Shown here: positions 1-64,000 of the stretch, one piece after another
Position numbering within the stretch: position 1 is the first letter of the stretch
Layout: every line of letters begins with the position of its first letter
Assembly (NCBI GenBank): GCA_037951105.1
Contig: JBAMJV010007188.1
Location: 78,083-142,082, forward strand
Reading direction: 5' to 3'
DNA length: 64,000 nt
Source of the DNA: Echinarachnius parma
Lineage: Eukaryota; Echinodermata; Echinoidea; Clypeasteroida; Echinarachniidae
Notes under the pieces: model-generated
The model's database searches: none
The model's input: only the letters and a program-made list of their open reading frames with translations
What the model was told of the DNA's origin: nothing
Made by a program: the position numbers and the translations under genes

Positions 1-237
1 GAAAATGCAAAGCAATACACGTACATGTATTTCTGCACTAGCATCTCTCTCAAGACAGTCATAAATGCGTGTTGGTAACAGCCAAACGCAAAGTGTTGTT
101 AGGTCTCGATTCGCGAAATATATGGCATATACAGTATCAACTAACTAGCATGTATAACCTTGGACATCTGTGCCAGTATAGACCACTCTCATTAACAGGA
201 ATTCAATATATGAAGTAGATTTCAAAGGGGAAGTCAA

Positions 238-790
238 GGGCCCCGTTGCAGTAAGAGAAGCCATGACGTCATAAAAACACCTTTTTAGAATTTTCAAATT
301 TGGACTTCATTTTCAGAAAGAGCATAACAAATAATGTCCAAATACTGAAATTAAAAGGTATAGGTTACGTATTGGCTGAGATATGCCCATCCGAATGAAT
401 TTTACTTCAATGAGCAATCAGTGTTATAGTGCACTGGTTCATAAATTTATGAACCAGTGCACTATAACACTGATTGCCCATTGAAGTAAAATTCACTCGG
501 ATGGGCATATCTCAGCTAATACGTAACCTACTCCTATCATTTTCGGTATTTGGACATTATTTGTTATGCTCTTTCTGAATATGAAGTCCAAATTTGAAAA
601 TTCAAAAAAAAAAAAATTGATGACATCATTTATGACACACACTTCACCACTCTATTGTAAAGTTATGATTAATTGTAAGGCAGAACACGTAACTAAATTC
701 GCAAATCTGATTGGTTGAAATGTGTAGATTTTCTGACTTGCAATTAATTGTAACTTACAATTGATTGGAATTCTTTCTGCAACAGGGCCC
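238..790. mobile_element. MITE with GGGCCCCGTTGCAG ends, interrupted by a second MITE
   Basis: The left end GGGCCCCGTTGCAGTAAGAG (about 238) is matched inversely by the right end TTTCTGCAACAGGGCCC (about 774-790). The inner right part has the ACAATTAATTGTAAG-type palindromes also seen in the element at 9430-9652. The interior is split by the palindromic element at 257-655, which gives a relative age: outer element first. Confidence 0.7.
257..655. mobile_element. Palindromic MITE, copy 1
   Basis: Nearly the whole 400 bp is one inverted repeat centred at 445/446; the innermost 54 bp (around GGTTCATAAATTTATGAACC) is perfect. Arms include GACGTCATAAAAACAC-type ends and a shared GATATGCCCATC block. 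A second copy is at 15513-15905. No ORF. Confidence 0.85.
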
Positions 791-829
791 AGGCCAGATT
801 TAGTATTGTATTTAGTATTTAGTATTTTG

Positions 830-1341
830 TCAGAGTCACCAGTCTACTACCAACCCAGCAGTAATGTGATAGGCACCAGTCACACTGTGTTAATGACTAG
901 GAACCTAGCAGAGATGTCAGAGTCACCAGTCTACTACCAACCCAGCAGTAATGTGATAGGCACCAGTCACACTGTGTTAATGACTAGGAACCTAGCAGAG
1001 ATGTCAGAGTCACCAGTCTACTACCAACCAAGCTGTAATGTGATAGGCACCAGTCACACTGTGTTAATGACAAGGAACCTAGCAGAGATGTCAGAGTCAC
1101 CAGTCTACTACCAACCCAGCAGTAATGTGATAGGCACCAGTCACACTGTGTTAATGACTAGGAACCTAGCAGAGATGTCAGAGTCACCAGTCTACTACCA
1201 ACCAAGCTGTAATGTGATAGGCACCAGTCACACTGTGTTAATGACTAGGAACCTAGCAGAGATGTCAGAGTCACCAGTCTACTACCAACCCAGCAGTAAT
1301 GTGATAGGCACCAGTCACACTGTGTTAATGACTAGGAACCT
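830..1341. repeat. 87-bp tandem repeat, 5.9 copies, overlapping the gene's stop codon
   Basis: Units start with TCAGAGTCACCAGTC at 830, 917, 1004, 1091, 1178 and 1265, nearly identical. The last unit fuses with the final codons and stop of the PHF21A-like gene; the rest would be 3' UTR or flank. Because 87 is divisible by three, the plus strand stays open, giving a spurious repeat protein. Confidence 0.95.
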
Positions 1342-1444
1342 CCGTCTTCACCTGGAAGCTGGACAAGAAATCTTTGAGTTGCGTGATGGTTGCCTCGGTC
1401 TTACGGTAAGATTTCATCAGGGACTCGTTGGCCTTGCCTTGTAG
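1325..1444 (-). CDS. PHF21A: PHF21A-like terminal coding exon and stop
   Basis: Begins after TTACCTACAG with [19 protein letters not shown] and ends KTEVPSH, TAA at 1327-1325. It corresponds to the terminal helix of PHF21A. The last five codons and the stop lie inside an 87-bp tandem array, so the terminus may have been set by that repeat. No clear polyadenylation signal was pinned down. Confidence 0.85.
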   Translation of the reverse strand, partial: LQGKANESLMKSYRKTEATITQLKDFLSSFQVKTEVPSH

Positions 1445-2538
1445 CTGTAGGTAAAGATACATCAAAGTAATTTTGTTAGGAATTATAACACATTTCATGA
1501 TACATCAATTAAACGGGAGAAATGAGCATGTAAGCTGGTTTTAATATTAATATAAACATTTGTATAGCACAGCTAACGAGCTCCTTTTAAGTGAATAGTC
1601 CAGATTACAAATTTGAGTAAACACTGACATTTGCACTGCACAGTAAACCACAACATACATGTATCTATATGACCTCTTTGGATTTAAGTATAATTTAATA
1701 GGAAGTTATAAATATATATGCAAATTATGCATCACTAGAAAGCTAGGGGCTTAGGGTAGGCTTAGCCTTTTCAGGGTTAATAGCAGACGTTTTTAGTTTG
1801 ATAGTCAATTTGTAACCCCAATACATGGTGTAATTAATTGGGATCTAATGAGTTATAAATTCAGGAAAAATGTTAGTGCATACCGTGATAGCATCATTGA
1901 GATGTGTTGCTTTCTCTTCCAGCTGGATCCGTTGCATCCTCAGCTCATTAGCTCTCCTCCCAAGCCTCTTCTTCTCCTCTTCCATCCTCTGTTTGTGAGA
2001 CAGGAAAGCGTGGACCACTGCCAACGTACCGTGCCAGTTCTCTGGGTTCTCTTTCGCTTTGACCTGGTCAACATGAACAATTAACATTATCTTCATTAAC
2101 TTTCATTCTTTCCGTTGAGATTCTGAAATCCCCATAGACTTTGTATATAGCCCACTCGGTTCCCGTAAGCAACGGGTTAACAATTATCTTCTACTTAAAA
2201 CTAAATTGCATTATATTTCCTTCTTCCATTCTCTGCTTGTGAGAAAGGAAAGCGTGGACCACTGCCAAAGTACCGTGCCAGTTCTCAGGGTTCTCTTTCG
2301 CTTTGATCTGAATATGGAAAACATAAAAGGCACAAAGGGAATAAGGACAGAATCGGGTCTCAACATCATACCAAAATTCAAACTATCACGTATTATCAAA
2401 GCCCATGCCATATCACTAGCTCACATATCTCATTTTACTCAGGATTGAGTTCCCTAGCATTGGATACTACAATAACAGCTTTTATTCTTGATTGTAAGCT
2501 TTGATAGTCACCTGGCATTGAGGGCATTTCAAAGCCCC

Positions 2539-2572
<34 letters not shown>

Positions 2573-5500
2573 GGTAAGAGGAGGGTCAAGGCATGTCAGA
2601 TGGTACACTAGGGCTAGTAAAGCCACACAAGGGCTAGTAAAGCCACACAAGGGCTAGTAAAGCCACACTAGGGCTAGTAAAGCCACATTAGGGCTCTAGA
2701 GCTGTGATAATTATCTGGCATTGAGGGCAGCTCCAAGCACCGGGGGGCACATTGGCTAGAGGGGGGTCCAGGCATGTGAGGTGGTACACTAGGGTCTAGT
2801 AAAGCTACACTAGTGCTCCAGGGCAAGTAAAGCTTGAATAATTACCTGGCATTGAGGACAGCTCCAAGCACCGGGGGGCACATTGACTAGAGGGGGGTCC
2901 AGGCATGTGAGGTGGTACACTAGGTTACATGTATCACACATCAGGAGCTCTCCTATCTGACGACACACAGCACAGATGTCCTCATGACCCTGTCAAAAAT
3001 AAGTCCCAACATTCAATGTCATACCACTAGTCAAACATGCTAAAAAATACTCTGGGGCTTGTTTCATGAAAGGGTCTTATCTAGGACCGTTATCTGGCTT
3101 GGAGCTAAGGGTGCAACTGTCTCCGCATTCAGACCCTAAACAAAGCTTGTGAATTTCCAACGGCTATCAACGCTTTGTCAAAACACACGGTAGCTCTGGG
3201 CCAGATAAGATTTCTAAGACAACGCTCTTAGCCAAGACCCTTCATGAGACAGGCCCTTGTTCTACAAAGTTTCTTCAAGTTAGTTTAAATTTAACATACA
3301 TCATAATATATATTGCATATCAACAGCTCCCTCAAAAGACATACTTCACCACTCTCTACGGCACAGGTATCCCAATGGCATGGTATGAAATATATTACAA
3401 TGAACACTACATTCCCCTCAAGTCCCACAGGTTGAAACATGTGTCATCATTCATCTAATGATAGTAATGCCATGTTTGCATTTGCTTCATACATGTTCTA
3501 ATAACCCTATCAAAGTCAATGTGCAACACTTGATTAGAACAGTTTAGTATTCTTTTATCATATCCTGACTAAATAAACACCCTGAGCCTTGGCAATAAAC
3601 ACCCTGAGTCTTGGCAATAAACACCCTGAGCCTTGGCAATAAACACCCTGAGCCTTGGTAAAAAACACCCTGAGCCTTGGCAATAAACACCCTGAGCCTT
3701 GGCAATAATAATAAATCAATAATAATAAATCACTTATAGAGCGCGGAAACTATGTGTACGGTATATATTCTACCGCGCATATTAATATTAATACCCACAC
3801 AATGATATTGCATACTTTCTCAACTCCCCGGGGAGCATACTAGCCGTGCTGCCACTGATGATGGCGCAAAGGCTAATTAACACCCGACCATGGTACCCAT
3901 TTATACACCTGGGTAGAGAGCAGCAACTGTGGATAAATTGTCTTGCTGAAGGACAAAGGCAGTGGGCAGGGTTCGAACTCGGGATCTCATGATCAGAAAG
4001 CGCGCGCTCTACCGATCTTGCCACACTACATCCACAATAAACACCCTGAGCCTTGGCAATAAACACCCTGAGCCTTGGAAATAAACATCCTGAGCCTTGG
4101 CAATAAACACCATGAGCCTTGGCAATAAACACCCTGAGCCTTGGCAATAAACACCCTGAGCCTTGGCAATAAACACCCTGAGCCTTGGCAATAAACACCC
4201 TGAGCCTTGGCAATAAACACCCTGAGCCTTGGCAATAAACACCCTGAGCCTTGTAAATCATATCTTTGAAGAGGCTACAATCAACAGGAAAACGTAAGAG
4301 ACATTGTCACATGTATTGCTAGATATTGAAAAACTGAGACTTACATCTGAGTCGTGTTTAATAGCACCATTGATGCCCGCATTCTCTGAGCCAATGCCAT
4401 CAGCAAACCTGGCCGGTCTAGCTGCCTTCCTCCTCTTCTCCCCAGACCACCCATTGGCCGCTGCGAGGTAGGTTGTGGCCGACCTACGACTCTGTAGAGA
4501 GAAACAGACCAGGATTTAACCATAAGCAAAGATAGTATGATAATAGACATTGACAGACTACCCATTGGCCGCTGCGAGGTAGGTGGTGGCCGACCTACGA
4601 CTCTGTAGAAAGAAACAGACCAGGATTTAACCATAAGCAAAGATAGTATGATAATAGACATTGACAGACTACCCATTGGCCGCTGCGAGGTAGGTGGTGG
4701 CTGACCTACATGTACGACTCTGTGTAGAGAAACAGACCAGGGTTGAACCATTAGCAAAGATAGTATGATAATAGACATTGACAGACTACCCATTGGCCGC
4801 TGCAAGGTAGGTTGTGGCCGACCTACGACTCTGCAGAGAGAAACAGACCAGGATTTAACCATAAGCAAAGATAGTATGATAATAGACATTGACAGACTAC
4901 CCATTGGCCGCTGCGAGGTAGGTGGTGGCCGACCTACGACTCTGCAGAGAGAAACAGACCAGGATTTAACCATAAGCAAAGATAGTATGATAATAGACAT
5001 TGACTGACCACCCATTGGCCGCTGCGAGGTAGGTTGTGGCCGACCTACGACTCTGCAGAGAGAAACAGACCAGGATAAGCAAAGATAGTAGGATAATAGA
5101 CATTGACAGACTACCCATTGGCCGCTGCGAGGTAGGTGGTGGCCGACCTACGACTCTGCAGAGAGAAACAGACCAGACAAGGAAGCGGGTTCGCAAAGAC
5201 ATGCCCACATCCCATCCATAGCCAAATATTGATTAAACAAATGTCTTATGGTGAAACCTCACTATAACGAAGACCTTAGGTCCATTGGATTTACATCGTT
5301 ATATCAAATATCTTGTTGTATCAGGGCTTACAAATAATAAGATACCCAGACCTCCTCATTAGAACCTGGACCTGTGAAAAAAACCTCGCTATGACAGACC
5401 TTACTATAAAGAGGTTCTTCTGTAATGCAATAATCAATTTGTGCATTAAAATGTGCCTACACATTCCACCCACTGGAACTCAAATCCCCCCCCCCCCCCC

Positions 5501-8500
5501 CCCCACCCACCCCCCGGTCACTTCTGAGGGTTTAAGGGATAGTACAGTCTTGGTCAAACTGAATGTTAGTAACCAAAACTTGCACCATATCATTACAAAC
5601 TATTAGTTATAATTCCACCATGCTCGAAAAGTAGAAAAACTTACAAACGGCTAAATTAAAAGTTTTCATTCAAAAAGCAGCTGTTAAAACACAAGAGGGT
5701 GCTCTCTTAAAACAGCTCTCTATTGGTTTCCACCATTTTGTAAACATAATTGTAAATGAGAGGATTTGTTCAAATTATGATTCAATAGAGATATCATTAA
5801 CAACTATTTAAAAACCTCTCTGGTATATTTTCTAAAAAGTGTAGGCATTATATCAAAGTTTTTTTTAAATTGGTGAATAAATGCAGGTCCCACATTTATT
5901 CCAATCGGATATATTTATTGATATTTCATCTCTATCTGAACCTATTTTGATCAAATAAAGTTTGTTTTATCTTTAAAATCACATGCTCATCCAAATAAAT
6001 AGTACACTTAGTTCTCCATTACCTCACAAATAATTATTTCTTGAAGCGTCCTCTATACCAAAACTGAACTATCCCTTTAAAGCATGTTCACTCTTACCTC
6101 TATTTCACGTTTGTCAAACTTTGAGAACTGTGGGTTGGCCGTGCTGCGTCTCTTTCTCTCCGACTTCTTGCTCTGTAAGGTTTCAGCCGTCTTGGGTGTC
6201 ACCAAACCTATGGATGCCATGAACTCCAATTTCTGCAAAACAAAAGGAAAATAAATATTTTTAAAAGTTTACAAGAAGTTAATTGCCTTGATGGCTCTTG
6301 GGTGGTGTTTTCCTGTGGCTCTTGGTTGTCGCACCATATACTTCAATTTATGCCAAACAAAACAAATATAAATAATTTAACCTGTTCCCCACTAGGTTTT
6401 TTCAATCCTTATAGAGTTTATACAGGGCCCACCACATTCCATAAACATGGATTAAAACATATGAGTAGTTGTTTGCCTTCATGGCATGGCACAGCTGCAC
6501 AGTAGCTGAGAGGAAGCCTTTGAGTATCCATCACCCTCGTGACAAAACAACTATGAAACTACTGGGCGGGCATTTCACAAAGATTTTAAGTTGAACTTAA
6601 TGGCTCGTTGGACCTAACTTTTAAGAAAAGCTGTTAGTTCTCTGTGAAATTCTTTAAACAGTTCTTTTTAAAAGGTATACATTTTAATACAAACTTGTTA
6701 TAAGGAGCCTTGATGTTATTTATATAAATTTTTGTTGTACGTCTTTAAAAAATTGCATAATTTTGCTTTTGAACATGTTTTATTCCAAGGCTTCAAATGG
6801 CTTCCCATAATTGTTAGGTACAACTTATAAAGTTCAAGTTAGAATCTTTGTGAAACACCCCCCCCTTCTTTGCGCTGTAATATTCTTGCCATCTTCGGTG
6901 TTATTAGACCAATGGAGGCCATGAATTATCATTTAAATTGGCAAATTAATCAAAACTAACCAAGGGAGATTTACCCTGTATAGATTGTCATGCATAGGGA
7001 AGTGAAGGACAATGTTCTAAATGCTACAATGCACAGAAAATGCACGAAGCACCTGTTAAGGTTACAGTCCGTTATTCCGAAGGTTCAGTTATTCCGAAGG
7101 TTCGTTATTCCGAAGGTTCGTTATTCCGAAGGTTCGTTATTCCGAAGGTTCGTTATTCCGAAGGTTCGTTATTCCGAAGGTTCGTTGATCCGAAAATAAA
7201 ATCGGGTTCGTTATTCCGAAGGTTCGTTATTCCGAAGGTTCGTTATTCCGAAGGTTCGTTATTCCGAAGGTTCGTTGATCCGAAAATAAAATCGGGTTCG
7301 TTATTCCGAAAATTAAATCGGGCTTGTTATAATACTATAGTTTGTGTTTTGTTTATTTAATTTACAGCCTGCATTAAGCATACCCCTCCCCCTTTTCCTC
7401 CCTTGGCCAGACCAATCAAACATGTAAGTTTATTTTATCTCTTTATATGAAATTACAGCATTATAACAAACCCAAATTCATTTTCGGATTAACGAACCCG
7501 ATTTCATTTTAGGAATAGCGAACCTTCGGAATAACGAACCCTCGGAATAACGGACCTTCGGAATAACGAACCTTCGGAATAACGAACCCGATTTCATTTT
7601 AGGAATAGCGAACCTTCGGAATAACGAACCTTCGGAATAACGAACCTTCGGAATAACGAACCTTCAGAATAACGAACCTTCGGAATAATGTAACAAATGT
7701 TCGGATTAACGAACCCTATTTCATTTTCGGATTAACGAACACTCAGGTATAGGAAATGTGCGTGTTCGGAATAACGAACCTTCGGAATAACGAACCTTCG
7801 GAATAACAAACCTTCGGAATACTGAACCGCACCCACCTGTTAATATAACATCACATCCACGCACTTCACTGGCACTGCACTGCCTCTCCAGGACAGCACC
7901 AAATGGCGCTTTTAAGGAGATATTGTCACCAAGTATCCATTTTAAACTAGGCTAATTTTAGTGCACTACATAACACTAAGATGGCACTGTGCGCAATGCA
8001 TTCACAAGATGGCACTTTGCATCTGATTTATGTATCACACCACCTTTACAATTTGCAAGTTCAGAGGTAGAGCCGTCGCTATGTCAGGGACAGACAGATA
8101 TCATGTTTATTTAAATTGCCTAGGAAATTATACATCAAAGGGATCTAGTAACCTTGTCCAAATCCTCCAAATCCTTGCAACTCTAGTGGTTCTCTCATGC
8201 ACTGTTGTATTTGTATTAAAAATAGAAGCATTTGACAGGTTTCGGTTTTTCAAATTTCTCTTTTGTTAAAAAGATACTTATGATGGGTTAGGGTTATTGT
8301 GACAACCAGTCATCACTTATTGCGCATAAGACTGATGCCATTTTTATTCACAACTACGCACTTGAGCATGCAAGATTATAAGGCTTGAAAAATGAAAAAC
8401 TAGATGGATCTTCGACTGCGCGCAGTCAAAAATGATGCCTCCGCCATTACGCAATTTATTCATATCAAGCCCAATGTACACAGAATTAATTCTGTCAACT

Positions 8501-11500
8501 CAATTTTGATGGTACTCTGTCTTTTAGATCTTGACGTATCACAATTATGAGCTATAAGTGACCTTGACCTTTGCCCTCATGACCCCAAAATCTAATGACT
8601 ACAATTGTTCCCTAAGATACATTCAGGTATCAAGTTGGATTGAAATCTGATATTCAGTTCTTGAGATTTCCAATCTCAAGCTACTTTTACATATAATGAG
8701 CCCTGTGACCTTTGACCTCATGACCCCCAAAATCTAATCAGTTCATTGGCTCTCCAAGGAACATACATGTACCAAGTTTGGTCAGAATCTGTCAATCCCT
8801 TCTTGAGATAACGCGATCACGAGCTATTTTTGCATATATAATGAGCTCTGTGACCTTTGACCTCATGACCCCAAAATCTAATCAGATCATCGGCCCCCCA
8901 AGATACATACATGTACCAAGTTTGGTCAGAATCTGTCAATCCCTTCTTGAGATAACGCGATCACGAGCTATTTTTGCATATATAATGAGCTCTGTGACCT
9001 TTGACCTTTGACCTCATGACCCTAAAATCTAATCAGATCATCGGCCCCCCCAAGATACATACATGTTCCAAGTTTGGTCAGAATCTGTCAATCCTTTCTT
9101 GAGATAACGCGATCACGAGCTATTTTTGCATATATAATGAGCTCTGTGACCTTTGACCTTTGACCTCATGACCCCAAAATCTAATCAGATCATTGGCACC
9201 CCAAGATACATACATGACCCAAGTTTGGTGAAAATCCGTCACGAGAACGGGACGTACGGACGTACGGACGTACGTACGGACGGACGTACAGACGTACGTA
9301 CGGACGGACGGACGGACAACCCGAAAACATAATGCCTCCGGCTACTTCGTTGCGGAGGCATAAAAATGGGGACTCTATAGACATGTTTGAACAAAACATG
9401 TCTAGCCCCCCCCCCCCCCCCCCCCCCCCAGTTGCAGAAAGAGATGCAATCGATTTTAAGTTACAATTAATTGTAAGTCAGATCATGTGGTCTAAGTTGC
9501 AGATAGAGATAGATTTTACTACAAGTTACAATAAATTGTAAGTCAGATCACGTGTTCTAATTTCGCACATCTGATTAGTTGAACAGACAATTTGTCCGAC
9601 TTACAATTAATTGTAGCTTACGATCAATTGTATCTCTTTCTGCAATGGGGCCGATGAGATATAGCCATCATCCTCTGACTTACCGTTTCTTCTGCCGTGA
9701 GAGGTTTCTTCTGAGTGGTGGTGATCACATTGGTTGTTGTTGCTGAGGTTGATATAATAGCAGAGGTCCCAGAGATACCAGAGATACCATAGGGGGTTGG
9801 TAGAGGGGTGTCCTTTGGTCTGGTGGACAGGAACTGGCGTTTGTACTGCCTCTCCATGTAGTCAAGCTCCTGAATAATGGTTGCATAATAATGAACAAAT
9901 ATTTATAAATGATTTAGTGACATTGGTTGTTGTTGCTGAGGTTGATATGATGGCAGAGATACCATAGGGGGTTGGGAGAGGGGTGTCCTTGGGTCTGGTG
10001 GACAAGAACTGGCGTTTGTATTGCCTCTCCATGTAGTCAAGCTCCTGAATAATGGTTGCATAATAATGAACAAATATTTATAAATGATTTAGTGACATTG
10101 GTTGTTGTTGCAGAGGTTGATATAATGGCAGAGGTCCCAGAGATACCATATAGGGGGTTGGTAGAGGGGTGCCCTTGGGTCTGGTGGACAGGAACTGGCG
10201 TTTGTACTGCCTCTCCATGTAGTCAAGCTCCTGAATAATGGTTGCATAATAATGAACAATATTAAATACAATTTGGTAATTAAACAATTTAATTTCAATT
10301 AATATACTAATCAAAATTTAGAAATTTAGGCTTAGAATTTGCATTAACCATTTGCAATGACATCATCAACAGGTGATCGAGTCACTAGTAAAGTCAAGGT
10401 TTTTTTTGTTATCAAGCTCGAGTCTTTCATTAGAACACTGCCTTATTGCAGTGGGCCTGGCAGGATTGTTGGGTATTAGAATGATTTTTTTATGACGGAT
10501 GACAGAGGGTCAAGGGTGGTGACCTGCCCCCTACCCCCTCCCCCCCCCCCCCCCCCCACCCCCAATATTCCTCCCTTACAACTCACCTTGGATAGGTTCT
10601 GAGCCACAGGCTTCTTGCCCATTGCATTGAGTCTGACAGAGATGTTGACGTTTGGTATTTTGATGACTGATGGCTTGTTGGTCATAATGGATAGCCTGGT
10701 TGGGGTGACTGGTAGGTGATGACTGCCCCTACCACCACCACCATTGCTACCACTACCAACACCACTGCTGGCTAGGGGTGTAGCTGCAACAGGTGTGGTA
10801 GCCAGCTGGTGTTTGGTGGTGGAGCCAGCTATGACGGTCTGCTTGAGTCTGCTGGGGATGTTGAGGTGCTGGGAGGCTGCCAGGGGCTGAGTGGCTGTAG
10901 TGAGGACCAGCGGGGAATTCTTCTGGAAACAGGCAAACAATCAAATAGATTTGAATATGTACTTCAATTACAAAATAATAGTAATTACAATATGCGTAAA
11001 ATGTAAAAAGGTGACAGCAAGCCAATATGCAAGATGCTGAGCAGTTGGCAATGGATCAGAACTTATGGCAAGTTGTTAATCGTAGCATGGATGCTAATGA
11101 TAACATTGTTTTAAAATTTCCTTTCAAATTCACAAATTTAAATCTCCGAGTAAAACAAAAATATATATTAGATTTCTTTGTTAGAAGACACAGACACATT
11201 AAGGTCAAAAATAACATTTTGTTACATTATGGTTCTGGTAACGAGTAGTTATTAAAGCAGGTAACATTGTATATTTTCAACAACAACAAAGTATGTGGGA
11301 GTGTACTACACAAGTTCTATGTGAGGATATCTTTACATGTAATAAGAAGGTGCCTTATTTTTGTTGTGGGTGGGAGTAACGTGGTGCATTGGTTCTGGGC
11401 TTCGACTTATGATACAAAAGTCTTACACCCTTGTCAACAGGGAAAAAATTAAAACTTATTTTTGGGGGACTTCTTTTTAAGCTTGCCTGCATGAAAATGA

Positions 11501-14500
11501 ACTTGAATTTGATTTGCATTGAACTCTATGCAAATTTTTAGGGGCTCTTTTTGGCATTTCGGGGGCGAATTCGCCGAGAGCCCCCGTGTATTTATTTTCA
11601 CTGCTTGTCAACCCTGACCAGGTCATACCAAAGACCAATAGTACCTTCTGCCTTCTAGCCAAGCGCTCCACATTTTTCGAATGGAGAAGGGAAAGTTAAA
11701 CACACGAGTTACCAGAGGACTAGCCCTCTTCTGTAGCTTTCCCTACTTATAGCAGCAAGTGGCACAGGGCTAATGAATCAGAGATGAGGCGCTGCCTTAT
11801 GTGCCAAATTTAAACTTTAAAGGGGTAGTACAGTTTTGGTAAGGCTGAACTTTAGTAACCAAAACCTGCACAGTAACATTACAAACTAATAGTTATAACT
11901 TCACCATGCTCGAAAGGTATACAAAATTACAAACGACTAAGTAAAAAGCCTGTTATCATTCAAAAAGAGCCATTAAAACTCAAGAGGGCGCTCTCTAAAA
12001 AGGCATTGGTTTCAACCATTTTTCATACAAAATTATGCAAGTGATGTTATGTTGAAATAATGATTAAATAGAGATATCGTCAACATCTATTTAAAAACTG
12101 CTTTTTAAATTTTTTGAAAAAGTGTAAGCATTTTTAAAATTTATTTTAAAAATCATCATCGGATATATTTATTAATATTTCAGCCATTTCTGAACCGATT
12201 TTGTCCAAATAAAGTTTATTCTGCCATTAAAATTGCATGTTCTTTCAAATTCGACACTCAGTTTTTCATTAACTCACATAAATATTGTGTTGTGCTGCGT
12301 CCTCTCTACCAAAACTGAACTACCCCTTTAACCCTTGTCAACTTACCCCATCTTGGAGAGAGGCAGGCTTCTTCACTCCCAGGTCAGATCGCAGCTGCTC
12401 AACAACCTTTTTCTGAACACAAAACAAAAGAAGTAAATGCGTCAACAATCAACAAATTATATTCAGGAATTCGACTGTTTTCAGTACATATTCCAATATA
12501 TGATCCTTTTCAAGGTTGAGGGTGTAACTGTAACATCTGTACAAAATTTCTAAATATTTTTCTTATGAGCAGTTTTACTATAATTTTGTGCAAAAATGTA
12601 TAAATTATTTTATCAGATTTTTAATTTTTTTTTCACAAAACAAAGAAAAACGAGTGGATGCATAGTGAACAATACATGTAGCAATAATTATGTTCTGATT
12701 AACAAGTGGGCAATTCCACGCCAAAGTGGACATAAAGTGGACACATCAAATGAGGATTCTTTCTGATCTTGTTTATTTTTTCTGGATTATTTTTTCATAA
12801 ATCATGATCACATAATGATATCTTTCAGTTTACATGATTTAAAAAAATATTGGGCATCTCCTGATAGGAGAAACAGACACCATACATGAAACTATACACA
12901 TGGGACTACATAGTGCCTATTTCTAGATTTTCTTCATTTTTTGCAATTCTTTCAAGTATTTTTCTGTTTAAAAGGTACCAAATTGGATGATTGAATATCA
13001 CAATATGTGTTCAGATGACAATTTCAGTCTTTTGAGTGCCCTACATGTATATTTTTAATGAATCAAAAACTCTGTCTTTCCGTTACTGTCCTTCCGTTAC
13101 CGAACAGTGAAGCAATTAACTTCTTGTAATTAATATACCAATAGACAGATTTGTTTCAAATAAGTGTTGTAATACTCTTTGAACATTAGGGAATGGACTA
13201 TGAGCCAATATAACATGATAGTCCTCTTAACTTCACAGAGATTGGATCATAACTAAAGAACTTGAAAATCCATGTCCATTTTGGCGTCCTTCCGTTACCG
13301 GCCTCATTAGTGTCCATATCTAATTAACGTAATGTAATTTTTTTTTTTTTAAATAGGAATTCAAAGGTGTTCCACCAAGAGTCTCAGAAATGTAATTTAC
13401 AATGATGAATCATATAAGCAGGAACCTGGAATTATTTGATTTAATTTGTTTAATTGCGTCTGAATGTCCTTCCGTTACCGTGGAATTGCCCAGGTCAAAG
13501 CTGGTTGTCATACTTGTAATTAGTAAACAACCAGGCATGAGGGAACGACTAGAGATGCATGTGAGTGGTTGATTCAGACAAAGTTATTAACTCCCTTTAA
13601 ATTCTGCTATCATTGTCAAGTAAGCCTAATAAGGTTGTTTCAAAAAATCATCTTTTATCTAAATATGTGACGTATGCTAATCAGATTAAATTAAGCTATC
13701 AAAAATCATGAGGTGTTTCACATAGATTCTAAGTTGAACTTAAATTCTACGTTCAACTTAAATTTATGGTAAGCCATTTGTAATCTTATAATAAAACATA
13801 TTCATATTTAAAAGTGCAACTATTTAAAATTTTTGATAAATGTTACTCCAAGTACATGAAATCTCCTTGACGAGAGAAAATATTTATGATTTTACAAAGA
13901 TTTTATGTTGTCTTTAAAAAAAAAAATTTGTTTTGTACCACAGAAACTAATATTTTTCCAACTTCAATTTAATTTCAACTTCAAATCTTTGTGAAACATC
14001 CCCTGTACTGTGCTATGTACACTGTATGTACCAGCGAAACAAATACACAGGGGCAAAGGGCAATTTGCCCCTGAACCTTTGAAATCGCAGTGAGCCAAAA
14101 CATGAAGAAGAAAAAATAAAGATGTTAAAGGGACTTAGTAACATTGTCCAAATCCTCAAAATAAAATTTTAATTCTAGTGGTTCCTTTATACCTTGTTGT
14201 ATTCGTATTAACAATAAAATCATGGGACAGCTTTCGGTTTTTCAAATTTCCCTTTCATTACAAAGATATGTATGATTGAAGTATTCAGATAAGAAAATCT
14301 CCGGGCGAGATTTTCATCCCTGTACAAAGTGAATGCAGTGAGTTGGTGAATATCACCCAATATCACTTTGCATTTTCGCTCATTACTTGGCCATACATTG
14401 TCCATTTGACTTGAAATTTTCACACAATACCCTGTGGACATATGAGATAACAACAATATACATTGCATCAACCATTCATCAGTTTTTGCACATCTCAACA

Positions 14501-17500
14501 AAGTTACTAGATCCCTTTAAAGGGACTTAGTAACATTGTCCAAATCCTCAAAATCCAATTGGAATTCTATCGGTTCCCTCATACGTTGTTGAATTCTTAT
14601 TAACAAAAAAAGCATGGGACCGGTTTCGGTTTTTCAAATTTCCCTTTCGTTAAAAAGATATTTACGATTGAAGTGTTCAGATGTCAAATTATCCAATGGA
14701 TCGTCAGAACCGTGTACAAAGTGAGTGCAATGAGTTAGTGAATGTCACTTTGCATTTTTGCTCATTACTCGGCCATGTAAAGTCCATTTCACTTAAAATG
14801 TTCACACAACACCCAGTGGAGTCCACTGAGTGGACATATCAGATAACAACAATATACATTGTATCAACCACTCATCACTTTTTGCGCATGTCAACAAAGT
14901 TACTATATCCCTTTAAACAAAAGAGCCCTCGCGCTGTATATGTCGCGAGAATGGTTGTTGTTTTCAGTATAGGATGGGATCTTTATAATATTTTATTACA
15001 ATGTCTGAGAATATTAGTAAATATATACATGTACAAATGAACAAAAACAAATAAAAGACAAGAATGAGTTGAGAGAACTAAAATAGCCCTCGTGAACATT
15101 TTTACTGGGGCGATTTTTCTATTAAAGTGTTTAAATAGCGGTTAATAGCCCTTCTGAAAAAATATATTTTTGAGACTGCTATGCATTCACTGACCTGTCT
15201 CTCACTGAGTGCAGTGATCTTGGCCTGTTGCTCATGGAGACTCTTACGCAGTTCGGTATTCTGTGGCAGGAACGCAAACAATTTAAAACAAAGTCAGAAT
15301 GTATATGAAAATAATAATAAATATAATTCAAACAACAAAATTTGACTAGAAATACAAATAAAATAAACGAACAATTCACCAGGAATCGAACCAGAGACCT
15401 CAAAACTGCAAGACCGGTGCTCAACCATCGAGCCACAAAGACCCTTGAATGGTGGATGTTCCCATGAAACCCTTGTAATGATCAGTTCTAAGCTACCTAG
15501 CATAGAGTACAGAAGCCATGTCGTCATAAAAACACTTTTTTAGAATTTTCAAATTTGGACTTCATTTTCAGAAAGAGCATAAGAAATAATGTCCAAATAC
15601 GGAAAATCAAAGAAATAGGTTACGTATTGGCTGAGATATGCCCATCTGAATGAATTTTACTTCAATGGGCAACCAGTGTTATAGTGCACTGGTTCATAAA
15701 TTTATGAAGCAGTGCACTATAACACTGATTGCCCATTGACAAAAAAATCATTCGGATGGGCATATCTCAGCCAATACATAACCTATTCCTTTGATTTTCG
15801 GTATTTGGACATTATTTGTTATGCTCTTTCTGAAAATGAAGTCCAAATTTGAAAATTCTAAAAAAAATGTTTATGACATCATTTATGACATCACACTTCA
15901 CCACTCTAATTAATACAAAATTTTGTAAGGAGAGTGCGAGGGGTAGAACTTCAAAACAAATTTAGTATATAGGCTCCCTGCTCCCAACAGAAAGGATCTA
16001 AATGATCATTTCAGTTCTAAATTTCTATCTTCTTTACATTTGTTCTGAACAAAAATGAGCATGTGTCATCAAAAGTCTCATTCTAATTTAATATACTTAA
16101 TTTACAAATGAGCATACCATTTTAAGTAACAACTTTATTTAATTACTAACATTTTGAAGAAATAATGTGTCCATACTTACATGTGGTTCATTCTTTAATT
16201 TTGTGACAAGAATCTGCCCGAAGGAAAGGATGGATAATGAAACAAAAATGAAAACATGGTTAAAGACATTGCTGAAGATATAGTGGTTAGATACTGTACA
16301 CATGTATGTCACATATTCCCATTCATTATGTCCATTTCTAACTCAGAATCCAAACACTACATGAATAAAAAGAAATACCATTACAATTTTAAACAACAAA
16401 CAGCACATGTATCTTTTTTTTTTCTTACGACTTAAATCCTAAATTTAAAAATGCGAGGTAAAGAGAATGGGTTAATTTGTTCACACAAATATAACAAAGT
16501 ATTTAGCACTCTGGCATCAAATTGGCAAAGTTATGAGATACAACATTTGACAGTCAATAATAAGTTTGCAAGTTGCAATTCGCTTTTGCAAGCTACATGT
16601 ATGCATCCTCTTTTCCACACAAACAGTATGTTTAAGTTTAACCCACATACATGTACATGTAGAAATACAATTTAAATGGTCATATTATACACATCTACTA
16701 AAGTTCATGGTCCAATCAGCTGGACCATTTACACGCAATCAGAGCTGCCAAGTTCCTTTTGAGCATTTCAGTATTCTTACACCCGAAAATCAGTATTTTG
16801 CCAAGGAAATCAGTATTTTTTTGCGCGACAAAGATATTTTGAGAAACTTTATATTTTCTTTTATTTTTTATTAGTGTACAACATACAGAATGAATGAGCA
16901 TGCCACTAAATATGCATTGGTGCAGAGCTGCCAGCCTCTAAAAAAAAACAAATCACACTTGCTATCCTTAAAAAAAATTTGAGAAGCCAGATCGCGCAGC
17001 AAAAATACCCTTTAGGAGTGCATTCATATACACTGTAAAAGTTGGTTCTGTCGTTCACACTCAGCATTTAGTTGTTTTATGTATTTGTATTATATTTTAG
17101 ATAATATGCATCATGTATCTTCATAAGAAGTTTTATCAGGGTTAAACACAACTTGTGTCGCTATTTTCGGACCGTTACCATAAATTGTTAAAAATTTAAA
17201 AATTAAAAAAAATTGTAAAAAAGTTTTTAAAAATTCTCCCGTATTTATTTTTTACAATTCGTACTTCCGTATTTCCATCAAAAAAACGTACTTAATATGG
17301 AAAATTTGTACTACATAAAAAGCATACCAGCCATTTGTACATTGTTCCGTTTAACAGTTAAACACTGTTTTAGGACAGCTTGATAGTCGATACGGAAAAT
17401 GGACTGGAAATAATCATTTTTTTCTACATTTTGTGATCTTCAAAACAACAGAGTTGATAATTATTATCAAATTATATGAATTGTGGATCACATACATACT

Positions 17501-20082
17501 GTAGGCTAAACATTTTTTTTGTGCATTTGCTGATAAATGGAGGGAGAAATCGGCCAGCAAAAATATTTGTGCGTTGGATAGTGCAGCAATCGGGAGCGGT
17601 GTAACTCCGCACAACACTATTGTAATGTAGCTACATAGATATGTACAGTACATGAATGTGTGATATTATACTACAATGCTGTATTATTTGTAAACATAAT
17701 GTTGCATTATTGATGAAGAAAATAATTGTTGTGGGAGTCACTTTGGTGCATTGTGTGCTGCGCCGATGGCTCATCTTACGGGACACTGCCAGTTGTATAG
17801 AGGCGTGATCTCAGGCTCGTCGGCCTTGGGGTTATTCAACCATATCCCCAAGGGTGCAAGATTGCAAGTGCTCAGACGCATGGGTAGTTTGTGGTGCTAT
17901 CGAGCGGTATGTTTGGAAACACATACCGCGAGCGCGCGCTATTCGAACTGCGTAAGGTACATGTAGAGGCGCACTTCGGGAACATCCGCCATTAAGCCAT
18001 GCCAGATCAACCTCGGGGTGCGTGCAGAGATGCCAACCTCTTGACACAAAAAAACAGACTGAATATCCTAAAAAATCAGATTTTGGAGAGAAAAATCAGA
18101 TTTTCACGAAAACTCGACACTACCACGGGCCCGGTGGCCCCGGGCCTATAAAATGTCAGGAAAATGTTTTACTGGTAAGAACGGGCAAGCAAAATGTTTG
18201 CGCTTTCTTTAAAGGCAAATATGCGTGGGTAAATGGGTAGTCAGCAAAATCCAACTCGCACCCCGCCGTAATCTCCCGAGGGAAACTCACGATGTGTGTC
18301 GGATCGATCTGGAGCGGTGTTTCGGAATACCCCGCAAAAGCGCTATGATGTACGGAACACGTAATACACGGGCCTTCATATGTATTGCATGCAGCAGTAC
18401 GTACATTCACAGCTACATTATGGAGCTATAAAGCACACGTAGTGGCAGTGCAGTGCAGTGCATACGCTATGCATGCAGCGCAGCGGTGCATATTCGCACG
18501 GCCGGGGCCCTTACTATGAAACCGTACAAGCATTGTAAAGTATACTCGTAATTATCCTACATGTGTATTCCGAACGAGACTATTTTCGACCTGGTCATTC
18601 GTGAAGTGGGACAGTGTGCGATCGCTACTCTTCGCTACTTTACTATTCGCGCGTCTGATATACCGGTCTGAATTGCCTTTAACATTTAATGATCAGCCAA
18701 CCTTGAGGTAAAAAAATCTTTCTTTTTTTGCGAAGCCACTTTGTGCAACAAAAATACTTTATATGTTTGCGTTAATATCAAAGTTGGTTCAGTCGATCAC
18801 AAACGTTTTATGAGTTTGTTTTGTTTCTTTGTGATATATTTAAAATACCTAACTTTAGCAATATAGTTTATCAGGGTTCAACGTAGTTCTTTTTGCACTT
18901 TTTCTGACCGTAATAATAGAATAGGGGGGAAATAATTTTTTAAAAATTAAAAAATAAAAAATAATAAAATCTTTTTTTTCCCCAAAAAACAACATATTTT
19001 TTGCTTTGAAACGTACTGTCGTATTTTCATCAACAAAACATACTAAATACGATAAAATCATACTGATTGGCATCTCTGTGCGTGGAGGTGCCGTCGGCAT
19101 CGTCTCTCCACGGCACGTGGTTGGAGCTGGTCTGAGGGAATCAGGGATTCCAAACGGGTTGTCTGGGACAAATTTGGATGGCTTTGGGAAGCCTTTGGAT
19201 AGGGTTATGGGACTAGGATTTATGTTGTATGTTGCGTAGTTTTGTACCGTTTACGGTGTGTTGGTCGGTAGTTATTTGTTGGGTTTATGTTGGGATATTG
19301 GGGCGTGACTCACAATGGAGTCGGGTATTGGAGTCGGCATGGTGGAGGTCGTCGCGCCGTGGCACATGTGTGAGCTGGCCCAGCGAGCAGCTACACTGTG
19401 CGGGCGGCGAGGAGCCGAGGACGGAGCTCAGGAGGAGCTAAAATGGGGTAAGTTGTGATACCTTTCGTTATTGTGTGACTCTGGTGAGTGTCTGTGCTAG
19501 TGCATGATAACATCTACATTTATATTATTTACTTTAAAAGGGTTCTGAGAAATACAGAATCACTTCACTATTCAAGAAAGTATACCAAAATCTGCATTTA
19601 AATAATGCTCAGATAAGGGAAAAAATTTATCTTGTTTTGGGTAATGCTTTTAAAAAATTCTTTGGATCCAAAAAAACATATTTTGGGAATATAAATGAAT
19701 ACCAAAGCAACATATATCCATATGAATAAGCCCAAGGTAATCTTGTATGGGTATGCTTTCATTTCAAACTGATTACCTCTCCTTTTACAAAATTACTCGT
19801 GGCGATTCTGAACATGTGCTGAAAGGTTACGCCAAATTACTCACATGGGACTGAGCTTAGAATCGCCGCGAGTAATTTTGTAAAAGGAGAGGTAATCAGT
19901 TTGAAATGAAAGCATACCCATACAAAATTACCTTGGGCTTATACATATCGATATATTGCATGATACATAGTGCTGTAACCGATCATCGGATCGGCATGCC
20001 GATCACGATCCGATCATACATGATCGGACCGTTTTTGCCGATTTCCGATCATGCAGAAAAAATCGGAAGATCGGATCGGCAA

Positions 20083-20117
<35 letters not shown>

Positions 20118-20507
20118 TTTTTTTTTCTTTGGAAAATGATCCCAAAAAACATATTTTGGGAATATAAATGAATACCAAAGCAACATATATCCATACGAAT
20201 AAGCCCAAGGTAATCTTGTATGGGTATGCTTTCATTTAAAACTGATTACCTCTCCTTTTACAAAATTATTCGCGCCGATTTTGAGCTTAGTCCCATGTGT
20301 TTCTGAAAGGTTACGCCAAATTAATCACATGGGACTAAGCTCAGAATAGGCGTGAGAAATTTTGTAAAAGAAGAGGTAATCAGTTTGAAATGAAAGCATA
20401 CCCGTACAAGATTACCTTGGGCTTATTAATATGGATCTATGTTGCTTTGGTATTCATTTATATTCCCAAAATGTGTTTTTTGGGGAACATTTTCCAAAGA
20501 AAAAAAA

Positions 20508-20548
<41 letters not shown>

Positions 20549-22486
20549 CCGATCATCCGATCCCGATCATCGATCCGATTTCGAAGATCGAAAAAATTTT
20601 GCCGATCCGATCAAACGATCCGATCATCAAGGTCAGTTACAGCACTAATGATACACAACACAATACGGTTGTGCTTCGAGTGGACACAAGATGGCGCTAC
20701 ACAACGGTACCCCGGGGTACCGCGTGTGTCATCATATGTTGCTTTGGTATTCATTTATTTTCCCAAAATATGTTTTTTGGGATAATTTTCCAAACGAAAA
20801 AAAATGATTATATATTTTTTTTTTTTTTTTTTTTTGCCGATCCGATCTTCCGATTTTTTCTGCATGATCGGAAATCGGCAAAAACGGTCCGATCATGTAT
20901 GATCGGATCGTGATCGGCATGCCGATCCGATGATCGGTTACAGCGTTAGTTTTGGGGTTTTGTTTGTTTTTCTTTCTTTTTTTCTGCATGATCGGAAATC
21001 GGCATAAACGGGTCTATCATGGCATAATCGGATCATGCTCGAATGATGATCCGTTATACCATTACTATACTAAGAGGTATTCCTTTTACATTTACATGTA
21101 CATAATGTACAGAAATCAACAACATTGCAGAGGGGCAAATAAGTTTGGGTATAACTTTTATCCCTCAACAAGGTATTTAACAAGGTAAGTTAATGTTACA
21201 TGCCACAGACAAAATTTCCTTATACTTAGCACACAGTGTAGGAAATATACGGGGACTGTGGGCGATTTTGCCCCCTAATTTTCAAAATAGCCCCTTGAAA
21301 TCAATAGGAAGCCCTTAAAATTACCATAGGGTATTACATGTATGTGAACAATTTCTGGATATCCATCAGATTGGAAAAGTAGCCCCCTAAAATTAAAAAT
21401 TAATTCCTGTATTTGATAGCACAGACTACAGACAATGCATGTTAACAGGTTATCCAAATGCATTCTCTACCAAAGAATGCCACCGTCAACAACATGCACA
21501 TGCATGACAAAAAGAACGGATGCTCTATAAGACTATAGATCCAATTTGTTTAGAGCATCCGTTTTGTTTTCGTGCAGGTTTATGTCGTCATGGGCATGCT
21601 TTCACAGAGAACGTTGACAAATCCAAGCGCGGGCGCGGCCGTGATAAAGTGTATTTTAGCCTCTTTTTCTACTTCCTTCAGCTTACATTCTCTTTTGTTT
21701 CCTTTCAAATAATGTAATGTGAACTGCAATTACTTTGTCTGTGCATGACAAAGACGAATCGAAAATGTAACTTTTTGTTTTAAAATTGTTCAATAAAGTT
21801 TGTCATCAATTATTTTCACATAGATTTATGATTAACAAATAAATAAAACCTACTATAAATAGAAATTAAAAGTTCAATTGACCATCTACCAAAGTGTAAA
21901 CAAGGCAGGCCAGCTGCTTGCCACTGCATACATTCACTCACTGGCAAATTGTTATTGGTCCAATGCACACACACTGCAATGCAAGAACAATGGACCGAAT
22001 AGATGCAACATGCAACACACACTAAATTACAACTTGTTTGCATCACGAACAAAATTTATAACATGCCATAAAAGTTATATTTAACGCGAATAAAAAATAG
22101 AACAAGAATGAAGACTAAATCAAGAACACAAAGCATAAGTTAGAACCCTCAAAACAGAAATAAAATTCTACGTTTCGACAGAATGACCCGAAAAACAGGT
22201 CCCTGTTCGCTAACTTCATTGATAATTGCCATATCAAATCGCAAGAAAGTACGCTCACGTACGCAGTGCATTATGCATAGCGGATTGCCGGTTGGACTAC
22301 CAATACCAGAACATAGCTCTCGGACATTTAAATTGAGGGGTAAACAATGCCCTCCCGCAAAAGCTTCTGAAACTTAACACTTAAATTACCTAAATTTACA
22401 CTAGTTTGATGATGAAGACTTACCTGATGACTCTGAATTTCCTTCCGCAACAGTTGTTGCAGTTTTTCAAGTTCTTTGTTCGACAT
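1325..22486 (-). CDS. PHF21A: PHF21A/BHC80-like PHD-finger protein, whole spliced gene (11 coding exons)
   Basis: Homologue of PHF21A (BHC80), a subunit of the nuclear LSD1-CoREST-HDAC co-repressor whose PHD finger reads histone H3 unmethylated at lysine 4. I joined eleven minus-strand segments, each with AG acceptor and GT donor, all phase 0: 22486-22424, 16213-16181, 15260-15195, 12412-12347, 10922-10587, 9869-9684, 6232-6098, 4491-4345, 2989-2846, 2063-1884, 1444-1325. This gives 491 residues, shorter than the roughly 630-680 of human PHF21A and closer to PHF21B. Order: N-terminal coiled coil (1-76), Ser/Thr/Pro-rich linker (77-250), conserved [14 protein letters not shown] block (251-295), RRSATTYLA block plus basic patch (296-344), PHD finger (345-392), C-terminal coiled coil (393-491). 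The basic patch lacks the AT-hook RGRP core of the vertebrate protein. Exon boundaries are by eye. Family assignment is strong; PHF21A versus PHF21B orthology is not resolved. Confidence 0.92.
1445..1883. other. Last intron of the PHF21A-like gene, nothing else seen
   Basis: AT-rich sequence between the two final coding exons with no recognisable repeat, exon copy or RNA gene. Confidence 0.6.
1884..2063 (-). CDS. PHF21A: PHF21A-like exon 10, C-terminal [11 protein letters not shown] block and coiled coil
   Basis: Sixty codons with [20 protein letters not shown] followed by a basic/acidic heptad-like helix ending HLNDAIT. Human has [20 protein letters not shown] just after the PHD finger, followed by a coiled coil. 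Acceptor TTGACCAG, donor GTATGC. A second copy of the first half is at 2219-2307. Confidence 0.92.
2219..2307 (-). pseudogene. Partial copy of exon 10 (5' half with acceptor)
   Basis: After a usable acceptor (CCATATTCAG) it reads [20 protein letters not shown] and then LSHKQRMEE, almost identical to exon 10, then leaves homology and meets a stop within a few codons. It has no donor, so it could only serve as a terminal exon or be skipped. The copy is in the gene's own orientation. Confidence 0.85.
2509..2612 (-). pseudogene. Partial PHD-exon copy (3' half) interrupted by a poly-G run
   Basis: Minus strand reads [15 protein letters not shown], then a run of about 27 C residues (poly-G on plus), then the bases for a CPQCQ-type end and an intact GTGACT donor. 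The run expands a codon pair that encodes PPG in exon 9. Only the second half of the PHD exon is present. Confidence 0.8.
2600..2696. repeat. 20-bp tandem repeat next to PHD-exon copies
   Basis: About four to five copies of GGGCTAGTAAAGCCACAC(T/A)A. The unit overlaps the CTAGTGTACCAC sequence where the partial PHD copies begin, suggesting that it was amplified from the duplication junction. Confidence 0.85.
2713..2800 (-). pseudogene. Partial PHD-exon copy (3' half), donor lost
   Basis: Reads [19 protein letters not shown] and SCPQCQ, very close to exon 9, but the donor GT has become AT (CAG/ATAATT). The first half with the first four zinc ligands is missing, so it cannot encode a finger alone. 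Confidence 0.85.
2846..2989 (-). CDS. PHF21A: PHF21A-like exon 9, complete PHD zinc finger
   Basis: One 48-codon exon holds the whole C4HC3 PHD finger. In exon numbering the ligands are C6, C9, C18, C21, H26, C29, C44 and C47. It starts [20 protein letters not shown] and continues [14 protein letters not shown] to CPQCQ. Human BHC80 uses an Asp in HEDF and a Met in LLMCD, 13 residues apart, to recognise unmodified H3K4; here Asp4 and Met17 keep identity and spacing, so H3K4me0 binding is expected. Acceptor TTTTTGACAG, donor GTAATT. Two partial copies of its second half lie downstream. Confidence 0.95.
3055..3256. mobile_element. 200-bp MITE with GGGC-TTTCATGA inverted ends
   Basis: Left end GGGGCTTGTTTCATGAAAGG and right end CCTTCATGAGACAGGCCC-type sequence are inverted relatives. 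Internal blocks CTTATCT and AGATAAG also pair. No ORF. Boundaries approximate. Confidence 0.65.
3257..3576. other. Intron sequence, nothing recognised
   Basis: AT-rich intron between exons 8 and 9 with no ORF or repeat that I can name. Confidence 0.5.
3577..4255. repeat. 22-bp minisatellite, two blocks split by a SINE
   Basis: Unit AATAAACACCCTGAGCCTTGGC, about six copies at 3577-3705 and ten at 4035-4255, only scattered substitutions. The array is cleanly interrupted by a tRNA-headed SINE, so the array predates the insertion. Confidence 0.95.
3700..4034 (-). mobile_element. tRNA-derived SINE inserted in the minisatellite
   Basis: The minus strand starts near 4032 with a tRNA-like head: GTGGCAAGATCGGTAGAGCG resembles an A box and GAGTTCGAACCCTGCC a B box. 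A body follows with CTTTGTCCTTCAGCAAG, typical of metazoan SINEs, and the tail is rich in TTATTATTATT (3706-3735). Pol III transcription of intact copies is known for such families; this copy's activity is unknown. Confidence 0.8.
4345..4491 (-). CDS. PHF21A: PHF21A-like exon 8, [10 protein letters not shown] block and basic patch
   Basis: Forty-nine codons beginning [20 protein letters not shown], then [14 protein letters not shown], ending IKHDSD at GTAAGT. The first part matches human KKSAVTYLNS. The following basic patch sits where vertebrates have an AT-hook, but the RGRP core is absent. The acceptor and first 45 or so bases are repeated six more times upstream in the gene (to 5175). Confidence 0.88.
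4447..5175. repeat. 111-bp tandem array made from the 5' edge of exon 8 (7 copies)
   Basis: CCCATTGGCC blocks occur at 4450, 4561, 4672, 4789, 4900, 5011 and 5114. Each unit carries, on the minus strand, a 3' splice site (CTCTGCAG or CTCTACAG), about 45 bp of exon 8 ([14 protein letters not shown]), and about 60 bp unrelated to the exon. Only the copy nearest 4450 continues into the rest of exon 8. This leaves up to seven competing acceptors in tandem. Confidence 0.93.
5176..5531. other. Intron with poly-C tract, no gene seen
   Basis: Includes GTGAAACCTCACTATAACGA at 5251, which resembles termini of common DNA elements, and a C19-type tract at about 5487-5505. No complete element could be delimited. 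Confidence 0.45.
5532..6080. mobile_element. TTAA-flanked MITE, family A, copy 1
   Basis: Bounded by TTAA at 5532 and 6077. Inverted ends AAGGGATAGTACAGTCTTGG and ACCAAAACTGAACTATCCCTT. The same family is at 11817-12331 and 23149-23683. TTAA targets are typical of piggyBac-type elements; no transposase is present. Confidence 0.85.
6098..6232 (-). CDS. PHF21A: PHF21A-like exon 7, conserved [14 protein letters not shown] block
   Basis: Forty-five codons, starting [20 protein letters not shown] and running through [20 protein letters not shown] to KREIE. Human PHF21A has [20 protein letters not shown] followed by SKRQERKRRTTANP, so this is one of the best-conserved blocks outside the PHD finger. 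Acceptor TTTTGCAG, donor GTAAGA. A TTAA MITE ends at 6080, only about 12 bp beyond the donor. Confidence 0.92.
6233..6566. other. Intron upstream of exon 7, nothing firm
   Basis: A stretch near 6335-6365 (TATACTTCAATTTATGCCAA) faintly resembles the acceptor side of exon 7 and may be a decayed copy. Otherwise unremarkable. Confidence 0.4.
6567..6861. mobile_element. MITE with TTTCACAAAGATT inverted ends, copy 1
   Basis: Left end GGGCATTTCACAAAGATTTT and right end AGAATCTTTGTGAAACACCC are inverted relatives; both are followed inward by AAGTTGAACTT-type sequence. A second copy is at 13711-14002. Confidence 0.8.
6866..6938 (-). pseudogene. Decayed partial copy of exon 7
   Basis: Compared with exon 7 on the plus strand, CTGTAATATTCTTGCCATCT, TCGGTGTTATTAGACCAATG and GAGGCCATGAATT follow the exon sequence around CTGTAAGGTTTCAGCCGTCT and beyond, with about a quarter of bases changed. 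It sits 630 bp upstream in gene orientation and looks like an old exon duplication that lost function. Confidence 0.65.
7066..7830. mobile_element. Fold-back element with 16-bp minisatellite arms
   Basis: Left arm (7068-7325): about a dozen copies of GGTTCGTTATTCCGAA, with interspersed CCGAAAATAAAATCGGG variants. Right arm (7470-7830): the reverse complement TTCGGAATAACGAACC, also with TTCGGATTAACGAACCC variants. The centre (7326-7470) is unrelated AT-rich sequence. The two arrays can pair over more than 200 bp. No ORF of substance. Confidence 0.9.
8131..8350. mobile_element. Truncated family-B TTAA MITE
   Basis: GGGATCTAGTAACCTTGTCC and TTCGGTTTTTCAAATTTC match the full family at 14125-14520, but the right half is lost. 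The adjoining 7831-8130 holds nothing recognisable. Confidence 0.7.
8434..9362. mobile_element. Repetitive element with 145-bp tandem units rich in TGACCTTTGACCT
   Basis: Bounded by TGCCTCCG at 8437 and a terminal hairpin TGCCTCCG/CGGAGGCA at 9333-9360. The interior has four to five units of about 145-152 bp (TGACCTTTGACCTCATGACC, then AAATCTAATCAGATCAT, then CAAGTTTGGTCAGAATC). A tract of ACGG/ACGTACGG repeats (about 9250-9317) precedes the right end. It contains six exact TGACCTTTGACCT sites at 8706, 8851, 8995, 9002, 9147 and 9154. Confidence 0.85.
9430..9652. mobile_element. MITE with GTTGCAGAAAGAGAT ends
   Basis: Left GTTGCAGAAAGAGATGCAAT and right ATCTCTTTCTGCAATGGGGCC are inverted. 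The interior has several ACAATTAATTGTAAG palindromes. It follows a C-rich tract at 9408-9429 and belongs to the same family as the outer element at 238-790. Confidence 0.75.
9684..9869 (-). CDS. PHF21A: PHF21A-like exon 6, linker
   Basis: Sixty-two codons from [19 protein letters not shown] to KKPLTAEET, donor GTAAGT at 9683-9678, acceptor ending TTATTCAG. Two further copies of its first two-thirds, including the acceptor, lie upstream in the gene (9921-10057 and 10096-10235). Only this copy retains the 3' end and donor, so it is the one able to work as an internal exon. Confidence 0.82.
9728..10240 (-). repeat. About 180-bp tandem array of the 5' part of exon 6 (3 copies)
   Basis: CATTGGTTGTTGTTGC starts at 9728, 9921 and 10096. 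Each copy contains the acceptor (TTATTCAG) plus [18 protein letters not shown] and following codons. Copies 2 and 3 end at the ACCAATGT position and join intron sequence (CACTAAATC), so they lack the KKPLTAEET end and the donor. Confidence 0.9.
10240..10586. other. Intron with poly-C tract
   Basis: AT-rich intron between exons 5 and 6 with a C-run at about 10536-10557. Nothing else seen. Confidence 0.5.
10587..10922 (-). CDS. PHF21A: PHF21A-like exon 5, Ser/Thr/Pro/Gly-rich linker
   Basis: The largest exon, 112 codons, phase 0. It starts [18 protein letters not shown], contains a Gly run and basic patches, and ends [10 protein letters not shown] before GTGAGT. The linker is low-complexity but has the Ala/Thr-rich, KPVAQN-type content seen in the family linker. 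A poly-C tract (about 10536-10557) lies just inside the downstream intron. Confidence 0.82.
10926..11816. other. Intron, no gene or repeat recognised
   Basis: Short open frames here have no splice context or family resemblance. The stretch near 11500-11600 (GGGGGCGAATTCGCC) is a local GC-rich patch without clear meaning. Confidence 0.5.
11817..12331. mobile_element. TTAA-flanked MITE, family A, copy 2
   Basis: TTAA at 11817 and 12328; ends AAGGGGTAGTACAGTTTTGG and CCAAAACTGAACTACCCCTT. It ends about 10 bp before the exon 4 donor (12341-12346), the same arrangement as copy 1 near exon 7. Confidence 0.9.
12347..12412 (-). CDS. PHF21A: PHF21A-like exon 4, end of N-terminal coiled coil
   Basis: Twenty-two codons, [18 protein letters not shown] followed by LQDG; human has KRVVEQLRKNL at this place. 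Acceptor GTGTTCAG, donor GTAAGT at 12346-12341. A TTAA-type MITE ends only about 10 bp into the following intron. Confidence 0.88.
12708..13491. mobile_element. 784-bp DNA element with GGGCAATTCCACG inverted ends
   Basis: Perfect 13-bp inverted ends: GGGCAATTCCACG at 12708 and CGTGGAATTGCCC ending 13491. The interior has repeated GTCCTTCCGTTACCG boxes (about 13087, 13286 and 13466, plus a variant near 13078). No transposase ORF and no obvious target-site duplication. Confidence 0.8.
13711..14002. mobile_element. MITE with TTTCACA-AGATT inverted ends, copy 2
   Basis: AGGTGTTTCACATAGATTCT at the left and CTTTGTGAAACATCCCC at the right. Internal AAGTTGAACTTAAATTC palindromes. Same family as 6567-6861. 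Confidence 0.8.
14125..14520. mobile_element. TTAA MITE, family B, copy 1
   Basis: Ends TTAAAGGGACTTAGTAACAT and GTTACTAGATCCCTTTAA, about 396 bp. Shares its right TTAA with the next copy. Confidence 0.85.
14517..14916. mobile_element. TTAA MITE, family B, copy 2, tandem with copy 1
   Basis: Begins at the shared TTAA 14517-14520 and ends GTTACTATATCCCTTTAA. The two copies are clearly diverged (for example around 14680-14720), so this looks like a second insertion at the TTAA of the first rather than a recent tandem duplication. Confidence 0.85.
15195..15260 (-). CDS. PHF21A: PHF21A-like exon 3, coiled coil
   Basis: Twenty-two codons beginning [20 protein letters not shown] and ending RQ, close to human [20 protein letters not shown]. 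Acceptor CTGCCACAG, donor GTCAGT. Part of the N-terminal coiled coil used for partner binding in the family. Confidence 0.88.
15290..15447 (-). mobile_element. tRNA-headed SINE, copy 2
   Basis: The minus strand from about 15446 reads CAAGGGTCTTTGTGGCTCGA, TGGTTGAGCACCGG, and then a B box GGTTCGATTCC. A SINE with the same head is at 56170-56315. Confidence 0.75.
15513..15905. mobile_element. Palindromic MITE, copy 2
   Basis: Inverted repeat centred at 15700/15701 (GGTTCATAAATTTATGAAGC), with the same arms as the element at 257-655. Right end ATGACATCACACTTCACCAC. A few arm mismatches. Confidence 0.85.
16181..16213 (-). CDS. PHF21A: PHF21A-like exon 2 (33-bp micro-exon)
   Basis: Eleven codons, [11 protein letters not shown], flanked by an acceptor ending GGGCAG and the donor GTAAGT. 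It matches in length and character the human segment KLVAQMKQDPQ that follows the first helix. Phase 0 on both sides, so skipping it would keep the frame. Confidence 0.8.
16214..18024. other. Intron 1 with decayed repeat and a CpG-rich stretch
   Basis: From 16740 to 17340 are decayed relatives of the element at 18025-19078 (AGAGCTGCCAAG at 16740, AGAGCTGCCAGCC at 16924, blocks of AAAGTTGGTTCTGTCG). From about 17745 to 18020 base composition changes to CpG-rich. This continues past the hAT-like insertion to about 19450, implying one CpG-rich island interrupted by the insertion. Confidence 0.55.
18025..19078. mobile_element. 1.05-kb hAT-like non-autonomous element
   Basis: Inverted ends CAGAGATGCCAA (18025) and TTGGCATCTCTG (ends 19078), flanked by the direct repeat TGCGTG (18019-18024 and 19079-19084). 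With one mismatch the duplication can be read as 8 bp starting at GTGCGTG. CAGAG-type ends fit hAT. No transposase ORF. Confidence 0.8.
19315..19447 (+). CDS. Possible first coding exon, antisense within intron 1
   Basis: In a CpG-rich stretch, an ATG at 19315 follows an in-frame stop (TGA at 19306) and opens 44 codons, [20 protein letters not shown] continuing with [17 protein letters not shown] and ending ELKW plus one base at a strong donor GTAAGT (19448-19453). I do not recognise the product. It lies on the strand opposite the PHF21A-like gene, inside its first intron, and no second exon was found. It could be the start of a nested gene, a captured exon in repetitive DNA, or chance. Transcript evidence would decide. 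Confidence 0.35.
19660..19945. mobile_element. Palindromic fragment of the GATCGG hAT family
   Basis: An inverted repeat with arms containing CCCAAGGTAATCTTGTATGG and its complement, centred near 19823. It matches the core of the complete element just downstream but lacks termini. Confidence 0.75.
19968..20647. mobile_element. Complete 680-bp hAT-like element, 8-bp target-site duplication
   Basis: Ends TAGTGCTGTAACCGATCATC and AAGGTCAGTTACAGCACTA are inverted, and the element is flanked by perfect ATGATACA duplications (19960-19967 and 20648-20655), the hAT hallmark. Subterminal zones are dense in GATCGG/CCGATC. Inside are A- and T-runs and a central inverted repeat. Non-autonomous. Confidence 0.9.
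20727..21060. mobile_element. Right-half fragment(s) of the GATCGG hAT family
   Basis: Repeats the T-run and GATCGG-rich right end (GATCATGTATGATCGGATCG), ending GATGATCGGTTACAGCGTTA at about 20949. A further short piece (CTGCATGATCGGAAATCGGC) lies at 20983-21010. Confidence 0.75.
21243..21480. repeat. Repeat fragment with AGCCCC/GGGGCT blocks
   Basis: GGCGATTTTGCCCCCTAATT and TGGATATCCATCAGATTGG are the inverse of sequence in the triplicated repeat at 47130-47470. The stretch from 21480 to 22423 shows only a hairpin at about 21517-21563 (ACGGATGCTCT/AGAGCATCCGT). Confidence 0.6.
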
Positions 22487-22508
22487 ACTTTTCGGCAATC
22501 GGAGACTC
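22424..22508 (-). CDS. PHF21A: PHF21A-like exon 1: start codon and first coiled-coil residues
   Basis: The ATG is at 22486-22484 and the exon encodes [20 protein letters not shown] plus Q, ending at CAG before GTAAGT (22423-22418). It aligns with the human start, which also has a short Leu/Glu-rich helix ending in a VEIQVHQ-type motif. A good 3' splice site (pyrimidine-rich, ending TTCTTACAG) lies just upstream at 22509, so bases 22487-22508 are probably 5' UTR and at least one non-coding exon lies farther up (higher coordinates). I could not identify that upstream exon or the promoter. Confidence 0.85.
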
Positions 22509-23148
22509 CTGTAAGAATCTATTTTTAGCAGTCGTTCTAAAATACATGTACCACACGTAAAATGAATTACTGTACAAATATATATGCGTTACTACACGCA
22601 ATAGCTAGCTAGGGCTTGATACGTACGCTTTGTGTGCTATACTATCCCAGTGGTATCTGCATCTATCATGTGAAAGTGGATATAGCGCACGCGCGGGGCT
22701 AACTAAAAATTAAGGATTCCTTTTCACAAAAGACATCAAAGAAGAGTTTTGAGGGACTGATCGATGAGTCTATGCAGTATGCATCATCAGTGGTTTGGGG
22801 TGCACATGGGTCTCATTGTGGCAGCTCATGTCCCTGGAAATGGATGCCGTTCGAAATCCTAGATGCTATTAAACTGGTGCACAGGTGCATCCATCCATTG
22901 ATAATTCGATTTCTACTGTAGCCTGTAGGAAGTTGTGCATCAAATAAAGTTGTTGTATTGGTGTTCTAACTTGTGAAAGAGAAAAATAAAGTGTCGAGAC
23001 TCGAGTCGAACGGTGACGGGGGTGAGAGGAGGGGGGGGGGGGGGGGGGGGGGAGTAGCAGACGAAGTGCCGCAGCTAGGAGCCTATAGGTTTCCCACTTA
23101 TTAGGGGCCGCATTAAAGAAATAGCTGAGTTTTGGTAGAGAGCTAGAG
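22509..23148. other. Upstream of PHF21A-like exon 1; poly-G tract
   Basis: No exon or promoter identified. A G-run of about 24 at 23028-23052 follows GTGACGGGGGTGAGAGG. The upstream 5' UTR exon of the gene is not found here. Confidence 0.4.
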
Positions 23149-23683
23149 TTAAAGGGGTAGTTTAGTTTTGGTAAGGCTGAACTTTAGTAGCCAAAACCTG
23201 CACAGTAACATTATAAACTAACAGTTATAACTCCACCATGCTCGAAAGGTATACAAAATTACAAACGACTAAGTAACAAGCCTGTTATCATTCAAAAAGA
23301 GCCATTAAAACACAAGAGGGCGCTTTTTAAAAAGGCATTGGTTTCAACCATTTTTCATACAAAATTATGCATGTGATGTTGTATTGATACAATGATTAAA
23401 TAGCTAGATCATCAACAAACGCTTTTGAACATTTTTGAAAAAGTATGCAAGCATTTTTTTATTTTTTTCTAAATATCATCTAATTATTTGGGCCCCAAAT
23501 AATTATCAGATCAGATATATTTATTTATATTTCAGCCGTTTCTGGGTCGATTTTGACCAAATAAAGTTTATTCTGCCATTAAAATTGCATGTTCTCTCAA
23601 ATTCGACACTCAGTTTTTCATTACCTCACAAAAAAATTGTGATGTGCAGCGCCCTCTCTACCAAAACTAAACTACCCCTTTAA
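23149..23683. mobile_element. TTAA-flanked MITE, family A, copy 3
   Basis: TTAA at 23149 and 23680; ends AAAGGGGTAGTTTAGTTTTG and CAAAACTAAACTACCCCTTT. Very close to copy 2. Confidence 0.9.
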
Positions 23684-25180
23684 GTACAGTTTTGGTAAAA
23701 CTGAATTTTAGTAACCAAAACCTGCACCATAAAAAGTACAGTAGCCTACATTACAAAGTATTATAGTTATAACTCCACTATGCTCGAAAGGTGTCAACAA
23801 ATTGAAAAAGGCTAAGTAAAAAGCCTGTTATCATTTTTTTTTTAAAGAAGAAAAAAAGAACCGTAAACACTCAAGAGGGCGCTCTCTAAATGAGTTTATT
23901 GGTTTCAACCATTTTAAAGCAAAATTGTGCATGTTATGTTTTGTTGAATATTTTTGAAAAGTGTAAGACTTGGTATTTTCCGAAGTGCCCCCCGATATTT
24001 TTTTGTGAGATAATGAAAAACTGACTGTCAAATTTGAAAGAACATACAATTTTAATGACAGAATAAACTTTGTTTGATCAAAATCGGTTCAGAAACGGCT
24101 GAAATATCCATATACATATTTTTATTCAAAATAATTACAATTTTGCCCAGCAGCGTAGTGATGTAAGGCACACGGGCATCATTTTTTTTATTTTTTTTTA
24201 TTTATTTATTTATTTTTTTTTTTTGGGGGGGGGGGGGGCACGCTTATGCATTCAAAAAAAAAGTTTTCCCCTTCAATTTGTAGGTCATTTTACAAGTAAC
24301 TGGGGACACGCCCCCTCCCCCTAGCTACGCCCCAGTCTTTAGCTGAAAGAAACATATATATGCGATATCATTTTTAAACTCATAAAGCACGTAGGGCCTA
24401 CTTACACTCTGCCATTGATCAATATTGTTGAAATAGAATCAAAAGAGGGTTATACTATCTGGTAGAGAGCTAGGGCGCTTCAGCATATATTTTTGTGAGG
24501 TAATTCAAAACTAAATGTAATTATTTGAAAAAGCACAAGATTTTAAAGACAAAATTATCATTGTTTGACCAAAATCGATTGAGAAACAACAAAAATATCC
24601 ATAAAATTTAATTGGAGTGATAAGATTGTTCTGTTTATAGTTTCTCTAGTGAATCATCATTTAAAAGGGATAGTTTAGTGTTGGTTTAGTGGGCACTACG
24701 AGAAACATCTTTTATTTTGTGACCGGAAATGAAAAACTCAGTGTAAAATTTGATAGAGCACACAATTTTAATGACAGAATTGATTTTGTCAGTGATTAAA
24801 ATCGGTTGAGAAACAGTTGAAATATAAATAACTATATCCGATTTTAAATAAATGTGGGTCCCAAATTATTTTTTTTTATTCGATGATTTAAACAAAAATA
24901 TATATAATTCCTACGCTTTTTCAAAATTTTACCAAAGAGCTAGGTTTTTAAATAGTTCTTGATGATCTCTTGATTAAATCATTATTTCAACAAAACATCA
25001 CATTGACAATTTTTTATTTAAAAATGGTTGAAACCAATGTTTTCAGAAAGCGCCGTATTGTCATTTGATGACTGTTTTGTTCAATGATAACAGGCTTCTT
25101 ACATAGCCGTTTGTAAGTTTTTCTACCTTTCGGGCATAGTGGAGTTATTAGTTGATCATTGTATAATGGAAATTTTGGTT
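23684..25180. repeat. Cluster of diverged, nested family-A MITE pieces
   Basis: At least three partial copies follow each other (TACAGTTTTGGTAAAACTG at 23686, then two inverse pieces with AAAATCGGTTCAGAAACGG near 24080 and AAAATCGGTTGAGAAACAG near 24800). A G-rich tract lies at 24225-24238. Confidence 0.65.
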
Positions 25181-25182
25181 TG

Positions 25183-25573
25183 TTAAATGGATCTAGTAAC
25201 TGTTTTAACATGATTGTGCAAAAAGTGATGAGTGGTTATTACAATGTATATTGTTGTTATCTGTTATCCACTGGGTGTTGTGTGAAAATTGCAAGTTAAT
25301 TGGACGATATAGCCGAGTAATGAGCAAAAATGCAAAGTGATATTCACTCATTGCACTCACTTTGTACACGGTTTTCATGGTCCAGTGGATAATTTAACAT
25401 CTGAACACTTCAATCGTAAATATAAATATCTTTTTAACGAAAGGGAAATTTGAAAAACCGAAACATGTCCCATGCTTTTATTGTTAATACGAATACAACA
25501 AATTATGAGGGAACCGCTCGCATTCCAATTGGATTTTGAGGATTTGGACAATGTTACTAAGTCCCTATAGGCC
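25183..25573 (-). mobile_element. TTAA MITE, family B, inverted copy
   Basis: Reads family B in reverse: TTAAATGGATCTAGTAAC at the left and GACAATGTTACTAAGTCCCT at the right. About 390 bp. Confidence 0.8.
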
Positions 25574-25679
25574 ATGATTTTATGTCAAACCAAACAATGA
25601 CCTAATTTACTAAATTCTGCATCTATGAATCACACATGCAGTTGCCTACGTACAGGCCAGGCGCGCGGAAGCAGTTTTG

Positions 25680-26060
25680 GATTGGGGGGGGGGGGGGGGC
25701 AAAACCCTAAGGGGGCTCACGATTTATGTATTTAGGGGCTCATGCCCAACTGCACTCACAGGCAGTGGCGTAGCGACGGGGGGGGGGGGGCAGGGGGGCA
25801 GGGGCGGATCTAGCTAAGGGGGGGGGGGGGGTTTGACCCAATGACGATGCGGAGCATCGTCCAGCGGCAATTTTGTTTTTTGCTATTTTGATCCCCCGTA
25901 AGTGATTTTTGTTCACCTTTTTTTCACTTTCGTCCACAAGCCGTGAATTATTTTCGCTATTTTGAACCCCCGTAGGAGATTTTGTTTTCATTTTGTTTTC
26001 ACTTTTTTCACTGATACATTTTCACTTGGCAGCCCCCCCCAAAAAATCTTCGAGTCAGAG
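25680..26060. repeat. G-tract-rich repeat debris
   Basis: Several G-runs (25686, 25780, 25820) alternate with CAGTGGCGTAGCGACGGGG and CAGGGGCGGATC motifs that resemble hAT-type ends, but no paired end was found. Confidence 0.5.
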
Positions 26061-26099
26061 GTGACATTGCGAGGATAAAGCGACTAATTAGCACGAGGG

Positions 26100-26550
26100 A
26101 GCAAAGTAACTGAGCGGTGTCCCCCCCCCCCCCCCCCCCCCCCCCTCCCATGGTAGGGAGCTTTTGCATTTTGGGACTTGCAATCGGGTGCATAAAAACA
26201 TGATCCAACAACATAGCGTACAGCCAAAAATGAGGATCGAGCGAAGCGACCGAGGGCTGGGGCCGAGCCAGAGGGGGTGGGTTTTGGGAGGGGGTATCCC
26301 CCTCCCACGGGGAAGATTTTGCATTTATATACTTGAAATGGTGCAATCTGGTGCATAAAACATAAACAATATGGCACATTTGTATGATCCAACATCATAG
26401 CTTACAGCCAAAAATGAGTCCCGAGGGAGCGAAGCGACCGAGGGCTGGGGCAGTGCCAGACGGGGAGGGTTTGGGAGGGGGCATCCCCCTCCCACGGGGA
26501 AGATTTTGCATTTATATACTTGAAATAGTGCAATTTGGTGCACGTCACAC
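26100..26550. repeat. About 180-bp tandem repeat, three copies
   Basis: Each unit has GGTATCCCCCTCCCACGGGG, GATTTTGCATTTATATACTT and GAGCGAAGCGACCGAGGGCT. A relative in inverse orientation lies inside the hAT-like element at 61983-63076 (near 62520-62660). Confidence 0.8.
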
Positions 26551-27006
26551 AAACAGCCAGAGCAATAAGTCGACACATGAACTACGTGGACCGGTACAGA
26601 AAAACCCACCGCAGACGTACGCAAGTTACACAACAAACTGAGATTATTTATTCGCGCGCAGCGAAAACTTTAAATGGATGTATAACTTAGATTCTAAATG
26701 TTATAATTAACAAGTATTGGCTGATACATACCATGTTTTCTTTTCCTTTTTTTTTCTTTCTTTTTTTTTTTTTTTTGAGGGGGCAAAAATGCGTTTTGCC
26801 CCCCCCCCCCCCCCACTTTTTGGATTGGGGGGGGGGGCGGCCGCCCCCCCCCCCCTGCACCCCCACTTCCGGCGCCTATGGTACAGGCAATGGAGTCGTA
26901 CCCGTTATTTTTTTTTTTATTTAAAGGGGATTGTTTTAGCCCCGTTTTAGCTCCATTCTGTGGCGTAGTTGGACTTGGGGTATATACCTAAAACACCCCC
27001 TCGGTA
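26551..27006. other. T- and C/G-tract-rich sequence, no gene
   Basis: Long T runs at 26740-26776, C-runs at 26799-26814 and 26845-26857. No complete element delimited. Confidence 0.5.
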
Positions 27007-28728
27007 TAGTCTAGTGGGTAGAAGGGGTGTTCGTGCACCCCGATGAGACAAATTTTAATCTATGTTACTTTATGTAAAAAAATGTGTAGAAAACGATTAG
27101 CTATGTTAACAGCGCCAAAAAGTGTCCCATGTATGATTTTTATGCAAATTTATGCAAATTATGGTAGCCATTTTGGTTTTAGACTAGTATTCATATTTTG
27201 ATCATTTTCAAAGATATTTTTTTTTTAAAGAAAGAGTCCAGACTAATGTTTTGAAGGTCAGAGAACACGATTTTATAATTAAAAATCTGATCAGATGGGT
27301 GTATGACATCATAATATGCAAATTAGGGGCAAAATAAGCATAAAATCAATATTTTCTGCATAAATAGGCGTCTATTTCATATTGCAACTTATGAAAACAA
27401 TGAATGAACAATTTCTTTTGTCTATAAAAAATAAGTTCAATATATCTTCATACAAAATAAACCTTAAAAACTTTACTGCAAAACTTAAATATGCAAATTT
27501 ATGCAAATTAGAATCATTGGTACAATTTACATATATTTTATGAGTTGCTTTCTTTTTAATCAAATATACGGCACATAACTACCCACTTGAAGTTTCTAAA
27601 CATATGTATGGAAGGTCAATGAGTGTCATTGAATGGTGTATGAAGATAATTGAAGACTATGTGACGTCACAATATGCAAATTAGTGGCAAAATTTGCATA
27701 ACAATAAAGATATTCTGCATGAATCGGGTGATATTCCCGTGTTTGAGCCATGCAAACATTAAATAAACAATGTTTGAAGGCATAAATAGAGACTTATAAA
27801 ATATCTTCATACAAACCAAACTTCAAAAAAATAACTACGAAACATAAATATGCAAATGTATGCAAATTAGCCCCACAGTACATAATCCTTGTATTTTAGA
27901 AGCTACTTGCTTTTTTTAAAAATCAAATACGGCACATAACTGCCCACTTGAAGTACATGTATCTTATGAGTGTCATTGAATAATGTCTGAAGAAAATAAT
28001 GTTATGGTGTTATTTTATGCAAATTAGGGGCATACTTTTTATAAGATCAGTTTAATATATCATATTTTGCAATACTTTATAACTAATGAAGATAATTTCT
28101 GAACAAATCGTCATCATAATCATTAAACCTGCACATAAATTACATATCGCTACGATAACACTTTCATATAGTTACCAGCGTGACTTAATGTGCAAATGTC
28201 GGAAAATTGAAGTCAGCATTACATCTAACAAGGTCAATTGTGGCACATAGCTGGACATGTAATTTAGTCTAGACATGCGTGTTAAGGGCCAATGAGCTAG
28301 AATAAACAATTGCTGAAGTTATTTGATTACACCGTGTAAAATTTAGGGATGCCTTTAATAGCAAAAATCAAATTATTTCGGTGATTTAAATCAATATTTC
28401 AAATACATACGTTCAAGACTAAACATATAACCAAGGTCTCTTCATCTGAATCTTAATGAGATCATTCATATTCACTGTATAAAATCAAATGTCAAACATT
28501 ACAACACAATGCATATGTTAATGCAGATATAAGTAGACATAGCAAAATGTACAGACATATACAAATGTTTTGAGGAACAGAAAGAGGGATTGAATGACCT
28601 TTAAAGTTATTTTATAACATTTTGTCATGTGCAAAGCAAGGAAATATTATTGATGAGTATAACTGCATTGATGTGACATGTAATCCCATCATGGTTCTAT
28701 TAAATAAGGATTTCTTCATTCACATTAT

Positions 28729-29545
28729 TCATTCGTCATCTTCATTTCCTAAGAAATCTTGAAAGTCTAGATCGTCATCTCCATCTCCATCTCCGCTGTC
28801 ATCGCTGTCCACTTCATCATCTGAGTCTGTGCCTACCAAGTCAACCAATGACGGCGGAAGGACAGGGCAACATGACCAGACTGGTTCTAGTAATCCTTCC
28901 ACAGTGAGTGTCCATCCCTGTCCTTCACTGTACGGCTCAGGTTTCTCCACGATGGGCACATGGGCTCTCTTATAGAGCGCTGCACGGTGGTTGACTCGTT
29001 GAATGTGTGGCTGTAGAGCTGAGTGACAGGGTGGGAGGCGGGCCAGGTCCACTTTCGATTGGGAGGTTAGCTGTTTGTCCTCACCGACCATCTTCCGAAG
29101 CAGCTTTACACGGGCTTGGTCAACTGATGACTCGCGAGCCTGCCCATACATCAGACAGGTGAACTCCTCCAACTGCTGCACTGTCTTGAGGGTTACGTTC
29201 CAGTTAGTACCGAGCTCCCTGAAGGGTTGGTGGAACTTTGGAAATTTCTGTAGCTTTTTTAGGGGACCCACTTTCCCCTTTCCTTTGAATTCAGGCACTC
29301 GTGCAATCTTCTCCGGTAAAGACGTGACAGCCAAGGTGTGTGGCACAGTAGTCCTCACCGAACGATTTTGCGAGCTCAGTCACGTTGATGAGTCGGCGAT
29401 GCTTCCCAGATCCTGTATCAAGGTACACATTCAGGTTGATGGAGAAGTATGGACGAAGATATCCGTGTCTGGGGTCCTGACAACGGCATCCTTCGTCAAC
29501 TTCGTCATACTCATCAATAATATTTCCTTGCTTTGCACATGACAA
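28729..29545 (-). pseudogene. Captured coding fragment in the fold-back loop, frameshifted
   Basis: Two overlapping minus-strand frames: 29545-29291 ends TGEDCTSA, and 29358-28729 continues FKGKGKVGPLKKLQKF with an acidic C-terminus (DDDLDFQDFLGNEDDE). At the junction an extra TGAA shifts the frame and creates a stop, so the gene is broken. The FHALTGCDTTS-like motif, the EEFTCLMYG block and the RVNHRAALYKRAH...GQGW block resemble, as I recall, a large family of uncharacterised proteins common in cnidarian and echinoderm genomes, often in repetitive contexts. No function is known to me. The first codons lie within the inverted arm. Confidence 0.6.
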
Positions 29546-30587
29546 AATGTTATAAAATAACTTTAAAGGTCATTCAATCCCTCTTTCTGTTCCTCAAAAC
29601 ATTTGTCTGTACATTTTGCTATGTCTACTTATATCTGCATTAACATATGCATTGTGTTGTAATGTTTGACATTTGATTTTATACAGTGAATATGAATGAT
29701 CTCATTAAGATTCAGATGAAGAGACCTTGGTTATATGTTTAGTCTTGAACGTATGTATTTGAAATATTGATTTAAATCACCGAAATAATTTGATTTTTGC
29801 TATTAAAGGCATCCCTAAATTTTACACGGTGTAATCAAATAACTTCAGCAATTGTTTATTCTAGCTCATTGGCCCTTAACACGCATGTCTAGACTAAATT
29901 ACATGTCCAGCTATGTGCCACAATTGACCTTGTTAGATGTAATGCTGACTTCAATTTTCCGACATTTGCACATTAAGTCACGCTGGTAACTATATGAAAG
30001 TGTTATCGTAGCGATATGTAATTTATGTGCAGGTGTAATGATTATGATGACGATTTGTTAAGAAATTATCTTCATTAGTTATAAAGTATTGCAAAATATG
30101 ATATATTAAACTGATCTTATAAAAATTATGCCCCTAATTTGCATAAAATAACACCATAAAATTATTTTCTTCAGACATTATTCAATGACACTCATAAGAT
30201 ACATGTACTTCAAGTGGGCAGTTATGTGCCGTATTTGATTTTTAAAAAAGCAAGTAGCTTCTAAAATACAAGGATTATGTACTGTGGGGCTAATTTGCAT
30301 ACATTTGCATATTTATGTTTCGTAATCGTAGTTATTTTTTTGAAGTTTGGTTTGTATGAAGATATTTTATAAGTCTCTATTTATGCCTTCAAACATTGTT
30401 TATTTAATGTTTGCATGGCTCAAACACGGGCATATCACCCGATTCATGCAGAATATCTTTATTGTTATGCAAATTTTGCCACTAATTTGCATATTGTGAC
30501 GTCACATAGTCTTCAATTATCTTCATACACCATTCAATGACACTCATTGACCTTCCATACATATGTTTAGAAACTTCAAGTGGGTAC

Positions 30588-30932
30588 TTGGTACTTGGTA
30601 GTTTATTCCTCCAAAACACTCCATAGGAGTTTTAACTGGAGGTGGGTCCGAGAGAGTGGTTAGCCCCTAAGGACAGAAGGGTCCTTAGCAAGCGCATTCT
30701 GGAATGTATGAAGTGAGGGCTGGTTTACTGTAGATTGAAGTAGCTTATTCCATTCAGTGGTTGTACGGACGAAAAATGAATTTGCGAACGCCTCAGAGTT
30801 TGTGTGTTGCTGTTGATACTGTAGAGAATGGCCCCTTCGGTTTCTGTCTATTTTGGGTTGAATGAAGTCCTCATGTTTGATGTCCAGGTTTCCGTTCAGC
30901 ATCTTTTGAAAGCAGGTTAGGCGATGACATGT
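30588..30932 (-). mobile_element. 5'-truncated LINE tail inserted in the right arm
   Basis: Absent from the left arm: GGGTAGTTATGTGCC there is split here by about 340 bp. On the minus strand it encodes a LINE C-terminal tail (RLTCFQKMLNGNLDI, SFFVRTTTEWNKLLQS, SLHTFQNALAKD) and ends with CCAAGTA repeats, as in L2/CR1-like 3' ends. It post-dates formation of the inverted arms. Confidence 0.85.
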
Positions 30933-31502
30933 AGTTATGTGCCGTATTTGATTAAAAAGAAAGCAACTCATAAAATATATGTAAATTGTACCAATGATTC
31001 TAATTTGCATAAATTTGCATATTTAATTTTTGCAGTAAAGTTTTTAAGGTTTATTTTGTATGAAGATGTATTGAACTTATTTTTGGTAGACAAAAGAAAT
31101 TGTTCATTCATTGTTTTCATAAGTTGCAATATGAAATAGACGCCTATTTATGCAGAAAATATTGATTTTATGCAAATTTTGCCCCTAATTTGCATATTAT
31201 GATGTCATACACCCCTCTGATCAGATTTTTAATTATAAAATCGTGTTCTCTGACCTTCAAAACATTAGTCTGGACTCTTTCTTTAAAAAAATATCTTTGA
31301 AAATGATCAAAATATGAATACTAGTCAAAAACCAAAATGGCTACCATAATTTGCATAAATTTGCATAAAAATCATACATGGGACACTTGTTGGCGCTGTT
31401 AACATAGCTAATCGTTTTCTACACATTTTTTTACATAAAGTAACATAGATTAAAATTTGTCTCATCTGGGTGCACGAACACCCCTTCTACCCACTAGACT
31501 AG

Positions 31503-34500
31503 TACGCCTATGCTTATAATGTAGACATGCATTGCAGAATGATTAATGGTCATTTACTTGTGTATGTTATTGTTTGTTTGTTTTTTGTAACTTTTTTAAA
31601 ACCCACAAGCCAAAAGTAATTGACCACTCAAAGCCACACCACATCCAATCCAAAGCAGAATCAATAAATTCAATTCAAATATAGTATTGAAGTACTTAAA
31701 TTGGAAGAAGAAGAATAAGAAGGACAAAATTGCGCCCATGAAGAAGCCAAGATCGCACCCTCTGTGGAAATAGAGTTATCCAACCCGGAGGACCAAAATG
31801 CCTCGCAACCTGATGGGGCAGTTGGGGGAGCCTCTCCTGTACGGCAGTGACTAGAGAACAATTTCAAGGGGACCGCAAGCAGCAATTTAAGAAATAGTGA
31901 CAATGTTGGTAAACGTTTGAGAAACGGTGACTTTAAAGTGTTGTACACGAATGCGGACTCACTTGTGAATAAATTTCTTGAGCTTGAATTATTGGTGCAT
32001 GAACAAAACCCAGAATGTGTAATGATTACAGAAGCAAATGCAAAGAGTTCAATATTTCCGCTACTCCCAGCATCAGTGAATTTGCAGGGATATGACTTTT
32101 TTTGTAATTTGGACGCTACAGGAAGCAGAGGCATCATTATGTACATTAAGCAGTCACTGTCGGCTTCGGATATTCAACTTAGTGCTGACTTCAATGAATC
32201 AATTTGGGCCTCAGTTACATTTATGGGCAACACCACTTTATTATTGGGTTGCATTTATCGTAGCCCCTCTTCAAGCCAGTTAAATAATGAACACTTATGT
32301 AAGCTTATACGTGAAATGAACAGAAGAGGTGAGCAACATGTACTTATAGTAGGTGATTTTAATTTTCCTGAAATTGATTGGTCCAACTGGCATTCGAACA
32401 CCACAGAGGAACACCCTGCACATCAATTTCTGTCTGCTACCCAGGACGCATTTTTATTTCAACACATTTTGAAGCCGACTAGATTTAGGGAAGGACAACG
32501 GCCCAATGTTCTTGATTTAGTTTTGACTAATGATATGGATTTTATTCATGACATTGAGTATTTACCACCGTTAGGAAAAAGTGACCATGTTTGTTTAATT
32601 ATTGAATTGGCACTTGGACAGGAGACTGTACAGCAGGAAAAACGCATGGTGTTTGATTTTAATAAAGGAGATTATACGAAAATGAGGACGGATTTTAGCC
32701 TCATGGACTGGGATAAACTTTTCGCTGACCTAAATTGTGTTGATGCTTGGAAACTTTTCGCTAACACACTTTCCAAATCCATGGACGAGAACATTCCGAA
32801 GCGAACAGTTGGGAAAGATAGAAGGAAGAAAATTTATATGACACATGAAGCTATGACAGCATCAAGGAAAAAGCAGAGATTGTGGAAGAGATATCTTGAA
32901 TCTAAATGTATGTGGGACTATGAAGCATATTCACGAGAGAGGAATTCCCTGCTGACTAGGGATCTATGCAAGAACTTCGAACTACAGCTTGCCTCTGAGG
33001 TCAAGACTAACCCCAAGTCTTTTTGGAGATATGTCAATAGTAAAGCTAAAGTTAGAACCAAGATATGCAATTTGATGAGACCAGATGGAACTTTTGCAAA
33101 AACGGGACAAGAAAAGGCAGACATATTAAATAAGCAGTTTAGCAGCATTTTTACTTCAGAAGATCTGACCAGTATTCCAGTCCCTACGTTGCAGTACGAC
33201 GATGCTATGCTCGACAATGTGATATTTACCGCTGAAATTGTAAGAAAGAAACTCCTCTTGTTAAAGAACGGTAAATCTGCTGGCCCGGATAATTTTCATC
33301 CCAGAGTTTTAAAGGAGTTAGCAGATCATATTAGTGGGCCACTCGCGCGGTTGTTCGAAATTTCGCTGAGGGAAGCAGTACTACCTATAGATTGGAAAGA
33401 AGCCAATATTACGGCCCTACACAAAAAAGGTAGTAGGAAGGACCCTGGAAACTACCGTCCCATTAGCCTCACATCTGTAGTGGTGAAAGTGATGGAATCT
33501 GTACTTAGAGATGCCATAGTAGGACACATGAGAAGCCAGAACCTCTTTTCGGAAGCTCAACATGGTTTCGTGCCAGGCAGATCATGTACCACCCAGCTTC
33601 TTTGTCAACTTGAAGACTGGACAGAAAGCATGGACAAAGGTGAACCGGTAGATGTAATATATTTGGATTTCAAGAAGGCTTTTGACTCTGTACCTCATAC
33701 TAGACTGATCAGAAAGGTATCATCCTTTGGAATTGCTGACCCACTCCTCTCATGGATTAAAGCTTTTTTGTCACAAAGAAAGCAGAGGGTAGTAGTAGAT
33801 GGCGTTAATTCTAGTTGGGCCAGTGTGATGAGCGGCATTCCACAAGGAAGTGTATTGGGGCCTACTCTTTTTGTCATGTTCGTGAACGACCTACCAGATA
33901 CGACTGCAAGCAAAACTCAGCTATACGCAGATGATGCCAAGATTTATGCTCCTGTGCTGAACCCTGCTTCAAGCCAGGTACTACAACAAGATTTGAGCAA
34001 CATTCAGAAGTGGTCTCGCACATGGCAGCTGCCTTTGAACTCCCAGAAATGTAAGGCACTTCATATAGGAAAGAACAATCAACAGTGCTCATATATGATG
34101 GACAATGCAATGCTGGAAAATGTCACCTGTGAAAAGGATCTGGGAGTATTGATAGACGGTGAGCTGAATTTCCACAAACATATCTCCTCAGCAATACAAA
34201 AAGCGAACCAGATGCTAGGCCTTATCAAGCGTGCTTTTGTCAATATTGACCCGGACATCTTCATACCTCTCTACAAAGCACTTGTACGCCCACATCTAGA
34301 GTACTGCAGCGTATCATGGAGCCCAAGATTTGTTACAGACGACAAAAAGATTGAAGCAGTACAGCGAAGAGCAACAAGGCTGATTCCAGGAATGAGCTCC
34401 TTATCGTACCCAGAGAGACTGATAAAACTTGAGCTTTTCTCTCTTCACTACCGAAGGGAGAGGGGAGATATGATCCAAGTCTACAAAATCCTGCACGGTA

Positions 34501-34880
34501 TTGATAGAATCGATCCAGAACATTTCTTTGTCAGATCTGATTATCTACGTACTCGTGGACATCCTCTGAAGTTTTTTACTACCCGTTGTAAACTCAACCT
34601 CAGAAGCAGTTTTTTCAGCAAGCGTGTTATAAGTTCATGGAACAGTCTTCCTGCGTCATTAGTCACTGCTACTAGCGCCGTCACTTTCAAACATGGCCTG
34701 GATATTGTTTGGTTAAATAAAAGATTTGATATCGTTTGACTTCCATGCGCGCATGCTGTGCACAGTCAGTAAAAGGAATGCTATCAACGTGTTTATGACC
34801 GGGAGATCTACAGGGCTACCCTACACTCCTGTCTAGATGATGATGATGATGATGATGATGAAATGATGGCAGCTCTAGAT
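31503..34880 (+). mobile_element. CR1-clade LINE, near complete at the 3' side
   Basis: Consists of a short 5' stretch, the intact ORF2 at 31917-34739, and a 3' end with a GAT/ATG repeat (about 34838-34862). The 5' stretch at 31680-31790 encodes basic residues (KKKNKKDK) that may be leftover ORF1 or leader. The left limit is placed at the fold-back boundary because no better landmark was found. Confidence 0.75.
31917..34739 (+). CDS. LINE ORF2: endonuclease and reverse transcriptase (CR1-like)
   Basis: A 940-residue uninterrupted ORF. The N-terminal apurinic-type endonuclease has YTNADSLVNK near residue 10, an ITEAN glutamate near 38, GDFNFPEIDW near 145 and SDHV near 221. The reverse transcriptase has NYRPISL near 511, YLDFKKAFDSVPH near 582, GIPQGSVLGP near 641, and the catalytic LYADDAK near 668. 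The tail RGHPLKFF...SSFFSKRVISSWNSLP is typical of CR1/L2 C-termini. The protein nicks target DNA and primes reverse transcription of its own mRNA. Length is normal for CR1 ORF2. An intact frame with all catalytic residues suggests recent activity. A start upstream of 31917 is possible. Confidence 0.93.
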   Translation: MRNGDFKVLYTNADSLVNKFLELELLVHEQNPECVMITEANAKSSIFPLLPASVNLQGYDFFCNLDATGSRGIIMYIKQSLSASDIQLSADFNESIWASVTFMGNTTLLLGCIYRSPSSSQLNNEHLCKLIREMNRRGEQHVLIVGDFNFPEIDWSNWHSNTTEEHPAHQFLSATQDAFLFQHILKPTRFREGQRPNVLDLVLTNDMDFIHDIEYLPPLGKSDHVCLIIELALGQETVQQEKRMVFDFNKGDYTKMRTDFSLMDWDKLFADLNCVDAWKLFANTLSKSMDENIPKRTVGKDRRKKIYMTHEAMTASRKKQRLWKRYLESKCMWDYEAYSRERNSLLTRDLCKNFELQLASEVKTNPKSFWRYVNSKAKVRTKICNLMRPDGTFAKTGQEKADILNKQFSSIFTSEDLTSIPVPTLQYDDAMLDNVIFTAEIVRKKLLLLKNGKSAGPDNFHPRVLKELADHISGPLARLFEISLREAVLPIDWKEANITALHKKGSRKDPGNYRPISLTSVVVKVMESVLRDAIVGHMRSQNLFSEAQHGFVPGRSCTTQLLCQLEDWTESMDKGEPVDVIYLDFKKAFDSVPHTRLIRKVSSFGIADPLLSWIKAFLSQRKQRVVVDGVNSSWASVMSGIPQGSVLGPTLFVMFVNDLPDTTASKTQLYADDAKIYAPVLNPASSQVLQQDLSNIQKWSRTWQLPLNSQKCKALHIGKNNQQCSYMMDNAMLENVTCEKDLGVLIDGELNFHKHISSAIQKANQMLGLIKRAFVNIDPDIFIPLYKALVRPHLEYCSVSWSPRFVTDDKKIEAVQRRATRLIPGMSSLSYPERLIKLELFSLHYRRERGDMIQVYKILHGIDRIDPEHFFVRSDYLRTRGHPLKFFTTRCKLNLRSSFFSKRVISSWNSLPASLVTATSAVTFKHGLDIVWLNKRFDIV

Positions 34881-34899
34881 ATGTCAGGCTAAGAATTTA

Positions 34900-35529
34900 T
34901 GGGAGGGCATTTTTCCCAATGGCAAATCATCATTGATGCACACAAATGACAACAACATATTTAATTAAATTAAGGTGTAACAAAAAGACTAGCAAACTCT
35001 TCTCCCAGATGATTTCAAGTTGGAGGGGTGGTTAACTACCATTTCTGAAGAATGGGTGATGTAAAGAAGGTGGGTCAAGGCACTTGATGAGGGACATCTA
35101 TACCCATTTCACATCGAAAATTATTAATTCAGGCCATATAAGAAAAGGTATATTTTTGTGGATGTTAAACCAATTCCCAAACCAAGAAATGCATTCAAAC
35201 TTTGGATGTAAAAAGGGTATGAGACAAACAAAAATGATCTTCCAACTACTCTGGTATGACTATCATGGGCCATGACCTCACCTTGATCTTATTGGCAATC
35301 AGATATGCACAGAGAGAGATGAACAGAGTAGGAGAGAGAGGACGATAAGGGGAAAGAGGGGGCGAGATAGACAGTTAAAACAAAGGCCATGACCTTGCCT
35401 AGATCTCGCAGGCAATCAGATATAAAAAGAGAGAGATGAACGGAGTAGGAGAGAGGGAGAGGGAAAACGGGACAGAGAGGTAGAGAACTAGATGTTCAAA
35501 ACACTGGGATGACATATAGATGTTTAGAG
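34900..35529. other. Non-coding, purine-rich simple repeats
   Basis: Contains two related GAGAGAGATGAACAGAGTAG blocks (about 35310 and 35430) with interspersed GAGA tracts. No gene seen. Confidence 0.5.
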
Positions 35530-35706
35530 GCCAGTGGCATGGCTATGGGGGCACTCCCCTAATAATTTGACCAAAAAAACCCCAATACTATAAAACATAA
35601 GGGGCAAATCTGTGGAAAAAATAGAGAAATACATAGTGTGCCCACAATAATTTGCATGACCCCCCCCCCCCCCTATGAATCAGTGTGACCACAATGCACC
35701 ACTGAA
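35530..35706. mobile_element. Short MITE with CAGTGG ends
   Basis: CAGTGGCATGGCTATGGGGG at the left, AATGCACCACTG at the right, with ACTCCCCTAATAATTTGACC and a C-run inside. Related in sequence to 63444-63600. Confidence 0.5.
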
Positions 35707-36129
35707 TCTGAAAGAGACAGAATCAATGACTACTTGGTTTTAGATAAGTCCAAAATATTCCTGAACAAAGCAGTATTTAAATACAAACATAAACAGAGAG
35801 CTTTGAGCTTTCAGATGTAGCATAATATTCCTCAGGGTTAAAATGACCCTGATGACATGTACTTGTAGACTACAAAGGTAAAGGCACATGAATACATACA
35901 TACACAAACAGATGGTAAAACAGAGGCAGAGATAAAACAACAACAACATGAACAGACACACATGTATACACAGAAAGACGTGCTGATGCTGACGCACACA
36001 ATTATTCCTAAGAAACTAACCCACACCCCCCCCCCCCCCATCCCATGATTTATGTGGTACTTTGTGATGTGAATTTCAATTGAGTAGGATGTTTGTAGGA
36101 CCATCCATCACATTGTCATTTCATAGTAA

Positions 36130-36720
36130 GTATGGGCATGAATCATTCTCAATGTTAACAATACAAACAAATCAAATATTTAACTGTGCTCTTTCCAAAT
36201 CATGTGAATGATTCAATTACTTTCAATTATATTTTCTTCAAAAATCGCAGATGTGCATAAATGATACATGGAATTTCAATTTACACTCGTTAAATGTTGC
36301 ATGACCATTTACCAAACTCTCAAAACATAGTCATCTTGCATATGAAGTGAATCATACTGCATGTATACAGCAAAAACAAATCAAATATTTATGTTCTTTC
36401 CAAAGTCCTTGAATGGTTCCATCACTTAAAATTAAATTGCAGTTATCTCTAAATAGGTGATAAATGAAATTTACATTCAGTCAAATGTGGCTGGACTATT
36501 CACCAAGCTCTCAAAACATAGTAAACTTGCATATTAAATGAATCATACTGAATGTATACAGCAAAAACAAATTAGATATCATACTTTTGGAAACCCTTTA
36601 ATAATTCTATCACTTCAAATTGTTTTTGTTGAATTGACAGTTATCTTCTGCATAATTGATCAATAAAATGTACATTCAGTTATTTTGTAGCTAGACCATT
36701 CATCAAGCTGCCAATGCAAG
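36130..36720. repeat. About 205-bp degenerate tandem repeat, three copies
   Basis: Shared blocks include GCAAAAACAAATCAAATATT, AATGATTCAATTAC/AATGGTTCCATCAC, ACTCTCAAAACATAGT and TGAATCATACTG. The stretch from 35707 to 36130 has a C-run at 36026-36038 and nothing else. Confidence 0.75.
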
Positions 36721-36767
36721 GGACGTCTGTGCATGCATCATACTCCACATCAGCTGCATTAAACAAA

Positions 36768-38519
36768 TGTAGCACCCATGTGGAACCCCTCCATGGTTGC
36801 TAATGTGTTCATTAATTGCTTTATAAGTTAGGAGTATTTATATTAATATGTTTGTGATATTGGGAATAAGTTTTGTTGTAATACACTTTAAATGTATCCT
36901 ACAGAGCCTATGATGGGAATCGGTATAGGAAATGGACAAGGGATTTATTTGGCTTTTAATTTAATAAATTGTAACTCCTAGTTTTATGTCTTTAAGCCGC
37001 TATTAAGGAGTGTTTGGATTACTTTAATGACCCAAGGAGCTAGGCTTTGTAGGTTATTGGATAAAGGATAATTAAGCTTTTCATTTAGCACTTGGGTTTA
37101 TTGTTAATTAGGGATTAAGATACTATTATGGAGAAAGCCTGGCTTGGTGCTTTATGTTTATATTGGTGTTTATTAACAGCTTGCCCTGGGGAAATTATGC
37201 AGGAGGCATAGTTTATTTGACTTTTGATTTAGGCTGAAAGAGGGTCCCCTTTGTCTTTAAAATTATGTTTGATAATATACTTGTTAGGTTGCATAAGCAT
37301 TTCCTGTAGGGGCGGGGCTTATACATTACACCTCCCAAAAGTAGCTTTGGCCAATAGTAATTAGTTTAGGTCACCTCTTTCTAGTAATAAAATATTTAGT
37401 CCAATCATGTGATAATAAGGAACCCTTCCCCCCTATGATGTACAGGAATATTATTTCCATAGGGCCATGTAGTTAAGGATCCATATAAAAGAGAATGTAA
37501 TAGGTAATTAATCATGAGTCACACGAACAGCAAAGGAATAGAAAGGTAGTCGTAATCAGGAGCAGTTAGCTCTCATCCCACCCAAGTTTCCCGTCATCTA
37601 CCATCCTCATCAAACTAATTATTAACCAAGAAATATCGACAACTTATTTGGACACTTCTTTGAACCATCGGAAACTAGATTGAAAGGAGAACTTTACGCC
37701 GAGAATAATATATTGGAAGCTACAAATTCAAGGAGTGAACTTTAGCCCAAGAAGCAAACCATTATTGCTCGTGGCTCACTGGATCATTTTAGCAACAAAC
37801 TAGTTGCCACTTTTGTGCCAAGGAGTCCCAGGCCATTCCCGCATCTTCCCGTCCAGAAGGTGCCCAGCCAGTAACCAGCCCCGTCCCGACGTCGAGCCCG
37901 AAGTCGCCCACGTCCTCGAGCCGTCGCACCATCCCAGCCCATCAGGAAGCGCATCCGAAACCGACATAACAGTATAGCTAAGTGGCCACCATTTACTAAT
38001 TTCATTTTCCCTAACATATCCCTTCCCTTCCCCCTATGACCTTGATATAAGCATTTAGTAGTAAGTTAAGTAGGTATTGTTTTGATCCTTACCGTTAAGG
38101 AACGTTTGGCAATAATATTTATTGCAACTAGTATTTAAGTCTGTAAATTATATAAGTTTGTGTTAGTTGAAATTGATTGAGATGGGATTTGTAATCCCAA
38201 CATGCATCTTTGTAAATAATAATTAACATTGGCATTCCACTGAAATATTATGTTTTATTCGATCGCTTTATTATTGTTGTTGGTGGCGTTTGTAAAGGTG
38301 AGTCAGGCTGGTGAGATGGTGGTTGTGGTGGTCTATGTATGAGTTGATGTGACCAGTTGGCATTGAACCTTAGTGTATTAGCTATCGAAAAGAACGGACC
38401 AATAAAACACTCCACCTCCGTTTACATGGAACCTACATTTCATGTAGATGCGAGGCGGATGTCCTAACCCCCAATTATTAGGATTACATAATATCTCTCT
38501 ATTTGGGTGGTGGGTTGCA
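36768..38519 (+). repeat. 5' LTR
   Basis: Starts TGTAGCACCCATGTGG and ends GGTGGTGGGTTGCA. Contains two CCAAT boxes, a TATA box (37484-37490) and AATAAA (38401-38406), so it has promoter and polyadenylation signals in the right order: U3 of about 740 bp and an R region of perhaps 900 bp. Confidence 0.93.
37347..37490 (+). promoter_or_regulatory. LTR promoter: two CCAAT/Y-box-like sites and TATA box
   Basis: TTGGCCAATAG at 37347-37357 (inverse CTATTGGCCAA, close to the classical Y-box CTGATTGGCCAA), a second CCAAT at 37401-37405 (inverse TGATTGGAC), and TATAAAA at 37484-37490. The spacing (CCAAT 50-130 bp upstream of TATA) is typical of a pol II promoter. NF-Y is the usual CCAAT binder. Confidence 0.65.
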
Positions 38520-38956
38520 CGGAACTCATGACCTTATTTTATGCGTTTAAATCAGCACCATATTTTTGATAGTTATTTTAAGAAATTTTTTATATTTTTG
38601 TATTAGTATTATAGTTAATTGGTTCGATGTCGACTGGTCCAAAATAAAAAATAACTGCCTTCTTATCATGCCTGACAAGCCTCAACAAATTATTTTGTAG
38701 GAATTGATAGTATGTGCTCGTCCAATCTCAGCATTAGGTATATTTTTTTTGTGTATCATCTTTGCTAATTTTGTTTAATGAATGTTCTTTAATTGTACTG
38801 AATTTGAGTTGTGTTCCTTGATTAACATATTGACTTTAATTAGACGAGATGGCAAACTCAATAGACGACTGCACAGTCGCTTTGAAGCTTTTGTGCATAT
38901 TTGCATAGGGCCGCAAAGTATATAGTGATAATGTAATTGATAGGACCATAATTATA
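38520..38956 (+). other. Leader between 5' LTR and Y-box ORF
   Basis: AT-rich, many stops, no gag. A TGG-starting segment (TGGTTCGATGTCGACTGG) about 100 bp past the LTR is the only primer-site candidate. Confidence 0.5.
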
Positions 38957-39835
38957 ATGGGGTTCGAATCCCAAGACCTCCCCCCATCACTTCGCTGCAC
39001 AGGGACTGTTAAATGGTTCCACGTGAAGAAAGGATACGGTTTCATAACATTGCCTGTGCCTGGTGTCCAAGATGTTTTTATTCATTGGTCAGACATTAGT
39101 CTAAATAATCCTAACAAAAGGCAACGAAGTGTTGGGGATGGAGAGCTTGTGGAGTTTGATTTAGTTACAAATGAGAAAGGCCAGAAAGGAATGAATGTGA
39201 CGGGACCTAACTTTACACACGTCCAGGGTAGCAGGTATGCCAGAGATCGGCGTCGACGTCGTTCCCGCAACAAACGGCGACGACGACGACATCGATCCAA
39301 CTGCGCATACCGAGACCCAATTACACTCTCTCCCTCCCAGCCAATCTCTACCCCATTCGCTCAATTTGAACAGGAGAATGTGGAGGATACAGGTATTTTG
39401 TTTTGGGACGCACCCCTACCCACTGAAGTGACTAGCCCCCTCCCCCAAGGTATAAATTGTGATGTAGTTAATGAAGATAGTGAGGTTGATGAGAATGAGC
39501 AGATTGCTCCTGATGAAAATGATGTTGTAGATGAAGTTGAACAGGGAGAGGAAATGGGGAATTTGATAATTTTTGATGATGAGCCTAGCGGTTCTGATTT
39601 ATTGTTGATTGAAGATGACCACTATGTCAGACGTTCACACAGACCGTCTATACCCCCTGATAGGTTAACATATTATCAGAACCAGTCTTCGGTTCCCACC
39701 CCTCATGTGCAGGATTGTCCGCAGGTGCGCCACACGTCTGAGTTCAGGCGTGCATTAGGATTGCTAGAAATTAATCTCTTCGCATTGTGCCAGTGGCCCA
39801 GTCGGGCAAGTAGAAATAGGATTGTCGAACTTTGA
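38957..39835 (+). CDS. Y-box-type cold-shock-domain protein inside the LTR element
   Basis: A 292-residue intact, intronless ORF. Residues about 14-87 form a cold-shock domain with GTVKWFHVKKGYGFI (RNP1) and DVFIH (RNP2). Trp20, Phe29, Phe41 and His43 correspond to the four nucleic-acid-contacting residues of human YBX1 (W65, F74, F85, H87); one extra residue lies in the loop. SVGDGELVEFDLV and NVTGP, then VQGSRYARDRRRRR, match the Y-box signature including the post-domain VQGSKYA motif, so this is Y-box rather than Lin28 or bacterial CSP. An Arg-rich tract (95-114) and a long acidic region (about 165-220) follow; near the end RRSHRPSIPPDRLTYY recalls Ty3-type pol tails. Y-box proteins bind mRNA and single-stranded nucleic acid; a packaging or RNA-stability role for the element is a guess. 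The ATG overlaps GGGGTTCGAATCCC, a tRNA T-arm-like sequence. Confidence 0.88.
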   Translation: MGFESQDLPPSLRCTGTVKWFHVKKGYGFITLPVPGVQDVFIHWSDISLNNPNKRQRSVGDGELVEFDLVTNEKGQKGMNVTGPNFTHVQGSRYARDRRRRRSRNKRRRRRHRSNCAYRDPITLSPSQPISTPFAQFEQENVEDTGILFWDAPLPTEVTSPLPQGINCDVVNEDSEVDENEQIAPDENDVVDEVEQGEEMGNLIIFDDEPSGSDLLLIEDDHYVRRSHRPSIPPDRLTYYQNQSSVPTPHVQDCPQVRHTSEFRRALGLLEINLFALCQWPSRASRNRIVEL

Positions 39836-41441
39836 ATGGCCCGTGCTAATTTTGCAATTAGCCAGCAACTTAATTGCTGGTTTGTGAAATTGTCATATTG
39901 AGCCATATAGATATTGTTGTTTAGATATGTAGGACTATATTACATGTGTCCTCAGCGATGATTTTGATATTTTGTGAGTTTATGTTTTTAAGACTCGCGG
40001 TAACGTAGCTCTAGTAAATAGTAGCTTTATTTAAGTGCATTTTGTGATACACTATTGAATTAATTATTGGTTTGGAGAAAATTCTATACAGAAATTTCTG
40101 TGCATGCATTTCCCTTGTTATAATGGTATGTTGCCATGATCGTTTTGATATGGTTTACTATTAGGAACTTTTTGTTGGATAAGTCATAACGTGTCCACTG
40201 TAAGTGTTTTAATTATGTTATTATTAGGTAAACATCTCCAGTTACGAGCTGCGACTTGTTTTGGTTTGAAGGGACCTCATCCCTTCATGTGCATTATGAA
40301 TATATTATATAGGCCTTTGTAACCTTTGAGTTTGTATTGCCATTTTTGTTTAGTTATGGAAAATATGGTACAGGGTACATATTTAGTGATAGTCTAATTA
40401 ATGTGGTTAACTTTTTTTGAAGTCTTAATTGTTGCCGCTTGATTGAGAGATAAATGTATGGAATATTAGGCAGTGTGATAATCAGGGAATTGGGCACTAG
40501 CCGGGATTAATTTTAGAGTTAGAATAAGCTCGGGAAGTTGGGAACTTCGATATGAGATATGATTTAGCTTAGGAGACATGCAGGAGTATACCTCTCTTTG
40601 AATATATGGGTACATTAATTGTTGCCAATCTTTGCATTATTTTTAAAAGTGATATTATCTTGTCGCTAAGAGACAAGTCTTGATTGAATCGCTTTTTAGT
40701 TAATATAGTCATTTATAATTAAGGGATTTGTTTTCTCTTTTATGCCTGCATTGTGAATTTGTGGGAATCAAATTGTTAAGTTTTAGAAAGACAACAAGAG
40801 ACACTTTCTTACTTAAATTTTGCATCTGAATGATACTTTTGTTTTTGTTTATTTTATTTGTGACTTCTTGAAAGTCGCATTTTGTTGTAATTTGATTCAC
40901 GCCGAAGCAGTTTAAATGTTATTATGTTATTATTTTTGCCTTTATATAATTTGATTTGATTTGATTTTTGTTTATTACGGCTAGATTCACTCTGAGGTTA
41001 ATTCGATATATTTCACTTTCGTTTTTGTTGATGTTTATTTGAAAGCCCGTTTGTAACATTCCATTAATTAGTTATTTTTGACGTTATACATTTCGTTTGT
41101 TGCAGTGACACAGATAAACAATATCACCGATACATGTTCGGCTTATGAATAGTTATATGAAAAATTGGTAATAAGAATTTTGTTTGTTTGAAAAAGACTG
41201 AGAACGGACGTAGTGAGCACTAGTAGGTAGATTTGCCACTCTTTTTGTTTTTATTTTATAATTTGTCTAATATCTTTTGATGATTTGTTTATATTTAACC
41301 TCATTTAATCGCTGTATCATATCTGTAGGGTGGATGCCAATCCATGTAAATGTATTTATGCTAGTAATTATTGATATTTGTAATTTATGTGGGCACATAA
41401 TTTAAATTTCGGGGACGAAATTTCCCTGGAGGGAGGGTAGA
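39836..41441 (+). other. Non-coding 3' interior of the LTR element with PPT
   Basis: AT-rich, no ORF or gag/pol similarity. The last 40 bp hold GGGGACGAAATTTCCC and the purine tract GGAGGGAGGGTAG (41428-41440) that would prime plus-strand synthesis. Confidence 0.7.
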
Positions 41442-43193
41442 TGTAGCACCCATGTGGAACCCCTCCATGGTTGCTAATGTGTTCATTAATTGCTTTATAA
41501 GTTAGGAGTATTTATATTAATATGTTTGTGATATTGGGAATAAGTTTTGTTGTAATACACTTTAAATGTATCCTACAGAGCCTATGATGGGAATCGGTAC
41601 AGGAAATGGACAAGGGATTTATTTGGCTTTTAATTTAATAAATTGTAACTCCTAGTTTTATGTCTTTAAGCCGCTATTAAGGAGTGTTTGGATTACTTTA
41701 ATGACCCAAGGAGCTAGGCTTTGTAGGTTATTGGATAAAGGATAATTAAGCTTTTCATTTAGCACTTGGGTTTATTGTTAATTAGGGATTAAGATACTAT
41801 TATGGAGAAAGCCTGGCTTGGTGCTTTATGTTTATATTGGTGTTTATTAACAGCTTGCCCTGGGGAAATTATGCAGGAGGCATAGTTTATTTGACTTTTG
41901 ATTTAGGCTGAAAGAGGGTCCCCTTTGTCTTTAAAATTATGTTTGATAATATACTTGTTAGGTTGCATAAGCATTTCCTGTAGGGGCGGGGCTTATACAT
42001 TACACCTCCCAAAAGTAGCTTTGGCCAATAGTAATTAGTTTAGGTCACCTCTTTCTAGTAATAAAATATTTAGTCCAATCATGTGATAATAAGGAACCCT
42101 TCCCCCCTATGATGTACAGGAATATTATTTCCATAGGGCCATGTAGTTAAGGATCCATATAAAAGAGAATGTAATAGGTAATTAATCATGAGTCACACGA
42201 ACAGCAAAGGAATAGAAAGGTAGTCGTAATCAGGAGCAGTTAGCTCTCATCCCACCCAAGTTTCCCGTCATCTACCATCCTCATCAAACTAATTATTAAC
42301 CAAGAAATATCGACAACTTATTTGGACACTTCTTTGAACCATCGGAAACTAGATTGAAAGGAGAACTTTACGCAAAGAATAATATATTGGAAGCTACAAA
42401 TTCGAGGAGTGAACTTTAGCCCAAGAAGCAAACCATTATTGCTCGTGGCTCACTGGATCATTTTAGCAACAAACTAGTTGCCACTTTTGTGCCAAGGAGT
42501 CCCAGGCCATTCCCGCATTTTCCCGTCCAGAAGGTGCCCAGCCAGTAACCAGCCCCGTCCCGACGTCGAGCCCGAAGTCGCCCACGTCCTCGAGCCGTCG
42601 CACCATCCCAGCCCATCAGGAAGCGCATCCGAAACCGACATAACAGTATAGCTAAGTGGCCACCATTTACTAATTTCATTTTCCCTAACATATCCCTTCC
42701 CTTCCCCCTATGACCTTGATGTAAGCATTTAGTAGTAAGTTAAGTAGGTATTGTTTTGATCCTTACCGTTAAGGAACGTTTGGCAATAATATTTATTGCA
42801 ACTAGTATTTAAGTCTGTAAATTATATAAGTTTGTGTTAGTTGAAATTGATTGAGATGGGATTTGTAATCCCAACATGCATCTTTGTAAATAATAATTAA
42901 CATTGGCATTCCACTGAAATATTATGCTTTATTCGATCGCTTTATTATTGTTGTTGGTGGCGTTTGTAAAGGTGAGTCAGGCTGGTGAGATGGTGGTTGT
43001 GGTGGTCTATGTATGAGTTGATGTGACCAGTTGGCATTGAACCTTAGTGTATTAGCTATCGAAAAGAACGGACCAATAAAACACTCCACCTCCGTTTACA
43101 TGGAACCTACATTTCATGTAGATGCGAGGCGGATGTCCTAACCCCCAATTATTAGGATTACATAATATCTCTCTATTTGGGTGGTGGGTTGCA
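41442..43193 (+). repeat. 3' LTR
   Basis: Same length as the 5' LTR with no indels that I could see. TATA at 42158-42164 and AATAAA at 43075-43080 are retained. Confidence 0.93.
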
Positions 43194-44838
43194 TTATGAA
43201 GAACTTTGAAACATGTCTGCATTCTTACATGTATCCAAATCAAAGTATTCGAATGCTAGAATGGTAAATGAATAGAATATTATTGAAGCGTAGACTAGGT
43301 GTTCTAGCACAATGGTGATGTGGTTTGTTAGATTACTACATCAGATTCAGCTCACTCACTGCACATAATCCTGGGCCTCCACGCTATCAATTTGACTTTG
43401 GCAGTTCCTCGAAGTTGAACAATAGACTTGGCACTATGAGACTACTTCTTCAAACAAGTGTCAATTAACACAATCTCGTATAAAATATGTGATAAACATT
43501 GCTCAAAATCTGTGCCACAGCCACATGATCCGTATTTTTAGCTCGAGTTAATTCAATTTAAACAGTTAATTTGTTACATGATCATTCCAATTCCAAAACT
43601 ATAATCAATATAGTAAGTCGTGAAAACAAAAATCAAATCTATTCAACTATTCACAATGAGATTGCTCTAATTCTGTTTCTATGATGATTTTCCTAGACCT
43701 AGATGAATCAAGATCTACAATATAAAGACAAAAATAACTCAAACCATTAAAAAGTTGACTGTTTTTTCGAACGATAAAGAAAAAAAAACATAACTTGTTT
43801 TACCACATCTGCTATGTAAATGTACAAAGACACACTAAAAAGCCCCTTTCATCAAATATTTTAGTTGAGTTTTGGTCAAACTGAATTTTAGTAACCAAAA
43901 CCTGCACTATTTCATTACAAACTAATAGTTATAACTGAACTCCACCATGCTCGAAAAGTACATGTATACAATACACAATTACAACTATGAAAGCATTTGA
44001 ATGGGAATGATTCTCATTTCACATGTTTTATTCAATGAACTTTCAAATGGAATTCAACAAAACCAAAACCCTTGCATTTTTTTTCGGGAAGTACCAATAC
44101 TCAAGTGTACTTTTAAGATGTATCATCCCTCACTCTCCACATGAAACTAAAACCACAACATGAAGCTTGACCCAAAAGATGGATTTAGTCACTTACTTCC
44201 TTCCTAGCGGTTTCTGGGAACACCTCAGAAAAGAGGTAACAAAGCTCTAGGACATCACTCATATAATTACAGGATGTAACGCAAAAGAGAATGAACAATA
44301 CCTTTTGATCATCAAATTCATCACCTTTCAATAATAAGTTATGGAACAAGCACTAATGCTATCAAAATTCCTGTGGTTATCATGTTGGGGAATGCTGGGC
44401 ATATTCCATATTTCTCTCCAAAAAAAGGAAATATAATGTCGGGCGATGTACATTTTGAATAGTTATGTTATGATGCAAAAAAAAGGTACAACTTTCTAAA
44501 CTAGCACATATATCTTTTCTTTTTATTATAATCATGTACTGAAATTATACACTCATTTATCACTTATCTTCCCTCTCATCCACCTCTTCATTGAAGATAG
44601 AAAGTACACAGCACTTCTTATATTTTTTACTTCTTTATCTCTTTCGTTAAGAGTTTCTGGACGGATAGAAACTGGAGAGTTTGTGCTAGGACATCATCAC
44701 AAACACAATAATTTACAGTTTGATGAAGTGAAACCGATGTGTAATTGCAGCTTATGGAAACATGCTTTGGGATAGAGAGAACATTAATATAGATATAAAA
44801 AAATAATAGTCAGGGCAGAAGCATTGAGTGTGCAAAAA
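43194..44838. other. Non-coding; family-A MITE fragment at 43866-43990
   Basis: GAGTTTTGGTCAAACTGAAT and CACCATGCTCGAAAAGTAC mark a truncated family-A MITE. The rest shows no gene or complete element. Confidence 0.5.
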
Positions 44839-44875
44839 TTATGATTGATGATGATGACGATGACAACGACGTTGC

Positions 44876-44911
<36 letters not shown>

Positions 44912-45000
44912 CAATGTTGCTGATGTTGATGTTGATGGTGATGATTATGACGATGACAACGAAGATAATGATAATGAGAATGTGGATGAGTATTATGATG
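44839..45000. repeat. GAT/GAC trinucleotide microsatellite
   Basis: Imperfect GATGATGAT/GACGATGAC tract. It opens poly-Asp and poly-Met frames that are not genes. Confidence 0.9.
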
Positions 45001-47129
45001 ACATTTATTATATCATTAGATAATGAAGCAATGCTGCTGCTGCAGAAGATGAACTGAATAAAACAAGATGATTATAAAGAATGCAGAATAAGAAATGAAA
45101 ATGGAGGCATAACATTTAATGTAAGCAAGTATGAATGTAAATTTGCTCTCTCGATAAGGCCAAACACACCAAGCTTCCAAAGTTGCAACCCTTCATCTAC
45201 AAAGAGCAAAAAGGTCATCCATTTACCCCCAAAAAAATGGATGGATGCCCAGTCTAGCTCCATGTATGTACAACTAGAGATATCTTGATGGATGACTCGA
45301 GTAATAATGGAAACAGGATTAGAGTGTTGGTATCACTGCTTGAAAAAATATATATATATCCACTCAATTACCTCTTTAGGCAAATAATTCTGAGAGCAAA
45401 CTGAACTTTGCCTGGTGGACTCGAGAGCAACATCTTTATAGTAGAAGGGTTCATGCTCGCTTGGCGAGCCTTGGTCTACACCCAGTTGGTCTACACACCA
45501 GTTGGTCTATTACACGAGTCCTAAAACTTGTAAATATTTCCATAGCTCCAAACTTGACTCCAACCTTAACTTTACCCTTACGATAATGGCTTTACCCGTA
45601 CCCAGGGCTCGACACTGGCACTTGCCTGCTTGCCCGGGGCAAGTACAAATTGGTGTTGGGCAAGTAAAATTTCATAAACTGTTTAAGTGTGCTTGCCTGA
45701 TCGGGCAACTAAATAATTGTTCAACTATGAGCGAACGATGTAATTTCATACATGTAAATCTCATCTAGAAGTAAATTATTTAGTAAATTTTATATAAGGT
45801 CAAGGGCAAGTCGTATAGTAGTTAGTGGAGGCTTGCCTTACCCTAATCCTAATCCTAATCCGTAATACTATCGCAAGCCGCTGAATTCAGATTTTGCTCG
45901 TGAACAAAATGGGACTAAACGATAAGGCACAAAATTAGTGTAGACCGAGCGGCTAGATACCAGTGGAGCACTGTGGAACATACATATTAGTACTATACAA
46001 TGTGATGATGATGGTCTAGCTAACAATGGCAGCCTAAGGTTACACTCCCATTATTATCTGTTGGCAATCCTTGCACTAACTAACCAAATAAGATAAATTC
46101 AATTGTTTTCCTTTTTCGACTGCATCCCATTGCATTTGAAAGAGTATACTTAATTCATACATTGCTAGGCTATGGCAATGCTTGATATTATTAGCACGGG
46201 ACCAGGACATCCCAAAAATGTTACCGCTGTAATTTGGTTAATATCACATTTTACTAGCCCAACAGGGCAACCAAATCCAACTGACTTTTGATATGTTTTT
46301 CTTTGTTCTGGGCCACATTATTCTGGTTCAGACCAGCAAAATATGATACACATGATGTAAGCAAGTCTCCAGGACAAAAACAACGTTTTTTCTAGCACTG
46401 ATGTAGGGCATATGAAAACGTTCAAGAGGCATATTATAGCGTCGCTGTCAAAAAAACAAAATATTGATCAGTATAATGAACACATCTTACCCACTCTTTC
46501 ACTTCTCAACAAAAAGGAAAAGTCTATATCTATATATCCTATTAATATAAAACAAACGTTCATGGCAATATGAAAGCTTGCCCTAGGTTTGCCCGACATA
46601 GCATTGCCCAACTACTAATATATGCCAGATGGATTCCAAGTATTATTTGAATTGTAAATTAATTTACTACCCGGGATGTGTTAATTGAAAAGCTTGTTTC
46701 TAGGTAATATCACACAAAAGTCAGCAGACCATGCAGCTTCCTGCTAGTAACATTAACAATTACAATTTAGACCAACTCGTAGGCCAGCTTTCACACATTA
46801 ATGACATATCAGGTGCTGATTTAATTGAGCTTAAATATGATACTCCTTTAGTAGAACTACATTATGACTAACGGTAACCCTCTTAGTCCCACACACTGAA
46901 TAACCCATTCAACTATTACACCCATTATGAGCCATCAGCTACTGATGCACACATATGTGCAGAGGATGAAAGAGATAGAGATTGTTCTCTGAGTGAATGG
47001 AGAGAATTTGGCTCACCCTCTTTATAATCTTGGCACCACAACAAAAGGCCCCCTTCTATCCTCTTTCCTCTTTGCCCCACCACTGGCTCATTCAATCCTC
47101 TCTAGACTCCAATGCAGGAATTCCTTTTT
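45001..47129. other. Non-coding; possible decayed DNA element 45600-46610
   Basis: CAGGGCTCGACACTGGCACT at 45603 followed by GCAAGT/TTGCCC blocks (TGCTTGCCCGGGGCAAGTAC), recurring as GCTTGCCCTAGGTTTGCCCG near 46575. It looks like a degenerate DNA element, but I cannot pair its ends. No gene found. Confidence 0.4.
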
Positions 47130-47470
47130 AATTTTAATTTAGGGGGCTACTTTTTTCAATCTGATGGATATCACAAAATGTTTAACATAATACCCTATAC
47201 TGTAATTTACGGGGCTACCTACTGAATTTACGGGGCTACTTTTTCAATCTGATGGATATCACAAAATATTTATCATAATACCCTATAGTAATTTAAGGGG
47301 CTACCTACTGAATTTACGGGGCTACTCTTTCAATCTGATGGATATCACAAAATATTTATCATAATACCCTATAGTAATTTAAGGGGCTACCTACTGAATT
47401 TAGGGGGCTGTTTTGAAAATTGGTGGGGAAAATCGCCCTCAGCTCCCTCAGCCCCCATTTATTTCCTACC
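47130..47470. repeat. About 96-bp repeat, three to four copies
   Basis: Units: GGGGCTACTTTTTCAATCTG, ATGGATATCACAAAATATTT, ATCATAATACCCTATAGTAA. The inverse single copy is at 21243-21480. Confidence 0.85.
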
Positions 47471-50000
47471 CTGCTAGACTCAGATTCAGACCAAGGAATA
47501 AATCAATTTCAGGGGCTACTTTTTCCAAGCTTCCCTTCATTTATTAACCATTATGACTATGGAAATTATTTTACATTGTGAATTCCCGATGACAAATTAT
47601 TTTTTTGCTGTTTCAGACCATATATAGACCTGTGTTGGTAGGTCTATTTTCATACCTACAAGTATACTCCCTGTTACATTTTAGCACCAGTTATCTTGTA
47701 TGACTTTAAAAGAGAACAGAGCTAAATACTACACGGATAAACCAACATAAAGAATACTATCAATTCAAGAAGCAACTGATAATAATATTATTTTTTCAGC
47801 TTTTGGGAAACGGGGAATAATCATAATCCGACATATTTAGGTTGTTATAGAAGTTGAGCACTCTACGATTAATTGTAGTATATAACCATTATAGTTTATA
47901 CTTCATATGTTGGAAATCAGTGCAGAAAGTGTGAGAATTGTTTAACTATATAATAAGCCCATCTGGTATGCAGATTTACTCTTTACCTTTGGAGTTTCAA
48001 CAGTTCAGTCTGTTCAGATCAATGCATACCTGACCAGGTGAAAACTTCCTGAAACTTTTTTGACCCCCATCAATTATTACCATGGCAACAAAGGAAATAC
48101 TGGAAACTACGTTTTCTCAGTTGACTGGCTGCTAGCTTCCTCTTTAGATTTAATGCTACAAGAAACAAAAGTATTATATGATGCTGATTGTCATCACCAT
48201 CATCATTGAGAGTGTGGTTTTATCAACTAATATCTGGAAATGAATATAGCTGTAGATTGAAATTAAGATACTCGTAACATTACGATAAAGATGAAGCTTG
48301 TGGCCCATTAAAGATGATGTGTGATAATAAAATAACATTTTTGTAAATGTTTACCAAACATCCCAGCAAAGCATATATCTCAGACTAGTCCTCAAATAAC
48401 AGACCCGTTTTATAATTGTATTGCATTTCAGTTCTGTCAGAACAAGGAATCAATCAACTGGTGTTATTCTGAAATGAATGAGTGACTATACTACCCAAGA
48501 ATCGTTGGAATATGATCTCAGAGAGGGTTTTAAAGATTGAATAATAAAACTATACTAGCCTCCCAGTAAGACGTAGACAGACACAAAATGGAGACCAATC
48601 TGTAACGAATGAATGCATCTTCCTAAAGTAACCCACCCAAACCAGCCAGAGTTCACAGGTGGGAGTGGCCCACCAATTCAGCCATCCCAGTCAACCATCC
48701 CAAATCTCAATGCCTACATGATCAGCTGATGGAGGAGCGTCTATTTAAACTTTTATACTCTCCCAAAACCATTCCTCTCTTCACCGCACACCCCCCCCCC
48801 CCCCCCCCAATTCCATCCCTCCACCACGTACTTGTTATCTCAACTGAAGTACTATTAAAGCACCCAGGTCTGTTGGCATAGAACCGAACCCAACCGAGAG
48901 GTGGCACAATGAGCACTATACCCTCCCCCTTCGCCCAGCCACGGCAGCGCCACACAATAGGTCTCTACTTGACGACAAATCAATAGTCTGATGCGGGCAT
49001 GGGTGAGCAGCGTTTGCATAGAGCCAGAGATGAAGAAGAGAAGAAAAAAAAAGAGAGAGATACAAACAAAAATAAAGGGAGAGAGACAGCTCACTCCTCT
49101 CCCCCTCTCTCTATACCTCGCTTCCCATAGTGTGTTGGTATTTCTCTTACCAAGAGTGTGTTGGCATAGCCATTCATGTGTGCAGACCGTAGAAATACAC
49201 CACATCATGAGAAGAGACTGAGATTGGGATTTGTGTTATCTCCTCCATTTCCACCAGAGTTATATACACAGTTACTATATACACCTCTTCTAAGCTCAAC
49301 CACAGAGCTAACAAACGTCACCTTGCCGACTCCCATTTTTCTACCATTCTACCAGAAAACAAACTCCTGTAATCTCAGCACTATACTACTACTGGGTCAA
49401 GGCATGCATCCGCCAATTCAAGTGTCAAGGAGAAAATGTTATCCTGAGTCATTGGGAAACTAGAGTCAAAACAAAGTACAAATCCATCTATCCTACTCAT
49501 TCAATTATATCCTTTACCTTTAAAATGATTAAATCCTGTTCTGTCCTAGATTTCCAAAGAGTTATTGATACACCAGCCTTCCCACAAGGAGTTTGTATAT
49601 AATACAAGTTTGGAGTGCAAATGATTTAATGAAGTGTCTTTCCTTCTATCCATTCCATCATTGAAATCCACTTTTTAAAAAAATTAACAAAGTCTCTCCA
49701 AAATATTGATGTTAATGTGATAGAGGTGCAAAAGGCTCTAATATGAAATAATAAATAATTATATATAATTACCATTATTTTTATTCCATTTGAAATGTTA
49801 TTTGTATTCTCTACTTGATGTAGAACTTCTTATTAGGTTAATAATACAATCAAACCTAGCTAGTAACAACCACCTGTCTAAGTAAAGAACACTTTTATGA
49901 AAAGACAAGTAATCTTTATAGTATACCCTAAGAAATAGTTTGCAAGCGAAGTTTGAACCAGCCTTTACACGTAATCTGTTTATGAACTGCTCTCTAGCCT
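47471..50000. other. Non-coding, no gene recognised
   Basis: Contains a C-run at 48790-48808 and a pyrimidine-rich patch around 49090-49120. No splice-bounded ORF with recognisable product on either strand. If the zinc-finger gene starting at 53.2 kb runs through, this is its intron. Confidence 0.45.
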
Positions 50001-50008
50001 AGAAAGTT

Positions 50009-50440
50009 AAAAAGGTAGTCCTTATACACAAGTGGCCTCTATAGACAGGTGTTCGCTACAGTACTAGTAGGTTAGACTGTACCAGGTTCCCACAGATAAA
50101 TTAAAGGGTTCAGCACGCAGCCATGCAAAACCAAGGTGATGGAAAAGAGTAAAAGGTGGTCTTTATACACAAGTGGCCTCTATAGGCAGGTGCTCGCTAT
50201 GTACAGTAGGTTTGCCTAGTACCATGCAGGTTCCCACATATGAATTAAAGGGTTCAGCACCCAGCCATGCCAACTGATTAGATCCAGAGAGAACCAAATT
50301 TAAAGGTGGTCTTTATACACAAGTGGCCTCTATAGACAGGTGTTCGCTACAGTCGGTTTATAGACTGTACTAGGTTCCCACAGATGAATTAAAGGGTTCA
50401 GCACCAAGCCATGCCAACCGAGAGCGGGCCGAGGTCACGG
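50009..50440. repeat. 140-150-bp tandem repeat, three copies
   Basis: Starts near 50011, 50151 and 50302 (AAAGGTGGTCTTTATACACA, AGTGGCCTCTATAGACAGGT). Sub-blocks of the CCACCTGTCTA type appear also at 49868 and 61145-61300, suggesting one repeat family. Confidence 0.85.
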
Positions 50441-53168
50441 ACTAGATCGAGAGAGGAAGAGCGCCAGGATGATGACGGAAAGAGGGCATGCTGGGAAGGA
50501 CAATTAAGGTGGTGGAGGAAGTCGTGAGCAGATCAGATAAGAGCCCAGATGACAATGGATGTTGCCCATGTGCGAAGATTAAAGTCACTGAATCTTCAGG
50601 TCCGAGGGCACTTTACAAACGGGTCACAGGGAATCGCCATGTTATTCACTCCCAATATTTCTGCATTGTGTCTGGTGCAATTTATTTATTATAAAACTTT
50701 CACGCAAACTTTACAGCCTATATGATTTTCTTTACCATTGGAAAATGTTGCCCCCCCCCCCCCCTTCACCCCCACCCCCTACAAAAAAAAAGCGAACAAT
50801 CACAGAATTTCTACGTATTCATTTTATTACGTTTAGTTCAAACGATTTTACTTGATAAACATTATAAATACTTTATGAACTTATCAAAGAACATAAAAAC
50901 AACAAACAAGAAAACAAAATTGGTGCTCTTTAAATTATTCCATATTTAAGGAAATTGCTACATCAGTAAGCATACATAATATTAAGAAAGTGTAAATCAT
51001 GTTAATGAAAAATATAGTGCAACTCTATTCTACTTTCATATAATCATTCCAGGAGAAATCGATTGAACTGTGGTGTGGAAATAGGGCAGTTCAGTTGAAT
51101 TGCGATGCTCTAATGGGCGTTGTCACCCATTTTGGTATGCTAACCAAACTCGCGCCAGCGCCAGAAAGAGAAACTATGGAGGAATCAAAAGCAACATAGT
51201 GCGAAAACCCGCCGCGCCATCGCATGAATAGCTTTATCTTTTGGGTCCGATGTACAGAGCTAGAGCTAGAGATCTAAAGGTAATACGCAATAAACTACTT
51301 GCAAAGATTACAGCCAGCAAGAACCTACGTAACGCCGTTTGTGCGGGCATCTTCTTTTGTACGCTCCCGCTTGAAGTTGAAATAATTATAGTAACAGTTT
51401 TGAGTTTAATAGCCCGACCAAAAGCTAGCATACATACGTTTGTGTAATGAAAGGATTAAACATAGCTTTCATCAACAGACAATATGCCCGCATTTCCGCA
51501 TTTTCTTTCCCTCTCCTCCTCCGACATGTTCCCGACTTGCGCGATGAAGAATACTCAAAATTGCTTGAGAAAATCAACGGCAAATATAAGCCAAAATGGC
51601 CGCGGAGGTTTCACTTTTAGTTTGCCGACATTTTATTCCAATCTTCAGTATGAAGATTAAGATCAAGAACGGGCTTTTTCGGGACAGCCCAAGTGCAAAC
51701 GGGGTAATTTGCAAAGAGCACGGTAGATAGATAACGCGCGGATACTAGTAATGAAGAAGATGAAGTTAACGCGCCATTTTGCGTGTATCACGGTGCGGTT
51801 CAAAGTCTCTCCACGATGATGTCGTAAATTAGCCACGTAGTCTGAGGAGAAAAAGAAACTCGGCCAGGCTTGCGCGTTGACATTGATCTACAAAACCAAC
51901 CATTTCATCTCGGAGGATAAATACCCCAAACTAATTCAAGAAAACTACGGCCAAAAATGTGAAAGACGCGCGAATTATAATTGAACCGAGGACCGAATTA
52001 TTCCTCCAACTTAACCCTAGGAGGGCCCTAGGAACTTGAATACAGTCATGTTTTTTACGGAACGCAAAACCGAACCGCATGCGATATAACTTAATTTTGT
52101 GTATGTTACTCCATACGATGTGACGGTACAATAGTACATGAAAGATGGGCCAATTTTAACATCTGACCGTCAAAATTGAAACAAAATATATCCAGGCCTA
52201 TTATATTGGCAATTTGGCAAAGAATATAACACTCATATTACGTAGGGCTAGCTACATCACAAACGCACGGTTTATCATTCACACCGACATCTAATTTTCA
52301 CTTCCCCGAACCAACGACCCAACTTCCGCCTTCTCTCGCTTAATTTCTCTATTCTCTCTCACAATGTATATCGTGTATGTATACATGCACTCGAAACAGT
52401 ATCACTTTATTTCCTGTGTGAAACTCAAACCAACTCCACAAGTGAACATCAATTCATGATTCTCATAAATAATTGAAGTCGGTAAAATACACTGGTAGTG
52501 GTATGCGTGTGACCATTTAATTGGTTACAATGATAAGATGAAGAGCATGGCATAACACACAGATACAAGAAAAATCCGTTTTATTTTATACATCAAAGGA
52601 TCAAGCATCAAATTATTCAAGATTATTTTGATCATTGTAAATTTGGCGACATATTTATTCTCCGGAAACAAATATCATACTGAGAATTGACAAGAATACT
52701 TCAATGAATCACAACCATAAACCACATTAGTTCGTGCAGCCCTTTTCATCATCATCATCTGCATGAACAAGCTTCATCACACTCGAAAAATATCCATGCA
52801 TACTTTTTGCTCAGACAACAATTGACGGCCCCGAATTCCCTATCTAACTCCCACGATATTGGTCACACTTGCATGCATTCCAATACAGTACACGATCGCA
52901 AAACATCAGCAAAGCTCAATAAAATCGACATGAAAAAAAGTTAAATGGGATGGGCTGTGCACACTCGATAAACATCGCTCATTGCAATTCGAATTGTGGC
53001 TCCGTCGCAAATATACCATTACCATTATCATCATCCACACACACTCTAGCATCAGCTCATCTAATTATAAACAAAAACAATGCAAGACCACAAAACAACA
53101 ATAACACAAACAACTTTTCCAAACTACACTCTGAAAAATTGAATGAAGATGATGCGCAAAAAACTTAC
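50441..53168. other. Presumed first intron of the MSRRKQ gene and flanks
   Basis: C-run at 50751-50764. From about 51100 to 52000 the sequence is less repetitive and richer in CpG (for example GCGCCAGCGCC, CCGCCGCGCCATCGC), which may be regulatory. No zinc-finger coding sequence seen. Confidence 0.4.
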
Positions 53169-53211
53169 CGTCGGAGAGACGGGCCGGAGCGGGCTGCTTG
53201 CGCCTCGACAT
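53169..53211 (-). CDS. First coding exon of an MSRRKQ-type (NuRD-recruiting) zinc-finger factor
   Basis: ATG at 53211-53209 opens MSRRKQPAPARLSD, ending one base into the next codon at GTAAGT (53168-53163), so phase 1. MSRRKQxxP at the extreme N-terminus is the short peptide by which SALL, BCL11, FOG/ZFPM and ZNF423/521 proteins bind RBBP4 in the NuRD co-repressor. In vertebrate members the motif likewise sits on a tiny first exon with a long first intron, often phase 1. All seven consensus positions, including Pro9, are kept. No C2H2 exon appears at lower coordinates in this window, so which member it is remains open. It cannot splice in frame to the PHF21A-like exon 1. Confidence 0.75.
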
Positions 53212-53760
53212 GATGCGAAAATAGTTTCAGAGTTGAATGATGATTTTGAGGATGCGGTTTTTCTGCTCACAGCGAAAATAGTCTCGCTCGCTGCATGCTC
53301 GCTCCCATTGCGCGCATAGCACACACACACACGTAGTAAAGTTTCCTCAACCTCCGCCTCCTATTCTACAACACGCTATACACAAACATACACACACAGA
53401 GACGGAGGGAGTGCGGACTCATGAATAATTCATCAGATAGTGTCTCCCACTTCTCTCTTCCTTTCTCTCCCGATTCCACTATAGTTCTCCAACATGTGGT
53501 CGCGCCAACACGTAGCAGATAACATAAAAAGGAGGATACAGTCATTTATCTCGCACTTCGCTCGGAGCTCGGGCTTTAGAATCGGAGCCTCTTTGGTTGA
53601 ATGGTGTTTGGCGATTGGAAAATAAAGGGCTAAATAAGGGGCGGCGGAGGATTATCATGTGATGCTATAATAAGAGAACTTTACTCCGTTGTCATGCGAG
53701 GCGAGGCTAGGCTAGGCTGGAACTGGAAGTTGAACTCAGATTGGGTATTGAAGCGCAAGC
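53212..53760 (-). promoter_or_regulatory. Putative 5' UTR/promoter of the MSRRKQ gene
   Basis: CpG-richer than its surroundings. On the minus strand it has TTTTCCAATCGCC (CCAAT, about 53613-53625) near CCTTATTTAGCCC and CCGCCCC. The transcription start is not determined. Both the 53.2-53.4 kb CA-rich patch (ACACACACAC) and this GC-rich block are unusual for the region. Confidence 0.4.
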
Positions 53761-54224
53761 TATCGATGTGCAAATATGCAAGGGTTAGGTACCCAAATTG
53801 CGGAATCGGGACGAAAAACACACAGAGATCTGTAATGTAGACAGTGTTATGATGATGTACCTTTATAAACGGCTCAGTTCATAATACTTATTAGGACAAT
53901 GAATCAGATATTATTGTCATTATATTTATATGAGATAACCAGTCCTGTATCACCATTAAAACGTGTATATAGCGATTGAGGAATAGGTAGTCTTTAATTC
54001 ACTAACTGAAATATGACCTAGTCCAAATGTTTATTTTGTATAGAATCATGATGGAGATGAAAATAATCATAGGATGTACTGGCATAGCATAATGCATAAT
54101 TTTTCAGATTTCAAACTATTTTTCTGCTGTTTGATTGACATGCGAGAGTATCACTATCAAGACAGTATCAGTTGACATGTTCGTGAGTAAACCTGTTTGC
54201 GCGCGGCAGAGTGTTTGTATGTGG

Positions 54225-54365
54225 AGTCCGTGTGCGTGTGTGTGTGTGTGTGCGTGTGCGTGTGCGTGTGTGTGTGTGTGTCTGTGTCTGTGTGTGTGTG
54301 TGTGTCTGTTTGTTTGTTTGTATGTGCGTGCGTGCGTGCGTGTGTGTGTGTGTGTGTGTGTATGT
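54225..54365. repeat. (GT)n/(CA)n microsatellite with GTGC and TGTT variants
   Basis: About 140 bp of mainly GT dinucleotides. Long spurious ORFs on both strands come from it. Confidence 0.95.
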
Positions 54366-55585
54366 GCGGACATGCGTTCATTCCGTAAATGATTGGGAAA
54401 ATTTAAATTATAAGGCCAATAATTTGCTACACTTTTGTCTATATATTTAAAAAACCATGTTCGAATACTTTTTTCAGCACTCCAAAACTGATAATTGCAA
54501 CAACAAAAAAGCAAAATTAACATGACTGTATGTACACGTACACACGTGCATGCAGCCCACGGTTCTAGTACTAGTACTTGATTGCATCCTAAGTAAATGG
54601 CGTAGCTTAGATGAACCAGAGATGATGGGCTGGGTTAGCGGGGAGCGGTGGGGGGGGGGGGGGGGGGGAGAGGGGTAAAGAGAGTGACATTAATCCGTAC
54701 GGCTACATGAACGATGTTAATGCCCTTTTCCATCTCACCCCCTCGTATATTGCGCCCTTGCCAAGCACGTCGTTATTATCATAAGTATTATTCTGTATGG
54801 CATTTGTAAACAAAAACACAAAAATTATAATAATGATAATAATGACAATAATAATAATAATAATAATAAAAATAATAATAATAAAAGTATCTTTTTTTTT
54901 AAGATGTAATTTTTCCTTTTTATGTGAAGATGATTTTCTAGCATATATTATTTTACTGATATTGACATTTCTAAGACGCGATCAGGATTGAAATGTAGTT
55001 ATGTAGTATTGTATAACCGAAGATGACTTGAAAACACCAATAACCTTTGTAATAACTCATCAATACTTTTGAGGTTTGCATTCTTATGATAAAGCAAACG
55101 CATTACCATTTACATTTCTCATTATAATATAATTCCACCATTGCTCAATATTATTGTATCAGCCATCTTCCCTCATTATAATTCAGTTCTGCAAATAATG
55201 AAAAAGGAACAGGTGTTTACAACAGAATAAATGCTAGAATTCGTTCCCACAGTATATACCATCCACAGGAGAAAAGGGCACGTACTGTTTTTAGGATACA
55301 CGTATAGTAGTAGATGCTGAAGGTGAAACCGGGGATATGGGAGTTCCTGGTGAAACCAGGAATTATACTACTTTGTCTGTTATATACTAGCATCATCCAT
55401 GGTGAAACTATCAATTTATATCCTTCAGTATGTACTGGTAGGCGACTGTGTATAAGTATATGATAATTAGCTTATTTTGGGTCTCATCTCTAGTTTTATA
55501 CGAGATGAACCATCGAAAGCTGAGGGTTATTCATCCACACTTTGTTTTCAAATGGTATCACTTTCACAATCATGCGATGCTACTA
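54366..55585. other. Non-coding with poly-G tract and ATA microsatellite
   Basis: G-run at 54651-54668 and an AATAATAAT tract at about 54825-54888. No gene. Confidence 0.5.
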
Positions 55586-55848
55586 ACGGCCCGGTCACAT
55601 ATCGCCGGATAGTGTAAACGGACGCCCGACGGAGAGTACAAATTTCAATCCGTTCGTCTTCGTTCGTATGCGTTTCTTGTCCGTAACCTTGTCAGGCGAT
55701 ATGTACGCTATTCTGTCCGACGGAATGTTGTGTGCAACATGTAGCAATGGAGACGACTTTCACCACCGTATGATTTGATTTCGCAAATGTTCTATTCGTC
55801 GGGCATCCGTTTTTGCTATCCGGTGATATGTGACCGGGTCTTAAAGTG
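55586..55848. mobile_element. About 260-bp MITE, GCCCGGTCACATATC ends, copy 1
   Basis: Left GGCCCGGTCACATATCGCCG and right GGTGATATGTGACCGGGTC are inverted; the interior has CGTTCGTATGCGTTTCTTGT and CAATGGAGACGACTTTCA. Second copy at 57628-57870. Confidence 0.88.
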
Positions 55849-56039
55849 ATGCCTGCAAAATGCTCCACTGTATTCGATATCAGGCCATACGATTATTGGT
55901 GTGTAAAATGTTTGGCCCACTCGCTAACGCCGATTAGATGTGTGAAGTTGAATATGATGCTGGTACCATCTTTAGATGCAGATGAACCGATGAAAAACCA
56001 ACAAGAGAAGTAACAAACAATGGCGTAGCAAGGATCAAC

Positions 56040-56085
56040 CCCAGACCAGTGGTAGCTAATACATGTATATGTGTGTGTATGTGTA

Positions 56086-56125
<40 letters not shown>

Positions 56126-56143
56126 TGGGGGGGGGGGGGGGTA
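56040..56143. repeat. (GT)n microsatellite followed by G-run
   Basis: TGTGTGT repeats at 56068-56120 then a G-run at 56127-56140. Confidence 0.9.
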
Positions 56144-56164
56144 GGGTGGGTCCCTGCCCCGCAA

Positions 56165-56315
56165 TTATTTTGACAGAAAATAACGGTAAAAAAAAAAAAA
56201 ATGTATTGCAAATGAGCAAAGAAAAATAGGCTTCGCCGGGTCGCGAACCCGAGACCTCCAGATTGCTAGACCCCCGGTGCTCAACCATCGAGCCACACAG
56301 ACCCTTGAATGGTCA
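56165..56315 (-). mobile_element. tRNA-headed SINE, copy 3
   Basis: The minus strand reads CAAGGGTCTGTGTGGCTCGA, TGGTTGAGCACCGG, then B box GGGTTCGCGACCC and an A-poor tail. The head is nearly identical to 15290-15447. Confidence 0.75.
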
Positions 56316-57627
56316 TTTAAAATATTTCTGGTCAGTTTCCTTTATGATTGAATTTAAAAAATAGTAATGATTAAAAAGAAGAAATACATGGGGTGTGTCG
56401 TCCGCACTCCCCCCCCCCCCCCCCCCCACCACCCCCTCCCCCTCCCCCACCAGGCATGTGCCTCCATCCGATTCAAACTATGACACTATAATCCGAATTG
56501 GGAAAGGGGCACTTTGTGTACACACAAATAGCTGCCATGTATTTCTTTGTGATGGGCAATAATATTAGGTGGGGGTGGGGGCTACGCATTACCTTTTCTG
56601 ATCCCTAGCTGGTATATAATGGTGGGTAGCCATTGAGCGAGCATACGTCCCGGTACGTCCCGGTATAGCCTTATGCCAAATAACAGTAGGCCTACTGGGA
56701 AACGCCCCACACACACACAAATGAAAAATATGCTTCCATCACCTACCACGTGAAAGATTATATCATAACTTAGATGTTAATGTAAAGATTTTGGCAAAAA
56801 CTGCTTTGAAATTGACTAATTGAGCATTTATTGGTTCCAAAATAAAAACGATTGTTGACAAAGTTCAAATTAACTGCATGCGGAACCGCGTATACGGTAC
56901 GTGCAAAAAACTATGCTAGCTCACGTATATGCGGGCTTGTCGATATCTCCAGCCCAGCGCTAGCGGCGAGGACAGGTGCGAACGGGCGGTTGATTAAGGC
57001 CAAATTTCACTGGCGTGCATTGGATTTATTCCGATATTTCTGTATTTAACGATACTGTAGGTTCGGATTTTTACCAGACAAGCCCTTTATTATACTTATT
57101 CAACAATATTGATCAATTAGTTTGGCCAATATAGATGTTTTCGGTAACTTTCCTAATACTGTTATTTGGCTTTAATTCCAGTCTAAAATAATGTACATCA
57201 AACATTGTCAAATGGTGCGCGGATATAGGTCACAGACTAATCGCTGGAGAAAACGGGATGGGGATGGGGATTAGGGGGATTCTCGGAAGTTAAGAGGACT
57301 TATGTCCTATACAACTCCTTGAACGCACTTGTAACATGAAATGAAAGGTAATACTTGCACGTAATCATATACTGCATGGTATAGTTGTACTGCATATAAC
57401 CAAAGTAAAACAATCAAGCGGAGTAAAGATTGTATGGGTGATATGCCATACCCCTCCCATAAAAAAAATGCGAGAGGGATGTGAACCCCCTTCCCGCGGG
57501 ATGGGTTGCTTAGCAACATGATACACCCTCATGAACTCCTCCTGTTTCATAATTTCTCTCAGAATCAGACTTGTAAGGCTATGGCGCGGGTCAAAACGAA
57601 AAGAGGTATTCTTACGGTAATTGTTTA
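56316..57627. other. Non-coding, no gene recognised
   Basis: C-run at 56410-56427; otherwise unique-looking sequence. The CpG-bearing stretch 56880-56990 has a short ORF without splice signals. Confidence 0.45.
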
Positions 57628-57870
57628 TAGCCCGGTCATATATCAACGGATTGCGTAAACGGATGTCAAACGGAGAGCTAAATTTTCCATCCGTTCCCCT
57701 CCGTTCGTATGCGTTTCTTGTCCGTTCCTTGTCCGGTGATATACGTTGTTCTATGTTTTGTACACGAAGCAATGGAGACGACTTTCATCACCGTATAATT
57801 TCATTTCGCTAATTTTTTATTCGTTGGGCATTCGTTTCCGCTATCCGTTGATATCTGACCGGGCCATTAG
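57628..57870. mobile_element. About 245-bp MITE, GCCCGGTCA ends, copy 2
   Basis: AGCCCGGTCATATATCAACG at left, GTTGATATCTGACCGGGCC at right. Same orientation as copy 1; diverged about 15-20% by eye. Confidence 0.88.
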
Positions 57871-58140
57871 ACGGTGCCAAAGATACCTCAGACTATAATA
57901 ATGAGATTCCGCGCTTTACCAAGGAGGTAATTGGTCTACGAAAGGTGTGATTATTGTTAGCAAGACACACCGTGGAGGCACTGATCCACTTTTTATGCCA
58001 TTTTATCAAGCAATCCGGCGGAAACTTATCATCATATCTAGTGTATGATATCATAATACAATCAACTGCATATCAAAATCACACTCCGCATGTTCACCAT
58101 TGCCCTATACCCCCTCTTGACAGTGTCACATAACTCACCC

Positions 58141-58142
58141 TT

Positions 58143-58175
<33 letters not shown>

Positions 58176-59065
58176 ATTTCCCCCCCCTCCATCTCAATAA
58201 TTATTTTGTTCCCTTTAATCCATATCATTCTCTTTCTCTTTATTTATTCCCCCTCCCTCTCCACTTTGTTGTAATACTACATCTCTCTCATGCATCTTTA
58301 TCTCACTTTCTCGATTCCTCTTAGTCTATTCTTGATCACCCCTCGTCATCCCCTTCATTCCCCGGCCTAATCCCCTCTTCTCTCAGCCCCGATTTACTTT
58401 CACCCACAGTATATTTACCACCTATACAGTATTCCCTTTATTCCATTTAGTTCATCCTGCATCTTATTTCACTCGTTCCCACTTTGTTTCATTTTTTCTT
58501 TTAACTCCAGCCTTTCTTGTTGTATCATCCTTCATTTTCATCCTTCATCTTATCTCACCCTTTCTTTCGTTATTTCAATCTGTATTTTCCCGTCTTCTTC
58601 CTTATAGCCACTCGGTTTCTTCATCCTTCATCCCTTTTCACCCTTCTCTCTTTTTGTTTTATTCCTTATTTTCTTCTTTAATGCCATCCTACATATCATT
58701 TCGCTATTCTTCTTTTTGTATCACTCTTTTTATTGCAATTGTTCATCTTTCTCTTTTCTCTTTTTCTTTTCTCTTTTCTGTTTCATTTTTTTTCTTTTAT
58801 TTACATCCTTCATCTTATTTCACCATTTCCCTCTAATACTGTGTTTTGTTATTTCTGTTTTAATTCAATCCTTTCTCTCTTTGTATCATTCTCTGTTTCC
58901 ATCCTTTCTCTCTTTTTTAAAATAATTTGTTTCTTTTGAGTCCATCCTTCATCTAATATGAATCTTGATTCATCTCTTCTTTCACTCAGATTTATTTCTC
59001 TTCTTCCTCCATATAGCCCCTCTCCCCTCAACCGCTTCATCATCCCCCTCCCTTCCGTACACTCA
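58141..59065. repeat. C-run followed by an 800-bp pyrimidine-rich tract
   Basis: C33-type run at about 58144-58176, then a plus strand overwhelmingly C/T to about 58960, with recurring TTCATCTTATTTCACC and CATCCTTCATC blocks. Long ORFs rich in Phe and Ser here reflect composition only. Confidence 0.85.
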
Positions 59066-61138
59066 TCATGCCCTCAACACATCGCACCGCAGCATCACCT
59101 GTTGCCACTCCGCTTCCTGCTGTTGCCGTTGCCATAGCAACAATGACTTGCTCCTGTCGTCTGTTCTATCCCAGGCCCCCTTCGGCTTGTTTCTGTATCA
59201 TATTCGCACACAGTAGTATGGTGAGGTCGGATGAAAATATAATACAGTACATTCTCTGGCACTTTCTCAGGATGTGTGCAGTTGAGTTATTGAGCACCAA
59301 TTACCCATGCACGGATTTGAGAGAAACTTTTCATCTCATGAAGAAAAAAAAGAAAAAAAAGAATGATGGTTTGCGGGGAGGGACAGAATTAGAATGAGAA
59401 GTCGACTCGCTGACCCCACGCTACACAATAGCGCGGGATCCTCTCCATTGTGTTTACCCATCCTATACTCTTGTATGTGAAGGGGGCCCGTTTATAGCAC
59501 AGTCTCCTCAGCACATACTGATAAATGATGAGGAAAAAAAGCGGGACAAGGAAGAAGATGGAAGGCTTGGTTGCGTTTGCTCACCAAAACCCTTTTGTTT
59601 AGCCCCCATTTTTCCTGGTTTGATGGGGTGTGTTTGTATAGAATGCGCTAAAGACGATTGTGCACCATCCGACCCCATGGACAGGCCGTGGTTTCACACG
59701 GGGCCGGGCGGGAGGTTGTAATGCGGAAGAGATGAGTTATCTCGAATGAGCACGAGGATGCATGTCAATATTAGAAGACCCTGAGCAGAGCTATGGGGCG
59801 GTGGCGTAGCTGCTATAACTTATAAGTATATGGCCGAGGAGGGGGAAAGGGGAAATTTGTCATTCTCTATAATATTGGAATTTCCAATTGCCACCTGTGA
59901 TGAGAAATAAAGACTAATAATTAAAGGAGTTTATAACCCCTCTCGCCATAATTATTAACTAACGTTGAGGTTATAAGATACTTTAGAAGTAAGTTTACAT
60001 GCCCTTTACCCCTTGGAAGTTAACCCCGTCTTATTTGACCCTCTCTGTAATACCATTACCACTGACGCTTTAGATGGGGAGGGGGCATGTCACATCTATG
60101 TCAAATAATGTGGAGGCACGTTTCCCCTCGCCCCTCCCCCCCCCCCCCCCCCCCCTCTTAGGTCCCACTGAATATAGGAGAGGAGGGGTAATGTGGATGC
60201 GTACCCTCCAAATTGAGGCGGGTGCGTAAAACCATGTTAATCTTCTCACAAAACCTCACTGCAATGACAGACTAAGATGGAGATTAACAATTAGGTGCTG
60301 GTATAAACACTTTATTATGATGATGATATTTAACGAGAATTGTTTGTTAGTAAATTTTCTCTATACAGTGTCGATATATATCGCATGGCGGAACAAAATA
60401 TGTATATGCTTTTTTTTAAATATTTGTTAAAGGTTACTCTTTTGAAACCGTATAAATATTAATTTTGTTCTCATGTACTAAGTAACAATTTGTTCGATTT
60501 ATAATGGTGGCATGGTGCCGTGTTATGATACGATATAGATAATCATCTTTAAGTAGATAAGTATAACTAAACTCTAATTAGACATAATCGGTTAAGCTTC
60601 CCCTGGTTCCATTAATTAGATCCACTATCAGTTCGTATGTCTATGGGATGTTGGATAGCTCCAAACACAAGTCAAATATCAATTTGGTGCGCGTGAATAA
60701 AATTATTATAAATAAACTGTTTTTTTTTTTTGTATTACATCGGTATACCTGAGTCCTGATGGTATAACTACTTCTGTTTCCACAAGTATCTGCTTGCTGT
60801 TGTACTATATCCGTTTTATATACATGTCCATGGCTATTCCAAGTAAACCAACATGACCAAGACTAGTCTGGTCAGGGGATGCGAGTTAGGATCTACAGTA
60901 ATTTCCCTCATCTTTGGTCCTGGAGGACAGAGAACGGGTGGTTTGGGATGATAAGAATCACGCCAGTACGGAGTACGCAACAACAAAACACGGTCCTCCA
61001 CTCTGCTATTGTAACCATGATAATGGCAATGGCGTGGTCGTCGACTAACGGGGATAAGGAGTCAGGAAGTCCGGGTAAGGCGTCTATTGAGGCCAGGGGG
61101 TAGATGGTGGACATATACGGCCAAATAGATGATTATGT
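59066..61138. other. Non-coding, no gene recognised
   Basis: A 109-codon ORF at 59068-59397 ends in a poly-Lys A-run and has no recognisable domain. C-run at 60137-60154. Confidence 0.45.
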
Positions 61139-61440
61139 TATTTATACAGTCAAACCGTCTTACTGCATGGCAACCTGTCTAAAGCAGCCAAACTGCCTAT
61201 ATAATATAGTGGCCACCAAAAATGACCCCCTGCTGGGAAAAATTGTGTTAGGGAACCTGTCTACAGAGGTCACCTGCCTACAATGGTTACTGTTCTTGTT
61301 TCCCTCAGATGGGGGCCCGGGTGGTCACTATACACAGGTTTGTATATACTGTATCTCATATCATTTGGAATTTGGCCCAAAGTGTAGGAGAACCTAGACC
61401 GAAAAATCGTTCGTTATAATTACCCCGCTATAATAGCTTG
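61139..61440. repeat. Repeat with CCTGTCTA sub-blocks
   Basis: CAGTCAAACCGTCTTACTGC, then AACCTGTCTAAAGCAGCC and AACCTGTCTACAGAGGTCAC. Related to 49850-50400; resembles termini of common metazoan DNA elements starting TACAGTCAAACC. Confidence 0.5.
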
Positions 61441-61982
61441 ACGGTCGGATCGCGGGTATTTAATGGGATAGAGTAACAAATCCGATACATAATAAATCCC
61501 ATGAAAAGATGGGTATTTTTCATCGAGATCGGTGGTATTTCTGTCTAAGGAGAACCGTAAAATCGTCTAACAGAAGGGCGGGGTGGGAGTTTTGAGAGTG
61601 GGAGATTTTACCCTGCCCCTGCCCCTCCCCACCCCCACCCCCAGCATATCGAGGAAGCTTCGCCACTAGATAATGGCTGCTCCAGCCTATAGTAAGAACA
61701 ATATCCCCAAAGGAAGCTCACCGGGTCGCTTTAGCTAGCTGCATTGTGCATGCATGGAGGATAGAGGATAAAATACCAGCTTTTAGAGAGAAAAGAAAAC
61801 TTGAAAACAACAAAAGCGGGGTTCTAAGACCAACCGGAAATCACAACCGGGCCCTATCACAAACTTCCTGCAAGCGTGTGATGTGACGCGCAAAACCGTG
61901 GTCTAAATAAAGAGATGATAATTTATCAAGGATACAACTAAACTGCATATCATTGAACGGTAATTTTCCAAATGGTCTATAC

Positions 61983-63076
61983 CAGGGGCGTCGATCCTGG
62001 GGGGGCAGGGGGGCGGTCGCCCCCCCCCCCCCCAATGAAAATATTGGGGGGGCGAACATATCATTTCGCCCCCCCAATAATTCCGAAAATGAGGAAGAAA
62101 AAAATCGAGTGATATAATGCCAAAGAGGGGAGAGAAACATTTATCAATAATTAATCTTCAAAATAGCCGTTTTTTAGTTTAAAAAGGACTGTAAATCTCC
62201 TTTTTGCCGCGCGCTTCGCGCGCAACAGTTTCTCATATTGCAAGTTTCGTTTTGTTTCGAAATGTGTTGGGCAGTGTAATTTCTGAAACGCACACCTCAA
62301 ACGAAGTTTATTAAACCCTCATCTATACATTGCACACCGTCACAGAAAATAAAATAATCTGAAATATATCTTTCAGTCAATTCGGTCCATATGCGCTGAA
62401 CGCAAATCAAATTGGAACATCATGTCCCCCCACATTTGAAAGTGGAGGAGATTGTCCCCCTCCCTTTGTCATTATGTATGTTTGGTTCCATACTTATATA
62501 CTTCATATTACGTGAAATGTCTGTCTCAGGTGTGCACCAAATCGCACAATTTCACGCCCCAAAATACAAAAGCTCCCTACTGTGGGAGGGGGACACCCCC
62601 TCCCACACCCTCCCCCGCTCGGTCGCTTCGCTTCCTCGCAATGTCTCCCCTCAACTTTTGAGAAGTTGCTGACGCCCTAGCTTAGTTTCATGGGAGCCCA
62701 ATGCCCTAGACTATATCGATGGCTCTATAGTATACAGGATCACGTGGATCCATCTCATGCAAGGCTCAATCTTTTCCTCGATATGCCCTTTAAAAATACG
62801 TTACGAGTAGGTTCACTATTTTATACAATAGTATAGGGGTTGCAAATGTCTGAAATCTAAAAGCTTCCGGGGGCTCCGCCCCCTGGACCCCCATTATTGC
62901 CCCCAAATGTGGGTGCCCCCAAAAGTCAGGTCTTCGAGCCATCAAGACACTTTCAATGAGCGCATAAAACTTCCGGGTATGCCTATGTGGGGCTTTTAGC
63001 TCTCTCAGTGCAGGTCACTCTGGAAATTGTTTTCAAATTTCGCCCCCCCAATCGCAAAAACGGATCGACGCCCCTG
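61983..63076. mobile_element. 1.09-kb hAT-like element with perfect 8-bp target-site duplication
   Basis: Ends CAGGGGCGTCGATCC (61983) and GGATCGACGCCCCTG (ends 63076) are perfect inverted repeats, flanked by GTCTATAC on both sides (61975-61982 and 63077-63084). The interior has C/G tracts, a fragment of the repeat also found at 26100-26550, and no transposase ORF. Confidence 0.93.
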
Positions 63077-63443
63077 GTCTATACACCTATTATTTTGGTC
63101 TACCTCCATTTCGTCTGCAATTTAGAGGCTTATAGGATTATAATTAGGGAGTTATATAGGGATAGGATCAGATTTAGATTTAGTTAGGGTTGGGGATATG
63201 TTTGGAAAATATGGAAATCATGGAAGTTCCAAGCATCATGTATAGAGACGTAACCCCAACCTTCTATACCAGCTTCATGGTGTAAAATATTACTAGCGCA
63301 TCAACTAATATGTATACAGTTATTGCATACACATTATCTTGAGTTAATGTGATGTAGATGTAGATGTATATAGACAGACAAGAGAGAGGGAGAGAGATAA
63401 GGAAATATGAAACCATCGCTCTTCTCAAGTTCGGTCTATTTGC

Positions 63444-63600
63444 AGTGGCGTAGCTACGGGGGAGGGGGGGGGGGGGGGGGACACCTTGGGGACCGTGCCC
63501 CCAATAATTGAAGAAAACAAAACAATAACAACATAAGGGGAACATATTTGAAAAAATATAGAAATATGTAAGGTGTGCCTACCCCAATACGTCACTACCA
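63444..63600. mobile_element. About 155-bp MITE with CAGTGGCGTA ends
   Basis: CAGTGGCGTAGCTACGGGGG at left, CCCCAATACGTCACTA at right (degenerate inverse), G-run inside, CCCCCAATAATTGAAGAAAA block shared with 35530-35706. Confidence 0.6.
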
Positions 63601-64000
63601 TCGTCATCCTAACCGGGGGTAGGAGGAAGGGGGGGGGGGGGCAAATAGGGGCGATGGTTCCGTAATTTACATGTAGGGAGTCTATAGTGTGACGAAATTA
63701 AATTGGTCTTATGTATTTTATTATTCATCCACCCAGAGGAGCCAATCGGGGTGGGGGCTATAATTTCCATAGAGTCCCCCCCCCCCCCCCCCTCCTCCTT
63801 CCCTTGATACCCTACCACTTTATATGAATTATCATGTGTCGGAATTTAGTTATGTAAAATAATGTTTAAAAATAGGTGAGATGATACAGCTATTCGATTA
63901 TCTTTAATTTGTTTTCTTGTTTTTTACATTACTTTAACCTCATTGATTATTTGATCACCGAAATTACCTGTTGGTGTTTTACGAAAGTAAAATATAATTC
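63601..64000. other. Non-coding to window end
   Basis: G-run 63630-63641 and C-run 63778-63792. No gene or complete repeat seen. Confidence 0.5.

What the first reader, a model, noticed from the sequence alone, without database searches (positions are those of the whole stretch)
36768..43193. LTR retroelement whose only gene is a Y-box cold-shock protein
Two near-identical 1752-bp LTRs enclose an intact 292-codon ORF with a complete Y-box-type cold-shock domain and no gag or pol. All four nucleic-acid-contacting aromatic/His positions are kept. Capture of a host RNA-packaging protein by a non-autonomous retroelement would be a new kind of element: the Y-box protein could coat the element RNA, aid packaging or silence or stabilise it. 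The low LTR divergence (about seven changes) and open frame suggest recent, possibly selected, activity. I know of no described family like this, but I cannot search.
Basis: partly seen in the sequence, partly recalled or inferred. Interest (0 to 1): 0.95.

Follow-up and report, generated by a model that had tools for sequence, protein, structure and literature searches.

The report
Satellite retrotransposons carrying a Y-box gene
In one animal genome a cold-shock (Y-box) RNA-binding gene has become the only gene of many small LTR retrotransposons, is kept intact by selection, and occurs in several different retrotransposon families that each have a full-size relative encoding the missing enzymes.

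Summary
In detail: two 1752-bp LTRs (7 differences) enclose a 292-codon ORF with a complete Y-box cold-shock domain (CSD). It is not a one-off. The genome has 43 CSD hits; of 20 loci fetched with flanks, 18 have the CSD between long direct repeats and the other two show a tandem LTR-CSD array. The ORF is intact in 19 of 20.

(1) Same-LTR elements about 9.5 kb long exist; the one read encodes Gag and Pol, no CSD. (2) The C-terminal part of the ORF is the tail of Pol, fused in frame. (3) The same CSD cassette sits in LTR families whose Pol pieces are only 40-47% identical, each with leader and 3' region of its own family's long partner. Element CSDs form one clade, apart from the intron-split host Y-box gene; CSD dN/dS between families is 0.09-0.30.

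Best reading: non-autonomous satellite Ty3/Gypsy elements that keep and exchange a Y-box cassette, moved by gag-pol partners. The protein probably coats element RNA to aid stability, packaging or copying; that function is inferred, not tested. No described equivalent appeared in the paper searches made. The window copy itself lacks a target-site duplication.

The parts
36768..38519 (+). 5' LTR, 1752 bp, TG...CA
   Evidence: 100% (rounded) LTR matches elsewhere in the genome
37484..37489 (+). TATA-like box in the 5' LTR (putative promoter; its copy lies in the 3' LTR)
   Evidence: LTR offset 716; pattern match only
38520..38776 (+). leader after the LTR (presumed primer-binding and packaging region), 83% identical to the leader of the gag-pol partner L029
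   Evidence: the primer was not identified
38785..39356 (+). CSD cassette shared with L009, an element with an unrelated LTR (85% DNA identity), including about 170 nt before the ATG
38957..39835 (+). ORF, 292 aa: CSD, arginine run, Pol-derived acidic tail
38996..39205 (+). cold-shock domain, aa 14-83
   Evidence: Pfam PF00313 E=2.6e-17
39248..39295 (+). arginine-rich run, aa 98-113
   Evidence: sequence; most of it invariant in 10 of 10 ORFs
39392..41441 (+). partner-derived 3' region: in-frame Pol C-terminal tail, then long 3' untranslated part
   Evidence: 97.8% identical to L029:5782-7842
41421..41441 (+). polypurine tract region before the 3' LTR
   Evidence: the same 21 bases in every family A copy tabulated there
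41442..43193 (+). 3' LTR, 1752 bp, 7 differences from the 5' LTR

Best explanation
The window element is one of a set of non-autonomous Ty3/Gypsy-type elements whose only gene is a captured, intron-less Y-box cold-shock cassette fused in frame to the C-terminal tail of Pol. Shown: the elements share LTR, leader and 3' region with gag-pol elements of the same family; they are multicopy and recent; the CSD is under purifying selection; related cassettes lie in LTR families (A/D, B, C) whose Pol pieces are only 40-47% identical, and in A, B and C the ORF tail matches the Pol tail of that family's own long partner (in D only weakly). Inferred: the elements move in trans with the partner's Gag and Pol; the cassette passed between families by template switching between co-packaged RNAs; the protein binds element RNA through its CSD and arginine run and helps the satellite RNA to be stabilised, packaged or copied in competition with the partner's RNA.
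For: 18 of 20 fetched CSD loci lie between long direct repeats, two in a tandem array. 13 of 15 tabulated copies have 4-bp target duplications. Same-LTR long pairs: 6 for family A, including C3676 and C5803 for B, C1346 for C, C1020 and C3722 for D; none of these contigs has a CSD hit. Gag and Pol domains in the A partner and B partner; Gag and Pol relatives in the C and D partners. Tail = partner Pol tail: A, B 82%, C 62%. Cassette similarity across families. CSD dN/dS 0.09-0.30 between families; Fisher p 7e-5 to 3e-18 in six pairs. One clade of element CSDs. Retroviruses use host YB-1: PMC6040738 (abstract), PMC4486188 (passages).
Against: No expression or mobility data. The window copy lacks a target duplication. 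In family D the ORF tail is only 45% identical to the Pol tail of the partner read, less than the window's tail is to it (62%). For the second CSD class no long partner was seen. Only one A partner interior was read whole, and only pieces of the B and D partners. L022 has a shortened CSD frame. Function of the protein was not tested.
Confidence: 0.7

Rival explanations
1. The CSD protein is selected for another job: shielding element RNA from host small-RNA silencing, or interfering with the partner, rather than helping packaging or copying.
For: Selection on the CSD does not say which RNA step is served; Y-box proteins are general RNA binders (general knowledge).
Against: Nothing in the sequence favours it over packaging or stability; retroviral use of YB-1 in RNA metabolism and assembly (PMC6040738 abstract, PMC4486188 passages) favours the latter.
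Confidence: 0.25
2. Several independent captures from a family of host Y-box genes, so that the selection signal is that of the donor genes and not of the elements.
For: Two well separated CSD classes (L028, L030, L038, L039 against the rest; support 99/96), so two captures are possible.
Against: All 17 element rows form one group against 13 others, 100/99. W and L009 share the stretch before the ATG (136 of 162 bases). The one host-type Y-box gene found, C4834, is split by introns and element CSDs are 51-60% identical to the Diadema protein where the host pieces are 71-96%.
Confidence: 0.12
3. A neutral passenger: the CSD is inert cargo, intact only because the copies are young.
For: Many LTR pairs are 99-100% identical, so young copies would be intact anyway.
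Against: Across families dS is 0.24-2.6 with dN/dS 0.09-0.30, p 7e-5 to 3e-18 in six pairs.
Confidence: 0.05
4. The host has adopted the gene, and selection acts on host benefit.
For: Selection alone does not separate element from host benefit.
Against: Conserved ORFs sit in many young copies, most with target duplications and identical LTRs, with no single fixed locus standing out; not tested by synteny or expression.
Confidence: 0.05

Closest known systems
Ty3/Gypsy LTR retrotransposons with PNMA-type Gag (the partners, for example L029)
   Same: Same LTR, leader, 3' region and purine tract as the window element
   Different: Partners have Gag and Pol and no CSD hit; the window element has a CSD and only the Pol tail
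Non-autonomous LTR elements without genes (LARD, TRIM; recalled, TRIM also in search listings)
   Same: Rely on a partner's enzymes
   Different: Those have no conserved ORF as I recall them; here one ORF is conserved and selected
[quoted passage not shown]
   Same: Host gene sequence carried inside an LTR element; the review reports most rice cases under negative selection, and template switching between unrelated packaged RNAs
   Different: Bs1 captured partial segments of three genes, none with a full-length ORF; here a complete RNA-binding domain is the sole gene and occurs in several LTR families with tails from those families
Acutely transforming retroviruses (recalled)
   Same: A host gene replaces gag-pol, fused to remaining viral coding sequence; helper needed
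   Different: Gene is a Y-box RNA binder; many germline copies; cassette shared by distant families
Metazoan Y-box proteins (YBX1-3, yps)
   Same: CSD 51-60% identical to an urchin Y-box protein, contact residues kept, basic stretch after the CSD
   Different: No intron, Pol-derived tail, separate clade
Troyka (PMC12440569; abstract and one passage)
   Different: Troyka has CG...CG ends and 3-bp duplications; here TG...CA and 4 bp

Membership tests
Ty3/Gypsy-type LTR element | Long terminal repeats with TG...CA ends | tested here: met
Ty3/Gypsy-type LTR element | 4-6 bp target-site duplication | tested here: inconclusive
   Not met in the window copy (CAAA/TTAT). Of 15 copies tabulated, 10 by script and 3 more by eye after shifting my LTR ends 1-2 bases (L023, L025, L028) have 4 bp; L017 matches in 3 of 4 bases. 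L010, L011, L012, L022, L026, L027 were not tabulated.
Ty3/Gypsy-type LTR element | tRNA primer-binding site after the 5' LTR | tested here: inconclusive
   Bases after the LTR read; for family A/D they do not begin with TGG and no primer was matched; no tRNA search was made
Ty3/Gypsy-type LTR element | Polypurine tract before the 3' LTR | tested here: met
   GGAGGGAGGGTAGA
Ty3/Gypsy-type LTR element | Own gag and pol | tested here: not met
   Only the C-terminal Pol tail is present; so non-autonomous. The same-LTR partner L029 has RT, RNase H, integrase in Gypsy order
Satellite element moved in trans | Dependence on the partner's Gag and Pol | not testable with these tools
   Shared LTR, leader and 3' region only
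Y-box / cold-shock protein | Complete cold-shock domain | tested here: met
Y-box / cold-shock protein | Nucleic-acid contact residues | tested here: met
   W20, F29, F41, H43 invariant in 10 of 10 ORFs; their role is recalled
Y-box / cold-shock protein | Alternating basic and acidic C-terminal domain | tested here: not met
   Arginine run, then a tail homologous to Pol
Troyka | CG...CG ends, 3-bp duplication | tested here: not met
LARD / TRIM | No coding capacity | tested here: not met
   Conserved ORF under purifying selection

The most novel reading that the evidence does not exclude
A true satellite of LTR retrotransposons with a portable gene: a Y-box cassette that rides on several distant helper families, changes helper by template switching, and encodes a protein that gives satellite RNA an advantage in the helper's particles, as phage satellites exploit helper packaging.
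Probability: 0.4. Interest if true: 0.95.

Novelty: new variant of a known kind. Interest (0 to 1): 0.87.

Why it matters
Gene capture by LTR elements is known, and reviews report captured genes under selection in plants (PMC13317346, passages). Here a complete host-type RNA-binding domain is the sole gene of satellite elements, is kept by selection over long divergence, and is found in LTR families with distant pol genes that each seem to supply the enzymes. Retroviruses are known to use host YB-1 (PMC6040738, PMC4486188); an element carrying its own Y-box gene would make the role of such proteins in retroelement RNA packaging and stability directly testable, and would show that retrotransposon satellites can own and trade a gene.

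Tried and rejected
Single pseudogene copy: rejected. Self-priming by the transcript's 5' end: an 8-base complement near the expected start in the W, L013, L015 and L019 LTRs, but not at that place in L012, L020, L021 or L024; dropped. Troyka: rejected on ends and duplication length. Recombination between two different element types as cause of the missing target duplication: both window LTRs are nearest the L016 type and all differences between them are private, so recombination of two similar copies is neither shown nor excluded. Relatives in public proteins: two searches (1149 hits, 2021 hits, only the 7980 candidates sharing most words scored); of each the best 120 were listed, and I saw host-type Y-box and multi-CSD proteins, no element-like relative among those that I read (six sequences; otherwise names and scores). 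One viral-contig scan gave 3 CSD loci of 30-43% identity, not followed. Papers: searches listed nothing on a CSD in an LTR element (listings, several capped); one search was for YB-1. A long partner of the second CSD class was not seen among the 52 matches. Of the 43 hits (window and 20 loci) were read with flanks, 13 in short stretches, 9 not read (third C8716, C2377, C4185, second C2362, second C4764, C14247, C5179, C428, C2901). C3752 was not examined. Structure prediction, fold search and Rfam were not used.
Full report
Check of the observation. The repeat pair 36768-38519 / 41442-43193 and the 292-aa ORF at 38957-39835 are as described. The ORF has a Pfam CSD (E=2.6e-17), closest among solved structures to zebrafish YB-1. 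Seven differences separate the LTRs, each private to one of them.

Copies. A Pfam CSD search of the window's own genome (1.2 Gb, 14790 contigs) gave 43 hits, the window's among them. I fetched 20 further loci with flanks. In 18 of 20 the CSD lies between long direct repeats; the other two, overlapping stretches of C14532, show a tandem array of LTR and ORF; L012 also looks like an array and L026 is rearranged. Best repeat identity is 99% or more in 17 of 20, and 98.7, 98.9 and 95.0% in L009, L015 and L026; it is 100% in L016, L017, L018, L020, L021, L024 and L028. The ORF (223-396 aa) is intact in 19 of 20; in L022 the CSD frame is short. Four-base target duplications are present in 13 of 15 copies tabulated: 10 by script, and L023, L025 and L028 after I moved my LTR ends by 1-2 bases by eye; L017 matches in 3 of 4 bases; the window copy has none. 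Short stretches at 13 other hits showed truncated members (L032, L033), a second class of CSD ORF (L030, L038, L039), a LIN28-like exon (L034) and genes with divergent or multiple CSDs (L031, L035-L037). Nine hits were not read. The second-class contigs C6268, C2377, C4185, C982, C8716 and C4764 have matches to the L028 LTR on both sides of the CSD; in five of the six these are only about 170-base matches at 73-74%.

Partners. The window LTR finds 8 LTR pairs around CSD ORFs and 6 pairs with starts 9.54-9.57 kb apart and 97-100% identical LTRs: C5313, C2699, C169, C4157, C1352, C322 (40 of 188 candidates scored, so counts are lower bounds). None of the six contigs has a CSD hit. The interior of one (L029, C169) has a 439-aa Gag with RRM, PNMA and zinc-knuckle matches and a 1472-aa Pol with RT, RNase H and integrase. 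The other five were not read. The window interior is a patchwork: its positions 1-257 are 83% identical to that partner's leader, 873-2922 are 97.8% identical to its 3' part, and the cassette between has no match at E<=1e-5. In L017 the partner-derived part starts earlier, inside the integrase C-terminal region, and L015 has the same longer ORF. A tblastn of the Pol C-terminal piece finds the tail in W, L012-L022 and L024, and not in L009-L011, L023 or L025-L028.

Other families. L009 has an LTR without detectable similarity to the window's. Its LTR finds long pairs including C3676 and C5803 (40 of 49 candidates scored). Pieces of C3676 hold a PNMA-type Gag without an RRM match, and Pol. L009's leader is 90% and its 3' part 92.6% identical to these pieces, and its ORF tail is 82% identical to that Pol tail, the junction lying just after HRNLLLPY. 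L025 has a third LTR; the long pair at C1346 (LTR 85-92%) encloses relatives of Gag and Pol, and the L025 tail is 62% identical to that Pol tail, its leader 74% and 3' part 81%. L024 has a fourth LTR, sharing about 200 bp at 70% with the window's; long pairs are at C1020 and C3722. The C1020 pieces are close to family A (Gag 86%, Pol 81%); L024's leader is 91% and 3' region 90% identical to them, but its ORF tail only 45%. Pol-piece identities are 40% (A-B), 47% (A-C) and 43% (B-C). Yet W and L009 agree in 136 of 162 bases before the ATG and 305 of 345 coding bases, and L024 and L025 in 315 of 345, against 266 of 345 for W and L024, although the partner of L024 is close to that of W. The cassette and the LTR/pol relationships thus disagree, which points to transfer of the cassette. 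That this went by template switching is inference; such switching between unrelated packaged RNAs is described for plant elements (PMC13317346, passages).

Origin and selection. Seventeen element CSDs form one group against 13 others, 100/99, with a long stem; the domain is short, one row is partial and the root is a midpoint. The host-type Y-box gene found is C4834, its CSD spread over at least three separate stretches; residues 73-82 were not located. So the capture was probably of a spliced RNA (inference). Over the CSD and basic run, pairs between families have dN/dS 0.09-0.30 (Nei-Gojobori, 12 of 18 aligned ORFs compared, pairs not independent). Six pairs, one of them within a family, gave Fisher p of 7e-5 to 3e-18. 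Tail ratios are mostly higher, where computable.

Host. Of the seven species named among 43 Gag relatives five, and the best five, are echinoderms (Lytechinus pictus and variegatus, Strongylocentrotus, Holothuria, Apostichopus); the other two are molluscs. Host Y-box pieces are 71-96% identical to Diadema. The host is probably an echinoderm (inference).

Function. [quoted passage not shown] I therefore favour a role in stabilising, packaging or copying satellite RNA (about 0.5) over protection from silencing or interference with the partner (about 0.25). None of this was tested.

Novelty. Non-autonomous LTR elements and gene capture are known, including captured genes under selection. A complete, selected RNA-binding gene as the sole gene of satellites in several distant LTR families was not found in the searches made (open-licence papers only).

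Noticed in passing
window 38520-38533 and the same place in L024 and L029: The bases after the family A/D LTR (CGGAACTCATGAC) do not begin with TGG and were not matched to a tRNA; the primer is unexplained.
   Followed up: partly
window 31917-34739 (+): Intact 940-aa ORF with endonuclease and reverse transcriptase matches, a non-LTR retrotransposon.
   Followed up: no
window 27004-28663 and 29504-31505: Long inverted repeat pair, 97-98% identical arms, around a short middle part that holds a 209-aa ORF (28729-29358, minus).
   Followed up: no
L029:425-1744: Gag of the family A partner has an N-terminal RRM match (E=1e-7); 27 or so relatives in public proteins carry the same RRM-PNMA-CCHC or part of it, while the family B Gag shows no RRM match.
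   Followed up: partly
G000 contigs C14532, C4764, C8716, C4182: Tandem arrays of LTR and CSD units; in C8716 the period is 8088 bases with 100% identity over the 813 bases compared.
   Followed up: partly
L031 (C8155), L036 (C2362), L037 (C10875), L035 (C5482): ORFs with two or three divergent CSD-like repeats and acidic linkers, not part of the element clade by eye.
   Followed up: no
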